From: Steroidobacter agaridevorans
Lineage (GTDB): Bacteria > Pseudomonadota > Gammaproteobacteria > Steroidobacterales > Steroidobacteraceae
NCBI RefSeq assembly: GCF_009932555.1
Contig: NZ_BLJO01000002.1
Coordinates: 297,975 to 361,974, forward strand
Length of the DNA stretch: 64,000 nucleotides
Direction: 5' to 3'
This document shows, in pieces, positions 1 through 64,000 of the stretch (within the stretch, counting starts at the first letter, position 1; the number at the start of each line of letters is the position of its first letter). A program made the translations under genes and the position numbers. A model generated the notes under the pieces. It saw only the letters and a list, made by a program, of their open reading frames with translations, was not told the origin of the DNA and did no database searches.

Positions 1-638
1 TCCATGAAGAACTTGCCGGCCGCGAGGCTCACTTTTTCCTGCTCGTTGTCGCCGCGACTGGAGACGCCGCCTTGGACGGATCCCTTGATGCCTTCAAACT
101 TGGTATCGAGAATGAAGTTGACCACGCCCGCGACCGCATCCGAGCCATAGGCGGCCGAAGCGCCGCCGGTAACGACGTCGACGCGCTGGATCAGAGCCTG
201 GGGAATGATGTTGGCATCGGTCGTGCCATCGAAGCTCGTCGGCGGCAGTCGCTGTCCATTGAGCAGCAACAGCGTCTCGATCGAGCCCAGCCGGCGCAGG
301 TTCAGATAATTGCCGGCACTCGGTGTGCCCGCCTGGGAACTGGTGACGTTCGAGCCGGCGGTGCCGACGAACTGAGGCAGCTTCGTGAGTCCGGCGGCGA
401 TGCTTTCCGGCGCCTTCTTCAGCAACTCCTCGCTCGTGACCAGTGTGATCGGAGTAGGGGCCTCATAGCCATTGGCCGTGCTGATGCGAGACCCGGTGAC
501 GACGATCATTTCAACACCGGCCGGGCTATCGGGCGAGTCGGCGGGAAGATTGACGGATTGAGCCTGCACCAGAGGCGAGCCCACGAGAAACGCCGCACCA
601 AGCACCGCGCGGACCTGCTGAGTCTGCCGTTGTTTCAT
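1..638 (-). CDS. TonB-dependent receptor, N-terminal part (runs off the window)
   Basis: Outer-membrane active transporter, energised by TonB. Only the first 212 codons are present; the rest lies before position 1. The start ATG (638-636) is preceded by GGGGGA. Residues 1-27 form a Sec signal peptide ending near VQA. A short linker leads to the plug domain, which begins around the motif IVVTGSRIS and carries NLRRLG and the typical GGASAAYGSDAVAGVVNF stretch near residues 165-183. This plug type is common in receptors for oligosaccharides and plant glycans. A 15-bp operator at 680-694 lies just upstream, so uptake is probably co-regulated with the catabolic genes that follow. The substrate cannot be read from this fragment. 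Confidence 0.9.
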   Translation of the reverse strand, partial: MKQRQTQQVRAVLGAAFLVGSPLVQAQSVNLPADSPDSPAGVEMIVVTGSRISTANGYEAPTPITLVTSEELLKKAPESIAAGLTKLPQFVGTAGSNVTSSQAGTPSAGNYLNLRRLGSIETLLLLNGQRLPPTSFDGTTDANIIPQALIQRVDVVTGGASAAYGSDAVAGVVNFILDTKFEGIKGSVQGGVSSRGDNEQEKVSLAAGKFFM

Positions 639-679
639 TTGTCCCCCGATAGTTGTGCGCGTTGGCTCGCGCACTAGTG

Positions 680-694
680 TGAATAAAATATACA
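680..694. promoter_or_regulatory. Operator copy 1, upstream of the TonB receptor
   Basis: TGAAT-AAAAT-ATACA, an imperfect palindrome 42 bp upstream of the receptor start codon. It is one of six related 15-bp sites at starts of transcription units between 0.6 and 15 kb. The GntR/FCD protein encoded at 7288-8028 is the likely ligand. Confidence 0.6.
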
Positions 695-704
695 GCTACA
701 TCGA

Positions 705-1442
705 TCAGAGGCTCATGCCGCCGTCGATGATGATGTTCTCGCCCGTCATGAAGCGCGCTTCATCGGAGGCGAGCAGGGTAGCGACCGCCGCAATCTCTTC
801 GGGTGTGCCGAGACGGCCCATCGGCTGGCGAGCGATGAAAGCTGCGCGGGCTTTCTCGACATCGCCTTGCGCAGCCATCCGCGCTTGCAACGAAGGGCTT
901 TCAACGGTGCCTGGACTGATTGAGTTACAGCGCACGCCCTCGCTGATGAAATCGCGCGCGACCGATTTCGTCAGTCCGATGACGGCCGCCTTGGTGGTGC
1001 CATAAATGAATCGTTCGGGCGCAGCCTTGACCGAGGAAACGACCGAGGCGATGTTGATGATCGAACCGTCGCGGCGCGCTCGCATTCCTGGCAGGAACGC
1101 TCGGATCATGGACGCCATCGTCACCACGTTGATGCGAAAACTGCGTTCGAGATCCTGGGTGGCGCCATCGAGCACGGTGCCGGTCGCAACGGCGCCGACG
1201 CAATTCACAAGGACCTGCACCGGGCCCAGCTCCACAGCCCATCGCTCGATCGCCTTCTCGTCGGTGGCATCGAGAACGGCAGTGCGAACGCCCGCAGGCG
1301 TCGCCCACGCCTGCAGCACCTGCCGTTGCATATCGACCGCGATAACGTCGCCATCCTCGCGCTTGAACGCTTCGGCGATCGCTCGACCGATGCCTTGCGC
1401 GCCCGCTGTAACGACGCAGGTCTTGCCGCTTAACTTGCCCAA
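705..1442 (-). CDS. SDR oxidoreductase, 2-keto-3-deoxy sugar-acid dehydrogenase-like
   Basis: A 245-residue short-chain dehydrogenase that transfers hydride to or from NAD(P). The cofactor loop is TAGAQGIG (residues 13-20). The acidic residue after strand beta-2 (AVDMQ) favours NAD, and the catalytic pair is Y-x-x-x-K in YGTTK. The overall look is that of the BDH2 / 2-keto-3-deoxy-L-fuconate 4-dehydrogenase subgroup. The start is a TTG at 1442 with GAGGG upstream. The only in-frame stop just upstream is that of the preceding gene, 18 bp away, so the two SDR genes are probably translated from one message. In context it could oxidise the 4-hydroxyl of a 2-keto-3-deoxy pentonate or fuconate. The exact substrate is inferred. 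Confidence 0.85.
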   Translation of the reverse strand: MGKLSGKTCVVTAGAQGIGRAIAEAFKREDGDVIAVDMQRQVLQAWATPAGVRTAVLDATDEKAIERWAVELGPVQVLVNCVGAVATGTVLDGATQDLERSFRINVVTMASMIRAFLPGMRARRDGSIINIASVVSSVKAAPERFIYGTTKAAVIGLTKSVARDFISEGVRCNSISPGTVESPSLQARMAAQGDVEKARAAFIARQPMGRLGTPEEIAAVATLLASDEARFMTGENIIIDGGMSL

Positions 1443-1460
1443 GTACGCACCCTCGATGAT

Positions 1461-2303
1461 TTACGCCGCATACAAACCGGCGGCGCCGTCGATTCGCATG
1501 ACCTGTCCCGAGACGTAGCGGCTGTCGGGTCCGGCGAAAAAGCTGACCGCATCGGCGATTTCCGCGGGAGCCGCGTAACGTTGCAGCGAGGGGCCATCTT
1601 CAAGCATTGCCGGATCGGTGGTCCGAGTCGCCAGGAAACGTGCGGTCTTGGCTGGGCCGGGGCTCACGACATTCGCACGGACGCCCGAGGTTCGCAGCTC
1701 GAGTGCGAGGCAGCGGGTGTAATGGGCAATGGCTGCCTTGGCGCACGCATAACCGATTTCAATGGCGCTGCCCTGGTGAGCGAGAATGGAAGCGACATTG
1801 ATGATCGAGCCTGCTTCTCGTTTCATCATGCCTGGCGCAATTGCCCGGCTCATCAGCATCGTGCCGATGAGATTGCGGTTGAGCACGGCATGAACGTCTT
1901 CGAGCTTGAAGTTCGTCGGCGTCGAAGGGTTGGGCTTGTTGCCGTCCGCGCCGATGTCGCCGCCGGCGCAATTCACCAAGACCGACACGGGACCGAGCTG
2001 CTCTTGCGCGGCCATGACCATCCGTTCGACTGCGGCGCTGTCAGTAATGTCTCCGGTGACGGCGGCAGTGTTGGCGCCTCCGGCTTTCAGCAGTTTCGCC
2101 AGCGCCGACAGGCTCTCGACTTCGCCGAAGCGGGCTGGCGCTTCTTCGGATATGTCATGCAGCACGATGTCAGCCCCGAGAGACATCAGTTTCTCTGCAA
2201 TCGTGCGGCCCAAGCCGCGGCCGGATCCCGTTACGAAGGCAACCTGGCCGTGCAACGGCAGGGATGATCCGTGGGTACCGCGAGAGGACGGCGTGACGAC
2301 CAT
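1461..2303 (-). CDS. SDR family oxidoreductase
   Basis: A 280-residue short-chain dehydrogenase. The cofactor loop TGSGRGLGR lies near residues 24-32. The catalytic motif is Y-x-x-x-K in YACAK, and the C-terminal VSGQVMRIDG is typical of the family. The ATG at 2303 is preferred over the upstream TTG/ATG options because those would translate the operator region and give an unlikely N-terminus. It is the first gene of a two-gene unit with the SDR at 705-1442. An operator copy (2340-2354) sits 37 bp upstream. It may be a sugar or sugar-alcohol dehydrogenase of the same pathway; the substrate is not determinable here. Confidence 0.85.
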   Translation of the reverse strand: MVVTPSSRGTHGSSLPLHGQVAFVTGSGRGLGRTIAEKLMSLGADIVLHDISEEAPARFGEVESLSALAKLLKAGGANTAAVTGDITDSAAVERMVMAAQEQLGPVSVLVNCAGGDIGADGNKPNPSTPTNFKLEDVHAVLNRNLIGTMLMSRAIAPGMMKREAGSIINVASILAHQGSAIEIGYACAKAAIAHYTRCLALELRTSGVRANVVSPGPAKTARFLATRTTDPAMLEDGPSLQRYAAPAEIADAVSFFAGPDSRYVSGQVMRIDGAAGLYAA

Positions 2304-2339
2304 ATGAGTACTGTCCTTGGGCTGGGTCTGAACGATAAT

Positions 2340-2354
2340 AGTATTTAATATACA
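2340..2354. promoter_or_regulatory. Operator copy 2, upstream of the SDR pair
   Basis: AGTAT-TTAAT-ATACA, with the right half identical to the other copies. It lies 37 bp upstream of the ATG at 2303, in the divergent region between two SDR units that also holds copy 3. Confidence 0.6.
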
Positions 2355-2446
2355 GTTGTAGCAAGACTGAAGCGGCATTACTGACCTTAGAGCGCCGCAA
2401 TGTTGTCTCCTCAATATTTTGATAATCCATTTAATTGGTCGATGGC

Positions 2447-2461
2447 TGAATTTAGTATACA
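2447..2461. promoter_or_regulatory. Operator copy 3, upstream of the rightward SDR
   Basis: TGAAT-TTAGT-ATACA. It ends 3 bp before an ATG at 2465 that would open the long reading frame. This crowding is one reason to place the real start of the gene at 2528. Confidence 0.6.
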
Positions 2462-2527
2462 GTTATGGCGACTCTATCGGGTCGCGACGACTCAGTCCAC
2501 AGCAAAGCTTCTGAAGAGGGTAACGCC

Positions 2528-3283
2528 TTGAAAATCGACTTGACGGGCAAGACCGCTGTCATCGCCGGCGCCAGCGGCGGGCTTGGGGAGGCGATGGCGC
2601 ACGCGCTTAGCGAGGCCGGCGCGCAGATCGCACTGGTAGCGCGCAATGAAGCCAAGCTGCGGGCGCTGGCGGATCAGCTGTCGGCGAAGGGCGGCACGGT
2701 TGCGTACTTCACCGCGAACCTGGTCGACGAAGCCGATGTCGCGAGACTCGCCGCGGCGGTGAACGAGCGGTTCCCGAAGCCGCAGATCCTGATCAATAGC
2801 GCCGGCACCAACCTGCGCAAGAACCTGATCGAGTTCACCCTGGAGGAGTTCAGAAGCGTCGTCGATTCGAGCCTCATCAGCACGTTCCTGGCGTGTCGCG
2901 CGTTCGTGCCCGGCATGATGGGCTCGGGCTATGGCCGCATCATCAACCTGGCTTCGATGCTGTCGCACGTGTCGTTGCCGGGACGCACCGCATATTCTTC
3001 AGGCAAGTCGGCATTGTTGGGGCTGACCCGAGCGCTCGCGCTCGAGCTGGCGGGGCAGGGGATCACCGTCAACGCGCTCAGTCCGGGGCCGTTCAGTACG
3101 CCGCTGAATGCGCCAGTGATGAACGATCCCGTGGCCAACGCCCAGTTCCTTGCGAACCTGCCCGTTGGACGTTGGGGGCGCGTCGAGGAGATCGGTGCGC
3201 TCGCTTGTTATCTTTGCTCGGACTACGCGGGGTTCGCGACGGGTACGGATATCGTGATCGACGGCGGGTGGACGGCGCGGTGA
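2528..3283 (+). CDS. SDR family oxidoreductase
   Basis: A 251-residue short-chain dehydrogenase with cofactor loop AGASGGLGE, the NSAG strand motif, and catalytic S and Y-x-x-x-K in AYSSGK. The chosen start is TTG 2528 with GAGGG 7 bp upstream, giving a protein that begins right at the [10 protein letters not shown] strand. An ATG at 2465 would add 21 unconserved-looking residues and start on top of operator copy 3. It is transcribed alone, divergently from the other two SDR genes, and ends 3 bp before the convergent glcF stop. It is probably a dehydrogenase in the same sugar pathway. Confidence 0.85.
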
Positions 3284-3286
3284 GTT

Positions 3287-4588
3287 TCAGCGCCGGTTGA
3301 AGTTGATGAGCGCCGGCGGGACAGGGCCGCCGGTTGCCCAATCGAGCAGTTCCACTGTGTGCACGACGGGAACGCGGGCGCCGCTCGCGATCTGCATGGC
3401 GCAGCCGATGTTGCCGCTGGCGATGACATCCGGTTGCAGTCGCTCGATGTGAGTCAGCTTGCGATCTCTCAACTGGCGCGCGAGGTCGGGCTGCAGAATG
3501 TTGTAAGTTCCGGCGGATCCACAGCAGAGGTGCGCCTCGTTCGGCGTCCGGACCTGGTAGCCGACGTGGGCCAGCAGCTTTTTAGGCGTCTCCGTCACCT
3601 TTTGTCCGTGCTGCAACGAGCAGGCAGCGTGATACGCGACAGTAATGTCCTTGCGCGCTCCCTCGGGTAGCCCTTGGCTCGCTAAAAACTCGCATACATC
3701 CTTTGCGAGCGCTGACACGCGTGCCGCCTTGTCAGCGTAAGCCACATCTTCGCGCAGCATGAAACCGTAGTTCTTGATCGTGGTCCCGCAGCCCGATGCA
3801 GTGATAATGATTGCATCCAGCCCACCGTCTTCAATCTCACGAATCCATGCGTCAACATTGCGCCGCGCGGCTTCCAGGCTCGCGTCCTCACGACCCATGT
3901 GATGAACCAGCGCTCCACAGCAGACCTCTCCGCGCGCGAAGATCACACCGCAGCCGATGCGGTTGAGAAGGCGCACGGTGGCAGCGCGGATTTCCGGCTT
4001 GAGCACCGGCTCGGCGCAGCCCTGCACGATGGCGACGCGGGCCGAAGACCTGGCGGCGGGCGATGATCGATCGGAGGGCTTTGGAGCAATGGCATCGGGT
4101 GCGAGCGCCAACATGGCAGCCATCGGTTTCAGTGGCGGCACCTTTGCAATCAGTGGCGTCAGGGGGCGCGCCAGACGCGCCAGTCGAAGCGCGAGCCGAA
4201 ATCTTTTGGGATGAGGCAGCACGGAGGCGAGAAGCCCACGGAACAGCCTCTCGCGCAGTGGCCGCCGATAGCGACGCTCGATATAGGCTCGCGCATGATC
4301 GACCAGGTGCATGTAGTTCACGCCCGACGGGCAGGTGGTCATGCACGACAGGCAAGAGAGACAGCGATCGAGATGTTTGACCACCTCGGCGCTGGGCTCG
4401 CGCTCGTTCTCGAGCATGTCCTTCATGAGATAAATCCGCCCGCGCGGACTGTCCAATTCATCCCCGAGCAGCACATAGGTGGGGCAGGTCGCGGTACAGA
4501 AGCCGCAATGCACGCATTTGCGAATGACCGCTTCGGCAGAGGCCAGGGCAGGATCGCCGAGTTGCTCGGCCGTGAATTCAGTCTGCAT
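3287..4588 (-). CDS. glcF: Glycolate oxidase iron-sulfur subunit GlcF
   Basis: The 433-residue electron-transfer subunit of the membrane-associated glycolate (or D-2-hydroxyacid) oxidase. It passes electrons from GlcD toward quinone. Two ferredoxin-type 4Fe-4S motifs are near the N-terminus: CVHCGFCTATCP (residues 26-37) and CLSCLSCMTTCP (about 77-88). Two CCG motifs (CCGALVHH and CCGSAGTYN) are in the C-terminal half. Length is close to the usual 407. Its ATG overlaps the end of glcE by 11 bp, so it is the last gene of gntR-glcD-glcE-glcF. Confidence 0.93.
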   Translation of the reverse strand: MQTEFTAEQLGDPALASAEAVIRKCVHCGFCTATCPTYVLLGDELDSPRGRIYLMKDMLENEREPSAEVVKHLDRCLSCLSCMTTCPSGVNYMHLVDHARAYIERRYRRPLRERLFRGLLASVLPHPKRFRLALRLARLARPLTPLIAKVPPLKPMAAMLALAPDAIAPKPSDRSSPAARSSARVAIVQGCAEPVLKPEIRAATVRLLNRIGCGVIFARGEVCCGALVHHMGREDASLEAARRNVDAWIREIEDGGLDAIIITASGCGTTIKNYGFMLREDVAYADKAARVSALAKDVCEFLASQGLPEGARKDITVAYHAACSLQHGQKVTETPKKLLAHVGYQVRTPNEAHLCCGSAGTYNILQPDLARQLRDRKLTHIERLQPDVIASGNIGCAMQIASGARVPVVHTVELLDWATGGPVPPALINFNRR

Positions 4589-5756
4589 TGCTTTCGTCCA
4601 GGAAGCGCCCGGTCTCGAATATTCCGTGCGGATCGAACGCGCGACGCACCCGAAACTCCAGCGCTGCTACAGCGGGTACGCGAGGATGGTGTGCCGGAAC
4701 AACGGTGCGCATCGCTTCCGGAGCGCGCACGAGCATGGCGTGGCCCCCGGCTCGTTCGGCCGCCGGCCGAACCCGTCCGGCATCGCCATCGAAGGCCAGC
4801 CAGATCAATCCTCCTGCCCAGTCGAACAGCCAGCGCGCACCGAGCGATTCGAAGGCGTCGACGATCGCCGGCCCTGTGGAAGGAGCCACATCGATTCGCC
4901 ACAGAGTTTTGCTGCTCGCCAAGGGGGTGACTTCGCGCACCGCTCGCCAGAACGATTCCGCTTCGGCGGCGGGCAGCGTGTGGAGCGTGCCATGGTCGCG
5001 CAAGACATCGACCAGCAATGCGCAGCGGGCGGCAACCGACGGCTCGAAGCCCTGAATGCACAGCGCGGTCGTCGATCGTTCGGCGCCACTCACCTTTGGG
5101 ATATGCGCCGCCGCCGAAACTTCTGCGTGGCTGCTCATCGCCCGCGCCATGGCGGCATGAGCTCGAACAGGCGATAACCCGTAGATCACCATCGTCGCGC
5201 TCGCACGCGGCCTGGGCAGAACTTTCAGCGTCAGCTGTGTCATCGCTGCGAGCCTGCCCCAGCTGCCTGCCATTAGTTTGGGAAGGTCATAGCCGGTAAC
5301 GTTCTTGACGACTTTCGCTCCGCCGACGAAACGTTCGCCTTTTCCCGAGATCGCTTCGAAGCGCAAGAGATGATCCCGTGCACCGCCCCGGGTCAGCCGT
5401 CCCGACCCAGCGACTCGCGCGGCAACGACACCGCCAATGGTCGCAGCTCCGGCGGGCTTGCCAAACAGTGGACCGTGATCCCAGGGCTCGAACGCGAGCA
5501 TTTGTCCATGCGCGGCTACGAGCGACTCGACCTCGGACAACGGAGTACCGGCGCCAACCGTCAGCACCAGCTCGGGCGGGTCATAGTCGATGATCCCGGC
5601 GAAACCTCGCATGTCGAGCCGCACGGCATTGGATGGTTTGCCGATCTCGGTCTTGCTGCCGCCGCCTGCGATAGCAAGTCGAGTCCCGCTACGCGCGGCA
5701 TCGGCGATAGCGTCGGACAAATCATCCGAGGTGGTTGGCGTGAGAACGGATGTCAC
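4578..5756 (-). CDS. glcE: Glycolate oxidase FAD-binding subunit GlcE
   Basis: A 392-residue FAD-binding subunit (FAD_binding_4 fold) paired with GlcD. The N-terminal region shows the FAD loop IAGGGSKTEIG and the TVGAGTPLSEVE segment typical of the family. The frame stays open well upstream, but the GTG at 5756 overlaps the glcD stop (GTGA), which is the usual coupling in this operon, so it is taken as the start. Slightly longer than E. coli GlcE (350). Confidence 0.92.
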   Translation of the reverse strand: MTSVLTPTTSDDLSDAIADAARSGTRLAIAGGGSKTEIGKPSNAVRLDMRGFAGIIDYDPPELVLTVGAGTPLSEVESLVAAHGQMLAFEPWDHGPLFGKPAGAATIGGVVAARVAGSGRLTRGGARDHLLRFEAISGKGERFVGGAKVVKNVTGYDLPKLMAGSWGRLAAMTQLTLKVLPRPRASATMVIYGLSPVRAHAAMARAMSSHAEVSAAAHIPKVSGAERSTTALCIQGFEPSVAARCALLVDVLRDHGTLHTLPAAEAESFWRAVREVTPLASSKTLWRIDVAPSTGPAIVDAFESLGARWLFDWAGGLIWLAFDGDAGRVRPAAERAGGHAMLVRAPEAMRTVVPAHHPRVPAVAALEFRVRRAFDPHGIFETGRFLDESNAD

Positions 5757-7246
5757 AAGCGCGGCAGGTCGGGAAATGACACCTGGCCACGATGAACGTG
5801 CATTCGTCCAAGCTCGGCGCAGCGATGCAGTGTGGGGAACACCTTGCCGGGATTGAGCAGCAGCCCGGGATCGAAGGCGCATTTGATCCGCTGCTGGTGA
5901 GCAAGATCGATTTCACTGAACATGACCGGCATCAGATCTCGTTTTTCGACACCGACACCGTGCTCCCCGGTCAGCACTCCGCCGACTTCCACGCACAGGC
6001 GTAAAATATCGTTGCCGAATGATTCCGCCCGCTCGAGCTCGCCCGCTCGGTTGGCGTCATACAGGATCATCGGATGCAGATTGCCATCTCCGGCATGAAA
6101 AACATTGACCACTCGCAGGCCATGGCTTGCCGACATTCCGGCGATTCGCTGCAGAACCTCGGGCAGGCGGCGTCGCGGGATCGTTCCATCCATGCAGTAA
6201 TAGTCCGGTGAAATTCGGCCAACGGCGGGGAAGGCGGCCTTGCGCCCCGCCCAAAAGGCGAGCCGCTCGGCATCGTTACGCGACACCCTGGTCGTTACCG
6301 CCGCGTTGGCTCTCGCAATCCGCTCGACTTCGCCGATGAGATAGTCGCATTCGGCCAGGGGGCCATCCAGCTCGACGATCAGCAGCGCTTCCACATCCAG
6401 TGGATAGCCGACATTTGCAAATGCTTCCGCGGCGTGAACGGCGGACCGATCCATCATTTCCATGGCAGCAGGAATGATTCCTTCCCCAATCACATCGGCA
6501 ACGCATTGTGCCGCGCTCTGAATCGACGCAAAGCCAACCAGAACCGCGCGCGCGGTTTGTGGCCGTGGAAGGATGCGGACCGTCACTTCAGTTACCACGC
6601 CGAGCAATCCTTCCGATCCAACGATGACTCCGAGCAGATCGAGCCCCGCGGCATCGAGTTGGCGGCCGCCGAGGCGGATGATTTCGCCGTCCATCATCAC
6701 CAGCTCCACCCCCAGCACATTGTTGGTGGTGACACCGTACTTGAGACAATGCACTCCGCCGGCGTTCTCGGCGACGTTGCCGCCGATCGAGCAGGCGATC
6801 TGGCTCGACGGGTCGGGTGCATAGAAAAAGCCCATTTCCTCGACCGCTCGGGTGATCGCGAGGTTGGTCACGCCGGGCTGCACGACCGCGAGCCGATTCT
6901 CATAATCGACGTCGAGTACGCGTGAGAACTTGCTCAGGCCGAGCAGCACGGCATCCGCGAGCGGCAATGCTCCTCCAGACAACGAAGTGCCCGCGCCACG
7001 AGGCACCACCTTCACGCCCTGGGCGTTGCAATAACGCATGACGGCGGATACCTGCGCCGTTGTTTCGGGCAGCACGACCGCCATCGGAGGTTGGCGATAC
7101 GCGGTCAGGCCGTCTGTCTCATAGGGCTTCAGCTCGTGAGGCTGGCTGATCACGCCCTCGCCAGGCACGATCCTTCGCAAGGCCGCGATGATCTCGCCAC
7201 GCCGCGCGAGGATCGCATCGTCGGGTTGCGGCATTGTCAGTGACAT
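5753..7246 (-). CDS. glcD: Glycolate oxidase catalytic subunit GlcD
   Basis: A 497-residue FAD-linked oxidase converting glycolate to glyoxylate (the family also includes D-lactate dehydrogenases). The FAD-binding core carries PRGAGTSLSGGALP and GGNVAENAGGVHCLKYG. The C-terminal FAD-oxidase domain holds HAGDGNLHP and the terminal GEHGVGVEKRD motif with conserved histidines. Length matches GlcD (499). It starts 41 bp after gntR on the same strand with no operator in the gap, so it is probably read from the gntR promoter. Its role here may be to oxidise glycolate released by pentonate breakdown. Confidence 0.93.
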   Translation of the reverse strand: MSLTMPQPDDAILARRGEIIAALRRIVPGEGVISQPHELKPYETDGLTAYRQPPMAVVLPETTAQVSAVMRYCNAQGVKVVPRGAGTSLSGGALPLADAVLLGLSKFSRVLDVDYENRLAVVQPGVTNLAITRAVEEMGFFYAPDPSSQIACSIGGNVAENAGGVHCLKYGVTTNNVLGVELVMMDGEIIRLGGRQLDAAGLDLLGVIVGSEGLLGVVTEVTVRILPRPQTARAVLVGFASIQSAAQCVADVIGEGIIPAAMEMMDRSAVHAAEAFANVGYPLDVEALLIVELDGPLAECDYLIGEVERIARANAAVTTRVSRNDAERLAFWAGRKAAFPAVGRISPDYYCMDGTIPRRRLPEVLQRIAGMSASHGLRVVNVFHAGDGNLHPMILYDANRAGELERAESFGNDILRLCVEVGGVLTGEHGVGVEKRDLMPVMFSEIDLAHQQRIKCAFDPGLLLNPGKVFPTLHRCAELGRMHVHRGQVSFPDLPRL

Positions 7247-7287
7247 GCGGCTCTCATCTGGATCCTTCGTGCGAGCCGCTGTCCCGG

Positions 7288-8028
7288 TCAGGAGCGCTTC
7301 GCTTTGGCGGAGGGCTTCTGCGCAGGAGCAGGAGCCGCAGGCGCGGCCAGGCTGGAGAAGCGCTCGGGCTCCGTATAGGCCATGCGCAAATGGGTCAGCA
7401 ACGCCATCTGCGGATCGCTGTTGTCGGCGCCCGTGACCAGGTCGAGCAGGGCCCGATGATGGTTCAATCGCCAGCGGCGAATATCCTTGCTGACGTGTTC
7501 CAGTGCTTTGTGCGCGAACAAAGAGGTCGTCAGGGAGTCCAGCGTGCGCTCGAGATACGGGTTGCCCGAGGCGCGCCAGATGACCGCATGAAACTTCCGG
7601 TCCAGCGCGGCGGCGTCGATCAACGGACCATCCCAGTGTTCCATCTGTTCGACCAAAGCTTCCAACTCGGCGCGGATCTGCGGCGTCATCCGTGCGCGGG
7701 CGAGTCGTAATGCTTCGCTTTCGATCACCAGGCGGAGGCTGTTGATCTGCTGCACCTCCTCGTTACTGAGCTGCAGGACGAACATGCCGCGCCGCTCGCG
7801 GTTTACTACCAGGCCCTGGTCTTGAAGCTGGGAAAGCGCCTCGCGAACAGGAATGCGGCTGATATTGAACTCGCGCGCGATCTTGCTCTCGTTCAAACGT
7901 TCGCCGGGCTGGTAGGTGCCGTCCATGATCTGCGTTCGCAACACCTTCACCAGATGGTTCCTGAGCGTCGAAGGCGGATGGTCGCGAAGTGCTTCGAGAT
8001 CGGCAGCGTGCGTAGTTGCCATATCCAT
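7288..8028 (-). CDS. GntR-family regulator (FadR/FCD type)
   Basis: A 246-residue transcription factor. The winged helix-turn-helix is near residues 25-85, with the signature SKIAREFNISRIPVREALSQL. It is followed by an all-helical FCD ligand-binding domain containing the metal-site type RKFHAVIWRASGN motif. The long reading frame continues upstream to 8259, but the ATG at 8028 (or 8022) lies after operator copy 4 and gives a normal GntR N-terminus. It leads the glcDEF genes. The operator 22 bp upstream of its own start suggests autoregulation. The ligand is probably a sugar acid intermediate (inference). Confidence 0.9.
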   Translation of the reverse strand: MDMATTHAADLEALRDHPPSTLRNHLVKVLRTQIMDGTYQPGERLNESKIAREFNISRIPVREALSQLQDQGLVVNRERRGMFVLQLSNEEVQQINSLRLVIESEALRLARARMTPQIRAELEALVEQMEHWDGPLIDAAALDRKFHAVIWRASGNPYLERTLDSLTTSLFAHKALEHVSKDIRRWRLNHHRALLDLVTGADNSDPQMALLTHLRMAYTEPERFSSLAAPAAPAPAQKPSAKAKRS

Positions 8029-8049
8029 CGATGATTGAGTGCCGTTGAT

Positions 8050-8064
8050 ACCATACAATATACA
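8050..8064. promoter_or_regulatory. Operator copy 4, upstream of gntR-glcDEF
   Basis: ACCAT-ACAAT-ATACA. The right half is perfect and the left half is degraded compared with copy 6. It is placed 22 bp from the gntR start codon, where a bound repressor would block its own transcription. Confidence 0.55.
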
Positions 8065-8095
8065 GCACGGAGCCTGAAAAAGCCCCGGGCGGAGG

Positions 8096-9880
8096 CTAAT
8101 GGTTGTGTCGGGGAGGCACCCGGCCGATGTGCTGAAATTGCGTTGCCATCTCCAGGCAGGCCCCCGTTTCCAACGAGCCGACATGAGCGCGATAGAGCGC
8201 TTCCCAAGGCGTATGGCTGGGCGCTGGCTTTGGCGCCGCCGTGGATTGTCGAGCGGCAATCTCCGCCTGCGACACCAGTGCGTCGCAACGGCCGGTATTC
8301 AGATCGATTCGGATGCGATCGCCCGTGCGTAGCCACGACAGGCCGCCACCGGCCGCGCTCTCGGGGGAAGCGTGCACGATCGACGGGCTGTCGGAGGTGC
8401 CTGACTGTCGGCCGTCTCCGATCGTGGGAAGGCTGGCAATACCGCGCTTGAGCAATGCATCGGGCGGCTGCATGTTGACCACTTCGGCCGATCCGGGCCA
8501 ACCGACGGGGCCGGCGCCGCGCATGACCAGAATGCACTGCTCATCGATCTGAAGCGCCGGATCGTTGATACGGCGGTGATAGTCCTCGCCGCCATCGAAG
8601 ACGATGGCTCGGCCTTCGAACACGCCTTCCTGGCCGGGCCGCTCGAGGTAGCGCCGCCGGAACTGCGGGGAGATGACACTCACTTTCATGAGCGCAAAAT
8701 CGAACAGGTTGCCGCTGAGCGGAAGCAGCCCCGCGTTGAGTTTGAGCGGCTGGTCGTAGGGTCGAATGACCGCCCGGTCACGTGCTTCGCAACCTTCCAG
8801 GTTGGCGGCGAGAGACTGACCGTTCACTGTCAGCCGGTCGATGTGCAGCTTTCCTGCTCGTGCCAACTCCCACATCACCGCAGGCACACCTCCGGCTCTG
8901 AAGAAGCGCTCGCCCAGGAACTCACCGGCGGGTTGCATGTTGACGAGCAGGGGGATCGCATATCCCGTATCTCGCCAGTCCTGGGTCGCGATTTCGACGC
9001 CGGCGTGGCGCGCCATTGCGGCGATGTGAGGTTGTGCATTGGTGGAGCCGCCGATCGCGCTGGTCACTGCGATTGCATCCAGAAATGCCTCTCGTGTCAG
9101 GACCGCGGAGGGTCTGAGATCTTCATGAACCATGTCGACGATTCGGCGGCCTGTCTCGTATGCATATTGCGCGCGTTCGCGATACACGGCAGGGATGGCC
9201 GCGCAACCAGGCAATGAGAGACCGAGGGCTTCGGCAACGGCGTTCATCGTCGAAGCAGTACCCATGGTGTTGCAGTGGCCGAGTGAGCTTGCAGACGCGA
9301 CTGCGGCGTCGAGGAACTGTTCCTCGTCGATCTCGCCGGCGGCAAGCCGCTTGCGACTTTTCCAGATCACCGCCCCGGACCCAACCGTCTCGCCTTCGAA
9401 GTGGCCATCCAGCATGGGCCCGCCCGATAACACGATGGCCGGCAGATCGACCGTGGCGGCTGCCATGATGCCGCTCGGCGTCGTCTTGTCGCAGCCGGTC
9501 GTGAGCACGACGCCATCGAGCGGGTAGCCATACAGAATCTCCACCAGCCCCAGATAGGCGAGGTTGCGATCGAGCGCGGCCGTCGGACGGCGGCAATTCT
9601 CGAAGATCGGGTGCACCGGGAATTCCATGGCAATGCCGCCCGCGTCACGAATTCCTTCACGCACGCGTCGCGTGAGCTCGAGATGAATGCGATTGCAAGG
9701 CGTCAGATCGCCGCCGGTCTGAGCGATGCCGATGATGGGTCGACCCGAACGCAGCTCCCGAGGCGTCAATCCATAATTCATGAAGCGTTCGAGATAGACG
9801 GCCGTCATATCGCTGCGCTCGCTGTTGGCGAACCAGTCCTGAGACCGAAGAGGCTTCGAGCGCGTCGTTCTGTTTTTCAT
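8096..9880 (-). CDS. IlvD/EDD-family dehydratase, probably acting on a sugar acid
   Basis: A 594-residue iron-sulfur dehydratase that removes water from an aldonic acid to give a 2-keto-3-deoxy acid. Seen in the sequence are TGGDLTPCN, the TGCDKTTPSGIMAA cysteine motif and GHCNTMGTASTMNA with the third cysteine. This is the pattern of the arabonate/xylonate dehydratase branch rather than that of a lone IlvD in a branched-chain amino acid operon. The long frame begins at 10339, but the ATG at 9880 gives the expected N-terminus and lies 4 bp from operator copy 5. The setting among SDR, GntR and Glc genes supports a catabolic pentonate or hexonate role. Confidence 0.88.
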   Translation of the reverse strand: MKNRTTRSKPLRSQDWFANSERSDMTAVYLERFMNYGLTPRELRSGRPIIGIAQTGGDLTPCNRIHLELTRRVREGIRDAGGIAMEFPVHPIFENCRRPTAALDRNLAYLGLVEILYGYPLDGVVLTTGCDKTTPSGIMAAATVDLPAIVLSGGPMLDGHFEGETVGSGAVIWKSRKRLAAGEIDEEQFLDAAVASASSLGHCNTMGTASTMNAVAEALGLSLPGCAAIPAVYRERAQYAYETGRRIVDMVHEDLRPSAVLTREAFLDAIAVTSAIGGSTNAQPHIAAMARHAGVEIATQDWRDTGYAIPLLVNMQPAGEFLGERFFRAGGVPAVMWELARAGKLHIDRLTVNGQSLAANLEGCEARDRAVIRPYDQPLKLNAGLLPLSGNLFDFALMKVSVISPQFRRRYLERPGQEGVFEGRAIVFDGGEDYHRRINDPALQIDEQCILVMRGAGPVGWPGSAEVVNMQPPDALLKRGIASLPTIGDGRQSGTSDSPSIVHASPESAAGGGLSWLRTGDRIRIDLNTGRCDALVSQAEIAARQSTAAPKPAPSHTPWEALYRAHVGSLETGACLEMATQFQHIGRVPPRHNH

Positions 9881-9883
9881 AGT

Positions 9884-9898
9884 TGAATAAAATATGCA
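9884..9898. promoter_or_regulatory. Operator copy 5, at the dehydratase start
   Basis: TGAAT-AAAAT-ATGCA. It differs from copy 1 by a single base in the right half. It is so close to the ATG at 9880 that binding would cover the ribosome-binding region or the start of the transcript. Confidence 0.55.
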
Positions 9899-9941
9899 GT
9901 AGTGCCGTTGCGTCTGCGTGTAACGGCGTTCCCTTGGGACC

Positions 9942-11339
9942 TCAGTTTCGTGCTTGCAGAGGTGTGACGCGCTCGAGCAACTTGAACGCATACAGCATGA
10001 CGCGGCCTCGGCTATCGCGCCGCGTGGGTCCATTGATCTCCGGCAGCCCCAGCGCGGGCAGGGCTGTGATCGCCGTGTCGTCGCCTTGTCCCGGATGCAG
10101 GGCCACCCAATAGAGGATTTTGGGCAGATCGGCAGGCGGTATCGACTGTCGCAGCCGACCGAGCACGACGGCCGGTAAGAAACGTTCGATGTCGGCCATC
10201 TGCAAGAGATCGGGCACCGCGGCGACAAAGAGGAGATTGCGAGCTCGTTGCACGGGATCCTCGACTTGGGCCGGCGTCCAGCCGAGCAGGGCAGTGCGAA
10301 TTTCATCCAGGCGAGCGAGGGTGTATGGATCCGGCTCATCGCTCAGCGCCGCGATCGGCGCGACGATGCCGTCGTCCGGTGGCAGGCGCTCGAAGGCGAT
10401 CTCGGCAAAGTCAGCTTCTGTGACCTCGCGCCAGGACTTCGGCGCCGAACCTTCCGTGAGGTAGTGGTCTGGCTCTCGCACCGGATCGGCCATCTCCGCC
10501 CGCACCTCCGAGGGCTGGACGATGATTCGATCTTGGAGTTCGGCGGCGACACCCACGCTCAGCCACACGCCGAGCACGACCAGGATCCACGGCTTGCCCT
10601 CGGCCGATGCAGAGTGACTGGGCTCCCAGCGAAACATTTTTACTGCGGCGAGGAGGCCAGCAAGGCCGATGAGGAGCAGCGCCACCAAGTCGAACGACAC
10701 CGTATCGAGCGGCTGCCCGCCGAACGTTGCCTGCAACGACTGCACGGCGTACCGACCAGGAAAAAGTGCGGAGACGTGTTGCGCCCAGCCCGGCAGGCTC
10801 GATAGCGGCAGGGCGACCCCACCGACGATCAACATTGGCAGGAACACGCATTGGCCCAGGGCCTGCACGGCTGGGACGCTGTCACTGAGCATCGCGATCA
10901 CGAGCCCGACACCCATCAAGGCGAAGGCCGCGAAAGTGAAGGCGAGCAGCAAGCTCAACGATGACTCAGGCAGGCTCGCGCCGATTGCGCATGCCAGGGC
11001 GAGTTGAATGAGCCCAGCGGTGAGCAACAGCAAATAGCGAACGGTCAGCAGGCTGACCAGAAACGCCCAGCTCGGCGTCGGCGCCAGCCGATACCGTCGC
11101 CACACTCCTCGCTCACGCTCGCTCACCAGTGTCGTTGGCAGGCCGAAGCACGCGCCGCCGAGCAAGGTGATGGTCAGGATCTCGCCCATGTGCCGCATCA
11201 GCGGCGGTTGCTCATGGCGATAGATGGCCCAGAAGGCGAAAAGAAACAACAGCGGGAACAGATAGCCGTAGATCAGCGCCATCGGGTTGCGGAAATTGAG
11301 CTTCACGCTGATCAGGAGATGGCGCAGCAAGCCCGTCAT
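9942..11339 (-). CDS. ABC-2 type transporter permease with a long extra C-terminal domain
   Basis: A 465-residue membrane protein, partner of the ATPase at 11336-12244 (ATGA overlap). Residues 1-255 hold about six membrane helices and the ABC-2 pattern, including the cytoplasmic LVSERERGVWRRYRLAP loop and the VGGVALPLSSLPGW segment. After a further hydrophobic stretch near residue 280, about 185 residues form a soluble region rich in charged residues and prolines, which is not part of the usual 250-residue ABC-2 permease. I do not recognise this extension. Whether it faces the cytoplasm or periplasm depends on the last helix. It is the last gene of the operon starting at 14869. Confidence 0.85.
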   Translation of the reverse strand: MTGLLRHLLISVKLNFRNPMALIYGYLFPLLFLFAFWAIYRHEQPPLMRHMGEILTITLLGGACFGLPTTLVSERERGVWRRYRLAPTPSWAFLVSLLTVRYLLLLTAGLIQLALACAIGASLPESSLSLLLAFTFAAFALMGVGLVIAMLSDSVPAVQALGQCVFLPMLIVGGVALPLSSLPGWAQHVSALFPGRYAVQSLQATFGGQPLDTVSFDLVALLLIGLAGLLAAVKMFRWEPSHSASAEGKPWILVVLGVWLSVGVAAELQDRIIVQPSEVRAEMADPVREPDHYLTEGSAPKSWREVTEADFAEIAFERLPPDDGIVAPIAALSDEPDPYTLARLDEIRTALLGWTPAQVEDPVQRARNLLFVAAVPDLLQMADIERFLPAVVLGRLRQSIPPADLPKILYWVALHPGQGDDTAITALPALGLPEINGPTRRDSRGRVMLYAFKLLERVTPLQARN

Positions 11340-12244
11340 ATGCCCGAGCTCGCGGCAGTCAACTCGAGGATGACGTCTTCCAGGGTGGCCCGCTCGCCCC
11401 GTAAGGAGACGATGCTGATCCGCTGCGCGTCGAGCGCAGCTACGAGCTCAGCCAGAGCAGCATTGACTTGGGTAGTCGCAAACCGAATGCCACTGCCGTC
11501 AAGGACGAGTTCAGTCGCGTGTGCGAGGCGCGGCAGGCGATCGAGAGGTGCACTGGTCTGCACGGAGATCATCGTGGTGTCGCGAGCGCGGGCGATCAGT
11601 TCGGTTGGCTTGCCCGCGGCGATGATGCGGCCCCGCGCCAGCACTGCCATGCGATCGCAGAGCCGCTCCGCTTCCTCCATATCGTGCGTGGCCAAGAGCA
11701 CGGCACGTCCCTCGGATTTCATCTGACGGATATGCGTGTGGAACTCTCGACGCATTCGAGGATCCAGGCCTGCCGTCGGTTCATCGAGAACGATCACCTG
11801 TGGATCGTTGACGAATGCCAGGGCTAGCGCGAGTCGCTGCTTCTGACCTCCCGAGAGCGTATCGAAGCTTGCATGGGCAAAGTCCCGCAGGCCAAACCGG
11901 TCGAGCAGGGTGCCCAGATCGACTCGCCGATCGTAGAGGTCGGCGAACAAGCGGAGCGCCTCGCAGGAGGTGATCTTGTCCTGCAACCCCGTCGATTGCA
12001 GCGCTGCGCCGATGTGCGCCTTCGCCACCTGGGGATGGCGGCGTGCATCGATGCCGCAGACTTCGATTTCGCCGGCATCGGGCTGGATGAGGCCGATCAG
12101 GGATTCGAGCGTCGAGGTCTTGCCGGCGCCGTTCGGGCCGAGCAAGCCAAAGATCTCGCCGGCCGCGATCTCGAAGCTCACGTCGCACGCGGCTTGGATC
12201 GAGCCGTAACGTTTAGAAAGATTCCTGACAGCAAGCTTGGGCAT
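11336..12244 (-). CDS. ABC transporter ATP-binding protein (exporter type)
   Basis: A 302-residue ATPase of the CcmA/NatA/drug-export class. Walker A is GPNGAGKTS (about residues 35-43), the signature is LSGGQKQRLALA, and Walker B is VIVLDEPTAGLDP followed by the H-loop ATHDMEE. A 70-residue C-terminal tail follows, as in antibiotic and Nod-factor exporters. The ATG at 12244 lies 3 bp after the stop of the cytochrome-containing protein, and the gene overlaps its permease by 4 bp. The three genes therefore form one operon. Confidence 0.92.
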   Translation of the reverse strand: MPKLAVRNLSKRYGSIQAACDVSFEIAAGEIFGLLGPNGAGKTSTLESLIGLIQPDAGEIEVCGIDARRHPQVAKAHIGAALQSTGLQDKITSCEALRLFADLYDRRVDLGTLLDRFGLRDFAHASFDTLSGGQKQRLALALAFVNDPQVIVLDEPTAGLDPRMRREFHTHIRQMKSEGRAVLLATHDMEEAERLCDRMAVLARGRIIAAGKPTELIARARDTTMISVQTSAPLDRLPRLAHATELVLDGSGIRFATTQVNAALAELVAALDAQRISIVSLRGERATLEDVILELTAASSGI

Positions 12245-12247
12245 GTC

Positions 12248-14869
12248 TCAGCGTTTACGGCGCACCAGCTCATCATCGCTCCACGGCGTCGTGCGATGAG
12301 CGTAGGCCGCCCGCGTCTCCTTCACTGCGGACGGGGAAACCGGCGTACCCGTATTGCTCCAGGACTGGCGAATGAAGGTCAACACCGAGGCGACTTCCTC
12401 ATCCGACATCGCCGCGCCGAGCGGAGGCATGACACCCAACCGACCTTCCTTACCGTTGATGAGGATGCGGATGATCGCATCGCCGTCAGCGTTGGCGTAG
12501 GGGGAGCCCACCAACTTCGCGCCGACAGGTGGCGAGCCCTCTCCTTGCGCGAGGTGGCAGCCCACGCAAGTGTTGGCATAGACCTGCTTGCCAGCTACGA
12601 ACAGTTTTTCTTCCGCCGGTGTGCGTGAGGCGAGGCGAGGCGCTGGTTTGCCAGGCCACGTGACCAAAGCGACCAGCGACTTTGCGGCATCGGCGAGCGC
12701 CCCTGAAGCGCTGGCCAGTTTGATGAGAGCGGCTGGCTCAGTCGGCAGCTGCAATCCTGCCGTGACAGTGCGACGACGGCCCATGCCTGGAATACCACTG
12801 CCGGCGCGACCGCCGGCGACGGCGCGGCCGACATCGCTGGCCGCGCCGCCTTGCACGCCCAGTGCAACACCGTTGAGCAAAGCGATGCGGAGAGGCTCGG
12901 GCTGCCGAGCGTCGGTCGCCATCGCCAGTGTGGCTTGGATGCCAGCGAGATCGCCACTATGGCCCGTCGCTCCCGCAAGGACTGAGATCGCATCCAAGTT
13001 GAATGGCGCCTGGCGGGTCAATTCCGTCAAGGCTTCGTTTTCCTGGCCGTGCAGGCCGCTCACCGCGATATCGACCAGGATCGGGTCGGAACCGTACTTG
13101 CGTAGCATCGCGATGATCGGTTTGAGCCGTTCGTTCCTTGGCAGCTCTCCCAGCGTGGCTGTGAGCTGGCGACGGACAAATCCATTGCCGTCATCGATTT
13201 TCTCGAGCACTGCTGTGCGGATGGAGGGATTGCTCAGCCAGCGCTCGGAAAGTCGGATCGCGGCCGCGCGAACATCAGGCGAGCGGTCATCCAACGCTTT
13301 GCTTACGCTCGCGGCTTCGAGCACGCCGAGGCCATCGAGCGTCCACAGCGCCTGGAGCCGTGTGTAGGGCGCCGGCGACTCTGCCGCCATCGTCGTGAGT
13401 GCGGGCGCGATCGACTTGTCACCGCGCTGAATCAGCAGCTGCTGCGTGGTGTCTCGCCACCAGCCGTTCGCATGAGTCAAATGCTTTACCAGCTGCGCGG
13501 ACGTTTGTTTACTCATACGCGGCTCGTCATCGAACGACATGCCCTCGTGGACCACGCGGTAAATGCGCCCATAGTTGATGCCCTTTGCAAGGCCGCGCCG
13601 GGCGTTATAACTGCGCAAATAATCGGTCTGAATAGGCCCGTCCTGCGAGATGCCACGATACATGTCGACGACATATATCGCGCCATCCCAGCCGCCGACG
13701 ACTTGCACAGGACGGAAACGCACGTCGGTCGAGGCGAGGAATTCGCCTTTGGGGTAATAGTCGCTCGCGCTGAGCTCGCCGTTGTCATTTTTCAGTTTCA
13801 GCAGATGAACGATGTTGGTGGGACCGTCCACGACAAAGGGTTGGTTGCGAATTTCTTCCGGCAGCCGGTTTCCTCGGTAGATCAAGGGCGAGGAGACGCC
13901 GCCGTAGTACGTGGATGAACCGTCCTCTCGAAAGATCTCGGCACGATAACCACGGTTGACGCCGCGAGTCGGATGCACCGGCCAGATCAAGGTGTCCTCC
14001 TGCTTCACCAGGGATTCGTACAGCCCCCGAGTTCGCACGGCATTCGGATTGCGAACGTAGTACCTGGCCGCCACGTAATCGACGAAGAGGGGATCGGTGT
14101 TGACGTTACGATAAATGCGCCCGCCATTGTCTTGAGTCACGCCCCATTGGCCCCGTGACAGCGTCGGAACGATCCGCAGCTTGCCGTCCTCGAGCTCCAG
14201 ATTGTAGGTGTGCTCGGAGACGACCAAGGTGTTGTCCATGCCCCAGTAGAGTCCGTTGGCGCCGTGCTCGACGACTCCTTGAGTCGAGAAATGGGCGTCG
14301 ATGAGCTCCTTGGTATCGGCGCGCAGGTCGCCATTGGTATCGCACGCCTTCCAGAGATTGGGAGGTTCGCCAATGAGGGCGCAGTTGTTATCGAGCACCT
14401 TCATGGCACGCGGCATGATGAGCTTGTCCATGAAGACGGTGCGCTTGTCGAACACGCGGTCATCGTTCGAGTCTTCCAGGATGACCACCTCATTGATCGG
14501 CTCGAATGAGTTGTCCATGCGCTCGTTGATGGAGAAGGCGTGCAGTTCCACCACCCAGGCGCGACCGTCGCTGTCGAACTCCAATAGGATCGGATCGCGA
14601 GTGAGCGGCTCGGCGGCGACCAGTTCCAGGCGGTAACCGGGCGCCATGTGGAAGGTCTTGATTGCCTCTTCCGGGGGCAGCGGTGGCGATACCTCGGGCT
14701 CGTCTTTCGTCACCGGCGCCGGCCACGGCCGATTGGCGACGGACGTGAGTGGTTTGGCGCCGGCCGTTTGCACGATGGCCATGAAAAGCACGATCAGGGC
14801 CGCGGCAGTGACCGCCGCCCACAGGGCAGCGCCAGTAATCCCCGCCCAAATTCCAGGTCGTGGCTGCAT
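12248..14869 (-). CDS. Membrane-anchored dehydrogenase-like protein with HEAT-like repeats and cytochrome c domain (PVC-type)
   Basis: 873 residues. One N-terminal membrane helix (about 9-31) anchors a periplasmic protein. Residues about 65-430 resemble the beta-propeller of PVC-type membrane-bound dehydrogenases (GYRLELVAAEPL, WVVELHAF, DGAIYVVDMYRG). Residues 430-690 look like helical HEAT-type repeats, followed by a glycine-rich insert. The C-terminus is a cytochrome c domain with heme motif CVGCH at 768-772 and a likely Met ligand in GVMPPLG. The start at 14869 follows GGGGGAC, and operator copy 6 lies 45 bp upstream. It probably oxidises a sugar or related compound and passes electrons to the respiratory chain. 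The substrate is unknown. Confidence 0.85.
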   Translation of the reverse strand: MQPRPGIWAGITGAALWAAVTAAALIVLFMAIVQTAGAKPLTSVANRPWPAPVTKDEPEVSPPLPPEEAIKTFHMAPGYRLELVAAEPLTRDPILLEFDSDGRAWVVELHAFSINERMDNSFEPINEVVILEDSNDDRVFDKRTVFMDKLIMPRAMKVLDNNCALIGEPPNLWKACDTNGDLRADTKELIDAHFSTQGVVEHGANGLYWGMDNTLVVSEHTYNLELEDGKLRIVPTLSRGQWGVTQDNGGRIYRNVNTDPLFVDYVAARYYVRNPNAVRTRGLYESLVKQEDTLIWPVHPTRGVNRGYRAEIFREDGSSTYYGGVSSPLIYRGNRLPEEIRNQPFVVDGPTNIVHLLKLKNDNGELSASDYYPKGEFLASTDVRFRPVQVVGGWDGAIYVVDMYRGISQDGPIQTDYLRSYNARRGLAKGINYGRIYRVVHEGMSFDDEPRMSKQTSAQLVKHLTHANGWWRDTTQQLLIQRGDKSIAPALTTMAAESPAPYTRLQALWTLDGLGVLEAASVSKALDDRSPDVRAAAIRLSERWLSNPSIRTAVLEKIDDGNGFVRRQLTATLGELPRNERLKPIIAMLRKYGSDPILVDIAVSGLHGQENEALTELTRQAPFNLDAISVLAGATGHSGDLAGIQATLAMATDARQPEPLRIALLNGVALGVQGGAASDVGRAVAGGRAGSGIPGMGRRRTVTAGLQLPTEPAALIKLASASGALADAAKSLVALVTWPGKPAPRLASRTPAEEKLFVAGKQVYANTCVGCHLAQGEGSPPVGAKLVGSPYANADGDAIIRILINGKEGRLGVMPPLGAAMSDEEVASVLTFIRQSWSNTGTPVSPSAVKETRAAYAHRTTPWSDDELVRRKR

Positions 14870-14913
14870 GTTCAAGGAAGTCCCCCGGCCGCGTGCGAAG
14901 CTTGAATGATATC

Positions 14914-14928
14914 TGTATTCTATATACA
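14914..14928. promoter_or_regulatory. Operator copy 6, between divergent dehydrogenase and DedA genes
   Basis: TGTAT-TCTAT-ATACA, the most symmetric copy with perfect 5-bp half-sites. It lies between the divergent starts at 14869 and 14951 and could act on both. Confidence 0.65.
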
Positions 14929-14950
14929 CCTGACCGGGCGAGGAGGTCGA

Positions 14951-15598
14951 GTGTTGAAAATTGCTTTCGCAGGCACTCTCACTGCGGCCATCTTCCTGCT
15001 GCTATTTGCACTCGCCTGCTGGTTACGGATCGACGTGTTGATCGACACCGCGTGGCTTGCCGATCTCGATTCGACCATCGCCGCCGTTGCCTGTGTGGCT
15101 CTGCTGATAGCAGATGCGGTGTTGCCAGCCCCTTCGAGTCTCCTGCTCATTGCACTCGGTGCGCTGCTCGGCAAGGTATTGGGTGCAGCGGCGGGCTTCT
15201 TTGGAACCATGGGCGGCGCGGCGCTGGCGTTCTGGATTGGACGGAAAGGGTCCGTCCTGTTTGCGCGGATCGGCGGCAACGCGACCTCAGCGCAGCTGCA
15301 AAGCTACTTGAACCGATTCGGCGTGGTTACGGTCATCGCCACGCGACCCATTCCAGTGGTTGCGGAAACGGTCGCAGTACTGGCGGGCGCTTCCGGTATG
15401 GAGTGGGGCAGATTTCTGCTGGGTGCGGCTCTCGGCAATTTTCCCATCGCGATCGTCTACAGCATCCTCGGCTCATCCGCCGCCACGAATCGGATGCTGC
15501 TAGTCGCGCTCATCGCGATCATCGGCATCGCGACTGCATTGAGTCTGTTCCGGTCTCGACTGAAAGAGGCAGGGAAGGTCGAAGCTCGGCTTCCATGA
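14951..15598 (+). CDS. DedA/TVP38-type (VTT domain) inner-membrane protein
   Basis: A 215-residue polytopic membrane protein with a VTT/SNARE-associated core. The F-x-G-x-x-G-region (GFFGTMGGAALAFWIGRKGS) and the TRPIPVVAETVAVLAG segment match the conserved reentrant loops of the family. The GTG at 14951 is preceded by AGGAGG at 14941-14946, a strong site. The alternative at 14906 would overlap operator copy 6. Relatives act as lipid scramblases or envelope-homeostasis proteins. Its divergent pairing with the dehydrogenase operon suggests co-regulation. Confidence 0.82.
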   Translation: MLKIAFAGTLTAAIFLLLFALACWLRIDVLIDTAWLADLDSTIAAVACVALLIADAVLPAPSSLLLIALGALLGKVLGAAAGFFGTMGGAALAFWIGRKGSVLFARIGGNATSAQLQSYLNRFGVVTVIATRPIPVVAETVAVLAGASGMEWGRFLLGAALGNFPIAIVYSILGSSAATNRMLLVALIAIIGIATALSLFRSRLKEAGKVEARLP

Positions 15599-15707
15599 CG
15601 GCGAGCAGTCTGGCTCCTCCGGCCAATGGATTTGGCGCTGCGCCGATCCACACAATGTCTCCATTGCCTGCGGGCTCATCGACAACTGCATTGGAGATCG
15701 TCCCGAC

Positions 15708-16031
15708 ATGAAACTACTTCTCTCGACCCTATCGTTGGCAATCGCATTGACGGTCACTGCTTACGCTGAGTCACGTCTCACGAGTGGTGGAATAATTCGC
15801 ATCACCTCAAGTTCGATCGAGGGCGGTTGGCATAGCGGCCGTCTGCATCAAGACGCGCGCAGGTGCTGGATGGTCAAGCTCGACAAACCCACCAAAGACC
15901 ATTACACGATGCTGTCGTTGCTGGTGGTGGAACGGCTTCAACTCGCGAATGGCTCGGCCTGGAACGATGTAGCCGTGAAGCCGATTCTGCAGGATTCTCC
16001 GGCCGTGTGCCGTGAGTACGGCAGTGACTGA
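15708..16031 (+). CDS. Small secreted protein, unknown
   Basis: 107 residues with a clear signal peptide (KLLLSTLSLAIALTVTAYA) and a mature region of about 87 residues containing two cysteines (RRCWMV and AVCREYG) that could form a disulfide in the periplasm. I do not recognise a domain. It follows the DedA gene by 109 bp on the same strand. Confidence 0.55.
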   Translation: MKLLLSTLSLAIALTVTAYAESRLTSGGIIRITSSSIEGGWHSGRLHQDARRCWMVKLDKPTKDHYTMLSLLVVERLQLANGSAWNDVAVKPILQDSPAVCREYGSD

Positions 16032-16291
16032 AGTTTTTGCCGCCGGTGAATCGAATCCGTCGCTTGCACGGCGAACGTCGAATGGACTTGACGATCATCA
16101 ACGTCGATCAAGGGGCCAGAGGTGCTGGCGGTTCAGTCGTTCGCTGAAGCCACAGGTGTACGGCAAGGCTTCGGAAGCTCATACGAGCTGCATCTTTGAG
16201 ATTACATAATATGCATTATGCGCCCTTGAGAGGTAGCAATTCGGGGTCGACCTCAGTCGCTTGCCGGCTTCCGGGAAAGGCTTTGGTGGCG

Positions 16292-18022
16292 CTAGCGGAA
16301 CGCTAGCAGTACGATGACGATCAGCGTCAGGATGGCGCTAATCGTCTTCCAGAACATCACCGGATGTCGCTCCAACAACGGCTGCCGGTTTCTTCGTAGA
16401 TAGGCTTCGTTGGGACGGCTCAGGTCGTACACGAACTCCGACAGCTCCTGATAGCGCCGGACCGGATCTGGATGCGTGGCTCTCTTTAGCGTCTCGTCGA
16501 TCCACGCTGGTACATCGCGCTCATCATCCAGCAGCGATCGATACATCAAGCGTCGTTGCGCGGCCTTGGTGGTTGCCTGGGCGACGTCAGTGCCGAATGA
16601 CAAGCGTCCCGTCAGCATTTGATACGTAATGACGCCCAGAGAAAACAAATCCGAGCGTGACGTGCCGGCGTCGCCAAGAAAGTATTCCGGCGCCGTGTAT
16701 TGAGCCGTGCCGGCCGGTAGATTCTGTACCGACGCGGCGTTCTCGACGATGCCAGCAACCCGTGTGGATCCAAAGTCCATGATCTTCACCGTGCCAGTGG
16801 CGTCGATCATGATGTTTTCCGGCCGCAGATCCTGATGCAGCATTTCCAATCGATGGAACGCCTGCAAACCCTTGGCGATCTGCTGGACGATGCCTCGCAC
16901 GGTGCTCAGTTTCGGCTTGGGATTATCAATCATCCATTGCGTCAGCGTCTGACCGTCGATGAACTCAGTGACCGTATACAGATAGTTGCGCTTGCGCGTT
17001 GGCGCGCAGGCTCGCACGACATGTGGGCTGTCGATACGACGTGCGATCCAATCCTCGAGCAGAAATCGTTCCAAATAGGCTGGATCGCCGCGCAGATCCA
17101 CGGATGGCGTCTTGATGACCACCGCAGGGGCATCAGGCGCGGTGAGATCCGTGGCGAGATGCACGTGACTGCGACTGCTGATCCGGATGCTGCGAATGAT
17201 TCTATAACCGTCGAACTCCATCCTCGGCGCAAGTTCCGGCGGCAAAGGCAGCTCGCTGAGCTGGTGATGGATCTCGCCTGCTTCCGCCTGGGGAACTGCA
17301 TCGACGCGCACCAGCTGGATAGTGAGATTGTCGTCGCTGCCGTGCTCGAGCGCCTTGTCGGCGATGGATTTCGCAGCTCTATCGAGATCATCAGGGTGCT
17401 CGGACAAAACATCGATGATGACCTTGGGGTCAACGTACTCGTGAATGCCATCCGTGGCCAGAATGAGAACGTCGCCCTGCCCCACGCCCGCCGCCGAATA
17501 ATCGATCTCGAGCTGTGGATTCACGCCCAGCGCGCGACCGAGATAGCTTTTCTCGCGAGAGATCCAGAGACGGTGATCCTGGGTGAGCTGCTCGAGCGAT
17601 CGATCCCGCAGTCGATAGATTCTGGAATCGCCGACGTGAAAGATATGCGCCGTCGTGGACTTGATGACCAGCGCGCTCAGCGTGCACACGTAGCCGCGGT
17701 CCTGATCGTAGCGATACTGGCTCTGACGCGTTTGCGCGTAGAGCCAGGAGTTGATCGCCATCAACACGCGTTGCGCGGACTGCCGCACCGACCAGGCCGG
17801 TGAGGTGCAGTAGTAATCCTCCAGGAAGCCTTTCACGGTCGCCTCGCTGGCGATCTGACTGACATTGCTGCTGCTGACGCCGTCGGCCAATGCGACTGCG
17901 ATGCCTTTGGCGGTCAGTTGCGGCTCGTCGGGAATGCACGCGCCGTGAAAGTCCTGGTTGATCTCCTTGCGGCCCCGGTCGGAATGCTGCCCTAAAGAGA
18001 TCTTCAGTCGAACGGGCAGCAT
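16292..18022 (-). CDS. Bifunctional PP2C phosphatase / Ser-Thr kinase, membrane-anchored
   Basis: About 576 residues. The N-terminal PP2C-type phosphatase spans roughly residues 10-245, with motifs GRKEINQDF, ADGVSS, HVGDSRIYRLR, LILATDGIHEYV and GSDDNLT. The kinase domain (about 275-550) has a Lys in VVIKTP, catalytic HQDLRPEN and metal-binding DFG. A C-terminal hydrophobic segment (FWKTISAILTLIVIVLLAF) anchors it in the membrane. The glycine-rich loop is poorly kept. The preceding gene stops at 18032; a TTG at 18031 directly abuts that stop and the ATG at 18022 is chosen. Such fusions often accompany nitrate/nitrite assimilation genes, and here the partner is a formate/nitrite-type channel. 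Confidence 0.88.
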   Translation of the reverse strand: MLPVRLKISLGQHSDRGRKEINQDFHGACIPDEPQLTAKGIAVALADGVSSSNVSQIASEATVKGFLEDYYCTSPAWSVRQSAQRVLMAINSWLYAQTRQSQYRYDQDRGYVCTLSALVIKSTTAHIFHVGDSRIYRLRDRSLEQLTQDHRLWISREKSYLGRALGVNPQLEIDYSAAGVGQGDVLILATDGIHEYVDPKVIIDVLSEHPDDLDRAAKSIADKALEHGSDDNLTIQLVRVDAVPQAEAGEIHHQLSELPLPPELAPRMEFDGYRIIRSIRISSRSHVHLATDLTAPDAPAVVIKTPSVDLRGDPAYLERFLLEDWIARRIDSPHVVRACAPTRKRNYLYTVTEFIDGQTLTQWMIDNPKPKLSTVRGIVQQIAKGLQAFHRLEMLHQDLRPENIMIDATGTVKIMDFGSTRVAGIVENAASVQNLPAGTAQYTAPEYFLGDAGTSRSDLFSLGVITYQMLTGRLSFGTDVAQATTKAAQRRLMYRSLLDDERDVPAWIDETLKRATHPDPVRRYQELSEFVYDLSRPNEAYLRRNRQPLLERHPVMFWKTISAILTLIVIVLLAFR

Positions 18023-18031
18023 CAGATCCAA

Positions 18032-18856
18032 TTACGCGGCACGCGGGAACGCCTGCTTCTTCGGCGCCGTGCGCAAGTGCGTCGAATACAGCGTCAGTCC
18101 GGTGAACGACAAGCCGCCGACCAGGTTGCCGATGACCGTCGGAATCTCGTTCCAGACGATGTAGTCCATGACCGAGAAATTGCCGCCCATGATCAGCGCC
18201 GACGGGAACAGAAACATATTCACCACGGAATGTTCGAACGTCATGGCGAAGAACACCATGATGGGCATCCACATGGCGATCACCTTGCCGCCGACCGATG
18301 TTGAAATCATCGCGCCCACGACACCGGTGGAGACCATCCAGTTGCACAGCACGCCTCGAACGAACAGCGTGAGCATGCCTGCCGCGCCATACTCTTTATA
18401 GCCAAGCGTGCGCGACTCGCCGATGCCGGCGATGACCTTGCCCACGGCATTCGGCTCAGTGGAAAAACCAAAAGTGAAGACGATCGCCATCATGATCGCG
18501 ACCGTGACCGCGCCGGCCAGGTTGCCGGTGAAAACCAAGCCCCAGTTCTTGAGCACGCCGCCCAGCGTCACACCCGGTCGCTTGTCGATCAGCGCAAGCG
18601 GCGACAGCACGAACACGCCGGTCAGCAGGTCGAAACCGAGCAAGTAGAGCATGCAGAAGCCGACAGGAAACAAAATCGCGCCGATGATCGGATAACCGGT
18701 CTGCTGAGTGACCGCGACTGCGAACACCGCGGCCAATGCGAGAATGGCGCCGGCCATATACGCGCGGATCAACGTATCCCGCGTCGACATGAATACTTTC
18801 GATTCGCCCGCATCGACCATCTTGGTCACGAATTCCGACGGTGCCAGATAAGACAT
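18032..18856 (-). CDS. Formate/nitrite transporter (FNT) family channel
   Basis: A 274-residue six-helix channel of the FocA/NirC family. It moves small monovalent anions such as nitrite or formate across the inner membrane. Seen are the N-terminal amphipathic stretch, helix-break motifs NLAGAV and NWMVSTG, and EHSVVNMFLFP with the conserved central histidine region. The ATG at 18856 is the only sensible start. It directly precedes the phosphatase/kinase gene, suggesting that the kinase signals on nitrogen uptake or controls the channel. Confidence 0.9.
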   Translation of the reverse strand: MSYLAPSEFVTKMVDAGESKVFMSTRDTLIRAYMAGAILALAAVFAVAVTQQTGYPIIGAILFPVGFCMLYLLGFDLLTGVFVLSPLALIDKRPGVTLGGVLKNWGLVFTGNLAGAVTVAIMMAIVFTFGFSTEPNAVGKVIAGIGESRTLGYKEYGAAGMLTLFVRGVLCNWMVSTGVVGAMISTSVGGKVIAMWMPIMVFFAMTFEHSVVNMFLFPSALIMGGNFSVMDYIVWNEIPTVIGNLVGGLSFTGLTLYSTHLRTAPKKQAFPRAA

Positions 18857-19168
18857 TGTTCTATTGCCTCTTGAATGTGAGCACGACCCGTTCGGAACCG
18901 GGCCGTTCGGGCATGAGCTTCAATGGGATCTCGAGCGCGTAGTGGACCGCGCGAGTGTTCAGCGGGAAGGAGAATTGCCCGCTATGGCAGCAGTGCCTTG
19001 CCGACCCGTCGTTGGATCGAACGAGCCTGTGCAGCAAGAGATATGCCAGTGCCCGAAGTCGCTTTTTGTGGGCTTAAATGCGGCGCTCATGCGCCGTTAC
19101 GGTGCGGTCGATGTGGCTCGCTGCCCTTTTGCAGAGCTTTGGACGTCGCGAAGAGGTGTCGCGATAGT
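18857..19168. other. Intergenic stretch, no gene seen
   Basis: The region upstream of the FNT gene. Frames that stay open here read as composition artefacts (arginine- and cysteine-rich, no domain). No clear promoter, repeat or RNA fold stands out. Confidence 0.4.
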
Positions 19169-19309
19169 TTAGATCGCCGCCGCGACCACCCTGCTCCCGT
19201 GCTCAGCGGAGGCGGAGTCGGGCGTGGCGAGATTCATCACGGCTCCGGCGACGATGGCCGTCGCGGCGAGGGCGCGGAAACCGGAACGGAGGGGATGCTT
19301 GGCGAACAT
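19169..19309 (-). CDS. Possible small exported peptide
   Basis: A 46-codon frame from ATG 19309 to TAA 19169. The product has a basic start (MFAKHPLRSGFR), a hydrophobic core (ALAATAIVAGAVMNLA) and an A-x-A site (SASA), a credible signal peptide with a short tail. The ribosome-binding site is weak. It may be a real small secreted peptide or chance. Confidence 0.3.
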   Translation of the reverse strand: MFAKHPLRSGFRALAATAIVAGAVMNLATPDSASAEHGSRVVAAAI

Positions 19310-19514
19310 ATCAATCCAATGAATTCGAGGAGACGTGAGCCAAGACTAACCAGGTGGCGAGCGAGGCTCTAATCGATTCTGTCCCCGGCGCCGATTGATG
19401 CTCTCTATGTGGGAGCACAGTAAGACGCTTGAATTTGCGATACAGCTCGCGAACTCGCGCGCGACTCCCACACCATCGTAAGATGACTCATTCTCCGGCC
19501 AGAAGGACTCGCCG

Positions 19515-20147
19515 ATGCCCACGCTGAGCAATCATCTCCAGTTCGCGCTCGTGGCGCTCGCCATGGTGCTCACACCGGGACCGAACATGATTTATCTGGT
19601 CTCACGCGCGATTTGCCAGGGGCGCATGGCCGGATTGATCTCGCTTGGGGGCATCGCACTGGGCTTCGTGGTTTATCTGCTCTGCGCGGCGGCAGGTATC
19701 ACTGCGATCTTCCTGTCGGTGCCGCTCGCGTACGATGCGCTTCGCATCGCCGGCGCGATCTATTTACTGTATCTGGCGTGGCAGGCGGTCAAGCCGGGTG
19801 GCCGGTCGCCGTTTCAGGTGCGGGATCTGCCCGAGGACAGTCCGCGTCGATTGTTCGGCATGGGCCTCTTCACCAGCTTGCTTAATCCGAAGATTGCGAT
19901 TCTCTATGTGTCCCTGCTGCCTCAATTCATTCAGCCCGAGCACGGCAGTGTGTGGGTTCAGTCGCTGGTGCTGGGGCTCACGCAAATCACGATCAGTGTG
20001 AGCGTCAACGCAATGATCGTTTTCATGGCAGGCAGCGTCGCTCTCTTCTTTGCTTCGCGACCGTCATGGCAGGTGATCCAGCGATGGCTGATGGGCACTG
20101 TGCTGGCCGGGCTTGCCGTGAGAATGGCCGTCGAATCCCGACGCTAG
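19515..20147 (+). CDS. LysE/RhtB-family amino-acid exporter
   Basis: A 210-residue inner-membrane protein with the LysE fold of about six helices. The N-terminal signature LTPGPNMIYLVSRAICQGRMAG and the mid-protein FTSLLNPKIAILYVSLLPQF are both diagnostic. It probably exports a neutral amino acid or homoserine-lactone-like compound. It is monocistronic and its stop overlaps the convergent membrane-protein gene by 4 bp. Confidence 0.92.
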   Translation: MPTLSNHLQFALVALAMVLTPGPNMIYLVSRAICQGRMAGLISLGGIALGFVVYLLCAAAGITAIFLSVPLAYDALRIAGAIYLLYLAWQAVKPGGRSPFQVRDLPEDSPRRLFGMGLFTSLLNPKIAILYVSLLPQFIQPEHGSVWVQSLVLGLTQITISVSVNAMIVFMAGSVALFFASRPSWQVIQRWLMGTVLAGLAVRMAVESRR

Positions 20148-21649
20148 TGCGTGCACACCTTCGGGCGCGCAAAGTCCACGTGCTTGAAGATGAGCAGCTT
20201 GCGCTCCCAGAAGCTCGCGTGGGTGAACGCGCCCAGTGAGTGAGCGGTCGCCTTCTCGTAGCGAACGCCATTCAGTTCGTAGGTGACCCACTGCTCGGGC
20301 TTCTTTCTCAGACGCTCCTTGAGCGAGAACATCACCAGGCCCTGGTTTCGATCCGCGAAGTGCTGCAGGTCAGGGTCCGAGGACGCCTTGATCATCGCGA
20401 CGTCGCTCTGGTACGGAAACAGCGCCAGCGGCTGCGTGATCACCAGATGATTCGACACACCCGCCTCCGTGTGCAGATTGCTGAACATGGCGATGGACGC
20501 CTCCGTGCGCAGCCCGAGATAAGGCGCCGTGCATACGATAAATAGCGTCGCCGGCACGGCATACAGCCACATCGGCCGCTGCGGCCCGACCGTTCCACGC
20601 CATGGCAGATGATTGATGGCCGCATCCGCCAGCAACAGCATGGTCAAGCCACCGTACACGACCCACATCAGCACCCACACCGATTGGTAAGCGTGCGAGG
20701 GCGGAATGCTCGCCTGGCGGCTGAATACCGAAAGAACGCCGACCAGCGTCACCGCGCCGCCAATTACGACACCAAACGGCAATGCCTGACCCAGCAGGCC
20801 GAAGCGGTCGCGCAGTAGCCGGAACAATCGCGCGCAGCTGTCGTAGAACCGTTCGCTGACTTCACGCGGCACAGACAGGATATAGAGCGCCAGCACCAAG
20901 CTCGAGAAATCCATGTACCACGAGTACACGGAGATCGGGATCACGAAATGAAACATCAGCGCCAGCAGCAGGCCGACCGCGAACCAGCGCTTCCAATACA
21001 GCGAGACGATGGCGATCGCCTCGACGATGAACGTGCTCCAGATGGCGAGATACTTGCCGGTGAGGCTGTTCTGCAAGCCGAAGCCATCGGCCAGCGGCAT
21101 GTACAACGCAACGGCGCAGCTGACCCGTGGATCGAGAAAGTCCGAGTTGATCTTGTGGAAGATGCCGTAGAAATACATGACGGCCAGCAGCGCCCGCGCT
21201 ACTACACGCATGTTCTCGTAGATGTTTTCTCGCATCTGCGCCGAGTTGCCATAGCGCAGGACGGCATGTGCACAGATCGCGAGAATGCCTGCGTTCATGA
21301 ACGCGGCGATCATTTTGTTGTTGCCGGCGACGGGCATGGCGATGGCGTAGCGCGTCGCCATCACGCCTGCCAGAAGCACCAGCAGAGGGGTCCAACGCGG
21401 ACGCCAGATCAACAGGAGTGCGACCGAGATCGCGGCCCAGCTCATGAGTCCGAGCAACGGACCGTCGCGGAATAGCAGCATGCCGCGATCGCCGGCGAGG
21501 CTGAAAATAGCCGCGGCGGCCCACACGGGCGAAAACGCAATCAAGCCATCGGCAGAGACCCGTTCCGTCGCTTCACTCATCGATGGGCGCAACTGACGCC
21601 AGAAATTGTCCCAGAACCCGTGAACGGAACGATCCGCTTGAGCGCTCAT
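20144..21649 (-). CDS. Polytopic membrane protein, HTTM-like
   Basis: 501 residues with about 9-10 membrane helices and a soluble C-terminal part of about 110 residues. The arrangement (FYGIFHKINSDFLDP, IWSTFIVEAIAIVSLYWKRW, FHFVIPISVYSWYMDFSS) resembles HTTM proteins related to vitamin K-dependent carboxylase. This assignment is tentative. The ATG at 21649 has AGGAG close upstream. The neighbouring divergent unit encodes a DCC thiol-oxidoreductase-like protein, a frequent partner of HTTM proteins, which supports the call. Confidence 0.65.
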   Translation of the reverse strand: MSAQADRSVHGFWDNFWRQLRPSMSEATERVSADGLIAFSPVWAAAAIFSLAGDRGMLLFRDGPLLGLMSWAAISVALLLIWRPRWTPLLVLLAGVMATRYAIAMPVAGNNKMIAAFMNAGILAICAHAVLRYGNSAQMRENIYENMRVVARALLAVMYFYGIFHKINSDFLDPRVSCAVALYMPLADGFGLQNSLTGKYLAIWSTFIVEAIAIVSLYWKRWFAVGLLLALMFHFVIPISVYSWYMDFSSLVLALYILSVPREVSERFYDSCARLFRLLRDRFGLLGQALPFGVVIGGAVTLVGVLSVFSRQASIPPSHAYQSVWVLMWVVYGGLTMLLLADAAINHLPWRGTVGPQRPMWLYAVPATLFIVCTAPYLGLRTEASIAMFSNLHTEAGVSNHLVITQPLALFPYQSDVAMIKASSDPDLQHFADRNQGLVMFSLKERLRKKPEQWVTYELNGVRYEKATAHSLGAFTHASFWERKLLIFKHVDFARPKVCTH

Positions 21650-21888
21650 GCTCCTGTGTCCCCTCCTCTACCCTATGTTTGTTTCTGATCGAGCGCTGTT
21701 TTGAAGTGGGCCGAGTGTGCCAGCGGCCTTGCCTCGGCGCCACCTGTCACCAACCAGCGCCACCGCGCCGCGCACGGAAGACTGAAGCGAAAAGCGTGCC
21801 GTCGTGTAAATACGGCATATGCGCAGTGCTAATGAATGTCACATCCCGTTGAAGTACTATCGGTGCGAGTTCAACAGGTACCGAAGGC

Positions 21889-22047
21889 ATGCTCACACGC
21901 CGTAAATTGGCGCTTTATTTTCTTGCCGCCCTGGCGCTCGCCGGTGCGTACGACGCTTTGCGCAACCTGCCCGTGCTGAGCGGTTGTAATTTCTACTCCG
22001 AGTGCCCGGACAATTCTTCCTCCGCCACCGGCAGGCGCACCGACTGA
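21889..22047 (+). CDS. Small single-pass membrane or secreted protein
   Basis: 52 residues: a basic start (MLTRRKLALYF), a hydrophobic helix (LAALALAGAY), then a short polar tail with two cysteines (LSGCNFYSECPD) that suggest a periplasmic disulfide. The stop TGA overlaps the ATG of the DCC gene (TGATG), a sign of real translation and coupling. I do not recognise a family. Confidence 0.6.
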   Translation: MLTRRKLALYFLAALALAGAYDALRNLPVLSGCNFYSECPDNSSSATGRRTD

Positions 22048-22448
22048 TGGAACCGTCGGCCAACTGGCTGCTCTACGATGGCGAGTGCCCCTTCTGCTCG
22101 CGTTACGTCGTTCATGTCCGCCTGCGCGCAGCGGTGGGGCCAGTGATGCTGGCGAATGCACGCGAGCATCCGGCACTGGTCGAAGAAGTGCGACGGCTCG
22201 GTCATGACGTGGACGAAGGCATGGTGCTGAAGCTGAACGGTCGCTACTACCATGGCGCCGATTGCATCCATGCGCTGGCGCTGCTGACGACGTCGGCCGG
22301 CTGGTTCAATCGGATCAACTCAATCGTGTTTCGCTCGCGGGCCTTTTCGCGCTTCGCCTATCCCATCCTGCGCGCGGGGAGAAACTTCACCTTGAAGCTG
22401 CTCGGCCGGTCGCGACTGGATCCCTCGCCCGCTTCCCACGACGGCTGA
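22047..22448 (+). CDS. DCC-family thiol-disulfide oxidoreductase-like protein (DUF393)
   Basis: 133 residues. The N-terminal motif LLYDGECPFCSRYV holds the D-x-x-C-P-x-C redox-like site of the DCC family, which has a thioredoxin-like fold. ATG 22047 is coupled to the upstream small gene. DCC proteins often accompany HTTM membrane proteins, as in this locus. The biological substrate is unknown. Confidence 0.85.
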   Translation: MEPSANWLLYDGECPFCSRYVVHVRLRAAVGPVMLANAREHPALVEEVRRLGHDVDEGMVLKLNGRYYHGADCIHALALLTTSAGWFNRINSIVFRSRAFSRFAYPILRAGRNFTLKLLGRSRLDPSPASHDG

Positions 22449-22450
22449 CT

Positions 22451-23380
22451 TCAGCGGATCGCTGCCGACAATTCCAATCCCGGCACATTGTGGAGCTTGC
22501 CGATCTCCTGGTTGGTGATCGCCACGAACTCTCGCGCGGCTGGCGAGAGGTGGTGCCAATGCCGGAACGCCCAGCCGATGGCGACGGACGGCAGATCGGT
22601 GATCGGCACCGCCTTTACCGAGCCGCTGCGCTCGAAGTTATAGGCGTGCACGGCCGGCACGATGGCCTGCCCCAGGCCCAGCTCGACGAACAGCTTCGCG
22701 GTGTCGAAATCGTCGAATACAACTTCGGCCTTCAGCTCCACGCCGCGTTGTGCGGCGGCCTGTTCGATGGCGCTGTGATGGGTCGTGCCACCAGCCAGCC
22801 CCAGGTAACGAATGCCCTTGAGATCCTGCAACCGCAACTTGCGCCGACGCGACAACTCATCGTCCTTGGTCGTCAGAAGAAACATGCGCTGCTTGGCGAT
22901 GGTCTTCTCGTTGATGCCGCGCGCCGGCTCGCCAGTTGTGACAAAACCCAGATCCGCTTGATTGAGCCGCAGGATCTCGAAACAGCGTCGGGTCGAGCTG
23001 GCTGGCAGAAATCGCAGGTTGACGCCGGGGTGTTCTTTTCTGAATCTCACTACCGCATGACGCATGAAGTGACGCACAGTGGTGCCGCCGGTGGTGATGG
23101 TCAGCGTATCGGACTCGCCGTGCTGTAACGCTCGCACCCGTTGCAGCCCGACCTCGATCGCATCCAGTCCTTCCAGCGCGAAGTCCTTGAGGATCTTGCC
23201 GGCGGCAGTCGGCTGCACGCCGCGGGCATGCCGTTCGAACAATCGAATGCCGAGCTCGGCTTCCAGCCGTGCGATGTGCTGACTGATGGAGCTCTGGGTT
23301 CGCTGCAGCTCGCGCGCCAGGGAGCTCATGCTGCCGGCCTCGCAGGCCGCGACCAGGATGCGGAGATCTTCGAGTGTCAT
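22451..23380 (-). CDS. LysR-family transcriptional regulator
   Basis: 309 residues. The N-terminal helix-turn-helix (LRILVAACEAGSMSSLARELQRTQSSISQHIARLEAELG) is typical, followed by a two-lobe periplasmic-binding-like effector domain. The frame continues upstream to 23692, but the ATG at 23380 begins exactly at the conserved MTLEDLRIL. It is divergent from panB (23483) with about 100 bp between, a typical LysR-target layout, so it may control panB or the gene's paralogous function. Confidence 0.9.
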   Translation of the reverse strand: MTLEDLRILVAACEAGSMSSLARELQRTQSSISQHIARLEAELGIRLFERHARGVQPTAAGKILKDFALEGLDAIEVGLQRVRALQHGESDTLTITTGGTTVRHFMRHAVVRFRKEHPGVNLRFLPASSTRRCFEILRLNQADLGFVTTGEPARGINEKTIAKQRMFLLTTKDDELSRRRKLRLQDLKGIRYLGLAGGTTHHSAIEQAAAQRGVELKAEVVFDDFDTAKLFVELGLGQAIVPAVHAYNFERSGSVKAVPITDLPSVAIGWAFRHWHHLSPAAREFVAITNQEIGKLHNVPGLELSAAIR

Positions 23381-23482
23381 GCAGCCATATAAGCATTTCC
23401 TTGGGTCGATGCAAAGAACCTTAGCGTTGACTAATGTCCGGGCAAATGGAATTGTGACCGCGCCGAGACTGGGGAGCACGCT

Positions 23483-24334
23483 GTGAAAGGCCAAAGACTT
23501 TCGACCAACGACATCGTCACGATGAAACGCCGTGGCGAGCGCATCGCCATGCTGACCGCCTACGACTACACGTCGGCGCAGATGGTCGATGCCGCCGGGG
23601 TCCACGTGATCCTGGTCGGCGACACCGTGGGCATGGTCGTGCAAGGCCAGGACACGACGCTCCCGGTCACGCTGGACCAGATCGTCTATCACTCCCAGAT
23701 GGTCGCTCGCGGCGCGCAGCGGGCGCTGCTGGTCGGCGATATGCCCTTCATGACCTACCAGGTGAACGTCGAGGACGCGTTACGCAATTCGGCGCGCCTG
23801 ATGACCGAAGGCAAGGTCGGTGCCGTGAAGATCGAAGGTGGCGTGGCGATCGCGCCGACCATCGAGCGGCTGGTCAATGTCGGCATCCCGGTGTGCGGCC
23901 ATCTTGGCTTTACGCCCCAATCCACGCACGCGATGGGTGGTCCTCGCATTCAAGGCAAGGAGCCCTCCGCGGCTGCCTCGCTGGTCGCCGATGCCAAGGC
24001 GCTCGAAGCCGCCGGCGCGTTTGCGATCGTGCTCGAGCTCGTGCCTGCGTCCGTGGCTCAAGAGATTTCCCAGCGCGTGTCGATTCCGACGATCGGCATC
24101 GGCGCCGGGCCGCACTGTGACGGCGAGGTCCAGGTGTTTCATGACCTGTTCGGGCTGTACACGGACTTCAAGCCGCGTCATACCCGCCGCTATCTGAACG
24201 TGGCGCAGGACGTAGTCACGGCCGCCCGGCAATTCGTCAGGGATGTGTCGGAAGGAACGTTCCCGGGCGCGGAGCAAACCTCGGACATCGGCCCGGAAGC
24301 CAAGGAACGCTTCCGAGCCTTGTTGACCGCTTGA
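23483..24334 (+). CDS. panB: 3-methyl-2-oxobutanoate hydroxymethyltransferase
   Basis: A 283-residue cytosolic enzyme transferring a hydroxymethyl group from methylene-tetrahydrofolate to ketoisovalerate, giving ketopantoate for pantothenate and CoA. The family motifs are present: AYDYTSA, metal ligands in LVGDTVGM and VGDMPF, KIEGG, HLGFTPQS and TIGIGAGPHCDGEVQV. The start is GTG 23483 with GGGGAG upstream. panC and panD are not adjacent, and a divergent LysR gene is. That makes either a relocated biosynthetic gene or a specialised paralog possible. Confidence 0.93.
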   Translation: MKGQRLSTNDIVTMKRRGERIAMLTAYDYTSAQMVDAAGVHVILVGDTVGMVVQGQDTTLPVTLDQIVYHSQMVARGAQRALLVGDMPFMTYQVNVEDALRNSARLMTEGKVGAVKIEGGVAIAPTIERLVNVGIPVCGHLGFTPQSTHAMGGPRIQGKEPSAAASLVADAKALEAAGAFAIVLELVPASVAQEISQRVSIPTIGIGAGPHCDGEVQVFHDLFGLYTDFKPRHTRRYLNVAQDVVTAARQFVRDVSEGTFPGAEQTSDIGPEAKERFRALLTA

Positions 24335-24341
24335 AAATCGC

Positions 24342-25877
24342 CTATCGCACGAGCTCCTTGCCCTCCCATACCTTGCGCTCGGGCGCACGCGGGTCGTTCA
24401 CGACTTTCGACTGGGTATCGAAAACCATCGTGGCGCGGCTCTGGGCATCGTAGGTCGGCCAGTTCGGCAGGCCGGCATGATTCGGATTGCCGGTGCGCGC
24501 GAAGGCAATCCACGCCTCGCTCATCGCATCTTCGACGGCCTTCGCGCCCGGCCGCGCCGTTGGGCTCGCTGTCGCGTTGCTGAACACGAATGCGATTTCG
24601 GAGCCATGCGCGGCTTTCAACGGCGACGCCTCGAAGTCGAAGCTATACACATACACGGGCGAGACTTTCGAGGCGACGTCAGCGAGCCGCACTGTGCCGA
24701 TGTGAAAACGATTGCTGCGAATCGCGACCATCAGATCCCACGGAGATGCTTGCGGTCGAGACTGCTTGTAGGCCGCGATCAGAGCATCCGTATTCACGCC
24801 GTAGTCACGCTGCAGGTCCTCACGGAGCTGTGCTTCGGTCATCTTGCCGAACAATGGATGCTCGCGTGCGTAGATCGAGTATTCGTCCTTGTTCGAGCCG
24901 ACCATCACCGGGATGCCTCGCGCGCTTGCCGCGGCTTCGGGGTCGAACATGTTGGCGGGCAAATAGCTGCCATCAACGACCGGGCCGAAGTCCGGGATCG
25001 TGCGGCCCGTGGTTGTCACTGCGGCGAGCAGCTCATCCATGGGGACAGCCTGCAACTCGGCGACTGTTTTGACGCCCAGTTTCTGCATCACGGTCTGTGC
25101 GTTCCTGGTGGCCATGTCGGCAGCCATGCCTCGCCCACGTGCGCCGCTTTGAATGATGCCTCGCTGGAAGAGTCCTTTCGCTGACGGCACACCCAGCAGT
25201 GTCGACACCTTCACGCCACCGCCCGACTCGCCGAAGATCGTCACGTTGCCCGAATCGCCGCCGAAGGCTGCGATGTTGTCTCGGACCCATTCGAGCGCGA
25301 GTTGCATGTCCTGCACGCCCGTGTTGCCCGATGTAGCGAACTCTTGGCCCCCGGCCTCGGCAATATGCAGGTAACCGAACACATTCAAGCGATGATTGAT
25401 GGTCACGACCACCACATCGCCACGCTTCGCGAGCCTCGCGCCGTCGTAAAGAGGCTCGGAGCCTGCGCCCGCATAGAAGCCGCGACCGTGCAGCCACACC
25501 ATCACCGGACGTTTGGCGTTGCCGGCGATGGCCGGCGTCCAGACGTTCAGCACCAGGCAGTCTTCGCTGGGTGACAGCAGCTCGCCCGGCGTCGTCGTGC
25601 GACGGCCCGGGTCACCCGCCTGCGGACAGATCGAGCCAAATTTCACCGCGTCCTTCACGCCCTCCCACTTTGCGACGCGCTTCGGCGCTTTGAACCGCGC
25701 GGCGCCGGCAGTGGACTGGCCGTAGTGCACGCCTTTGAAAACATACACAGCGGGATCTTGCAGTTGAGCGCCCCGCAGGCGCCCTTCCTTGGTCGCAACG
25801 ATCGGCTCATCCGCGTGGGCAGTGGTGAAACACAGCCAGGCGCTCGCGAACATCGCGAGCCAACGCCAGGTTCTCAT
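24342..25877 (-). CDS. Type B carboxylesterase, Sec-secreted
   Basis: A 511-residue alpha/beta-hydrolase of the carboxylesterase/para-nitrobenzyl esterase family. It has a signal peptide of about 22 residues, early [10 protein letters not shown], oxyanion region WLHGRGFYAGAG, nucleophile motif GESGGG and a late acid/His region (KAAHGSEIAFVF). Note HGRGF where most relatives have HGGGF. It would act in the periplasm or outside on ester substrates. It is the downstream member of a tandem pair, 12 bp after its paralog. Confidence 0.9.
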   Translation of the reverse strand: MRTWRWLAMFASAWLCFTTAHADEPIVATKEGRLRGAQLQDPAVYVFKGVHYGQSTAGAARFKAPKRVAKWEGVKDAVKFGSICPQAGDPGRRTTTPGELLSPSEDCLVLNVWTPAIAGNAKRPVMVWLHGRGFYAGAGSEPLYDGARLAKRGDVVVVTINHRLNVFGYLHIAEAGGQEFATSGNTGVQDMQLALEWVRDNIAAFGGDSGNVTIFGESGGGVKVSTLLGVPSAKGLFQRGIIQSGARGRGMAADMATRNAQTVMQKLGVKTVAELQAVPMDELLAAVTTTGRTIPDFGPVVDGSYLPANMFDPEAAASARGIPVMVGSNKDEYSIYAREHPLFGKMTEAQLREDLQRDYGVNTDALIAAYKQSRPQASPWDLMVAIRSNRFHIGTVRLADVASKVSPVYVYSFDFEASPLKAAHGSEIAFVFSNATASPTARPGAKAVEDAMSEAWIAFARTGNPNHAGLPNWPTYDAQSRATMVFDTQSKVVNDPRAPERKVWEGKELVR

Positions 25878-25889
25878 GGGCCAGTCCTC

Positions 25890-27530
25890 TTATGAATTCG
25901 ATAGCTTCAATGCCGATTGCATGGCCGCGCGTCGCGGCCCGAACGGGTCGTTCACGATGGCGCTGGAATCGTTGAGCACCAGGGTCGCGCGCTGTGCGGC
26001 CGTGTACGGTGTCCATTTCGGCAACTTCGAGGTATTCGGATCGCCGGTGCGCGCGAACGCGATCCATGCATCGGCCATCTTGTCCGCCAGCGCCGCGGCA
26101 CGTGGGCCGCCGCCGGTGAACCTCGACGACCGCTCGGTGTTGTCGAACACGAAAGCGATCTCCAGGGCGTGGGGCGATTTCAATCGCCCGCCTTGTACAG
26201 GGGTTTCCCAGGTGAAGTAGTAACAATGCACCGGCGCTTTGCCGAGCGCTGCGCGCCGCTCCGCGATCGTCATCAGCGGCGCGCAGTAACGCTGATCGCT
26301 GATCATCAAAAAGAACAATTCGGAGGGCGTGGCGCTCGGCTCCGCCTTGCGATAAGCCGCGAGCACGGACTCGGCTTGATCCCCGAGCAAACCCTTGGCG
26401 CGGGTTTGTAAGCCCGCCTCATCGAGCTTGAAGGCCGCCATATCGCCCGCGAGCTGCAGCGTCATCTCCGTGCGATTGGTGCCGATGATCAAGGGCACGT
26501 CCGCCATCAATGCCGATGCCTGCGGATGAAACGGATGCTGCGGCAGGACCTTGCCATCCACGACCGGGGCGAAACCATTGGTCGTGTGGGACAGGCGATG
26601 CTTGCGGCTGGCGGCATAGAACGCGCCGATCATCTTGTCGACCGGCACTTCCTGCAGCCTGCGAAAATCAGTCCGCGAGATCTGCAACTCTGCGAGCAAC
26701 GCCTCCGTCGACTTGGCCGCGTCCTCCTGTGAGACGACCTTGATCGTCGGCCCACTTTGATTGACCGCGGCGTGAAACAATCCTTTTGCGTCCGGCATCG
26801 CGAGCAAGGTGCCGACTTTGCGGCCACCGCCGGACTCGCCGAAGATCATCACCCGATTCGGATCGCCGCCGAAGCTTTCGATGTTGTCGCGGACCCAGCG
26901 CAGCGCCTGAACGATATCCAGCATGCCGACGTTGCCGGTGTTCGCGAACTCCGCACCGCCAATGCCGGCCAGATACGTGAAGCCCATGACGTTCAATCGA
27001 TGATTGATCGTGACGACCACCACATCGCCGCGCTTGGCGAGATTGGCGCCGTCATAGCCGGGCGAGGATCCAGAGCCCGCCGAGAAGCCGCCGCCATGAA
27101 TCCAGAACATCACCGGACGCTTGCCGCCGTCTCGCAAGCCTCGCGTCCATACGTTGAGGACCAGGCAATCTTCGCTTTCCGGACGATCGCTCAGTTCGCC
27201 AATCAAGGCCGCTGGGCCACCGGTCGCGGGTTCTCTGCCGGGCTCTCTTTGCGGAGTACTCGGGCCGTAGTCGAGCGCATCGCGCACGCCCTTCCAAGCC
27301 ATCGGCGGCTGAGGGGGCATGAAGCGATTGCGCCCGCCCGTCGGCGCGCCGTAAGGCACGCCCTTGAAGATGTGCACGCCTTCTCGAGTGAGGCCTTTGA
27401 TTTTGCCGGCGGTCGTTTCGGCGACAGGATCCGTTGTGGCGAACGCCCGGGCAGTTTGTAACAGCCCGACGGTTACCGCCGCGCCCACACCGCTCGCAAT
27501 GATTTCACGCCGCGAGTACTTGCCGGCCAT
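25890..27530 (-). CDS. Type B carboxylesterase, Tat-like signal
   Basis: A 546-residue paralog of the downstream gene. The N-terminus has a twin-arginine-like motif (SRREIIASG) before a hydrophobic stretch, so export by Tat is likely. Catalytic features are [27 protein letters not shown] (nucleophile Ser) and [11 protein letters not shown] with the late His. The pair probably forms one transcription unit. Related genes are common in bacteria that degrade plant or sterol esters. The substrate is not predictable. Confidence 0.9.
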
Positions 27531-27632
27531 AGTCCCCCTCGATCATGCATTCGTTAGTGTGCGACCATACTAACCCTGCGCACCGGCCTGGCCAGTGCTG
27601 ACAATGTAAAGAAAAGTGTCCTGACTCCAGAT

Positions 27633-28301
27633 ATGGCCCTGCCCAAACGCGCGATCGCTGCCAGCTTCCTGCCGGATCGATATCGTTACTGGTACTCGCT
27701 GAGCAAACTCGCGATGGATCCGCTGTACGAAGCAATGCCCGGCGCTTTCGACGACGAGCGCGAGCCGCTACTGGATCTGGGATGCGGAATTGGCCTGCTA
27801 TTGCACTGCCTGCGAGCCGGCGGCTGCAACCTGCCTTATGTCGGTGTCGACACGGACGCCATGAAGATCGACGCCGCCCGGGACGCCTCGGCACGGGGCG
27901 GGATCACCGACGCGAACTTTCAGGTATGTGACTTGAGCGTGCAGTTCCCGAAGCATCACGGCAGTGTCGCATTGCTGGACGTCCTTCAGTATCTGCCGCA
28001 ACAAGCACAGGGGACGTTGCTGGCGCAGGCCGCTCAGTGCGTCAGCAAACAAGGCAAGCTGGTGATCCGCACGGGACTGGCCGACGGCACGTGGCGAAGC
28101 GCGATGACGCGAGCCACCGATCGCTTCGGTCATCTGGTCGGCTGGATGAAAACATCCTTCAAGGCGCAGCCCTCGGCGCAGGAACTGCGCGCGGTTCTGC
28201 AACGACACGGCCTGCAGGCGGAGTTCAAGCCGCTGTGGGGGCGTACGCCATTCAACAATTGGCTGGTGATCGCGCGGCGCTCAGCGAGCGCCGCGGCTTG
28301 A
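27633..28301 (+). CDS. SAM-dependent class I methyltransferase
   Basis: A 222-residue protein with a Rossmann-type methyltransferase core. Motif I is LLDLGCGIGLLLHCL, the acidic loop is VGVDTDAMKIDAAR, and SVALLDVLQYLP corresponds to motif IV. It lies between a secreted-esterase pair and a secreted hydrolase, with no partner gene that reveals the acceptor. Confidence 0.8.
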   Translation: MALPKRAIAASFLPDRYRYWYSLSKLAMDPLYEAMPGAFDDEREPLLDLGCGIGLLLHCLRAGGCNLPYVGVDTDAMKIDAARDASARGGITDANFQVCDLSVQFPKHHGSVALLDVLQYLPQQAQGTLLAQAAQCVSKQGKLVIRTGLADGTWRSAMTRATDRFGHLVGWMKTSFKAQPSAQELRAVLQRHGLQAEFKPLWGRTPFNNWLVIARRSASAAA

Positions 28302-28310
28302 GAGATCGCA

Positions 28311-29993
28311 TCAAGGATAGATTTCGATTTCCTTGATGCCGTAGTTGCGTGCGCTCGTGCCCCGTTGGGTCGCGAACACCCGAATGAATCGTCCTGTTCC
28401 AGTCAACCCGCGAACATCGTCGACGCCACCGTCGCCTGCCGTGGTTTTATAGAGATTGGCCCACGTGTTGGTGCTTACCTGCGTTTGAATCGTGTATTCG
28501 GACGCGTACGCCGCGTCCCAGATGACACGCACACGTGAGATGGAATAACGCTGGCCGAGATCCACGTAGATCCATTGCTTGTCGGCGCCGCCCGGCGCGC
28601 TATGCCAGCTGGTCGAGGTGCTGGCATCGGTGACTTTGGCAGCGCTGTACGTGCTGCTCTCGGTCGAGCTCGGATAGGCCTTGCGTCCCTTCGCGAGATT
28701 GCTCGGCGATTGTGCCGCCGCCATGATCGTGCCGAAGCTCTTCCAGCCCGCAGCTTCGAGCGGCCGCTCGTCGCTCAGGAATGTCAGCCGGTCCGTGCCC
28801 GAAGCTTGCGGCCAGATTTCGACGACTTCCAAGTCCAGGCCTCGGCCCACCGCGGCGGCCAGACGCTCGCCGAGATAGATCGGATAATCGCCTTCGTCGA
28901 CGGGGCCGCCGCCGGAGCGCGTCACACCGAAGTTGCCGGTGCCGGTCTCGGACAGCGCAAAACGTTTGCTACGAGCCAACGCGAATTCGATGGCGGCCGG
29001 CAAGCCCCAACCGCGCGTCGGGTTCCAATAGTCCGCTGCCGGGTAGTCCCAGATCACGCGACGATTCGCCGCGTTCGCAAGCCAGTCCGCGAGAGTGACA
29101 TTCTGACCGCTCGTCCAGTCGTGATAGGCGGTCTTGTCACGCGAGCGTGTCGGGTTCCAGATCGGGCTGTAGTGAGTGGGCGCGACGATGTCGACATAGG
29201 CATCGCCCGGATAGCTGCTCTCCTCGCTCAACCCGTAGTTCGCGTACGAGGCCGATGGGCTCCACAGGGTCTCGATGACCATGCCATTGGCGTTCGCATA
29301 GGCATGCGCCAGATTGGCGACGTGACGCCAGGCCGCGATGTAAGCAGTGCGAGTCGCCTCGCTGCGCACCTGCCAGCCATACCAGTTGCCGTTCTGTTCC
29401 CAGCCGATGCGCAAATAAAACTTGCGAAAGCCGGTGTTCCTGAATACGTCGAAAATTGCCGGCCAGACGCGATAACGGCCTGCGCCATCGGCGTCGTACT
29501 TGCCTGCGGCGATGTCGTTCATCATCGCCACGGCCGCCGCTTCGCTGTACTTGCCGCGATCCGGATCGTCCGCCGGCAGATTGAGCTGATACGCCGTGGG
29601 ATCGTCGGTGAGGCCGACGCTGACGATGGGAATCAGGGTGGGCCGTCCCTCGGCGTCGAGCCGATTCAGATAGTCCACCGAGCACAGGTCCGCCAGATTG
29701 CCGGCGGCCCAGGCGGCGTTATTGCGCCATTTGGGATCGTACGTGCCGGCGCTCCAGATCGGCTCGCGATAATCGACGAACACATTGGTGGAATTCGGGA
29801 TCTGCTGCACCTTGCTGACGAAGGTGCGATAGGCAGGCGCCGCGGTTGCGGGCGTTGCCTCACCGACAAAAAAACCGAGCTTGTCGAACTGCTGCGCGTG
29901 AGCCGCCGCCACCGCGCCCATCGACATCCACAAAGCCAGCAACCGTGCCGCTACTCTCAAGGTCATCTCCTTCAGTGCCAGCCCGCGACTCAT
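28311..29993 (-). CDS. Secreted glycoside hydrolase-like protein (GH26-like) with C-terminal discoidin domain
   Basis: About 560 residues. A signal peptide ends near AAAHA, and a TIM-barrel-like domain reaches about residue 410. FYLRIGWEQNGNWYGW resembles the acid/base region of GH26 mannanases, and FALSETGTGNFG could carry the nucleophile Glu; this is my motif reading. The last 140 residues form an F5/8-type C (CBM32-like) sugar-binding domain (ASTSTSWHSAPGG, WIYVDLGQRYSISRVRVIW). Start choice is between ATG 29993 and ATG 29966. The latter has AAGGAG touching the start codon, so 29993 is used. It probably attacks an extracellular polysaccharide. Confidence 0.75.
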   Translation of the reverse strand: MSRGLALKEMTLRVAARLLALWMSMGAVAAAHAQQFDKLGFFVGEATPATAAPAYRTFVSKVQQIPNSTNVFVDYREPIWSAGTYDPKWRNNAAWAAGNLADLCSVDYLNRLDAEGRPTLIPIVSVGLTDDPTAYQLNLPADDPDRGKYSEAAAVAMMNDIAAGKYDADGAGRYRVWPAIFDVFRNTGFRKFYLRIGWEQNGNWYGWQVRSEATRTAYIAAWRHVANLAHAYANANGMVIETLWSPSASYANYGLSEESSYPGDAYVDIVAPTHYSPIWNPTRSRDKTAYHDWTSGQNVTLADWLANAANRRVIWDYPAADYWNPTRGWGLPAAIEFALARSKRFALSETGTGNFGVTRSGGGPVDEGDYPIYLGERLAAAVGRGLDLEVVEIWPQASGTDRLTFLSDERPLEAAGWKSFGTIMAAAQSPSNLAKGRKAYPSSTESSTYSAAKVTDASTSTSWHSAPGGADKQWIYVDLGQRYSISRVRVIWDAAYASEYTIQTQVSTNTWANLYKTTAGDGGVDDVRGLTGTGRFIRVFATQRGTSARNYGIKEIEIYP

Positions 29994-30149
29994 TCGCGGG
30001 TCCATTGCCTGTCCACACAGGATCGGCACTACGAAGGCAGTTTTTGATGAGCGCGACTGCCAAAGTCACGCCGGCAAAGCCGGGCAATGCGGATTCAGAG
30101 TTTTCCTTGCGTGTCCTAAGGGCGGCGACGCGTGCACCATGAGCGTGCG

Positions 30150-30413
30150 TCAAGTCTCCGGAGTCGCAGCTTCCGTCGATTCAGCGGCGGCGGTCTTCTT
30201 CGCGTGCTCTTCCATCCACACGCGCAACGATTTGGGCCGCATGTCGGTCCAGACTTTGCCGACATAGTCGAGGCAGGTTTTTTTATCGCCCGCGACGCCG
30301 CAGTCGGTCCAGCCGCGAGGAATGTCCATGCCGTCCAGCCACAGGGAATATTGCTCTTCCTCGTTGACCAGCACGCGGAACTTGCCGTTCTCGTCGTCAA
30401 ACCCACCAGCCAT
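30150..30413 (-). CDS. MbtH-like protein
   Basis: An 87-residue small cytosolic protein. The pattern FDDENGKFRVLVNEEEQYSLW, then PRGWTDCG and CLDYVGKVWTDMRPKSLR is the MbtH signature with conserved tryptophans. MbtH proteins bind and activate adenylation domains of nonribosomal peptide synthetases. No NRPS gene is in the window, so this is an orphan copy that would act in trans or has another use. The last 15 residues (KKTAAAESTEAATPET) are an unusual Ala/Thr/Glu tail. Confidence 0.92.
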   Translation of the reverse strand: MAGGFDDENGKFRVLVNEEEQYSLWLDGMDIPRGWTDCGVAGDKKTCLDYVGKVWTDMRPKSLRVWMEEHAKKTAAAESTEAATPET

Positions 30414-30622
30414 GGCGCGCTCCTTCAGTAGTCAGTGCGATAAGCGGCGCGATGCTAACGGGAGTCGCGGCTCATGGCCGCTGCGAATGTTTGAGCAGTC
30501 GAGCGACGCAGCGAGCTCACAGGCGAGAACCTGCGAATTCGCTGCGTCGAGAGGGCTTTTCTCGCGATGCGAGGTGGCGTGCGACTGTTACACGTCTGGC
30601 ATGGATTGTTGGGAACGTTGGA

Positions 30623-31336
30623 TTACTTGATCCCGGCGATGCCGAGATTGATCCAACCGTGATCGTGGCCGCGAACCTGCGAGCGCTGCAGACGTTCGAC
30701 ATTCCGGCAGCCGGCCCGCTTCAACGCCTGCTCGAGATAGCGATAGGAGAACACGGCCAGGTGCCAGTTGGGATGTCCCAGCGTACCGACCCCATCGCCG
30801 TACGAAAAGATGCGCCCCGAGGCCCAGCGACACGGGTCCTTCTCATCGTTGAAACGATACCAGCCGTCCTGCTCGTAGTCGGGCGAGTGGCGCTCCTCCG
30901 CATCGACGAAGGCTTTGCAGATCTTCAAGCCGTCCGGGACCCAGATCTCCAGCCGTCCCTCCGGCGCGACGATGCGCACCCATTCCGCCAGCACCTCCTC
31001 GGTGCGGTACCAGGGGATGTGCTCCAGGATGTGACTGGCATAGACCACGTCGAACGTGCCGTCGCGAAAAGGCAAACGTTTGGCGGCGTCCCACAGGAAA
31101 TCGACGTTCGAGGCGGGAATGACATTGAGCGTCTCGAAGCCGGCGATGCGTTCCTCGCCCGGACCGATTTCGAGCTTGCGATGTGTTCTGGAGCGTCGCA
31201 CCAGCAGGTGCGCGGGCGTCAACACCAGTTTGTGGAGCGCCGTGAGCGGCAGATTGACGATGCGTTGACCGGCGAAGAAGGCGCGTTTAGCGGCGGGACG
31301 AAAACGAGGCGGGACGAGCGACTGCAGAGCGTTCAA
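30623..31336 (-). CDS. SAM-dependent methyltransferase
   Basis: 237 residues. Motif I is LEIGPGEERIAGF, and the later FDVVYASHILEHIPWYRTEEVLAEWVRIVAPEGRLEIWVPD is characteristic of the methyltransferase-11 family. Such proteins are frequent in glycan or O-antigen modification. The start is a TTG at 31336 with GGAGA upstream; no ATG gives the basic N-terminal segment. It stands alone. Confidence 0.8.
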   Translation of the reverse strand: MNALQSLVPPRFRPAAKRAFFAGQRIVNLPLTALHKLVLTPAHLLVRRSRTHRKLEIGPGEERIAGFETLNVIPASNVDFLWDAAKRLPFRDGTFDVVYASHILEHIPWYRTEEVLAEWVRIVAPEGRLEIWVPDGLKICKAFVDAEERHSPDYEQDGWYRFNDEKDPCRWASGRIFSYGDGVGTLGHPNWHLAVFSYRYLEQALKRAGCRNVERLQRSQVRGHDHGWINLGIAGIK

Positions 31337-31536
31337 AGCTTTCTCCGCTGTGAATAACTTTCATGACGACAGCCCCCGCCGCCGTACGTAGTGTACAGCA
31401 ATCGGTCCGCTTGGAAATAACGCGAGGTGGATAGCTGCGTGTCTCGATCTGCATACGTGCGCAGGCAATTCTTGACGGTCGCAGCGCGACGGTGCGCTAC
31501 GATAGCCGCCTCCTCGTTCGGTCGGTGCCCGAGCTC

Positions 31537-32046
31537 ATGCGAACACTAACGATGGCGGCTGTGCTCGCCGGGTGCCTGCTTCAGGCGGCTTGCGGCGATC
31601 GATCGCCGGCGTCGCCAAAATCAGTCACCGATGCGGTGTCGTTCGATACTTCCGTCGATACGCGACAGTTGATGAACTGGATGATCGACCCGAGCTCCAA
31701 AGCGGTGTTCGGCGCCGTCGCGACCATCATCACCGAGCAGGGAGAGCAGAACGTGCAGCCCCACACCGATGAAGAGTGGAATCGCGTTCGTAACAATGCG
31801 GTCATGGTGCTCGAGGCTGGCAACCTGCTGATGCTCGAAGGACGCGCCCGCCCATCGTCGGTTCAGGATGTCGCCGATTGGAATGCGAAAGCCCGGGCCA
31901 TGAGTGCGGCTGCTCGAACCGCCATCGAGGCGACCGACGTCAAAGATCCCGAAGCGTTGTTCGCCGCTTCCGGGGACATCTATCAGACCTGCACCGACTG
32001 TCATGAGAAGTACATATTCACCGCGCCGCCAGATGGTCGGCAGTAA
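31537..32046 (+). CDS. Cytochrome c-type lipoprotein
   Basis: A 169-residue exported protein. The N-terminus has a lipobox-like LLQAAC at about 15-20, so it is probably a lipoprotein. The body is helical, and a single heme-binding motif CTDCH stands about 15 residues from the C-terminus, the placement seen in cytochrome c'-like four-helix proteins. The heme would be attached by the Ccm machinery encoded at 42.5-49.3 kb. The gene overlaps the HupE-like gene by 14 bp, so the two are linked. Confidence 0.75.
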   Translation: MRTLTMAAVLAGCLLQAACGDRSPASPKSVTDAVSFDTSVDTRQLMNWMIDPSSKAVFGAVATIITEQGEQNVQPHTDEEWNRVRNNAVMVLEAGNLLMLEGRARPSSVQDVADWNAKARAMSAAARTAIEATDVKDPEALFAASGDIYQTCTDCHEKYIFTAPPDGRQ

Positions 32047-33115
32047 ACATCTGATCCTTGCGCTCATCGGCTGTCTGCTCGGCAGCCAGGCACTGGCGCA
32101 TGGCGTCGCGCCCGAGGATCAAGCGCTGCTGCGGAATGCCAGCGGCCCGCAACTGCTGACATTCATGTATCTCGGCGCCAAGCACATGGTCACCGGCTAT
32201 GACCATTTGCTGTTCCTGTTCGGCGTGATCTTCTTTTTGTATCGACTCAAGGAAGTGGTTGCCTATGTCACGCTGTTCGCGATCGGTCACAGCGTCACGT
32301 TGCTGTTCGGGGTGTTGAGCGGCCTCAAGGTCGATCCTTATTTGATCGACGCCATCATCGGCTTCTCGGTGGTCTACAAGGCGCTCGACAATCTCGGTGC
32401 GTTTCAGCGGTGGTTCGGCATACAGCCTAATAACAAGGCCGCCGTGCTGGTGTTCGGTTTCTTCCATGGCTTCGGCCTCGCGACCAAGCTGCAGGATCTG
32501 TCCCTGTCGGCCGATGGGCTGGTGCCGAACATGCTGGCCTTCAACGTCGGCGTGGAGATCGGGCAGGTGCTCGCGCTCAGCGCCATCCTGATCGTGATGA
32601 CCTGCTGGCGCAGGGTGCCTTCATTCACGCGACATGCGACGGCGGCGAATGTGCTGTTGATGGCGGCCGGTTTCGGGCTCGTGGCCTTTCAGCTGAACGG
32701 TTATTTCGTCAACGACGCACAGGCCAGCACCGAAGCCCGCGTCATGCATGCACATCCTCGCAAGCCTCGCACGGTGCGCATCGAGATCAATGTGCAGCCT
32801 CGCGAAGAGCTCGAATACAAAGCTGAGCTCGCAGCGGGCGAACCCTTGCTGTATTCGTGGACCACGCAGGGCGCCGGCCCGGTGTACTACGAGTTCCACG
32901 GCGAGCCGACCGAGGGCGAATGGCCCAAGGACTACTATCGCAGCTATGAAACCGTGGAGAGCAGCCAGACGGCGCACGGCTCGTTCGTCGCGCCCTTCAC
33001 GGGCAGGCATGGCTGGTACTGGCGCAACCTCAGCGATGCACCGCTGACCATCGTGCTCGAGGTCAACGGCTACTTCACCAAGCTCGGCCGGATCGAAGCG
33101 CCCGCTACGCTTTAG
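32033..33115 (+). CDS. HupE/UreJ-family membrane protein
   Basis: A 360-residue protein with a cleaved signal peptide ending at QALA, followed by HGV. The membrane part (to about residue 230) has the family pattern GAKHMVTGYDHLLFLFGVIFFLYRL, FAIGHSVTLLFG and FFHGFGLATKLQDL, with histidines and aspartates that could bind metal. The final 125 residues are a soluble beta-rich extension (GPVYYEFHGEP, GRHGWYWRNLSD). The frame opens earlier, but ATG 32033 begins the signal peptide. Relatives are linked to nickel/cobalt uptake or to cytochrome-linked oxidation; the role here is open. Confidence 0.8.
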   Translation: MVGSKHLILALIGCLLGSQALAHGVAPEDQALLRNASGPQLLTFMYLGAKHMVTGYDHLLFLFGVIFFLYRLKEVVAYVTLFAIGHSVTLLFGVLSGLKVDPYLIDAIIGFSVVYKALDNLGAFQRWFGIQPNNKAAVLVFGFFHGFGLATKLQDLSLSADGLVPNMLAFNVGVEIGQVLALSAILIVMTCWRRVPSFTRHATAANVLLMAAGFGLVAFQLNGYFVNDAQASTEARVMHAHPRKPRTVRIEINVQPREELEYKAELAAGEPLLYSWTTQGAGPVYYEFHGEPTEGEWPKDYYRSYETVESSQTAHGSFVAPFTGRHGWYWRNLSDAPLTIVLEVNGYFTKLGRIEAPATL

Positions 33116-34070
33116 CGGGCGTCATCCAGGGCAGCGTGTCCAGATCCAGATTGCCGCCGGTGAGCACTATGCCGATGCGACGGCCCGGCATATCGAGCTG
33201 ACCGTCGACGAGCGGAGCGTAGCCAACCGCGCCCGAGGGCTCGACGATGATCTTCAGCACTTCCCAGATCGTGCGCATCGCGTTGACGATCTCCGTTTCG
33301 GACACGGTGACGATGCCGTCGACGTGACGCTGAATCTCCTCGAAGGTCAGCTCGCCAAGCGTGCCCCGCAGGCCGTCGGCGATGGTGTTGGGAGCAGTAC
33401 ATGGAATGATCCGTCCCGCCGCCAGCGACTGCGCGGCGTCATCCGCCCCTTTCGGCTCGACCCCGAACACACGGATCTCCGGATTGATGCTCTTGATCGC
33501 CACCGAGATGCCGCTGATGAGACCGCCGCCGCCCACGGGGCACAGGATGTCGGTGAGGTCCGGCACATCCTCCAGCAACTCCAGCGCGGTAGTGCCCTGC
33601 CCCGCCATCACTCGTGGATCGTTGAACGGATGAATGAACACAGCGCCGGTGCGTTCGACCACGCTGTTCGCAGTGCTTACTCTCGCGGCATAGGTCGGCT
33701 CGCAAAGAATCACTTCCGCCCCATAGCGCCGCACCGAAGCGACTTTCGCCTGAGGAACGGTCGACATCATGACGACGTATGCCGGAATGCCTCGCAGTTT
33801 TGCAGCCCGCGCCAATGCGGCGGCGTGATTGCCGGAGGAATGCGTCACCACGCCGCGCTTCGCTTCTTCATCCGTTAGCAAGGCAACGGCGTTGGTCGCA
33901 CCTCGCGCCTTGAAGGCGCCGATCTTCTGCAAATTCTCACATTTGAAGAACAGTCGCGCGCCCGCCTTCTCATCGAGCGCCTCGCTGGTCATGACCGGCG
34001 TGCGGTGAATGCGATCCTTGATGCGGGTGTGAGCGGCGCGGATGTCGGCCAGGGTCAGAGTCATTCGCAT
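33105..34070 (-). CDS. PLP-dependent threonine/serine dehydratase or serine racemase-like enzyme
   Basis: A 321-residue fold-type II PLP enzyme. The Schiff-base lysine is in KIGAFKARGA, SSGNHAAALA holds the substrate loop, and the glycine loop is PVGGGGLISG. There is no C-terminal regulatory ACT domain, so it is the short catabolic form, shared by serine racemases and hydroxyaspartate ammonia-lyases. It is divergent from the DUF1611 gene and overlaps the HupE-like gene end by 11 bp. Confidence 0.88.
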   Translation of the reverse strand: MRMTLTLADIRAAHTRIKDRIHRTPVMTSEALDEKAGARLFFKCENLQKIGAFKARGATNAVALLTDEEAKRGVVTHSSGNHAAALARAAKLRGIPAYVVMMSTVPQAKVASVRRYGAEVILCEPTYAARVSTANSVVERTGAVFIHPFNDPRVMAGQGTTALELLEDVPDLTDILCPVGGGGLISGISVAIKSINPEIRVFGVEPKGADDAAQSLAAGRIIPCTAPNTIADGLRGTLGELTFEEIQRHVDGIVTVSETEIVNAMRTIWEVLKIIVEPSGAVGYAPLVDGQLDMPGRRIGIVLTGGNLDLDTLPWMTPAKA

Positions 34071-34261
34071 CCCCGTGAATGGTGTCGGTGCGGGCGGGTG
34101 GCATTATACGCCCATGCGCATGCGACAAATCGAAGCGTTTCACGCCATCTTCACGACTGTCTGTCGTCGCTGCGGAAGACGGCGCCGTGACGACGTGTTG
34201 CGATGGGTGCTGTAAGCTTCGCTATCGGACGCCCTCGACCGGATGAAAAATCATTCCCGTC

Positions 34262-35338
34262 ATGAATATTCCTGCGCCGTATCTGCTGTATCTCGGGGCT
34301 GCGACGGATCCGCTGTCCATCAAGACGTCGCGCGGCGTGGCTGACTGGCGTCGCGAGCTTTGCGTCGGGCAGCGTCGCCTGCCTGGCTGCGATCTCACAC
34401 TCGGACTCGACGATCTTTCCTATTCCGAAGCCGTGGCGCGCGGCGCGAAGACGATGATTCTCGGCGAAGCGAATGCGGGGGGCGTGCTCAGCGAAGTTTC
34501 CGCGCGAGAAGTTGTGGCCGCGTTGGAAGCGGGGTTGAATGTCGCGTCCGGGTTGCATCAGCGGCTGGCCCAACATCCCGACATTCGAGCTGCCGCTCAA
34601 CGCACGGGACAGTTGCTGTTCGACGTTCGGGAACCGCCCGCCGACCTGCCCATCGGCAACGGTCGTCCCCGCCCTGGCCGCCGCTTGTTGACGATTGGCA
34701 CCGACTGTTCCGTGGGCAAGATGTACACCAGCCTCGCCCTGGAGCGAGAGCTGCGTCGACAAGGCCGGCTTGCCGATTTTCGTGCGACCGGTCAGACGGG
34801 CATCCTGATCGCAGGCAGCGGCGTGCCCATCGATGCGGTGGTCGCAGACTTCATCGCCGGTGCGGCAGAATGGTTGTCGCCGGCTCGCTCCGATGGCGGC
34901 TGGGACATCATCGAAGGTCAGGGTTCGCTGTTTCATCCGTCCTACGCCGGCGTGTCTCTCGGCCTCCTGCACGGGTCACAACCGAACGCCTTGGTGATGT
35001 GCCACGAGCCCACGCGGACTCACATGCGCGGGCTGCCAGGACGAGCGTTGCCCTCGCTCAAGGAATGTTTGCTCGCAAACCTCGAGGCGGCGCAAGTCAC
35101 GCAACCTGACGTTGTCGCGGTCGGCGTCGCGTTGAATACCTCGAAGCTCGACGAAGCGTCCGCGCGTCGATTGTGCGAGCAGGTCGAGCACGAGCTGAAC
35201 CTTCCTTGTGAAGATCCCATCGCCATGGGCGCCAGCAAGATTGTCCGCCGGCTCCTCGAATGCTTCCCGGATGGGACAGCCGCCGGCGCCGGTATGTTCA
35301 GCCGATGCAGAATCGGAACGGCGGCACGAGCTCGATAG
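34262..35338 (+). CDS. DUF1611 family protein (DgcN-type)
   Basis: A 358-residue protein with an N-terminal Rossmann-like part and a P-loop domain. GTDCSVGKMYTS (about residues 147-158) is the nucleotide-binding loop, followed by FRATGQTGILIAG and IIEGQGSLFHPSYAG. The family includes DgcN, described as a D-glutamate N-acetyltransferase that works with the enolase-type DgcA. No dgcA is next to it here, and the next gene (hutH) is convergent. The divergent neighbour is a PLP amino-acid lyase or racemase, so a role in D-amino-acid turnover is plausible but inferred. Confidence 0.8.
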   Translation: MNIPAPYLLYLGAATDPLSIKTSRGVADWRRELCVGQRRLPGCDLTLGLDDLSYSEAVARGAKTMILGEANAGGVLSEVSAREVVAALEAGLNVASGLHQRLAQHPDIRAAAQRTGQLLFDVREPPADLPIGNGRPRPGRRLLTIGTDCSVGKMYTSLALERELRRQGRLADFRATGQTGILIAGSGVPIDAVVADFIAGAAEWLSPARSDGGWDIIEGQGSLFHPSYAGVSLGLLHGSQPNALVMCHEPTRTHMRGLPGRALPSLKECLLANLEAAQVTQPDVVAVGVALNTSKLDEASARRLCEQVEHELNLPCEDPIAMGASKIVRRLLECFPDGTAAGAGMFSRCRIGTAARAR

Positions 35339-35368
35339 CCAGCGCGGTGGTTTCAATCAGACCGAACT

Positions 35369-36913
35369 TCATGCAGCCAGCAGCGTCGACGGCAAGCGCA
35401 CGCCAGAATTCGCCACCGTTTCCAGCAAGCGCCCGGACTGCAGCAGCGTGAGCGTCGCTCGCATGTCGGCGTGCAGGTAACGATCGTCTTCCAACGCAGG
35501 CGAGAGCGCCCTGACCTGCTGTCTCACCTGTTCGAGCGCCTTGCTGCTCGATAAGGGCGTGTGAAAGTCACAGCCCTGCACGGCCGCGAGCAGCTCGATC
35601 GCAATCACTGCATCCGCGTTCGCAGCCATCGGCAGTAAGCGGCGTGCAGCGTGGGCGGCCATGGAAACATGATCTTCCTGATTCGCCGACGTGGGGATGG
35701 AATCGACGCTCGCCGGATAAGCCCGTTGTTTGTTCTCCGAGACGAGCGCCGCGGCAGTGACCTGCGGCAACATGAATCCTGAGTTCAATCCAGGGCGTGG
35801 CGTGAGAAAGGCAGGCAACCCCGAGAGCGCCGGATCCACCAGCATGGCGATGCGCCGCTCGGCCAATGAGCCGATCTCACAAAGCGCCAGAGCGATGATG
35901 TCGGCCGCAAAGGCTACCGGCTCCGCATGGAAGTTGCCGCCCGAGAGCACCGCGTCGTCCTCGGCGAACACCAACGGATTGTCGGAAACGCTGTTCGCTT
36001 CGATCTCGAGCGTGCGAGCCGCGTGACGCAACAGGTCGAGCGATGCACCCATCACTTGAGGCTGACAGCGCAGACAGTACGGATCTTGTACGCGAGCGTC
36101 ATTGTCACGATGTGACGCGCGAATCGCCGAGCCTGCCATCAGCTGGGCCAGCGCTGTCGCCGATTCGATCTGGCCACGATGCCCGCGCAGTCGATGGATG
36201 CGCTCATCGAACGGCGTGTCGGAGCCCTTGGCCGCTTCGGTCGACAGCGCGCCGGAGATCAAGGCGTGACCGAACAGTTGCTCGGCTTCAAACAATCCAG
36301 CGAGCGCATAGGCGGTCGAGAATTGTGTGCCGTTCAGCAGCGCCAGACCTTCCTTCGGGCCAAGCGTGACTGGCTTCAACCCGGCCGCAGCCAATGCGTC
36401 CGCGGCAGGCCGCGCTACGCCATCGACCAGAATCTCTCCAACGCCAATCATCGTCGCCGACATGTGTGCGAGCGGCGCAAGATCGCCGGATGCGCCAACC
36501 GATCCTTGCGCCGGCACGACCGGAAGCAAGTTGCGCACGAGCATGGCTTCGAGCAATTGCAGCGTCGGCAATCTCACGCCGGACGCGCCTACCCCGAGAC
36601 TGGCGATCTTTAGCGCCATCATGAGCCGCACGATGGCGGGCGGCATGGGCTCGCCGACCCCCGATGAATGCGACAGCACGATGTTACGTTGCAAGCGCTC
36701 CAGATCCGCGATCTCGATGCGCACCGAGGCCAGTTTGCCGAAGCCTGTGTTCACTCCGTAGACCGGCGCGCCGTTGTTGACGACGCGCTCGATAGCAGCG
36801 GCGCTGCGTTCGACGGCTGGGAAGCAGGATGGATCGAGCGTCGCGGACGCGCCTCTGTATACACGCTGCCATTGTTCGAGCGTCACCGCACCGGGTTTTA
36901 GTATCTCGCTCAT
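35369..36913 (-). CDS. hutH: Histidine ammonia-lyase
   Basis: A 514-residue enzyme converting L-histidine to urocanate and ammonia. The Ala141-Ser142-Gly143 triad in [14 protein letters not shown] forms the MIO cofactor. [12 protein letters not shown] near residue 52 carries the active-site Tyr, and [14 protein letters not shown] is also conserved. ATG 36913 has GGAGG upstream and is preferred over ATG 36934. The other hut genes are absent nearby, so it may be a solitary catabolic gene. Confidence 0.95.
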
Positions 36914-37134
36914 CGCCCGATCCTCCGCAGGCATGCTTCAACGCGCCAAGTATATCGCCGCCAGCCCGAACCCTCGGGCGGCGCTCATCGGCGCGAAGTG
37001 GCCGCCGATAGCCAGTCGGCGTCGGGCCGGCAGTGACGATAAAAATTGCCGGTTCCGGCCCTCCGCAGGGAACCGCTCAGTTGTTAACGCGATTGTGCTG
37101 AGTAGTTTACGCATCGACGCTAACCAGGACCCTG

Positions 37135-40100
37135 ATGGCGATTTCCGCGGCGCCTTCTGCCAGCCCGATCTTCAACAACGGCAGTGAATTGGGCCGACTG
37201 GTGAGCGCCTTCGATTGGTCGAAAACCCCGCTGGGTCCGCTCGAACGCTGGCCGACGAGCCTGCGCACCGCTGTCAACCTGGTGCTCGACTCCCGTCATC
37301 CGATGTGGATGAGCTGGGGGCCGCGAGCCACGTTCCTCTACAACGATGCCTACGTCCAGGTGCTCGGTCCGGCGAAGCATCCCTGGGCGTTGGGGCGGCC
37401 AGCGGAGGAAGTCTGGGCCGAGATCTGGGACGTGTGCGGTCCGCTCGCCGACAAGGTGTTCCGGCATGGCGAGGCCAGCTTTGTGGACGACGTTCAGTTG
37501 TTCATGAGCCGGGGCGACTTTCTGGAGGAAACGTACTACTCGTTTTCGTACAGCCCGATAAGGGACGAAACCGGCCGCGTCGCCGGCCTGTTCTGTCCGA
37601 GCGCCGAGACCACGCACAAAGTGCTGAATGCGCGTCGCCTGCGCACGCTATCGGAGCTGGCGGCCAAGGCGCTGGTGGAGCGCTCCGTCGAGACGGCGTG
37701 CGCTTCCGCCATCGATACGCTCGCCAAGAATTCGGACGACGTGCCATTTGCCCTGCTCTATTGGATCGATGCCGAGCATCGCAGGGCCGTGCTCAATCGC
37801 AGTACCGGGGTGACCGACGGCGCCGATGAATGTGCTGCGCCCAGTCTGGATCTCGACGTAGCGAGCGCCTTCTGGCCGGTGCGGGAAGTGGTAGAAACCT
37901 GTCAGCCCCGGTCGGTCCGCATAGAGCCATGCGACTCCCTGCCGCTCGGGCCCGCGGCTCGACCGATCGTCGAAGCAGTGCTGGTGCCGATCATGTCAGG
38001 CGGCCAGGATCAACCCACCGCGGTGCTGATCGGCGGCGTGAACTCAACGCGTCGACTCGATGAGGAATACCGGACATTCTTCAACCTGATCGCAAGCCAC
38101 GTGGCCACTGCAATTCACAACGCCCGCGCCGTCGAAGAGGAGCGCGAGCGCTTGCAGCGCCTGGCCGAGCTGGACCGCGCCAAGACCGCGTTCTTCTCGA
38201 ACGTCAGTCATGAATTCCGCACGCCGCTGACCTTGATGATGGGGCCGCTCGAGGATGCGCTTGCAGATTCCGACGCGCCGTTGCCCATCACGCAGAAGGA
38301 ACGTTTGCAGGCCGCGCATCGCAACTCGCTGCGATTGTTGCGGCTCGTGAATACGCTGCTGGATTTTTCACGCATCGAGGCGGGCCGCACCAAGGCAAAG
38401 TTCCGTCCGACCGATCTCGCGAGGCTGACGGCCGAATTGGCATCCACGTTCCGCTCGGCACTCACTCGCGCATCCCTCAGCCTCAACGTCGACTGCCCGC
38501 CTCTGCCGGAGCCGGTATTCGTCGATCGCGACATGTGGGAGAAGATCGTCCTGAACCTGCTCTCCAATGCGTTCAAGTTCACCTTCGAGGGCGGGGTCGA
38601 TGTGAGCTTGCGCACGACGCCGCGAGGCGCCGAGCTCAAAGTGAAGGATACGGGCGTCGGCGTGCCGCCCGAACAGCTGCCGAAACTGTTCGAGCGCTTC
38701 CATCGCATCGACGGCCAGAGGAGCCGCACGCACGAAGGCAGCGGCATCGGCCTGGCGCTGATCCTGGAGCTGGTGCGGCTTCATCACGGCAAGATCCATG
38801 CGGACAGCCGGGTAAACGAAGGCACGACCTTCACGGTCATCATTCCCTTCGGCTCGCAGCATCTGCCGGCGGATCAGATTTACGACGCAACCGCTGACAG
38901 CGTCGGTAATGTCGAGCGTTCCCAAGCGTTCGTGCAGGAGGCGCTGACGTGGCTGTCGGATGAGGGCCTGGGCATCCAGGAGTACCACGACGCCTCCGCG
39001 GGCGACGATCTTGCGCAGGTCGAAGGCTCCAGGTTGCTGCTGGCCGACGACAACGCCGACATGCGTCAGTACGTCTCCAGGTTCCTCAGCAAACATCTCC
39101 ACGTCGAGGCTGTGGCAGATGGCGCGGCCGCCCTCGCTGCGATTCGAGCCCATCGACCCGATCTGGTGCTGACGGACGTGATGATGCCCGAGCTCGACGG
39201 CTTCGGTTTGTTGAAGGCGATTCGCGAAGATCCCGAGCTGCGCGATCTACCCGTCATCATGCTGTCCGCGCGGGCCGGCGAAGAAGCTCGCATAGAGGGC
39301 CTGGATGCCGGCGCCGATGATTATCTGATCAAGCCTTTCTCGGCGCGCGAGCTCACGGCTCGCGTCCATGCCAATCTCAAGCTCGCCAATGTGCGCAAGG
39401 AAGGCATGGCAGCGCTGGCGGAAAGCGAACGCCGCTTCCGGAACATGGCGGAAAACTCGCCGGTGATGATGTGGATCACCGATGCCGACGGTCGGTGCAT
39501 TTATCTGAACAAGAGCTGGTATGACTTCACCGGGCAGACCGAAGCGCAAGCGCTGGGGCTCGGCTGGACGAAGGCGGTTCATCGGGACGACCGTGACAGC
39601 GCGGCCCGCACCTTCATGGAATCGAGCGGCGAGCACAAAGACTTCCGCGTCGAATACCGGTTGCGCCGGCACGATGGCGAATATCGCTGGGCCATCGATG
39701 CTGCCTCGCCGCGCTTCGACGGCAAAGGCGAATTTCTCGGCTACATCGGCTCGGTGATCGACATCACCGAGCGCAAGCGGGCCGAAGAAACATTGATGAA
39801 CCTCAATGAGACCCTCAAGCAACGCGTCGAGGCCGAGATCGGAGCCCGTGGCGACGCGGAGAAGGCGCTGCGTCAGGCACAAAAAATGGAAGCGCTGGGC
39901 CAGCTGACTGGAGGCATCGCGCACGACTTCAATAACATGTTGAACGTGGTCATCGGCAACCTGGACATGCTGTTGCGGCGGCTGGCGCGGGGCGATGCGA
40001 ACGTTCAGCGCTTTGCTTCGTTCGCGCTCGAGGGCGCGACGCGGGCGGCGCAACTGACCGAACGTCTGCTCGCCTTCGCTCGCCAACAGCCGCTGCGGCT

Positions 40101-41007
40101 CGAGCCGGTCAATGCAAACAAGCTGGTTGCCGGCATGTCCGACCTGATGCATCGGACGCTCGGCGAGACCATCCGCACCGAGACCGTGCTCGCGGGCGGT
40201 CTCTGGCAGATTCAGACCGATGGCAATCAGCTCGAGAGCGCCATCCTGAATCTAGCGGTGAATGCACGCGACGCGATGCCTGAGGGCGGCAAGCTCACGG
40301 TGGAAACTGCCAATGCGCATTTGGACGACATCTACGCCGCTCAGCAGGCCGGTGTGCCGCAAGGTCAGTACGTGATGATCGCCGTGACCGACACGGGCTG
40401 CGGCATGTCCTCCGACACGATTCAGAAAGCGTTCGATCCGTTCTTCACGACCAAGTCGGTGGGCAAAGGCACGGGTCTCGGATTGAGCCAGGTGCACGGC
40501 TTCGTGCATCAGTCCGGCGGGTACGTGAAGATCTATAGCGAGATTGGCCAGGGTACGACGGTAAAGATCTACCTGCCGCGCTTTTACGGCGGTTTGGAGG
40601 ACGCCCGAGCCCATGTACGCTTCGCTCCGGCGCTTTCGGGTGCAGGCACGACCATCCTGGTGGTCGAGGATGAGGAGAGCGTGCGGCACGTGAGCGTCGA
40701 AGCGCTGAAGGAACTTGGCTATGACGTGCTGGAAGCGAATGGCGCGGCGATGGCGCTAGGGCTGCTCGATCAGCACCCCGAGATCGAGATCATGTTCACC
40801 GATGTCGTGATGCCCGAGGTCAACGGGCGCATGCTGGCGGATGAAGCGCGCCAGCGGCGACCGAATCTGAAAGTGCTGTTTACGACCGGCTACACGCGCA
40901 ACGCCATCGTCCATAACGGCGTGCTCGATCCCGGTGTGCACCTGATCGGCAAGCCGTTCAACCTGGAACAACTCGCGCGCAAGCTGGCCGAGATCAGAGA
41001 CGTTTGA
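37135..41007 (+). CDS. Hybrid sensor histidine kinase with two kinase cores and two receiver domains
   Basis: 1290 residues with no membrane helix, so cytosolic. In order: PAS-like domain (about 30-165), GAF-like domain (175-335), HisKA with phospho-accepting H359 (VSHEFRTPL), HATPase, receiver 1 with D681, PAS (765-885, ending ERKRAEETL), second HisKA with H930 (IAHDFNNMLN), second HATPase (GTGLGLSQVHG), and receiver 2 with D1223. The second core is of the HWE-unlike AHDFNN type found in many hybrid kinases. It is divergent from hutH and no response regulator is adjacent. The signal is unknown and the target is unlinked. Confidence 0.92.
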   Translation: MAISAAPSASPIFNNGSELGRLVSAFDWSKTPLGPLERWPTSLRTAVNLVLDSRHPMWMSWGPRATFLYNDAYVQVLGPAKHPWALGRPAEEVWAEIWDVCGPLADKVFRHGEASFVDDVQLFMSRGDFLEETYYSFSYSPIRDETGRVAGLFCPSAETTHKVLNARRLRTLSELAAKALVERSVETACASAIDTLAKNSDDVPFALLYWIDAEHRRAVLNRSTGVTDGADECAAPSLDLDVASAFWPVREVVETCQPRSVRIEPCDSLPLGPAARPIVEAVLVPIMSGGQDQPTAVLIGGVNSTRRLDEEYRTFFNLIASHVATAIHNARAVEEERERLQRLAELDRAKTAFFSNVSHEFRTPLTLMMGPLEDALADSDAPLPITQKERLQAAHRNSLRLLRLVNTLLDFSRIEAGRTKAKFRPTDLARLTAELASTFRSALTRASLSLNVDCPPLPEPVFVDRDMWEKIVLNLLSNAFKFTFEGGVDVSLRTTPRGAELKVKDTGVGVPPEQLPKLFERFHRIDGQRSRTHEGSGIGLALILELVRLHHGKIHADSRVNEGTTFTVIIPFGSQHLPADQIYDATADSVGNVERSQAFVQEALTWLSDEGLGIQEYHDASAGDDLAQVEGSRLLLADDNADMRQYVSRFLSKHLHVEAVADGAAALAAIRAHRPDLVLTDVMMPELDGFGLLKAIREDPELRDLPVIMLSARAGEEARIEGLDAGADDYLIKPFSARELTARVHANLKLANVRKEGMAALAESERRFRNMAENSPVMMWITDADGRCIYLNKSWYDFTGQTEAQALGLGWTKAVHRDDRDSAARTFMESSGEHKDFRVEYRLRRHDGEYRWAIDAASPRFDGKGEFLGYIGSVIDITERKRAEETLMNLNETLKQRVEAEIGARGDAEKALRQAQKMEALGQLTGGIAHDFNNMLNVVIGNLDMLLRRLARGDANVQRFASFALEGATRAAQLTERLLAFARQQPLRLEPVNANKLVAGMSDLMHRTLGETIRTETVLAGGLWQIQTDGNQLESAILNLAVNARDAMPEGGKLTVETANAHLDDIYAAQQAGVPQGQYVMIAVTDTGCGMSSDTIQKAFDPFFTTKSVGKGTGLGLSQVHGFVHQSGGYVKIYSEIGQGTTVKIYLPRFYGGLEDARAHVRFAPALSGAGTTILVVEDEESVRHVSVEALKELGYDVLEANGAAMALGLLDQHPEIEIMFTDVVMPEVNGRMLADEARQRRPNLKVLFTTGYTRNAIVHNGVLDPGVHLIGKPFNLEQLARKLAEIRDV

Positions 41008-41536
41008 TGTCGACCGGCGCTTCGACCAGCGGGCCCGGCGAAGTCACCGTGCCGAGATAAACGATGGCGACGATGTGATCTTCCGGCGCAAGAGCGCACA
41101 GCGCTTTGACGCCAGCATCATAGGCCGCCGCACCCGTCTTCCACTGTGCGCCGAAACCCAGTGCCTGTGCCGCCAGCAACATGTTCTGCACCGCTGCGGC
41201 CGTGGCGCACACCTGCTCGATCTCGGGAATCTTGCCCTTGCTGATCTTGGCGCCGACGATGATCACGACCGGCGCGCGCATCGCTTTGCCCTTCTCGGCA
41301 TCCAGATGTTCCTGCGTCGAGCCCGGCACTCGAGCACGCAGTGAATTTGCCATGGCTTCGCCGAGCTTCTCGCGGGCCGCGCCTTCGAACACCGTGAACC
41401 GCCAGGGCCGCAGGCGACCATGATCTGGAGCGCGCGTGCCGGCGCGAATGATCTGTTCTACCTGCGCGGCGCTCGGCGCCGGCGCTGCGAGCTTCAGCGG
41501 AGAGGTTCGCGACTGAATACCTTCCAGCAAGTCCAT
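40994..41536 (-). CDS. Nitroreductase family protein (YdjA-like)
   Basis: A 180-residue FMN-dependent oxidoreductase. The N-terminal RTSPLKLAAPAPS and RAPDHGRLRPWRFTVF motifs match the small YdjA-type nitroreductases, and GFGAQWKTGAAAYD is the C-terminal flavin-contacting part. The gene overlaps the 3' end of the histidine kinase gene by 14 bp (convergent). It may run as one unit with the upstream MaoC-type gene. Confidence 0.9.
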   Translation of the reverse strand: MDLLEGIQSRTSPLKLAAPAPSAAQVEQIIRAGTRAPDHGRLRPWRFTVFEGAAREKLGEAMANSLRARVPGSTQEHLDAEKGKAMRAPVVIIVGAKISKGKIPEIEQVCATAAAVQNMLLAAQALGFGAQWKTGAAAYDAGVKALCALAPEDHIVAIVYLGTVTSPGPLVEAPVDIKRL

Positions 41537-41553
41537 CGTCTGTTCTGTCCTCT

Positions 41554-42441
41554 TCAGAGCGTCCGCACTTGCATGGCCAGATGCAGCCGGTCACCCTTCA
41601 TCGTGCACATCGAAATGTCCGCGCCGCCCTCGACCGCCCAGGTGCGAGCCAGCGCTTGCGAGGGAATGTAGACCGGCAGCTTGAACTGCGTGTCGATCTG
41701 AATCTTCATGTTCGGAATATGCGGGGCGGCCGAGGCCAGGCACCGCCCCATGGACCACATGCCATGCGCCACCGCCTGCTTGAAGCCGAACATCTGCGCG
41801 GTGCGCGCCGTCAGGTGAATCGGATTGAAATCGCCGGACACGCGCGCGTAGCGCCAGCCGGTGTTGTCCGCGACTTCGAGCGTATCGGTGTGCGTGCCGG
41901 TCTCGGGATGGTTGGAGCGCTCGATCACCGGGCGCTTGCTGCCCTCTTTCGGGCCCGACGTGCCGCGAGCAAACATCGTGCTGATCTCTTCCCACACCAG
42001 CGCGCCGTTCTGCTCGTAGCTGGTGGTGAAGTCGTATTCCTGGCCGTAGTCCGTCTCACGCATGGTGTCGAAGTGCACCCGCAGACGCAGCGGCGCGCGC
42101 TCATCGACCGGCGCGAGTACTCGAATCGTATTACGCAGGTGAATCAGGCCCAGCACCTTCACCGGGAAATTCTTCACGACGAACAGCTGCATGTGCAGCG
42201 GCATCGCGAGCACGTGCAGATAGGCAGGCGGCAATCCCCGCGCCGACGCGGGCACGGCGCATACATCGCGATAGCGCTGCAGATGCGCCGCCGACAGCTT
42301 CACCGTGCGTGCTTCGAGCTCGACCGGCTCGATCACCGTGCCTGAGGGCGCGCTGTACGGCTTCTTGCCGAGCAACACGCGCGCGTACGCAGGCACCATC
42401 GAGGGGCGGCGGGCAAAAGAAATCTTGGTCGGTGCTGACAT
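41554..42441 (-). CDS. MaoC-like (double hot dog) dehydratase-type protein
   Basis: About 295 residues. The C-terminal half has the hot-dog hydratase motif YARVSGDFNPIHLTARTAQMFGFKQAVAHGMWSMG, with the catalytic D-x-x-x-H pair. The N-terminal half is a degenerate hot-dog repeat. Such proteins hydrate or dehydrate acyl-CoA thioesters. ATG 42441 is chosen over a TTG at 42465. It sits between the nitroreductase and the ccm operon, with 17 bp to the former. Confidence 0.85.
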   Translation of the reverse strand: MSAPTKISFARRPSMVPAYARVLLGKKPYSAPSGTVIEPVELEARTVKLSAAHLQRYRDVCAVPASARGLPPAYLHVLAMPLHMQLFVVKNFPVKVLGLIHLRNTIRVLAPVDERAPLRLRVHFDTMRETDYGQEYDFTTSYEQNGALVWEEISTMFARGTSGPKEGSKRPVIERSNHPETGTHTDTLEVADNTGWRYARVSGDFNPIHLTARTAQMFGFKQAVAHGMWSMGRCLASAAPHIPNMKIQIDTQFKLPVYIPSQALARTWAVEGGADISMCTMKGDRLHLAMQVRTL

Positions 42442-42480
42442 CAATGAGCGACGGCTAAAGGACAATGACGGTGACGAAGC

Positions 42481-43572
42481 TCAGGGCACGACGCGATCGA
42501 TGACGATGGTCAACGGACCGCTGCTCTTGCCGAATTCGTATTCGGCCTCGCCATATAAATCTCCGCTTTGCTGCTGAGGGCTGCCTCCGCGCGACAACCG
42601 TGCAACAACTACCACCTTCGGCACGGTGGCAATGGAGCGGGTCGGAATCATCGCATCACTTTCCGAGAGTGTCACATTCAACGGCAGCGAATCGGAGCTA
42701 TGCCGCTGCACGGCGAGCGGCGGACCGCCTGCGCTCGGGTCGCGGGCCAGGATGAAGAGCGGCACAGCACCGGTCAGCTGCTGGCGCAGTTGCGGCGACA
42801 AAGAGACGGAAACTTGAATCGCCCGCGCTCCGGCCGCCGGCGCCGCCGAAGGTGGGGAAGCCTGCGACGGCGGTGCTTCTCCACCGGCAGCTGCAATCTG
42901 CTCATTCAGATCCTGGATCTGCCGGGCGAGCACACCGCGTATTTCTGGGGGCGGATTCTGCGCCATGAGCAGCTGCAGTCGATCCCGGCCAAGACGCAGA
43001 TCGCCGGAGCGCAACGCCGCGACGCCGCCGTACCACAGTGCCTTGGGATCGTTCGGCGCAATCGCCAGCGCCGCATCGAACAGCTTGCCGGCACGGCCTG
43101 CCAACGAAGCCTCGTCGGTCAGCGCCAGCGCCTCGCCCAATCCGGTGACGGCTTCGACGTTCTGGCCCTTCGACAGGTCGTACGCCTGCTGGTAGGCATC
43201 GGCGGCGCGCGGATAACGGCTCATCGCCGTATACGAGCGACCGAGCATGATCCAGCCCTCCAGGTTGTCCGGATTCTCTTTGAGTTTCGCTTCCAGGCCG
43301 GCGACCGCCTGCTCCATGTTGGCCGCCTGCGCGCTCTCGATCTGCACGGCTTTCCAATCCCAGTTGCTGAGACCGGCGTACATGACGACGGCGAGCACGG
43401 GGACCAACAGCGCCACCGCAAGGCCGGAGAAGCGCCGCTCGGTTCGATACGACGCGAGCTCCGTCGACTCTGTCGCCGTTCCCTTCTCTTGGGGCGCGCG
43501 CAGCAGCGGCAGCACCATCCACAACAGCGCCGCCAGCAGCATGGCGACGCAGACGACGATGAAAGCGGTCAC
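42481..43572 (-). CDS. ccmI: Cytochrome c biogenesis protein CcmI
   Basis: A 363-residue protein that holds apocytochrome c for heme ligation with CcmF/CcmH. Two N-terminal membrane helices (about 3-22 and 50-70) are followed by a TPR domain (NLEGWIMLGRSYTAMSRYPRAADAY, then KALWYGGVAALRSGD), a proline-rich linker and a C-terminal beta domain. The start is GTG 43572, overlapping the ccmH stop by 3 bp. Last gene of the ccm operon. Confidence 0.93.
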   Translation of the reverse strand: MTAFIVVCVAMLLAALLWMVLPLLRAPQEKGTATESTELASYRTERRFSGLAVALLVPVLAVVMYAGLSNWDWKAVQIESAQAANMEQAVAGLEAKLKENPDNLEGWIMLGRSYTAMSRYPRAADAYQQAYDLSKGQNVEAVTGLGEALALTDEASLAGRAGKLFDAALAIAPNDPKALWYGGVAALRSGDLRLGRDRLQLLMAQNPPPEIRGVLARQIQDLNEQIAAAGGEAPPSQASPPSAAPAAGARAIQVSVSLSPQLRQQLTGAVPLFILARDPSAGGPPLAVQRHSSDSLPLNVTLSESDAMIPTRSIATVPKVVVVARLSRGGSPQQQSGDLYGEAEYEFGKSSGPLTIVIDRVVP

Positions 43573-44000
43573 GAGGCACCCAGGCCGGGATCGGCGGGAT
43601 CGGTGTCAGGAAGCTTGGATTTGCGCGAGATCACGATGGCCGCGACGATGCCGCCGCCGATGACCAGCAGCGCAGGCGCGGCCCACAGCAGCCAGGTGCG
43701 AGGCGCGACGGGCGGCTTGTAAAGCACATAGTCGCCGTACCGATCCGTCATGTACTGCATGATCTCCTGATCGCTCTTGCCGGCCGCCATCAATTCGCGC
43801 AGCTGCCGGCGCAAGTCGGCGGCGAGCTGTGCGTTGGAGTCGGCGATCGTCTCGCTGCGACACTGCAGACAACGCAGCTCGCGCGCCAGCCGCTCGTAAC
43901 GAGCCTGCTGCACGGGATCCTCGAACGCCGGCGCTTTATCGATGGCCAGCGCCTGCAAGCCGAACAACGCAAGAATCGCGGCTAAGAGAAGTTGTTTCAT
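43569..44000 (-). CDS. ccmH: Cytochrome c biogenesis protein CcmH
   Basis: A 143-residue periplasmic thiol-reductant protein. It has a signal peptide, the LRCLQC redox motif (about residues 42-47), and a C-terminal helix anchoring it to the membrane. It reduces the heme-binding cysteines of apocytochromes. ATG 44000 overlaps ccmG by 4 bp. Confidence 0.95.
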   Translation of the reverse strand: MKQLLLAAILALFGLQALAIDKAPAFEDPVQQARYERLARELRCLQCRSETIADSNAQLAADLRRQLRELMAAGKSDQEIMQYMTDRYGDYVLYKPPVAPRTWLLWAAPALLVIGGGIVAAIVISRKSKLPDTDPADPGLGAS

Positions 44001-44530
44001 GGCGAGCCCGCCTTGGCCTGCGCCAACAGCGGCACGAACTCCTGTTCCCAAATCTCCACCGTGATCGGCGCGACGTGTTTCTTGATGACCTTGCCGTTCG
44101 CATCGACCAAAAACGTTTCCGGCGCGCCGTACACGCCCCAATCGATGCCGACGCGTCCTTCGCCGTCGAACGCGCTCACGACGTACGGATTGCCCAGCTG
44201 CTCCAGCCAGTTCAGCGCTGCCTGGCGCTCGTCGTTGTAGTTCAAGCCGACGATGGGCACTTCGCCGCGCCGGGCGATCTCGAGTAACGCGCCGTGCTCC
44301 TGCCGGCAGCCCACGCACCAGGAGCCCCAGACATTGAGCACGTACGGCTTGCCGGCGAACTCGCTGTTCGAGAAGGTCTTGCCGGGATCGTCCAGGCGCG
44401 TCAGCTCGAAGACCGGCGCGGCCTTGCCGATCAGCGGCGATGGCAGCGTCTCTTTGTCGCGGCCCAGGCCGAAATACAGGAAGCCGACGAGTACAGCGAA
44501 CAGTCCGACAGGAAGCAGGTACTTAAGCAT
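43997..44530 (-). CDS. ccmG: Thiol-disulfide interchange protein CcmG/DsbE
   Basis: A 177-residue thioredoxin-fold protein with one N-terminal membrane helix. The active site is WCVGC in VWGSWCVGCRQEH, and GAPETFLVD gives the cis-Pro region. It passes reducing power to CcmH. The start ATG 44530 gives the usual MLKYLLPVGLF anchor. Confidence 0.95.
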   Translation of the reverse strand: MLKYLLPVGLFAVLVGFLYFGLGRDKETLPSPLIGKAAPVFELTRLDDPGKTFSNSEFAGKPYVLNVWGSWCVGCRQEHGALLEIARRGEVPIVGLNYNDERQAALNWLEQLGNPYVVSAFDGEGRVGIDWGVYGAPETFLVDANGKVIKKHVAPITVEIWEQEFVPLLAQAKAGSP

Positions 44531-44543
44531 GCGGTAGCGAGGC

Positions 44544-46499
44544 TCAGGCAGTCTTTGCGCCGGCCGCGGCGGCGGCGCCTTCATCGACGGTCACCCGCTT
44601 GCGGTAACGTCGATCGCAAATGGCAATCAGGCCGCCCAGCGCCATCACGGCCGCGCCCAACCAGATGAACCGGACCATGGGCTTGTACTGCAAGCGCAGG
44701 CTCCAGGCGTCCTCACCGAGCGGCTCGCCCATGGCGACGAACAGATCGCGGTTCCAGTGCGCATCGATGCCGGCTTCGGTCATGGCGTTCTTCTGCACGC
44801 GGTAAACACGCTTCTGCGGATGCACCACGGCCACTTGCTCGCCATCGCGCGTGATCACCACTTCGCTCTGCACGGCTTGATAGTTCGGACCGTCGACGTC
44901 TTCGACCTTGGTCATGGTGAACTCGAAGCCCGCGTGCTCGGTGGTCTGGCCGGGCTTCAAGCTCAGATCGGTCTCTTCCTTGTACGACTCGACCGTGGTC
45001 GCGCCAATGATGAAGAGCGCGAGGCCGAAGTGAGCGACGCTCATGCCGATGATGCTCGCCGGCAGCGAATGCCCGTTGCGCCAGCGGCTGATCGGGTCGA
45101 CCAGGGCCGCGCCCGCGACCCAGAACGCCGCCGTCAGACCGACGACGGTCATCACGGAATTCCAGCCGTACGCGCCCACCGAGACCGCAAGCGCCAGCAC
45201 GATCGCCACGCCCAGCAGCAGGCCGAGAATTTTCTTGGTCGAGTCGAAGGAGGCTTTCTTCCACGCCGCGTGCATGCCCGGCGCGAGCAGGAACACCATC
45301 GGCAGCATCGGCACCAGGAACATCGCTTCGAAATACGGCGGACCGACCGAGACTTTGTCGAGTCCGAACGCATCCATGAACATGGGATACGTCGTGCCCA
45401 GCAGGATCACGATGGTGGCGCCGACCAGCAGCATGTTGTTGAACAGCAGGAACGACTCACGCGATACGGCCGCGAAGCCGGCATTCGAACGAAACAAAGG
45501 CGCGCGCCAGGCGTACAGCGCCAAGGCGCCGCCGACGCAAACCCCAAGGAACGACAGGATGAACAAGCCGCGACCCGGGTCGCTCGCAAATGCGTGCACC
45601 GACTCGATCACGCCCGAGCGGACCAGGAACGTGCCCAGCAACGACAGCGAGAACGCCGTGATCGACAGCAACAGCGTCCAGCTCTTGAACAGCCCACGCT
45701 TCTCGGTGACCGCCAACGAATGAATCAACGCGGTACCGATCAGCCACGGCATGAACGATGCGTTCTCGACGGGATCCCAGAACCACCAGCCGCCCCAACC
45801 GAGCTCGTAGTACGCCCACCAGCTGCCAAGCGCGATACCGCAGGTCAGAAACATCCAGGCGACCGTGGCCCACGGACGCACCCAGCGCGCCCACAGCGAA
45901 TCGAGCTTGCCCTCGAGCATTGCGGCCACCGCGAACGCGAACGGCACGGAGAAGCCGACGTAACCGATGTAGAGCATCGGCGGATGAATCGCCAACGCCG
46001 GATCCTGCAGCAGTGGATTGAGATCGCGGCCATCCGGCGCGGCCGGCCACAAACGCAGGAACGGATTCGAAGTCATCAGAATGAACAACGCGAAGCCGGC
46101 GCTGATCAGACCCAACACACCGAGGACCCGGCTGGTCATCTGCTGAGGCATGTTGCCGCTGAAAGCCGCGACGCCGAGCGCCCAGGTCGCCTGCACGAGC
46201 AGCCACAACAACAAGGAGCCTTCGTGCGCGCCCCAGACAGCGGCGAAACGATAGAACGTCGGCAGCTCCGAGTTGGAGTTCTGCGCGACGTACAGCACCG
46301 AGAAATCGTTTTGATAGAAAACGTACGAGAGACAGGCGAACGAGAACAGCGTGAACACCCACTGACCCGCGACCGCGCGATTCGCCAGCGCGATCCAATG
46401 CGGACGCCGCCAATGCGCGCCCATCAAGCCGAAAAATGCCTGAGGCAGCGCCAGGCAGAACGCCAGGATCAGCGCGAAGTGTCCGAGTTCGGCGGCCAT
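44544..46499 (-). CDS. ccmF: Heme lyase CcmF
   Basis: A 651-residue polytopic protein ligating heme to apocytochrome c. The WWD domain is GWGGWWFWDPVENASFMPWL, with conserved histidines on both sides. There are about 14 to 15 membrane helices and a large periplasmic loop near the C-terminus. ATG 46499, 8 bp after ccmE. Confidence 0.97.
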   Translation of the reverse strand: MAAELGHFALILAFCLALPQAFFGLMGAHWRRPHWIALANRAVAGQWVFTLFSFACLSYVFYQNDFSVLYVAQNSNSELPTFYRFAAVWGAHEGSLLLWLLVQATWALGVAAFSGNMPQQMTSRVLGVLGLISAGFALFILMTSNPFLRLWPAAPDGRDLNPLLQDPALAIHPPMLYIGYVGFSVPFAFAVAAMLEGKLDSLWARWVRPWATVAWMFLTCGIALGSWWAYYELGWGGWWFWDPVENASFMPWLIGTALIHSLAVTEKRGLFKSWTLLLSITAFSLSLLGTFLVRSGVIESVHAFASDPGRGLFILSFLGVCVGGALALYAWRAPLFRSNAGFAAVSRESFLLFNNMLLVGATIVILLGTTYPMFMDAFGLDKVSVGPPYFEAMFLVPMLPMVFLLAPGMHAAWKKASFDSTKKILGLLLGVAIVLALAVSVGAYGWNSVMTVVGLTAAFWVAGAALVDPISRWRNGHSLPASIIGMSVAHFGLALFIIGATTVESYKEETDLSLKPGQTTEHAGFEFTMTKVEDVDGPNYQAVQSEVVITRDGEQVAVVHPQKRVYRVQKNAMTEAGIDAHWNRDLFVAMGEPLGEDAWSLRLQYKPMVRFIWLGAAVMALGGLIAICDRRYRKRVTVDEGAAAAAGAKTA

Positions 46500-46507
46500 G
46501 TCGCTTC

Positions 46508-46966
46508 CTAAGTGGTGGGCAGCGGCCCGTCGGCCGGCGGCTTCTGATGCTGCTTCTTCAGCGAGTCCGCCACTTCGGGCGGCATGTAGTTCTCATCGTG
46601 CTTGGCCAGCACTTCTTCGGCGACGAATACACCATCGGCGCCCATGCGGCCGCGCGCGATCACGCCCTGCCCCTCACGGAACAGATCCGGCAGCACGCCG
46701 GTGTAACTGACCTTCACGTTGTGTGCGTAATCGGTGAGCACGAAGTGGGCCTCGAGACTGCCGGGTTCGCGCGTGAAGCTGCCTTCGGGAACCATGCCGC
46801 CGACGCGGAACACACGATCCGCCGGCGCTTTGCCCGCGCTCACGTCCGAGGGCGAATAGAAGTACAGCAGATTGTCCTGGAAGGCAGTCAGCGCGAACGC
46901 GGTGGCCGCGCCCACGCCCAGGACGATCAATGCAACCAGCGTCATGCGGCGGCGACGAGGGGTCAT
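46508..46966 (-). CDS. ccmE: Heme chaperone CcmE
   Basis: A 152-residue membrane-anchored periplasmic beta-barrel that binds heme covalently. The heme His is in VLAKHDENYMPPE (about residue 125), with the downstream Tyr three to four residues on. ATG 46966 overlaps the ccmD stop (ATGA). Confidence 0.96.
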   Translation of the reverse strand: MTPRRRRMTLVALIVLGVGAATAFALTAFQDNLLYFYSPSDVSAGKAPADRVFRVGGMVPEGSFTREPGSLEAHFVLTDYAHNVKVSYTGVLPDLFREGQGVIARGRMGADGVFVAEEVLAKHDENYMPPEVADSLKKQHQKPPADGPLPTT

Positions 46967-47166
46967 GACGGTGACGACGACTCCGAGTTGATTGGGTTAT
47001 CGAGTGAATGGGCGATCTTGAGCCGGCGCCGGGCACTCAGCACCTGCTCGGCCAGCGAGCGCTTGCCCAGCCACACATTCAGCACCAGCACGGCCAGCAC
47101 CAGCCCATAGCAGGACCAGACGTAAACGCCGTAATCCCCCATGTCAAGTACGTCTTTCAAGTTCAT
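46963..47166 (-). CDS. ccmD: Heme exporter protein CcmD
   Basis: A 67-residue single-helix protein (about residues 14-34) with the typical GDYGVYVWSCYGLVL start, which stabilises the CcmABC-CcmE complex. ATG 47166 is used rather than the upstream alternative, which would overlap ccmC. Confidence 0.9.
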   Translation of the reverse strand: MNLKDVLDMGDYGVYVWSCYGLVLAVLVLNVWLGKRSLAEQVLSARRRLKIAHSLDNPINSESSSPS

Positions 47167-47168
47167 GA

Positions 47169-47900
47169 TCAGGCAAGACTTTCGCTTAACCAACTGGCGT
47201 TGCGCTCGCGCCGGAGGATCTCCCCGCGCAGGCGGTCACAGAGCACCGCGCCGAAGTACAGAATGAAGGCCAGCATCATGATCAACAACGGCCAGAGCAT
47301 GGACCCTTCGATGGAGGGGGCGGCAAGTTTCGAGATACTGGGGCCCTGGTGCAAGCTGTTCCACCAGACCACCGAGTATTTGACGATGGGCACATTGACC
47401 ACACCGACGATGGCCAGGATCGCGCTGGCCCGATCGGCCCGCTGCGTGTCGTCAAATGACGCTCGCAAGGCCATATAGCCTAGATATAAGAAGAGCAGGA
47501 TCAGTTCCGAGGTGAGGCGCGGATCCCATTCCCACCAGGTGCCCCACATGGGCTTGCCGTAGATGGAGCCGGTCACGAGCGTCGCGACGGTGAACCAGGC
47601 GCCGATCGGCGCGCAGGCCGCGGCCACCGCGTGGGCCAACTTGATCCGCCAGATCATGCCGACACCCGCCGCCACCGCCATGACGGTGTAGATCATCAAT
47701 GACAGCGATGCGCTCGGTACGTGGACATAAATAATGCGGAACGCATCCTTCTGCTGGTAATCCTCGGGCGCCAGCACCAGGCCGCCGATGGCCCCGACGA
47801 TCATCAACAGGATCGCCGGCCAAAACAGCCACGGACGCACCAGACCGGCCGTGCGGTAGGCGTAAGGCGGCGAGCTGAGCTTGTGAAACCACAGCCACAT
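47169..47900 (-). CDS. ccmC: Heme handling protein CcmC
   Basis: A 243-residue six-helix membrane protein that delivers heme to CcmE. The WWD motif is GKPMWGTWWEWDPRLTSELIL, with conserved histidines in VHVPSA and KYSVVWWNSLHQG. The gap to ccmD is 2 bp. Confidence 0.97.
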   Translation of the reverse strand: MWLWFHKLSSPPYAYRTAGLVRPWLFWPAILLMIVGAIGGLVLAPEDYQQKDAFRIIYVHVPSASLSLMIYTVMAVAAGVGMIWRIKLAHAVAAACAPIGAWFTVATLVTGSIYGKPMWGTWWEWDPRLTSELILLFLYLGYMALRASFDDTQRADRASAILAIVGVVNVPIVKYSVVWWNSLHQGPSISKLAAPSIEGSMLWPLLIMMLAFILYFGAVLCDRLRGEILRRERNASWLSESLA

Positions 47901-47906
47901 AGCTTG

Positions 47907-48608
47907 TTAGGACTCCACACTGATCCGCATGGCGGCAGCCATGGCGAAAGGCCCGAGGCTGACGAAGAACAACAACAGCGCTGCCAGCAAGTTTAGCGGA
48001 CCGGCCACCGGTTCGCCGTGCATGGCCAGATCCACGGCGCGGGCGCCGAAGATCAGCACCGGCATCTCCAGCGGCAGCACCAGCAACGCTAACAGCACAC
48101 TGCCCCGCCGGACACTCACCGTAAGCGCCGCCCCGATGGCTCCAAGGACCGACAGCGATCCGGTGCCCAGGGCCAGCGTCGCGGCCAGCACCGGCCATAC
48201 AGACTGCGGCATTCCCAAAGCAGTTCCCACGATCGGCGCCATGAGCACCAACGGCAGCCCGGTCAGCAGCCAATGCGTGAGCGTCTTCGCCAGCAACAAC
48301 AGGGACAACGGCTGGCCGGACAGAACCCACTGCTCCATGGTCCCGTCTTCGACGTCGGGCCTGAATAGCGATTCAAGCGCCAGCAACGAAGCAAGCATGG
48401 CCGCCACCCACAGCACCCCCGGCGAAATCTTGCGCAACTCGTCCAAGGCCGGACTGATCGCCAGCGGGAACAACGTCGTGACGATCACGAAAAAGATCAG
48501 CGGCTGGAGCACCTGATCCCAATGACGCACGGCCAGCCGCAGGTCGCGCGCCAGCACCAGCATCAGGATTTTGCCCAGCCCGGGCGTCGTCTGAACGGAC
48601 GACTGCAT
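47907..48608 (-). CDS. ccmB: Heme exporter protein CcmB
   Basis: A 233-residue permease of the CcmABC complex with six membrane helices. Conserved FRPDVEDGTMEQWVLSGQPL and LPLVLMAPIVG segments identify it. The reading frame extends upstream inside ccmA, but ATG 48608 overlaps the ccmA stop by one base, the expected coupling. Confidence 0.96.
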   Translation of the reverse strand: MQSSVQTTPGLGKILMLVLARDLRLAVRHWDQVLQPLIFFVIVTTLFPLAISPALDELRKISPGVLWVAAMLASLLALESLFRPDVEDGTMEQWVLSGQPLSLLLLAKTLTHWLLTGLPLVLMAPIVGTALGMPQSVWPVLAATLALGTGSLSVLGAIGAALTVSVRRGSVLLALLVLPLEMPVLIFGARAVDLAMHGEPVAGPLNLLAALLLFFVSLGPFAMAAAMRISVES

Positions 48609-49255
48609 CAGCGCAGCTCCAGTGTACGTACCCCAGGCTGGCCCTGAAGTAGCAGCTGATGTGCGGCGGTGAGGATCATGCCGCCGGTTCGCATGTGCTC
48701 GGCGATCCGCGCTTCGAACAGCGCGATGCCTGCCTTGTCGAGGTTGGTAATCGGCTCGTCCAGAATCCACAGCGAGGCGCGGGTCAGCATGATGCGGGCC
48801 AGAGCGACTCTTCGCTTCTGCCCCGCCGACAACGCGCGCACCGGCAAGTCTGCGCAAGCTTCCACGTGCAGTAACTGGAGAGTTTCGCGTAGCTCCTCCG
48901 TAGTGACTGCGCGGCGGACGGAGACGCCAAACCGCAGATTTTCCAGCGCGGTGAGCTCGGCTTTGAGGCCGTTGACGTGCGCCAGATACGCAAGCTCGCG
49001 ATGAAACTCATCCCGCCCCTCCGGCAGCTGCTGCCCCTGCCAGACGATCTCGCCCGACTCGGTCGGCAACAAGCCCGCCACACAGCGCAGAAGACTGGTT
49101 TTGCCCACGCCATTCGGTCCGACGACCTGCAGCAGCTCGCCGCTGTAAAGGGCAAAGGACACGCCGCGTAACAGGTGTTTTTCGCCGCGCCAGAGATGGA
49201 CGGCGCGCGCTTCTAATTGCGGCTGCGGCGAAGTCGCAGCGACCTGTGCAAGCAT
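48608..49255 (-). CDS. ccmA: Heme exporter ATP-binding protein CcmA
   Basis: A 215-residue ABC ATPase. Walker A is GPNGVGKTS, the signature is LSAGQKRRVALAR (serine-alanine instead of the usual SGG, as often in CcmA), and Walker B is LWILDEP. First gene of ccmABCDEFGHI; the promoter must lie in the 94 bp between it and the divergent tRNA gene. Confidence 0.96.
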   Translation of the reverse strand: MLAQVAATSPQPQLEARAVHLWRGEKHLLRGVSFALYSGELLQVVGPNGVGKTSLLRCVAGLLPTESGEIVWQGQQLPEGRDEFHRELAYLAHVNGLKAELTALENLRFGVSVRRAVTTEELRETLQLLHVEACADLPVRALSAGQKRRVALARIMLTRASLWILDEPITNLDKAGIALFEARIAEHMRTGGMILTAAHQLLLQGQPGVRTLELR

Positions 49256-49349
49256 GCTTGGTGTCGCGCTAAGTTCTGTGTGTAATGGTTTGTGCGCGCG
49301 CAGTTTAGCATGCTGCCCTCAAGTGGCTTACAATCCCCGTCCCGCCCGT

Positions 49350-49697
49350 GCCTGGGTGGCGAAATTGGTAGACGCAAGGGACTTAAATTTTGAGCACCCG
49401 GCTCGGAAACGGCCGGTGTGAATGGGGTCAAATTCGGGGAACCAGCCTCACGCTCGCGCTTCACCGCGCACGTGCCTGCAATCCCGAGCTAAGCCTGGGC
49501 GCTGCCCAGGAAAGTGTAGAGACTTGACGGCCCCTGTCTAACTTCCGCGCTCAGCGTGCGGAACACGACAAAGAGAAAGTCCAGACTCCAAACGACCAAC
49601 GGATCAACAGTCCGTCAGTCGGCAGTGAAAACTGTAGCGAGTACGAAAATCCCTCGGGGGCAACTCCGTACCGGTTCGATTCCGGTCCCAGGCACCA
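49350..49697 (+). tRNA. tRNA-Leu(UAA), interrupted by a group I intron
   Basis: Exon 1 is 49350-49384 and exon 2 is 49646-49697, giving an 87-nt tRNA with encoded CCA. The acceptor stem GCCTGGG pairs with CCCAGGC (49687-49693). The anticodon stem AGGGA/TCCCT encloses the loop CTTAAAA, so the anticodon is UAA. A long variable arm (CGGGGGCAACTCCG) and a GGTTCGATTCC T-arm complete a standard class II leucine tRNA. The intron falls between U34 and A35 of the anticodon. The 3' end also serves as the attachment site of the element that follows. Confidence 0.95.
49385..49645 (+). ncRNA. Group I intron in the anticodon loop of tRNA-Leu
   Basis: A 261-nt self-splicing-type intron without an ORF. The 5' exon ends in CTT, which pairs with GAG at 49392-49394 including the U·G wobble at the splice site (P1). 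Conserved core segments follow in the expected order: AATTCGGGGAA (P4 side), CAATCCCGAGCTAAGCC (P4-P6), GTGTAGAGACTTGACGG (P7 with the guanosine site), AAGAGAAAGTCCA, and the terminal guanosine at 49645. The layout and insertion point match the small intron of cyanobacterial tRNA-Leu(UAA) genes. Confidence 0.92.
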
Positions 49698-49701
49698 TCT
49701 C
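49682..49701 (+). repeat. attL: tRNA 3' end repeat of the integrative element
   Basis: CCGGTCCCA-G-GCACCATCTC at the 3' end of the tRNA. The same 19 bases, lacking one G, recur at 56912-56930. The integrase gene begins 180 bp downstream, the normal arrangement for tRNA-targeting elements. Confidence 0.8.
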
Positions 49702-49742
49702 TCGATCCGCGGACTTCCACTAGAGTCCGCCCTACCTCACCG

Positions 49743-49765
49743 AAACCCTAGAAATCCAGGGTTTT
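49743..49765 (+). terminator. Possible terminator after tRNA-Leu
   Basis: AAACCCT (49743-49749), an 8-nt loop, AGGGTTTT (49758-49765): a 7-bp stem running into T residues on the plus strand. Another hairpin without a T-run, GCGGACT/AGTCCGC, is at 49709-49730. Confidence 0.5.
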
Positions 49766-49812
49766 ACGTTCCACCGCGAGATCCGATTGTCTGTGGACAG
49801 CGTATCACGCGT

Positions 49813-49876
49813 CGGGGGAACTTTGGGGGGAACTCCACTCGCAAAGTGGCCGGGAATCGAACTCGTGGGGGGAACT
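49813..49876 (+). repeat. Left arm-type repeats of the element (three copies)
   Basis: GGGGGAACT at 49814-49822, 49826-49834 and 49868-49876, all in direct orientation. The first lies in a 17-mer, CGGGGGAACTTTGGGGG, that is repeated exactly at 56831-56847. They are likely integrase or excisionase arm sites. The last copy also supplies the ribosome-binding region of the integrase gene, so the integrase may repress itself. Confidence 0.6.
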
Positions 49877-49880
49877 TTTG

Positions 49881-51086
49881 ATGGCGTTAACGGAACTCGA
49901 AATCCGTTCGGCAAGGGCGACGGAAAAGCCGATCAAACTGTTCGACGGCGATGGCTTGTATCTGTTCGTTCAACCGAACGGTGGTCGATGGTGGCGCTTC
50001 AAGTATCGCTTCCATGGGAAGGAGCGCGAGCTGTCGTTGGGCGTGTATCCGGAAGTCTCGTTGAAGCTCGCACGGACTCGTCGTGAAGACGCGCGGCGCG
50101 CGGTGGCGCAAGGAATTGACCCGAGTGCTGAGCGCAAGGCGGCTAAGGAAGCGCGGCAAGTTACCTTCGAGTTGATCGCCGAGGAATGGTTGGCACTCCA
50201 GGCGAAGAAGCTGGCGCCGGTCACTTACGACAAGGCTCGCTGGATGCTCTCGACGTTCATCTACCCTCGCCTCGGATCTCGACCGATTGCCGAGATCACG
50301 GCGCCAGAACTGCTGGCGGCGCTCCGGGTGATCGAGACACGCGGTACGCACGAGACGGCACACCGAACCAAGCAGCGAGTCGGCCAAGTGTTTCGCTATG
50401 CCATCGCGACTGGACGTGCGGAACGTGACATCTCGGTCGACCTTCGCGGCGCTCTGGCTCCAATCGTGACCACACACCATGCCGCAATCACGGACCCTAT
50501 TGCGATTGGTCATCTGCTGAGAGCCATTGATGGCTACAGCGGTCAGCCGGTGACTGTCGCGGCGCTCAAGCTGGCTCCGCTGATGTTTGTCCGGCCCGGT
50601 GAGTTGAGACAGGCCGAATGGTCTGAGATCAATATGGACGCCGCAGAGTGGCGTATTCCAGGCGGGCGCATGAAGATGCGCGAGGCGCACATCGTGCCAC
50701 TAGCTAAGCAAGCGGTTGAGATACTTCGGGACCTCCAGCCACTCACAGGCCGGAGCCGGTATGTCTTCCCGTCGCTGCGAAGCAGGGACCGACCGATGTC
50801 GGAGAATGCGATCAACGCGGCGCTACGCCGGCTAGGATACGGACATGAGGAAATGACCGCTCATGGCTTTCGAGCGATGGCTTCCACTTGCTTGAATGAA
50901 CAAGACTGGCATCCGGACCTGATCGAGCTTCAACTTGCCCATGCCGAACGTAACAAAGTCCGCGCAGCTTACAATCGATCGACGCGTCTCGCTGACAGAA
51001 AGAAGATGATGCAGGCTTGGGCCGACCATCTAGATACTTTGCGCGCCGGTGCACAGGTCATCCAGCTCCGGCGGCAATCTGGATGA
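49881..51086 (+). CDS. Tyrosine recombinase / integrase, P4 type
   Basis: 401 residues. The N-terminal DUF4102 arm-binding domain (PIKLFDGDGLYLFVQPNGGRWWRFKYRF, then ELSLGVYPEVSLKLAR) is followed by a SAM-like core-binding domain and the catalytic domain. Catalytic residues seen are the first Arg in FVRPGELRQAEW, the H-x-x-R box in HGFRAMAST, and the nucleophile Tyr in KVRAAYNRS. The ATG at 49881 follows GGGGGAAC. It sits beside attL and should catalyse insertion into the tRNA-Leu 3' end. Confidence 0.95.
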   Translation: MALTELEIRSARATEKPIKLFDGDGLYLFVQPNGGRWWRFKYRFHGKERELSLGVYPEVSLKLARTRREDARRAVAQGIDPSAERKAAKEARQVTFELIAEEWLALQAKKLAPVTYDKARWMLSTFIYPRLGSRPIAEITAPELLAALRVIETRGTHETAHRTKQRVGQVFRYAIATGRAERDISVDLRGALAPIVTTHHAAITDPIAIGHLLRAIDGYSGQPVTVAALKLAPLMFVRPGELRQAEWSEINMDAAEWRIPGGRMKMREAHIVPLAKQAVEILRDLQPLTGRSRYVFPSLRSRDRPMSENAINAALRRLGYGHEEMTAHGFRAMASTCLNEQDWHPDLIELQLAHAERNKVRAAYNRSTRLADRKKMMQAWADHLDTLRAGAQVIQLRRQSG

Positions 51087-51185
51087 AATGCGCAAGAAAG
51101 GGAGCCACTGCCGCCGGTTCCCTCCGGCGGCCATGTATAGAGCATCCGCGTGAGCCAACACGCCGAGTCGATAACGTCCGCGGCC

Positions 51186-53468
51186 TTATACGCGAACGCG
51201 CCCGCGGACCGCGACTGCAGCGTTGAAAGCGTGGCCGCGCTGCTTCAGAGCCCGCACACCATCTCTGTACACCGGCTTGTCTGACTCAAGCGCGCGGACC
51301 GTAACGATGCAGAAAACTTCTTGCGGCAGATCTGGCGGGGTTTCTCCTGCACGATACAGAACCTCGAAACGAAGCTGCCAACGATTTCCCTCGACTCCCC
51401 GCGGAAAGCGCTTGCGATAAACCTTGGTTGGCGACCACTTGAATCCATGCTCGATGAGTGAGGATTCGAATCCTTCGCCCTGCGATCCGGGGTCGGGTGG
51501 AACGACCCCATCGAATTTGAGCTTGCGCACCGTAATCTTGGCGCCACTGGTCTTATCAATTTTCGTTACGTTGCCCATTTTCAGAGTGCCCATGCTCACA
51601 TTGACGTTCGATCGGCAGTATTCGGCGCCGTTCTTCGAATCGAGCATTGGGGCATAGCACGCTGTGACTACTATTTCTCCGCGAAATCTTCCGTTCTCGA
51701 GGAGGCACTCGGGCATTGGGAACTCATGCTGCACCGTCTTGCCGTTGGGAACGTAGACTCGGTGCCAAGTGGTAAATTCGTGATCTTCGCAAGCTAAGAC
51801 GTTCTCAATCGCGCTTGGCACCCCAAAGCCGAAGTATCTGAGCTCATCTGGATGGCGTGATGCCGATGATGTAGCTGCTGCATGGATGACGACTGCACGC
51901 ACCATAGGGGCGCTGACCTGATGGCCGCCCGCGTTCAGGCGGCTCCATGCATCTGCAGCCGCACTTGCTACCAAAGGAGCTGCATAACTTGTTCCCCACC
52001 CCAGCACGTGATTATCGGAGGGCGATAGAGATCCAATGCCGCAACCATCTGCCGTATTTGCTACTGTGCAGTTTCCGCCGAAGTGAACAAGCTCAGGCTT
52101 AGGCAACATTCCAGGACCTGGGCCACGTCGTGAGTAGGCCGTCGGATGGCCTGCTTTCACCGCACTGTCAGCACTGTGCTGATGTGCTAGGGATCCAACG
52201 GTTAGCACCAGAGCAGCATCTGCAGGGGGGCCGATCAAGTCGCGGCCGTCTGCGTGCCAACCCGCCAGTGGCCACGTGCGAAGCGGCGGCTGTACATAGT
52301 TACCCGCGGCCACCACGAACAACACCTGCTCGCTCTGCGCGATCTCATCGAGTTCGCAGGCAAATGGGCTGAACTCCGGGCCGATGCATGGAACCATGGA
52401 CCCCAAGGAGAGATTCCACACTTTTACATCACGATGAGCGCGGACCACGTCCTGTACGCGAGCGATGAGATCTTCGACGCCCAGAGGTTCGTAGTTGCTG
52501 AATACGCGTGCCGAGAAAATTCGGCAGGGACTCACCGGCAGATCAGCTAGCCCCGGATTCAATGCCTGACCGCCGGCTATGAGCCCGGCAATGAATGTTC
52601 CGTGAGCGTAGTCGTTATTATCGGCAGAAGCTGGTGCAAATGCAGCCTCGCCAGCAATCCAGGGGCGCAAGCTAATGGCAGTAGTACTAACGCCGGTGTC
52701 TAGGACGCCAACGACTGGAAGTGATCTATCAGCCGGCGGCATCTCTAGCTTCGCTGTTGCCGCACTAGTTGCGATAGCAGGCTGTGCCTGAACGAGCACG
52801 TTTGGCCAAATGCTGCGCACGGCGGGGTGGCTGGCAAGCGCCGAGATAGTCTCGGCATCCGTTGTTCTAACCAGGTAACGTCGGGTCTTGCGTTGCAAGA
52901 CCTCCACGCCCAAAGATTTGAAGTATGAGGCTAAGTCCGCCGCTGATTCTTTGTCGGCGGATGCATCGTGGTAGTCAAACACGTTCAGGACAATTCCAGC
53001 GGCCTGCGGCATCTTATCGGGCGACGTGTGTAGCACATCTTCAGTCGAATAAGGTGTAATCGAGTCAATCGTGGTTATGTCGGCCTCGCCGTCTTGGGTC
53101 GTTATAGTCAAGATGGCGTCGCGAGTGGCTTCGCGTGAATGCGCTGACACCGCGACGAGCAACGTGCCGATCTCGCGCGCCCCCACGAGACGAGCACGGC
53201 CGGCCTGCTGAAATAGGTAAAGGGGACGATGTGATTTCGCGATTGCCTTGGATCGGAGCTTTACTTTGACAACTCCATTGCGAATGCCACGCTCATTCGC
53301 TCGGGCGAGAACCGCATTCGCGGCAGCCATCCATTGGTTCGCAATGTTACGCCGAAGCGTAGGCGTCAGCGGTACAAAGAGCTTCCGCCCGCCACCACCA
53401 CCGATTACCTGCCTGTACTCTTGGGCACCGTGATCAACGACGAGAGCCGGATTCTCCTGTTTGGCCAT
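51186..53468 (-). CDS. Subtilase (S8) peptidase, partner of the AAA ATPase
   Basis: A 760-residue protease without a signal peptide, so cytosolic. An N-terminal region of about 245 residues of unknown fold precedes the peptidase domain, with catalytic D257 (GVLDTGV), H289 (YAHGTFIAG), oxyanion N390 (AAGN) and S494 (GTSYAAP). The C-terminal 200 residues are beta-rich and unassigned. ATG 53468 has GGGGAAAG upstream and the gene overlaps the end of the AAA gene by 35 bp, so they are co-translated. The pairing suggests an ATPase-controlled protease acting inside the cell, possibly a defence module. Confidence 0.9.
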   Translation of the reverse strand: MAKQENPALVVDHGAQEYRQVIGGGGGRKLFVPLTPTLRRNIANQWMAAANAVLARANERGIRNGVVKVKLRSKAIAKSHRPLYLFQQAGRARLVGAREIGTLLVAVSAHSREATRDAILTITTQDGEADITTIDSITPYSTEDVLHTSPDKMPQAAGIVLNVFDYHDASADKESAADLASYFKSLGVEVLQRKTRRYLVRTTDAETISALASHPAVRSIWPNVLVQAQPAIATSAATAKLEMPPADRSLPVVGVLDTGVSTTAISLRPWIAGEAAFAPASADNNDYAHGTFIAGLIAGGQALNPGLADLPVSPCRIFSARVFSNYEPLGVEDLIARVQDVVRAHRDVKVWNLSLGSMVPCIGPEFSPFACELDEIAQSEQVLFVVAAGNYVQPPLRTWPLAGWHADGRDLIGPPADAALVLTVGSLAHQHSADSAVKAGHPTAYSRRGPGPGMLPKPELVHFGGNCTVANTADGCGIGSLSPSDNHVLGWGTSYAAPLVASAAADAWSRLNAGGHQVSAPMVRAVVIHAAATSSASRHPDELRYFGFGVPSAIENVLACEDHEFTTWHRVYVPNGKTVQHEFPMPECLLENGRFRGEIVVTACYAPMLDSKNGAEYCRSNVNVSMGTLKMGNVTKIDKTSGAKITVRKLKFDGVVPPDPGSQGEGFESSLIEHGFKWSPTKVYRKRFPRGVEGNRWQLRFEVLYRAGETPPDLPQEVFCIVTVRALESDKPVYRDGVRALKQRGHAFNAAVAVRGRVRV

Positions 53469-54597
53469 TTGCTTTCCCCTTTTGTTTTTTGTGTGATGTT
53501 CTATTCTTGCCCTGTTTCAGCAGTTGTCGCATAGATGCGCCCGTCCCTGCTGCTATGACTCGTAGCGGTACCGATTTCTCCAGTAGGAGCTTTGTTATCT
53601 CCTCCCTTGTCGGTTCGCGTTTCTGTGCACTTAGCACGCTATGCGCAATGCGCGTTAACAACGTTCCCTCGGATACCGCAGGCTCATTGGCAAGCACGGC
53701 CTGCCGAATGCAATCTTCTACGGCCTGACGGATCAATCCTCCGCTCAGCCCCGCAGTGAGTTCCACAGCTCGTACCAACGACAAATCCGGCGCCGCGAAT
53801 CGTCCCAGATAAGACTGTAGCAATGCGAAGCGCAGCGCCGGTGGCGGTAAATGAATTTGCAGGCGATAGTTAAAGCGTCGCCATACGGCAGGATCCAATA
53901 GTTGCTCATGATTTGTCGCAGCTACCACAATCGTTTGTGGCGGCAACGCGTCCATGTTCTGCAGCAGCCCGACCACCACGCGCTTAAGCTCGCCAAGCTC
54001 TTGCGCATCATCCCGTGCCTTAGCGAGTGCATCGAATTCATCTAGAAAAAGCACGCACGGCCGCTGCGACGCGTGATCGAACAGATAGCGAATGTTCTTC
54101 GCTGTGCTACCGAGAAATGACGAAATGAGGCTATCGCATCGCGCGGTTAGCAGCGGCAATCCCAACTGAGCCGCTATAAAGCGCGCCAACTGGGTTTTGC
54201 CGACGCCGGGCGGGCCAAAGATGAGCATGCGCGGCCATGCTTGGATTCCGGCGGCAAAGAGTCGATCCATGTGCAACACGTCGGCGAGGAAGCGTTGAAC
54301 TTCGTCGCGCAAGTGTTCATCAAGCAGTACGTTCGGCTCATCGACAGGCACGTGTTCTTCGTGGGCAAGCCCAAGACGACTCTCATGATCGATAGGGACC
54401 GTGCCAAACTGGCCACCTGACAGTGGCACGAGTGCCGAGGGTAGAGTGTCCAGCTTGCGCTGGATCAGACGGGCCTGTTGGTGTTCGCCTTCCTGCTCCA
54501 ATTTCTCAACCAGCAAACGCGCATAGTTCACCGCCTGCTCGGCGTTAGATCGCAGCGCGCCCTCCAAGATCTTCAGCACTTCCGGCAAATAGTTCAA
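53434..54597 (-). CDS. AAA-family ATPase, partner of the subtilase
   Basis: A 387-residue classical AAA protein (FtsH/spastin-like core). An N-terminal helical segment (1-60) precedes Walker A GPPGVGKT (128-135), Walker B VLFLDEFDA (182-190), sensor 1 AATN, and an arginine-finger region RRFNYRLQI. The C-terminal tail is basic (KNRTSHKKQKGKANGQ). An ATG at 54741 would open the frame, but its product begins with a cysteine-rich stretch unlike a protein. The TTG at 54597, behind GGGAGG, gives a sensible start. First gene of the pair with the subtilase. Confidence 0.85.
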   Translation of the reverse strand: MNYLPEVLKILEGALRSNAEQAVNYARLLVEKLEQEGEHQQARLIQRKLDTLPSALVPLSGGQFGTVPIDHESRLGLAHEEHVPVDEPNVLLDEHLRDEVQRFLADVLHMDRLFAAGIQAWPRMLIFGPPGVGKTQLARFIAAQLGLPLLTARCDSLISSFLGSTAKNIRYLFDHASQRPCVLFLDEFDALAKARDDAQELGELKRVVVGLLQNMDALPPQTIVVAATNHEQLLDPAVWRRFNYRLQIHLPPPALRFALLQSYLGRFAAPDLSLVRAVELTAGLSGGLIRQAVEDCIRQAVLANEPAVSEGTLLTRIAHSVLSAQKREPTREEITKLLLEKSVPLRVIAAGTGASMRQLLKQGKNRTSHKKQKGKANGQTGESGSRR

Positions 54598-54622
54598 TCC
54601 GGCCTCCCGCAGCCATGCGGCA

Positions 54623-54940
54623 TTATGCCCGAAATGAGAACAAAGTGAGCAAAACCGAGAACAAAAGTCGAAGGATCGTAAACAGACGGATAGGGTTTCT
54701 GGGTTCCGGCTCACGCATCCACGAGGACCGCCGACGCGCATAGAGGCCGTGCGTAGACACTCGCGATGTAGCGCTCGCTACCGTGCTCCAGGTCCGTTGA
54801 CGTTGCGTCGCGCGCCTCCCGCTCGCGATAACGTACGTGTTGAACGTACCGAAGCGGCCCTCGCGCGTGTAATGCGCGCCGACCAACTCGTAGCCACTCC
54901 GATCGAGATCGGCTCGAAGTTCATTCTTTCTGCTAATCAC
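54623..54940 (-). CDS. Possible small protein upstream of the AAA gene
   Basis: A frame from GTG 54940 (GGGAGTCGGA upstream) to TAA 54623. The first 45 codons read like protein (KNELRADLDRSGYELVGAH, then GRFGTFNTYVIAS), while the rest is arginine- and then leucine-rich and may be chance. If real, it would be the first gene of the AAA/subtilase operon. The GAGAACAAA repeats fall within its 3' end. Confidence 0.25.
   Translation of the reverse strand: MISRKNELRADLDRSGYELVGAHYTREGRFGTFNTYVIASGRRATQRQRTWSTVASATSRVSTHGLYARRRSSWMREPEPRNPIRLFTILRLLFSVLLTLFSFRA
54636..54666. promoter_or_regulatory. Direct repeats upstream of the AAA gene
   Basis: GAGAACAAA at 54636-54644 and again at 54657-54665, spaced 21 bp (two helical turns), just upstream of the TTG start at 54597. 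This spacing is typical for a dimeric regulator binding one face of the DNA. A CATAAT hexamer lies between the repeats and the start. Confidence 0.35.
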
Positions 54941-55070
54941 TCCGACTCCCAATTGATCCTCAATTCACAACACGCACATCCGGACATTCCCGGCAGGAAA
55001 CATTCCCGCCTTTCTCCATCGCGAGCGGCCGGACGTGCATTGATCCGGTCTGGTGAGTTTCGTGGCCTCA

Positions 55071-55546
55071 CAGCAGCACGTGCCGGTGGCATGTGCTGCT
55101 GCTCACGCGTGAGCGTGAGATTGAGGCTGCCCTTGGCGGGCCGCTCGCGGTGGCTGACATCAACATCGACGGAGGGAGCTTCGTTGCGAAGCTATGGTTG
55201 ATTGCGTCCGTTGCAGACGCGGTGCCACTTTCTCGCATCGGTGAAAATGCGTTGCAGTGACAGTGAGTTGCGGCAGTGGGCCGTGTGCGTCACTCTCTCG
55301 GCTTCGCCGAAGACAGTGACGCACGCGTGGAGGAATGCTGCTGTTGGCGCAGCTTTGTGTAGTTACGTTGTTAGAAGAATGGTTGCCGCAGGAGACGACC
55401 GCTGGACAGCGGTTAATAAAGAAAGGCGTCAGCGCCCGAGTGATGAGGTCATGACCACAACCTGATTGGCTGCGCAGCTCTGCCTGGTCTGAAGCTGCTT
55501 AGGGGTGCCTGCAACGCAGGCGGGGTTACGACGATGCCCTCGTCGT
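55071..55546 (+). ncRNA. Candidate large structured RNA: array of about twelve hairpins
   Basis: No credible protein frame covers this stretch. Consecutive inverted repeats seen: 55071-55101 (14-bp stem with one G·U), 55101-55114, 55177-55193, 55204-55220, 55234-55251, 55285-55324 (10-bp outer stem plus inner TCGGC/GCCGA), 55398-55413, 55425-55436, 55447-55456, 55469-55478, 55507-55521 and 55528-55546. Most stems are perfect with 2-7 nt loops. The G·U pair in the first stem holds only if the plus strand is the RNA. Further palindromes continue at 55685-55699, 55721-55730 and 55818-55846. It could instead be a DNA-level structure such as a transfer or recombination site. Confidence 0.4.
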
Positions 55547-55878
55547 CAGGGAATAATCGGAGCTGAGAATGCGCCAGCGCCGAGCGAACTGCAAACAATC
55601 ATCGCGAGTGCGAGCGCTCTGTGTCCGCTGAGTTCCAGGGAGAGCAGCAAGCCGAGCAATTGGCGCTTCAGTTCGCTGGACTTTGCGCAGCGGCTGCGCT
55701 CGACCACCGCCGCGTCGTGGGCCACGTGGCGACTCTCTCCCCTTGAAAACCTTCTTGGTTCGGCTGCGGCAAGGCTCGGCGCTCAATGCGAGAGACTGCC
55801 CTTACTGAGGAGAATACGGGCGGCCCGCCACGTGGCGGAGCCGCCCTCCAATTGGCCGCCGTGAGCACGGCCTATCAC
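55547..55878. other. Palindrome-bearing stretch without a gene
   Basis: Between the hairpin array and the small XRE operon. It contains GCGCAGC-G-GCTGCGC (55685-55699), GCCACGTGGC (55721-55730, repeated at 55827-55836), and a 13-bp hairpin GGGCGGC...GCCGCCC (55818-55846). Open frames here look like composition artefacts. It may be the 3' part of the same structured unit or a bidirectional terminator region. Confidence 0.35.
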
Positions 55879-56073
55879 TCACCGCTTCGCGAAGTGTGCA
55901 GTCAGCGCCTCGATGACCTCTTCCACGAGGGTTCGAGCCGTCCGAATGACAGACGCGATAGCACCTGGGTAGTTCTCGATGTTTTCCGGTTGCACCAAGT
56001 CTTCGGCGACCTTGAGGAGATCGACGGCTTGCTTCAGGCAGACCAGCTCATCCGTGATCGGTCTAGGCGTCAT
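55879..56073 (-). CDS. Small helical protein, unknown
   Basis: 64 residues, predicted mostly helical (TDELVCLKQAVDLLKVAEDLV, then RTARTLVEEVIEALTAHF). ATG 56073 overlaps the XRE stop (ATGA). Last gene of a four-gene overlapping operon in the element. No family recognised. Confidence 0.6.
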   Translation of the reverse strand: MTPRPITDELVCLKQAVDLLKVAEDLVQPENIENYPGAIASVIRTARTLVEEVIEALTAHFAKR

Positions 56074-56447
56074 CGCGCGTACCCCCGACGGCCGTTGCTG
56101 TCTTCGAGTACATCGATGATCCTCACGACGAATCGCTGTTGCGTCTTCGACAGTGCCTGCAACCGCTCCGCGTGCCTGATACAACGCGGAGACAGCCGCC
56201 CCTTCCGCTCGCGTACCTGCTTGGACAGGCCGACGAGGTCCCCAACCGGGGTCGAGAATATCCTTGCAAGCTTGGCAAGCACGAGCACCGAGATGCGACG
56301 GTCGCCGAGTTCGTACGCGAACACGGCCTGCTGTGATACGCCGATGGCCCGCGCCAGCTCGGCTTGTGTCATACCTCGCGATTTGCGGAGCACCGTGACA
56401 TGCGCGCCGAGGGCTTTGAAGTAGGCGCGGCTTTCCTGTTTGATCAT
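56070..56447 (-). CDS. XRE-family transcriptional regulator
   Basis: 125 residues with an N-terminal helix-turn-helix (LRKSRGMTQAELARAIGVSQQAVFAYELGDRRIS). The C-terminal half carries a basic RKGRLSPRCIRHAERLQAL segment. It overlaps both neighbours by 4 bp. It is probably the regulator of this small operon or of the element. Confidence 0.88.
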   Translation of the reverse strand: MIKQESRAYFKALGAHVTVLRKSRGMTQAELARAIGVSQQAVFAYELGDRRISVLVLAKLARIFSTPVGDLVGLSKQVRERKGRLSPRCIRHAERLQALSKTQQRFVVRIIDVLEDSNGRRGYAR

Positions 56448-56668
56448 GGCCGCACCTCCGCCTCGATCTCAGACGCGATGAGGCTCACCGCGTCCCCCAC
56501 GTCCTCGACCAACTCCAGTACGACGCTAACCGCGTCGGCCAGACTGAACTCGAATTCCTCCTCGTACTCTGCGACGTATTGAATACATGCCAGGACTGCG
56601 GCAGCTCTCTGCAGACGCCGAAGCTGACCGCTTAGCCGTTCTCGAACCGATACCTCTTGATCGCTCAT
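56444..56668 (-). CDS. Small acidic protein, unknown
   Basis: 74 residues. The first 35 are basic and amphipathic, the rest acidic (AEYEEEFEFSLADAVSVVLELVEDVG). ATG 56668 overlaps the stop of the 26-codon frame upstream, and its own end overlaps the XRE gene by 4 bp. No family recognised. Confidence 0.6.
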   Translation of the reverse strand: MSDQEVSVRERLSGQLRRLQRAAAVLACIQYVAEYEEEFEFSLADAVSVVLELVEDVGDAVSLIASEIEAEVRP

Positions 56669-56745
56669 GCCGGCCCACCCTGCCGCCCGACAATGGGCGG
56701 CGCATAGGCAGCCAGCGGCAACGGGATAGAATCTCCAGCAGCCAT
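56665..56745 (-). CDS. 26-codon leader-like peptide at the head of the XRE operon
   Basis: ATG 56745 with AGAGGTG upstream, ending in TGA that overlaps the next ATG (ATGA). The product is hydrophobic and proline-rich (SIPLPLAAYAPPIVG). The good ribosome-binding site and coupling argue that it is translated. Confidence 0.45.
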   Translation of the reverse strand: MAAGDSIPLPLAAYAPPIVGRQGGPA

Positions 56746-56830
56746 GACTTGCACCTCTGTTGTGCAGGTTGTGGTTAGCCGCCCGTCGTGGCTGATATCC
56801 ACGGCGGGCGGCGCCCGACAACCGGAGATG

Positions 56831-56847
56831 CGGGGGAACTTTGGGGG
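56831..56847 (+). repeat. Right arm-type repeat of the element
   Basis: CGGGGGAACTTTGGGGG, identical to 49813-49829 and in the same orientation, 65 bp before attR. Confidence 0.6.
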
Positions 56848-56883
56848 TAGGCGCCCTAGATAAATGACAATAGATTGAAAGAC

Positions 56884-56904
56884 TTCAAGAACTTAGTTCT
56901 TGAA
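56884..56904. repeat. Perfect inverted repeat beside attR
   Basis: TTCAAGAAC-TTA-GTTCTTGAA, a 9-bp perfect stem with a 3-nt centre, 7 bp before attR. It could bind an excisionase or regulator. Confidence 0.5.
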
Positions 56905-56911
56905 TGCGGTG

Positions 56912-56930
56912 CCGGTCCCAGCACCATCTC
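56912..56930 (+). repeat. attR of the integrative element
   Basis: CCGGTCCCA-GCACCATCTC, matching the tRNA 3' end at 49682-49701 except for one missing G. It marks the right end of the element; chromosomal sequence resumes here. Confidence 0.75.
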
Positions 56931-56933
56931 GCG

Positions 56934-57086
56934 TTACGCCGCCAGCCGCAGCTTGGGCTGCAGCCCGGCTCTCGCTGCCAAGCGGATCAACAGGTCCAGG
57001 CTGAACTGATTGATCTTGCCGCGCTTGATGTCCGACACCCGGTCAAACTCGCGGTGGGCTAGCAGCCGGCGACGCAGAGTTAGGTG
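56934..57086 (-). pseudogene. Truncated XRE/HigA-like antitoxin remnant
   Basis: A 50-codon in-frame remnant ending at TAA 56934. VSDIKRGKINQFSLDLLIRL and the end RAGLQPKLRLAA match the C-terminal half of antitoxins of the HigA/XRE type. The first half, including the start and most of the DNA-binding helices, is missing and replaced by LTLRRRLLAHREFDR. It lies 4 bp from attR, so insertion or earlier rearrangement may have cut it. Confidence 0.7.
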
Positions 57087-57386
57087 TCAGGCGACCTTCG
57101 CTGTTAGCTTTAGTCCCAACGCTTTGACCACCTTCAACACCGTCGCGAGACTCGGATTGCCCTCCGGCGAGAGAGCCTTGTAGAGCCCTTCGCGCGAGAT
57201 GCCTGTGTCCTTCGCGAGCTGAGCCATTCCCCGAGCACGCGCGATATCTCCTAATGCCGCAGCGATGTACACGGCGTCGTCGCCTGCCTCTTCCATGCAG
57301 GCTTCGAGATAGGCTGCGAGGTCTTCCTCGCTTTTGAGGTAGTCGGCAACGTCGTACCGAGAGAACTTTTCTTTCTTGCGCACCAT
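57087..57386 (-). CDS. Addiction-module antitoxin, HI1420 family
   Basis: A 99-residue DNA-binding antidote. RYDVADYLKSEEDLAAYLEACME is the family N-terminus, and the helix-turn-helix is QLAKDTGISREGLYKALSPEGNPSLATVLKVVKALG. ATG 57386 lies 2 bp after the toxin stop, so toxin precedes antitoxin, as usual in this family. Confidence 0.92.
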   Translation of the reverse strand: MVRKKEKFSRYDVADYLKSEEDLAAYLEACMEEAGDDAVYIAAALGDIARARGMAQLAKDTGISREGLYKALSPEGNPSLATVLKVVKALGLKLTAKVA

Positions 57387-57388
57387 GA

Positions 57389-57685
57389 TCAAGCGCTCCA
57401 GTCTTCCGCAATCTCCATTGCACGCTCGATGTCCGCTTGCTGTGTCCGCTTATCGCCGCCGCACAGAAGAAGAACCACCAACTCGCCGCGTCGTGTGAAG
57501 TACACGCGATAACCCGGGCCATGGTCGATTCGCATTTCGCTCACGCCTGAACCTACCGGTTTTACATCGCCTGGATTTCCACGCGATAACCGGAGAATCC
57601 GCGCCTCGATGCGCGCGCGGGCGCGTGGGTCGCGCAGCTCACGCAGCCAGCGATCGAATGATTCTGACCTGAATATATCGAGCAT
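57389..57685 (-). CDS. RelE/ParE-type toxin, HI1419 family
   Basis: A 98-residue toxin, probably an mRNA-cleaving or translation-blocking RelE-fold protein. ESFDRWLRELRDPRARARIEARILRLSRGNPGDVKPVG and GPGYRVYFTRRGELVVLLLCGGDKRTQQADIERA are the family segments. First gene of the pair, behind an inverted-repeat operator. Confidence 0.92.
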   Translation of the reverse strand: MLDIFRSESFDRWLRELRDPRARARIEARILRLSRGNPGDVKPVGSGVSEMRIDHGPGYRVYFTRRGELVVLLLCGGDKRTQQADIERAMEIAEDWSA

Positions 57686-57695
57686 GGGGACTGTA

Positions 57696-57727
57696 AACCA
57701 TAGATCACAGAGCCGTCAACTATGGTT
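57696..57727. promoter_or_regulatory. Inverted-repeat operator of the toxin-antitoxin pair
   Basis: AACCATAG (57696-57703) and CTATGGTT (57720-57727) form an 8-bp perfect inverted repeat with a 16-bp gap, directly upstream of the toxin ATG. A TTGACG hexamer on the minus strand falls within it, so antitoxin binding would shut the promoter. Confidence 0.55.
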
Positions 57728-57927
57728 AACACGTGCGGTGAACGATAGTCGTGGGGACCCTGGCAGGCGCTCCCTGGAAGTTCGCCTCCATTGCCCACAA
57801 CAGTCGCAGGACGTCCGCCGCTCTCGTTGGCAGAAAAGTGGCTAAAGCTTTGCGAACAGCCCCTTTCTTTTTTCTGGATTTGTGCCAGGGGCAGAAACAA
57901 ACATTGCAGCGTCGCGATCCGCGACCG

Positions 57928-58446
57928 CTACGAACAGACACCCCTGCTCGTACGCTTCACAAACGCCCGTCCGGTGGCATCCATGCTGACCACTCGCTCT
58001 TGGCTGCCGGCACTGGGGCGGGAGCGGCACAAAGTGAAGCTAGCGGCCGTGGTGTCGACGCCGGTGGATTGAAACAGGAGCGTGGCGTTACCAGAGGATT
58101 CGGTGAGCTGGAAGTCGGCGGGGATGGCGCCGGCGCTATGAAGTATCACTGCTTCATGCAACCCATCCGCTTCCCTCAGCACGAGCCATCCCTCGTGCCA
58201 CTCGCCACCGCAGTTCTCGCCGTCTGAGGAGGCGCACAGCGTCACCGTCGTGCCGCGCTTGATCGCTTCGCTGCGGGCGAGATTGATGCTCGCAATGAGA
58301 TCGTTCGCAGACGCTCGCAGTTGGCTGTTCAGTTGAGAGTTGCTGTACGAGGGCACGGCGATCGCGAGCAGGATAGCCGCAATGGATAGCGCGACGATCA
58401 GCTCGACGAGCGTGAACCCTTTCATCGATGAGATTCGTCGGCTCAT
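57928..58446 (-). CDS. GspH/FimT-family pseudopilin
   Basis: A 172-residue minor pilin. The prepilin site MKGFTLVELIVALSIAAILLAIAVPSY includes G/F cleavage with Glu at +5. The remainder is a GspH-like domain with four cysteines (LCASSDGENCGGEW, LCRSRPS, GVCS). Last gene of the minor pilin operon, 3 bp after pilY1. Probably part of the pilus initiation complex. Confidence 0.92.
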   Translation of the reverse strand: MSRRISSMKGFTLVELIVALSIAAILLAIAVPSYSNSQLNSQLRASANDLIASINLARSEAIKRGTTVTLCASSDGENCGGEWHEGWLVLREADGLHEAVILHSAGAIPADFQLTESSGNATLLFQSTGVDTTAASFTLCRSRPSAGSQERVVSMDATGRAFVKRTSRGVCS

Positions 58447-58449
58447 GGC

Positions 58450-61400
58450 TCAGCGCTCGATGTACCAGTACACACGATTCTTCGGCTGGACTGGCAGGCT
58501 GGAGGGCGGAACCTTCGGTTCGCTGCCTTCGAGCGGCGAGTCGGAGGTGCAGCCGATGCAGAATGGCACCGTGCGCTCATCGTCCAACGTCACCAATCCG
58601 GCGACCGGCGACGGCGGCAAGCCGATGTCAGGCGGCAACTCCTCGGAACGTTCTTTGTTCGGGCCATGGCCCGCTGCATTCAGATAGGAAACGTTGTAGA
58701 CGCGCGCCTTGCCAAGGTTGGAGCCGCAGGTATTGGGCGCCGCCTCGGCCGGCTCATGCGTGCTGAACGTGAGATTGCCGAAGATCGTGATCGCCGAGGT
58801 GACGACCTGTTCGGTCGGAAGCAGTTCCAGGTACCAGCCCTTTCTGGCAGCCAGCTGTTCGCTGGTGGGCGTCGGCTGTTTCTGAAGAATCGGCGTGAGC
58901 GAGTCCAAGCACAGGACCGAGGCCGTGCAGTTGCTCTGCTCCGTCGACAGCCAGGTCGGATCCTCCGGCTTGTCCTTCAGCATGAAGAAGTAATTTTGCA
59001 CCGTGCTCGTGTACTCACGCGGCTTCTCACGATCGCCCGAGCCGAGCAACAGCACGTAGGCGCCGTTATCGAGCAGGATGTCCGGTGCGAACATGAATTT
59101 ACGGTTGTAGGTGCAGCTCGTGTCGGCGGTATCGCAGCCGAGGGCAGCGATCGTCGTCATCGTCCAGTCGGCGGGCACGTCCTCGCCGATGTCGATGCGA
59201 TACACGTTGCCGCCAAGATCGACCGCGTAGGCGTACTTCGCCAGACCGGTGGTGAGGTCCGGCACGACAGCCACTTCGGCGATCACGCCACGCTTGGTGT
59301 CGAAGGTCTGCTTGACGGCGCCCGTGGCCGCGTCGAGCACATACACTTTGTGACCTTTGCTGCTCGAGGTGCACTTATGCGGCTTGGCATCTTCACAGGT
59401 GTCGTAGCCGCCGCCCATGATCAGCAGGGGCTGCGGCGTACTGCCCGACTTGTAGCCTGCCGCCGTGAAGGGTTTGGCGGGCGACCAGGTCTGACCGATC
59501 TCGCTCAGCGCACTGCTCGTGCACTGCGAATCGTCGCAACCGATCTTCCATTTGAGGGTGATATCGCCAGGCTTGCTGGCAGGGACATCGAATGCGTAGA
59601 CGGCGCGTCCGCCCCGCCGCATCGTCGCGAACACGGTGGCGTTCGAGTCGCCGCGAACAGCGGTGATCGCGCCATCCATGGCATACGGCTTCGGCTGCGG
59701 CGAGCCGGTAGTCACATTCGGAAAGCTGATCAGCACGTCGTTCTTGTAGAGGCGCTCGAAGTGCTTGTGGAATTCCGGCGGCACGAAGCCCCAGAGCTCG
59801 CCGCCGGGCGCCACGTCGTTGAGCGCTCCGTCTTTGGGGCGGTTACCGTTGATGGCTCGGAACACGCCGTCATTGGCCGCGTAGAACACGACTACCTGAG
59901 GCGCTTCGTCGGTGCCGAAGTTGAGCGCGACCGGCCGGGAGTGCACCACGTCGCCATGCACCGAGGGTCGCATCGCTTTCGACGTCGCGGCCGCGGGATC
60001 CACATCATCCATCGTATGTTCGTTATCGACGTCCTGGCCGCGCGCCCAGTTGACGATCTTCTCCCGTTGCGCGTCATCGGCAACGCCGAGCAGGGTCGAT
60101 GGCACATTTTTGAACTCGAACGTCGTCACCTTCGAGCAATCGAAGCTCGTGCACGTGTTGAGCCGCCGCGGCGTCTTGCTTTCGTCTACCGCTCTGAGCT
60201 GCTGAGCTTGACCGCCCTTTTCGACGAACTTGCCGTCCGGAGAGTCGGAGGCCGGCGCATCCACCCCGCAGAGCGACTGGTCCTCCTCGAACTGCTGCGC
60301 GCGGAAGTTCCAATATTTATTGGGACTCGACCAGAAGCTCTGGGAGCAGACCTTGACGAAACCCGTGCTGGGCTCGACGGCCGCGTCGCTCAGTGCATCC
60401 TGCAAGCGCAGGTCGCTGCCGCTGTAACCCAGCTTGTACTGCTTCAGATTGCCGTCCCAACGCGGTTTCGCATTGCCATCGGGACGGAACAAGCCGACAT
60501 AGACCTGATTGATATAAGTGCCCTGAGCACTCGCGCTCAACGGCAAGCTCACCGACGCGAACACGCTGTTGGTCGCCTGGATCTCCGCGAACACATCGCC
60601 GAGCGCCTTTTTGATCTCCTCTTTCGTGGTGCCCACGTCCTGATATGCGCCGTCGCTGACCTCGGCCATCTTTGCCAACAGAGCCGACCAACCCGGGCCT
60701 TGCCCGGAGGTCTTCTTGTTCACCTCGATCACATGAGTGATCACGCCCAGACGGTCATGGAGAAAGCGGGCCCATTCGTCGGTGACATTGTCCTGAGAGC
60801 CTGCGATGGGCAGCGGGATCGGCGTCGTGTCGCCGCCCGCTTCGCGCAACATCGAAGTGGCGTCCGAGATGATCGAGGCGCTGTCCTGCGAAGGGCCGTT
60901 GCTGATGTAAATGATGAACCGATTGCTGCAAGTCGCATCGCCCGCCGGCTTGGTATATTGGGCCGCGAATTTCTCGCTGAGTGCATAGCCGTCCAGATCG
61001 TAGATGGCCCGCATGGCAGTCTTCGAAGCAACGGTCGTGGCGCTCTTGGACCAATCCGCGGCGGTATTGCCGTGGTAATCCGCCTTCGCCTTGCCCTTTC
61101 CGGAGCGCGCAGCCCCACCGCTGAGATAGCGATAGGCTTCCGCCATTACCAGGCTCGACTGACCACTGTTGCCCTTGTCAGCACCGACGTCCATGTAATC
61201 GAACATGGCCGCATACTTGTCTTTAACGTCCTGGCTCATCGGCCGGATCGCCGCGCGAACGTAACCGCCTTGCACATTGCTGTCGCTGCTGCTCGTTTCA
61301 GCCGCGAGCATGACGCCGACCTGGATCTTGTCGGCAGGCAGATCGTGGAAGAGCTCGGTCAGGGCGCCCATCTCGTTCTTGAAGGCCTGCGTCCAGTTCG

Positions 61401-61545
61401 CCGTGTTGTCGATGATGAACAGCACCTGCGGTTGCCCGCCGGAGCTCGACTGGGCGCCGATGAACAGATCGATGTCCTCCGCCGGCGCGTTCCAGCACGC
61501 GCTGGCGGCGAGAGCTCCGATCAACCATTTCATGGACCGTCTCAT
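58450..61545 (-). CDS. pilY1: Type IV pilus adhesin/biogenesis factor PilY1
   Basis: 1031 residues with a signal peptide (ALAASACWNAPAE). The N-terminal von Willebrand A-like domain begins at VLFIIDNTANW. The metal-site motif D-x-S-x-S is replaced by D-N-T-A-N, so metal binding may be weakened. The C-terminal half is the PilY1 beta-propeller (VVFYAANDGVFRAING, GGELWGFVPPEF, AVDLGGNVYRIDIG). PilY1 caps the minor pilin complex and mediates adhesion and surface sensing. Confidence 0.94.
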   Translation of the reverse strand: MRRSMKWLIGALAASACWNAPAEDIDLFIGAQSSSGGQPQVLFIIDNTANWTQAFKNEMGALTELFHDLPADKIQVGVMLAAETSSSDSNVQGGYVRAAIRPMSQDVKDKYAAMFDYMDVGADKGNSGQSSLVMAEAYRYLSGGAARSGKGKAKADYHGNTAADWSKSATTVASKTAMRAIYDLDGYALSEKFAAQYTKPAGDATCSNRFIIYISNGPSQDSASIISDATSMLREAGGDTTPIPLPIAGSQDNVTDEWARFLHDRLGVITHVIEVNKKTSGQGPGWSALLAKMAEVSDGAYQDVGTTKEEIKKALGDVFAEIQATNSVFASVSLPLSASAQGTYINQVYVGLFRPDGNAKPRWDGNLKQYKLGYSGSDLRLQDALSDAAVEPSTGFVKVCSQSFWSSPNKYWNFRAQQFEEDQSLCGVDAPASDSPDGKFVEKGGQAQQLRAVDESKTPRRLNTCTSFDCSKVTTFEFKNVPSTLLGVADDAQREKIVNWARGQDVDNEHTMDDVDPAAATSKAMRPSVHGDVVHSRPVALNFGTDEAPQVVVFYAANDGVFRAINGNRPKDGALNDVAPGGELWGFVPPEFHKHFERLYKNDVLISFPNVTTGSPQPKPYAMDGAITAVRGDSNATVFATMRRGGRAVYAFDVPASKPGDITLKWKIGCDDSQCTSSALSEIGQTWSPAKPFTAAGYKSGSTPQPLLIMGGGYDTCEDAKPHKCTSSSKGHKVYVLDAATGAVKQTFDTKRGVIAEVAVVPDLTTGLAKYAYAVDLGGNVYRIDIGEDVPADWTMTTIAALGCDTADTSCTYNRKFMFAPDILLDNGAYVLLLGSGDREKPREYTSTVQNYFFMLKDKPEDPTWLSTEQSNCTASVLCLDSLTPILQKQPTPTSEQLAARKGWYLELLPTEQVVTSAITIFGNLTFSTHEPAEAAPNTCGSNLGKARVYNVSYLNAAGHGPNKERSEELPPDIGLPPSPVAGLVTLDDERTVPFCIGCTSDSPLEGSEPKVPPSSLPVQPKNRVYWYIER

Positions 61546-61564
61546 GACCCGCTCCCGCTCCCGC

Positions 61565-62092
61565 TTACGCGGCGCAAACCGCGTTGTACTGGACTTCAGT
61601 CAGCAGCACGCGCACGCCTTGATGAACCTGCACTGCCGTGCCGTGTGCAATCGTGCCTTCGTCGAACGCCGAGACATTCGCGTGCAGATCCCACACCGTC
61701 TGGTAGGCATCGCTGGTCGAAGACGCGAATGAGGAACCCAGGAAGACGCTGCTCGGCGGCACGCTGGCGCCGGCGATGCGCTCGGCTTTGATGCAAGTGG
61801 GCTTGGCGAAATCCACGTGAAAATCCATCGTGCCGTCGTTGTCGATGTCGACATCGACGGTCTGCGCCGCCGGCGCCTCGGTAAAGGCCGAGCTCATCAC
61901 GAGCTCGATGCCGCGATTGGCCGCCGCGATCGCTTCATCGCGCAGCTGCATGTTGCCGACGGATTGCACATTCGTGCTGCTCACGTTGAAAGCTCCGACC
62001 ACCATGATTGTGATGAGGGTCAGGAGGATGAGTCCGACGATCAGCGCCGCGCCGCGCTGCTGTCTCGCCGCGGGCAGGGATGACTTGTTCAT
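61565..62092 (-). CDS. pilX: Minor pilin PilX
   Basis: 175 residues with the PilX N-terminus (RQQRGAALIVGLILLTLITIMVVGAF). The residue at position +5 after the G/A cleavage site is not Glu, as is common in PilX/GspK-like proteins. ATG 62092 overlaps the pilW stop (ATGA); the longer upstream start would lie inside pilW. Confidence 0.9.
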   Translation of the reverse strand: MNKSSLPAARQQRGAALIVGLILLTLITIMVVGAFNVSSTNVQSVGNMQLRDEAIAAANRGIELVMSSAFTEAPAAQTVDVDIDNDGTMDFHVDFAKPTCIKAERIAGASVPPSSVFLGSSFASSTSDAYQTVWDLHANVSAFDEGTIAHGTAVQVHQGVRVLLTEVQYNAVCAA

Positions 62093-63516
62093 GGCTCGGG
62101 AGTTTCCCTGCGGCCGGAAATATTGTTGAGCCGCATGCTGGTCGTGAAGACGTGGCGCTTGAAGGTGTCGTTCGCGGCGGCGATGGTATTCACCGCCGGG
62201 CACGAACCATCCGCGTCGGGTTCACCCAAGCAATAAGTTTTGCTGTCCTTGTGGCCTGGCGAGGGATCGCGGCTGCGGACCAGCACGTACAGCTTCACCG
62301 CGACCACGTTCATGAGCTCATCGGCGGTACACGGATCGGCAGCGGTGCAGCGTTTGAACCAATCGGGCGAGCCGTCGCCGCGATTCGTCGGCCGCATCTT
62401 GGTGGTCACATCCTCCCATTGCACGGCTTGAGCATAATTGACCGTCGCGCCGGTCTTGCCCGTGTCGTCGATGCCGAGCTCGACGCGCAATGCCTCCACT
62501 CCATCGAGCAATCTCACCGGCGGCCGCTGCGCGGTGACACCGCCGGAAACATCGAGTTGGGAGCGCATCAGCGTCGGCACGCTCAGCCCGTTCTCATCCG
62601 GATGCGGCAGATCCGCGATGTAGTAAATGTTCGAGATCAAGCGGCGCTTGGCCGCAAGGGTGCCTGCGGTGACTGGCAGGCTCGCTGGGGTGCCGGTGCC
62701 TTCGCAATCGCGCGTATGCAAGGGAAAGGCGCTGGTGCTCAGCGCATAGTCGAAGCCGTACACGGAGGTGTTGTCGGGAATGACGCCCCACGCCGAGTCG
62801 AACGTTGCCGTCCTGGTGCTGCCGACGTAGGTGCGGATGGTGCGCACCTGGCCCATACCGGTGCCGCTCACGATGCGCAGGACGACGCCGGCGTACGCGC
62901 CATCGGTCCCGGAGGCGTCGCCGTCCAGAACGATGCTGTTGGAGGTGGCTCCGCTCACGGTGCCGGCATTCTTCTCCGCTTCGCACATGCTGGTTTGCAT
63001 GTACAAGCGCCCTGCGGTATCGGCATCGCAGTTCGTTCCGCCAGGCACACAGGTTTCCGCGTGCCGAATCACGATGACATCGGTGCCGGCGCGTTGCGCT
63101 GGGAATGAAACGCAGCCCGTGCCGGACGGCAATGTGTCCGCGCTCTGCACCGGTATGCCGAACAGATTGGTCCGGTATTCACCGCTCCACGACGCGTACG
63201 CGAGACACGCATCGGGAATCGCCGTGGGCACGTCTGCGGGTACCCGCTCGAAAGTCAGATCGTCGAACTGCGGCACGAAGCCGGCCCAATAACCGGCGTG
63301 CACCAGGTCGTTCTGCAATAACTGGATGGCGGAGCGCCCGCTGTCGATCAGGCCGCTGCTCTTCGTCATCTCATCGTTCGCGCGCGCGAGATTGACGTAG
63401 ACATTCACGAGCGCCAGCAGAACCAGCAGCGAGATGGTCATTGCCACCATCAGCTCGACCAGCGTCAAGCCGGTCGGTCGGCGCGGAATGTTTCTGGTGA
63501 CAGTGCGCATGGTCAT
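62089..63516 (-). CDS. pilW: Minor pilin PilW
   Basis: 475 residues, long for PilW. The prepilin segment is PTGLTLVELMVAMTISLLVLLALVNVYVNL with Glu at +5. The large C-terminal domain has several cysteine pairs (CVPGGTNC, RCTAADPC, CLGEPDADGSC). ATG 63516 overlaps the pilV stop by 4 bp. Confidence 0.92.
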   Translation of the reverse strand: MTMRTVTRNIPRRPTGLTLVELMVAMTISLLVLLALVNVYVNLARANDEMTKSSGLIDSGRSAIQLLQNDLVHAGYWAGFVPQFDDLTFERVPADVPTAIPDACLAYASWSGEYRTNLFGIPVQSADTLPSGTGCVSFPAQRAGTDVIVIRHAETCVPGGTNCDADTAGRLYMQTSMCEAEKNAGTVSGATSNSIVLDGDASGTDGAYAGVVLRIVSGTGMGQVRTIRTYVGSTRTATFDSAWGVIPDNTSVYGFDYALSTSAFPLHTRDCEGTGTPASLPVTAGTLAAKRRLISNIYYIADLPHPDENGLSVPTLMRSQLDVSGGVTAQRPPVRLLDGVEALRVELGIDDTGKTGATVNYAQAVQWEDVTTKMRPTNRGDGSPDWFKRCTAADPCTADELMNVVAVKLYVLVRSRDPSPGHKDSKTYCLGEPDADGSCPAVNTIAAANDTFKRHVFTTSMRLNNISGRRETPEP

Positions 63517-64000
63517 CGCAGATCCGCGATTCGAACCAGGGTGGTCACGGCGCGACGGCACAGATCGTCCGGGCACTGCTCATCGTCATAAGCGCCCTCG
63601 CCGCACCCGAGGCTCGCCGGAGGACTGGCGACCGGTGCGATGCCTTGCCATGCAACCGTGATCAAATATTCGTTGCTGGAGAGCGCTTCGACGCAACCGC
63701 GCGCCCCGATCATTGCACCGGCTTTGCTGCCGCCTTCAATTTCCGCCGCGCCGAGCAGCGCGTTACACCATTCATTCGCATCGATCTCCGCCCGCGTGCC
63801 CACCGTCATCGGGCAAACGCCCGCATTGGGCAGCGGATTGGCCGTGCCTGTGACATAGCTGGCCGCATGCGCTCGATTGGTCGAAATGCGGCTCGACATG
63901 TCCTGCAGCAGGATCAGCGCCTGTGCACGCTGGTAGCTCTCGACTTGCGAAACGCCCAGACGCGATTGCAATCCGGCCAGGCCCAGCAGGCCGATCGCGA
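63513..64000 (-). CDS. pilV: Minor pilin PilV, C-terminal part (runs off the window)
   Basis: The frame is open to the window end, so the start is missing. Visible are the end of the N-terminal helix (AIGLLGLAGLQSRLGVSQVESYQRAQAL, then LLQDMSSRISTNR) and the Cys-rich C-terminus. The sequence and the position before pilW fit PilV. Confidence 0.88.
   Translation of the reverse strand, partial: AIGLLGLAGLQSRLGVSQVESYQRAQALILLQDMSSRISTNRAHAASYVTGTANPLPNAGVCPMTVGTRAEIDANEWCNALLGAAEIEGGSKAGAMIGARGCVEALSSNEYLITVAWQGIAPVASPPASLGCGEGAYDDEQCPDDLCRRAVTTLVRIADLR

What the first reader, a model, noticed from the sequence alone, without database searches (positions are those of the whole stretch)
49350..49697. 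Group I intron in tRNA-Leu(UAA) of a proteobacterium-like genome
The anticodon loop is split after U34 by a 261-nt intron that keeps the P1 pairing with the U·G wobble, P4-P7 core segments in order and the terminal G. It matches the cyanobacterial/plastid tRNA-Leu intron in position and layout. The well-known proteobacterial tRNA introns are in tRNA-Ile(CAU) and tRNA-Arg(CCU), so a tRNA-Leu intron in this background suggests a separate ancient lineage or a transfer. The same gene is also the target of an integrase.
Basis: partly seen in the sequence, partly recalled or inferred. Interest (0 to 1): 0.85.

Follow-up and report, generated by a model that had tools for sequence, protein, structure and literature searches.

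The report
Self-splicing intron inside leucine tRNA gene
The only gene found for one leucine tRNA in this bacterium is split in its anticodon by an RNA that very probably cuts itself out; related introns turn up in other proteobacteria and in tRNA genes of large phages, so it is a member of a known kind with a wider spread than usually described.

Summary
Confirmed: window 49350-49697 is a tRNA-Leu(UAA) gene split after U34 by a 261-nt group I intron (49385-49645). ARAGORN with introns allowed finds it. Rfam's general model sees it only below its cut-off (26.8 of 50 bits), but a covariance model built without this lineage gives 105 bits, E 1e-21. All core helices form, the P7 pseudoknot included. 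No intact tRNA-Leu(UAA) was found in the genome, so splicing should be essential. The interpretation needs correcting: introns at this site are not out of place here. At least 20 of 369 sampled genomes of the class and 18 of 398 of the phylum carry one, as do Bradyrhizobium and Mycetohabitans plasmids and 67 of 144 selected viral loci, and isolate phage Atu_ph07. Putative cases in Thiomargarita and Beggiatoa are in print. The window's copy lies in a well-supported gammaproteobacterial clade, follows its neighbour ccmA inside the family, and is absent at the same locus in some relatives. A link to cyanobacterial introns is neither shown nor excluded. The integrase claim holds: an island with an IetAS defence pair follows the tRNA and ends in an imperfect att copy. 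Splicing is inferred, not shown.

The parts
49350..49384 (+). 5' exon of tRNA-Leu(UAA), ends with C32-U33-U34 (49382-49384)
   Evidence: ARAGORN on joined exons and with introns allowed
49385..49645 (+). group I intron, 261 nt; longest stop-free stretch 46 codons; last base is the terminal G
   Evidence: helices counted; reading frames
49392..49394 (+). GAG of the internal guide; pairs with C32-U33-U34 (U34.G wobble) as P1
   Evidence: sequence; kept in 13 of 13 copies of the order
49423..49647 (+). match of covariance model R1: catalytic core from P3 to the 3' splice site (P3 49424-49429 with 49529-49534; P7 49521-49525 with 49577-49581)
   Evidence: 105.1 bits, E 1.1e-21
49646..49697 (+). 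3' exon of tRNA-Leu(UAA) with CCA; also the attL side of the downstream island
48608..49255 (-). ABC transporter ATPase, called ccmA here from its place among cytochrome c biogenesis genes (name recalled); marks the orthologous locus
   Evidence: Pfam ABC_tran; next to tRNA-Leu(UAA) with and without intron in relatives
49878..51086 (+). tyrosine integrase with an Arm-DNA-bind_3 domain
   Evidence: Pfam Phage_integrase, Phage_int_M, Arm-DNA-bind_3
51186..53468 (-). IetS-like subtilase of the island
   Evidence: PADLOC IetS, E 2.1e-233
53434..54741 (-). IetA-like AAA ATPase of the island
   Evidence: PADLOC IetA, E 5.3e-126
56912..56930 (+). imperfect copy of the tRNA 3' end (49682-49701, one base missing), probable attR
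   Evidence: two of four 10-base word matches in 9.2 kb lie side by side here; similarity to the locus of G002 resumes at 57087

Best explanation
It is an endonuclease-free group I ribozyme in the only tRNA-Leu(UAA) gene found in this genome. The precursor is transcribed, the 5' exon pairs with the guide GAG (P1, U34.G), a guanosine bound in P7 attacks after U34, and the freed U34 attacks after the terminal G; the exons are joined to an ordinary tRNA-Leu(UAA). The anatomy is shown; the splicing is inferred from established group I chemistry. Within the family the intron is inherited with its locus and was most likely lost in several relatives. On a wider scale tRNA-Leu(UAA) introns occur over proteobacteria, plasmids and large phages; some phage copies contain HNH-type reading frames, so homing between tRNA genes is a likely means of spread (inferred). 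The downstream integrase uses the 3' exon as its attachment site, independently of the intron.
For: Lineage-free model R1: 105.1 bits, E 1.1e-21, only match in 64 kb. In 13 copies of the order 97.6% of 880 pair cells are standard pairs, 19 of 68 pairs change on both sides, and sliding the partners by 1-3 columns drops pairing to 29-47%. In the 24 training introns 99.0% of 914 cells pair, 27 of 40 pairs change on both sides and each of the nine core helices has at least one such pair. All 13 keep P1 with U.G and the terminal G. No intact Leu(UAA) gene was found. The locus is orthologous: next to ccmA in 12 intron-bearing genomes (own included) and in 9 intronless ones. Intron similarity tracks CcmA similarity among the 12 (Mantel r 0.71, permutation p 2e-4) and presence/absence needs 4 changes on the CcmA tree. 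The window lies in a 12-row family clade and a 27-row gammaproteobacterial clade, both 99/96. Phage side: 67 of 144 viral loci have Leu(UAA) split after U34; isolate phage Atu_ph07 too.
Against: No RNA data. Rfam's curated model does not reach its cut-off. In the alignment of the order the count of further pair types is not above shuffles (430 of 500 as high), P1 and P7 never vary there, and one outer helix pairs in only 67% of cells. One of the 12 intron-bearing relatives, G047, has no ccmA match beside the gene (L043). The CcmA tree has only 3 starred branches of 18, so losses against gains are not firmly placed. The direction phage to host is not shown; phage rows lie at weakly supported places and the bootstrap had not settled.
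Confidence: 0.9

Rival explanations
1. The intron came to this lineage by recent transfer from cyanobacteria, since cyanobacterial tRNA-Leu(UAA) introns sit at the same place.
For: Same gene and, as recalled, the same insertion point; a tree that holds the gammaproteobacterial clade and one recalled Anabaena intron together is not rejected (AU p 0.448).
Against: Core identity of the window to the recalled Anabaena sequence is 63%, rank 81 of 100 rows, against 76-80% to the nearest Leu introns of other families of the class. The window is inside a gammaproteobacterial clade with 99/96 support and its intron follows the neighbouring gene inside the family, which speaks against a recent transfer; an old one is not excluded.
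Confidence: 0.07
2. The tRNA is a decaying pseudogene and the intron no longer splices.
For: Rfam score is below the cut-off.
Against: Exons form a perfect tRNA, the core is conserved with compensating changes over 13 genomes, and no other Leu(UAA) gene was found although UUA codons need one (the codon rule is recalled).
Confidence: 0.03
3. The intron arose by movement of the genome's own CAU-tRNA group I intron (L001) into tRNA-Leu.
For: The same genome has a group I intron in a CAU tRNA (RF00028 63.9 bits).
Against: R1 gives that intron only 30.6 bits over model positions 11-76; it was below the limit for the tree. Three introns of the same CAU tRNA type from other genomes (L294, L297, L300; exons compared) form a separate 100/99 clade on a long branch.
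Confidence: 0.02
4. The ancestor of the gammaproteobacterial clade took the intron from a phage-encoded tRNA-Leu(UAA), by homing or by recombination with phage tRNA genes.
For: 67 of 144 viral loci hold an intron of this model in the same site. Some hold HNH-type reading frames: two of four tested pass a Pfam HNH cut-off (L076, L110), one matches below it (L075), one has no match but looks alike (L100); in L096 a look-alike frame lies next to the split tRNA (by eye). Phage and cellular rows intermingle (L262 with huge-phage L211, 92/90; L253 with viral L073, 100/94).
Against: Direction and branch order are weakly supported; the closest viral row to the window is 75% identical. The viral loci were found by patterns that favour this intron type, and R1 was trained on 22 of them.
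Confidence: 0.35

Closest known systems
Putative group I introns in tRNA-Leu-TAA and tRNA-Arg-TCT of Candidatus Thiomargarita nelsonii and Beggiatoa BOGUAY (PMC4853749, passages seen; it cites MacGregor 2013, not seen)
   Same: Gammaproteobacteria (class recalled), same tRNA gene, putative group I intron; the paper says the genes were missing from annotation.
   Different: There structure and subgroup were not determined; here structure, covariation, inheritance and spread are given.
[quoted passage not shown] details recalled)
   Same: Same tRNA gene; insertion between U34 and A35 and guide pairing as recalled.
   Different: Core 63% identical to one recalled Anabaena copy; the window's clade is proteobacterial as far as sampled.
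Alphaproteobacterial tRNA-Arg(CCU) intron (Bartonella BbgpI, shown to self-splice in vitro and splice in vivo; PMC7717549, passages seen)
   Different: Another tRNA and another position in the loop.
Azoarcus tRNA-Ile(CAU) intron (sequence recalled; PMC3984707 passages mention its crystal structure)
   Same: Same core motifs; core 66% identical to the window (recalled sequence).
   Different: Other tRNA, other insertion point.
Rfam RF00028 Intron_gpI
   Same: Full-length alignment of the core.
   Different: 26.8 bits, below the cut-off of 50.

Membership tests
Group I intron | P1 helix with U.G at the 5' splice site | tested here: met
   C32-U33-U34 with GAG, 13 of 13 copies of the order
Group I intron | terminal G before the 3' exon | tested here: met
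   G at 49645; in all 13 rows of alignment A2
Group I intron | P3-P9 core with the P3/P7 pseudoknot | tested here: met
   P7 never varies in the order and is backed by two-sided changes only in the wider set
Group I intron | reaches the curated Rfam cut-off | tested here: not met
   26.8 bits against 50; a detection threshold rather than a property of the intron: the lineage-free model R1 gives 105.1 bits
Group I intron | self-splicing or splicing in cells | not testable with these tools
   needs RNA
[quoted passage not shown]
Cyanobacterial/plastid tRNA-Leu intron lineage | nests with cyanobacterial introns in a tree | tested here: inconclusive
   one recalled sequence only; AU p 0.448 for a joint clade
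Subgroup IC3 | IC3 peripheral elements | not tested
   label recalled from Azoarcus and Anabaena introns
Mobile group I intron | encoded homing endonuclease | tested here: not met
   261 nt, longest stop-free stretch 46 codons; some phage relatives have HNH-type frames

The most novel reading that the evidence does not exclude
Phage tRNA genes are a main reservoir and vehicle of bacterial tRNA group I introns: HNH-armed introns home into the tRNA-Leu(UAA) anticodon of large phages and, by phage-host exchange, have repeatedly entered plasmids and chromosomes of proteobacteria, where some became fixed in single-copy essential tRNA genes and were then inherited without an endonuclease, as in this window.
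Probability: 0.35. Interest if true: 0.7.

Novelty: new member of a known kind. Interest (0 to 1): 0.48.

Why it matters
It explains why a genome of this kind can seem to lack an essential tRNA gene: plain ARAGORN and Rfam at its cut-off both miss it. The wider result, tRNA-Leu(UAA) introns in many proteobacteria and in phage tRNA genes, makes the old question of the age and movement of tRNA introns testable with sequence data at scale. Review passages that I saw put bacterial tRNA introns mostly in cyanobacteria and a few alpha- and betaproteobacteria (PMC4033280) and phage introns in protein genes only (PMC3984707).

Tried and rejected
Chance resemblance: rejected by R1 and covariation. Recent transfer, and origin from the genome's own CAU-tRNA intron: see rivals. 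A single origin of all Leu(UAA) introns: holding all 74 Leu rows together is rejected (AU p 0.0105, one of three such tests, not corrected). A genome-collection scan with a tRNA-intron pattern gave one chance hit, in what looks by eye like a ribosomal protein gene. An exact cyanobacterial-type pattern in viral contigs and the recalled Anabaena sequence in plasmids gave nothing, so real cyanobacterial introns could not be fetched. The window intron itself has no DNA match in the phage collection; three phage intron queries did. Direct repeats for att sites by the repeat finder, by a 27-base pattern and by near matching found nothing; the imperfect copy appeared only with 10-base words. The first script for exon joining failed by a parsing fault and was redone. 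One row counted there as Leu(UAA), L296, is an intact tRNA beside a weak match and is left out of my counts; L241 is read as Leu(UAA) split one base earlier and is left out too.

Full report
OBSERVATION. The window holds a tRNA-Leu(UAA) gene at 49350-49697, split after U34 (49384) by 261 nt. The joined exons score 121.8 in ARAGORN as tRNA-Leu(taa), and ARAGORN with introns allowed finds the gene. Plain ARAGORN and Rfam at its gathering threshold see nothing in the window. With a lax threshold RF00028 aligns over its whole length at 26.8 bits, E 7.5e-5 for 551 bases. In the whole genome RF00028 (E up to 0.001) finds only another intron, in a CAU tRNA on another contig (63.9 bits); its joined exons fold as a CAU tRNA of 76 nt, most likely tRNA-Ile(CAU), a known proteobacterial case (PMC8450103 passages on tRNA-Ile2 introns).

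STRUCTURE. Model R1 was built from 24 introns that exclude the window's lineage: 22 viral, one from a Bradyrhizobium plasmid, one from a Mycetohabitans megaplasmid. On these, 99.0% of 914 pair cells are standard pairs and 27 of 40 pairs change on both sides; slid controls give 26-45% paired. R1 finds one place in the window, 49423-49647, 105.1 bits, E 1.1e-21. On 13 copies from the window's order, with the tRNA stems included, 97.6% of 880 cells pair and 19 of 68 pairs change on both sides; the number of further pair types is not above shuffles, and P1 and P7 never vary there.

FUNCTION OF THE GENE. RF00005 gave 49 matches in the genome, 46 above cut-off; all 49 were read, and Leu anticodons TAG, CAA, GAG and CAG are intact but TAA is absent. 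An uninterrupted Leu(UAA) pattern has 0 matches. UUA codons therefore appear to depend on splicing (inference; the assembly is 97.3% complete).

RELATIVES. A DNA search of 60 genomes (59 relatives and the own one) found the split gene in 8 of 13 of the same genus, 3 of 23 of the same family and 1 of 23 of the same order; these 12 are split after U34. A further weak match in G033 was not followed. Intact tRNA-Leu(UAA) genes stand beside ccmA in nine relatives, five of them of the same genus. Intron and CcmA similarity correlate among 12 genomes (Mantel r 0.71, p 2e-4), and presence needs 4 changes on a CcmA tree of 21 rows, which has few strong branches. So the intron is inherited at its locus and was lost, or less likely gained, several times.

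WIDER SPREAD. All 68 class matches were examined: at least 20 genomes in 16 families, the own genome and one of its genus included, have Leu(UAA) split after U34 (18 by exon joining after dropping one false call, two more by ARAGORN with introns: L258, L268); 15 are called Arg(UCU), two Arg(CCU), the rest other or unassigned. Of the 47 phylum matches 29 loci were examined: 16 called Leu(UAA) and two more (L323, L328) by inspection, 18 genomes; G000 and G423, already counted in the class, come on top. Sixteen of the 18 are of another class than the window's, presumably Alphaproteobacteria. Named cases: conjugative plasmids of Bradyrhizobium sp. ISRA435 and ISRA443 (sequence seen; ISRA436 and ISRA437 by the same listed match) and megaplasmid pBRH01 of Mycetohabitans rhizoxinica HKI 454.

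PHAGES. R1, which was trained on 22 of these, had 140 matches in them. Exon joining names 67 loci Leu(UAA) split after U34; 33 matches are called other tRNAs, some doubtful, and 40 are unassigned. The scans favoured this type. Agrobacterium phage Atu_ph07, an isolate of 490 kb, has a 278-nt Leu(UAA) intron, and a 735-kb and a 595-kb metagenomic phage have one each. Introns of 679-809 nt in L075, L076, L100 and L110/L136/L201 hold reading frames that look HNH-like; of four tested, L076 and L110 pass a Pfam HNH cut-off, L075 matches below it (E 1.7e-4) and L100 has no match. In L096 a look-alike frame ends at the start of the split tRNA (by eye).

TREE. IQ-TREE on 99 introns plus two recalled references, 172 columns (bootstrap not settled). 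The window is in a 12-row family clade and in a 27-row clade of Leu introns of its class that holds one other tRNA intron (both 99/96). Other Leu introns of the class lie elsewhere, L327 with Mycetohabitans (100/99) and L262 with a huge phage (92/90). Two Arg(CCU) introns sit among Leu introns of the presumed Alphaproteobacteria (97/98). The recalled Anabaena intron falls with viral rows on a weak branch (60/95). One origin of all Leu(UAA) introns is rejected (p 0.0105); a joint clade of the window's clade with the recalled Anabaena intron is not (p 0.448), nor is one with the second clade of the class, L244/L251/L255/L320 (p 0.283).

INTEGRASE. Similarity to the four closest relatives (L033-L036) stops 0-14 bases after the tRNA; in L040 it runs on for about 130 bases. 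Other integrases (42-68% identical) follow in three relatives (L033, L034, L044) and a fragment at a contig end in L040. In G002, with no match to this integrase in the 1.5 kb after the gene, similarity to the window resumes at 57087. At 56912-56930 lies a copy of the tRNA end with one base missing. The island of about 7.2 kb carries an IetS/IetA pair.

PRIOR WORK. Ten searches of the held open library ran; an eleventh was malformed. A 2016 paper reports putative group I introns in tRNA-Leu-TAA and tRNA-Arg-TCT of Thiomargarita and, citing 2013 work, of Beggiatoa (PMC4853749, passages). I saw no report of tRNA introns in phages; a 2014 review says phage introns lie in protein genes despite many phage tRNA genes (PMC3984707, passages), and a jumbo-phage overview names introns only in protein genes (PMC7824862, passages). 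The library lacks most subscription papers, so absence there is weak.

VERDICT. A real, very probably working group I intron, new member of a known kind; what surrounds it in sequence space is more interesting than the single case.

Noticed in passing
L066-L209 (viral contigs), L210 (phage Atu_ph07), L211, L212: Phage tRNA genes split by group I introns: 67 of 144 loci Leu(UAA), others called Lys, Asn, Arg, Ser and more; some introns hold HNH-type frames.
   Followed up: partly
L063 2495-2784, L065, L064 2500-2847: Split tRNA-Leu(UAA) genes on Bradyrhizobium conjugative plasmids and on a Mycetohabitans megaplasmid.
   Followed up: partly
L001 1478-1854 (G000:C5): The same genome has a second group I intron, in a CAU tRNA (probably Ile), with a long insertion relative to RF00028.
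   Followed up: partly
L257, L259, L260, L261, L265, L269, L270, L284: Eight group I introns in tRNA-Arg(UCU) of the class form a 100/99 clade of their own; more such genes by tRNA name only.
   Followed up: partly
L291, L293, L294, L297-L300: Seven weaker R1 matches are introns in the same CAU tRNA type as L001; ARAGORN misnames them Gln(ctg).
   Followed up: partly
window 51186-54741: IetS/IetA anti-phage defence pair on the island inserted at the tRNA.
   Followed up: partly
window 56912-56930: Imperfect copy of the tRNA 3' end, probable attR of a 7.2-kb island.
   Followed up: yes
window 57.9-64 kb: Genes that look like type IV pilus minor pilins and PilY1 on the minus strand after the island (by eye).
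   Followed up: no
G033:C3:14123-14274: Weak DNA match of 67% reaching into the intron core in another genus of the family.
   Followed up: no
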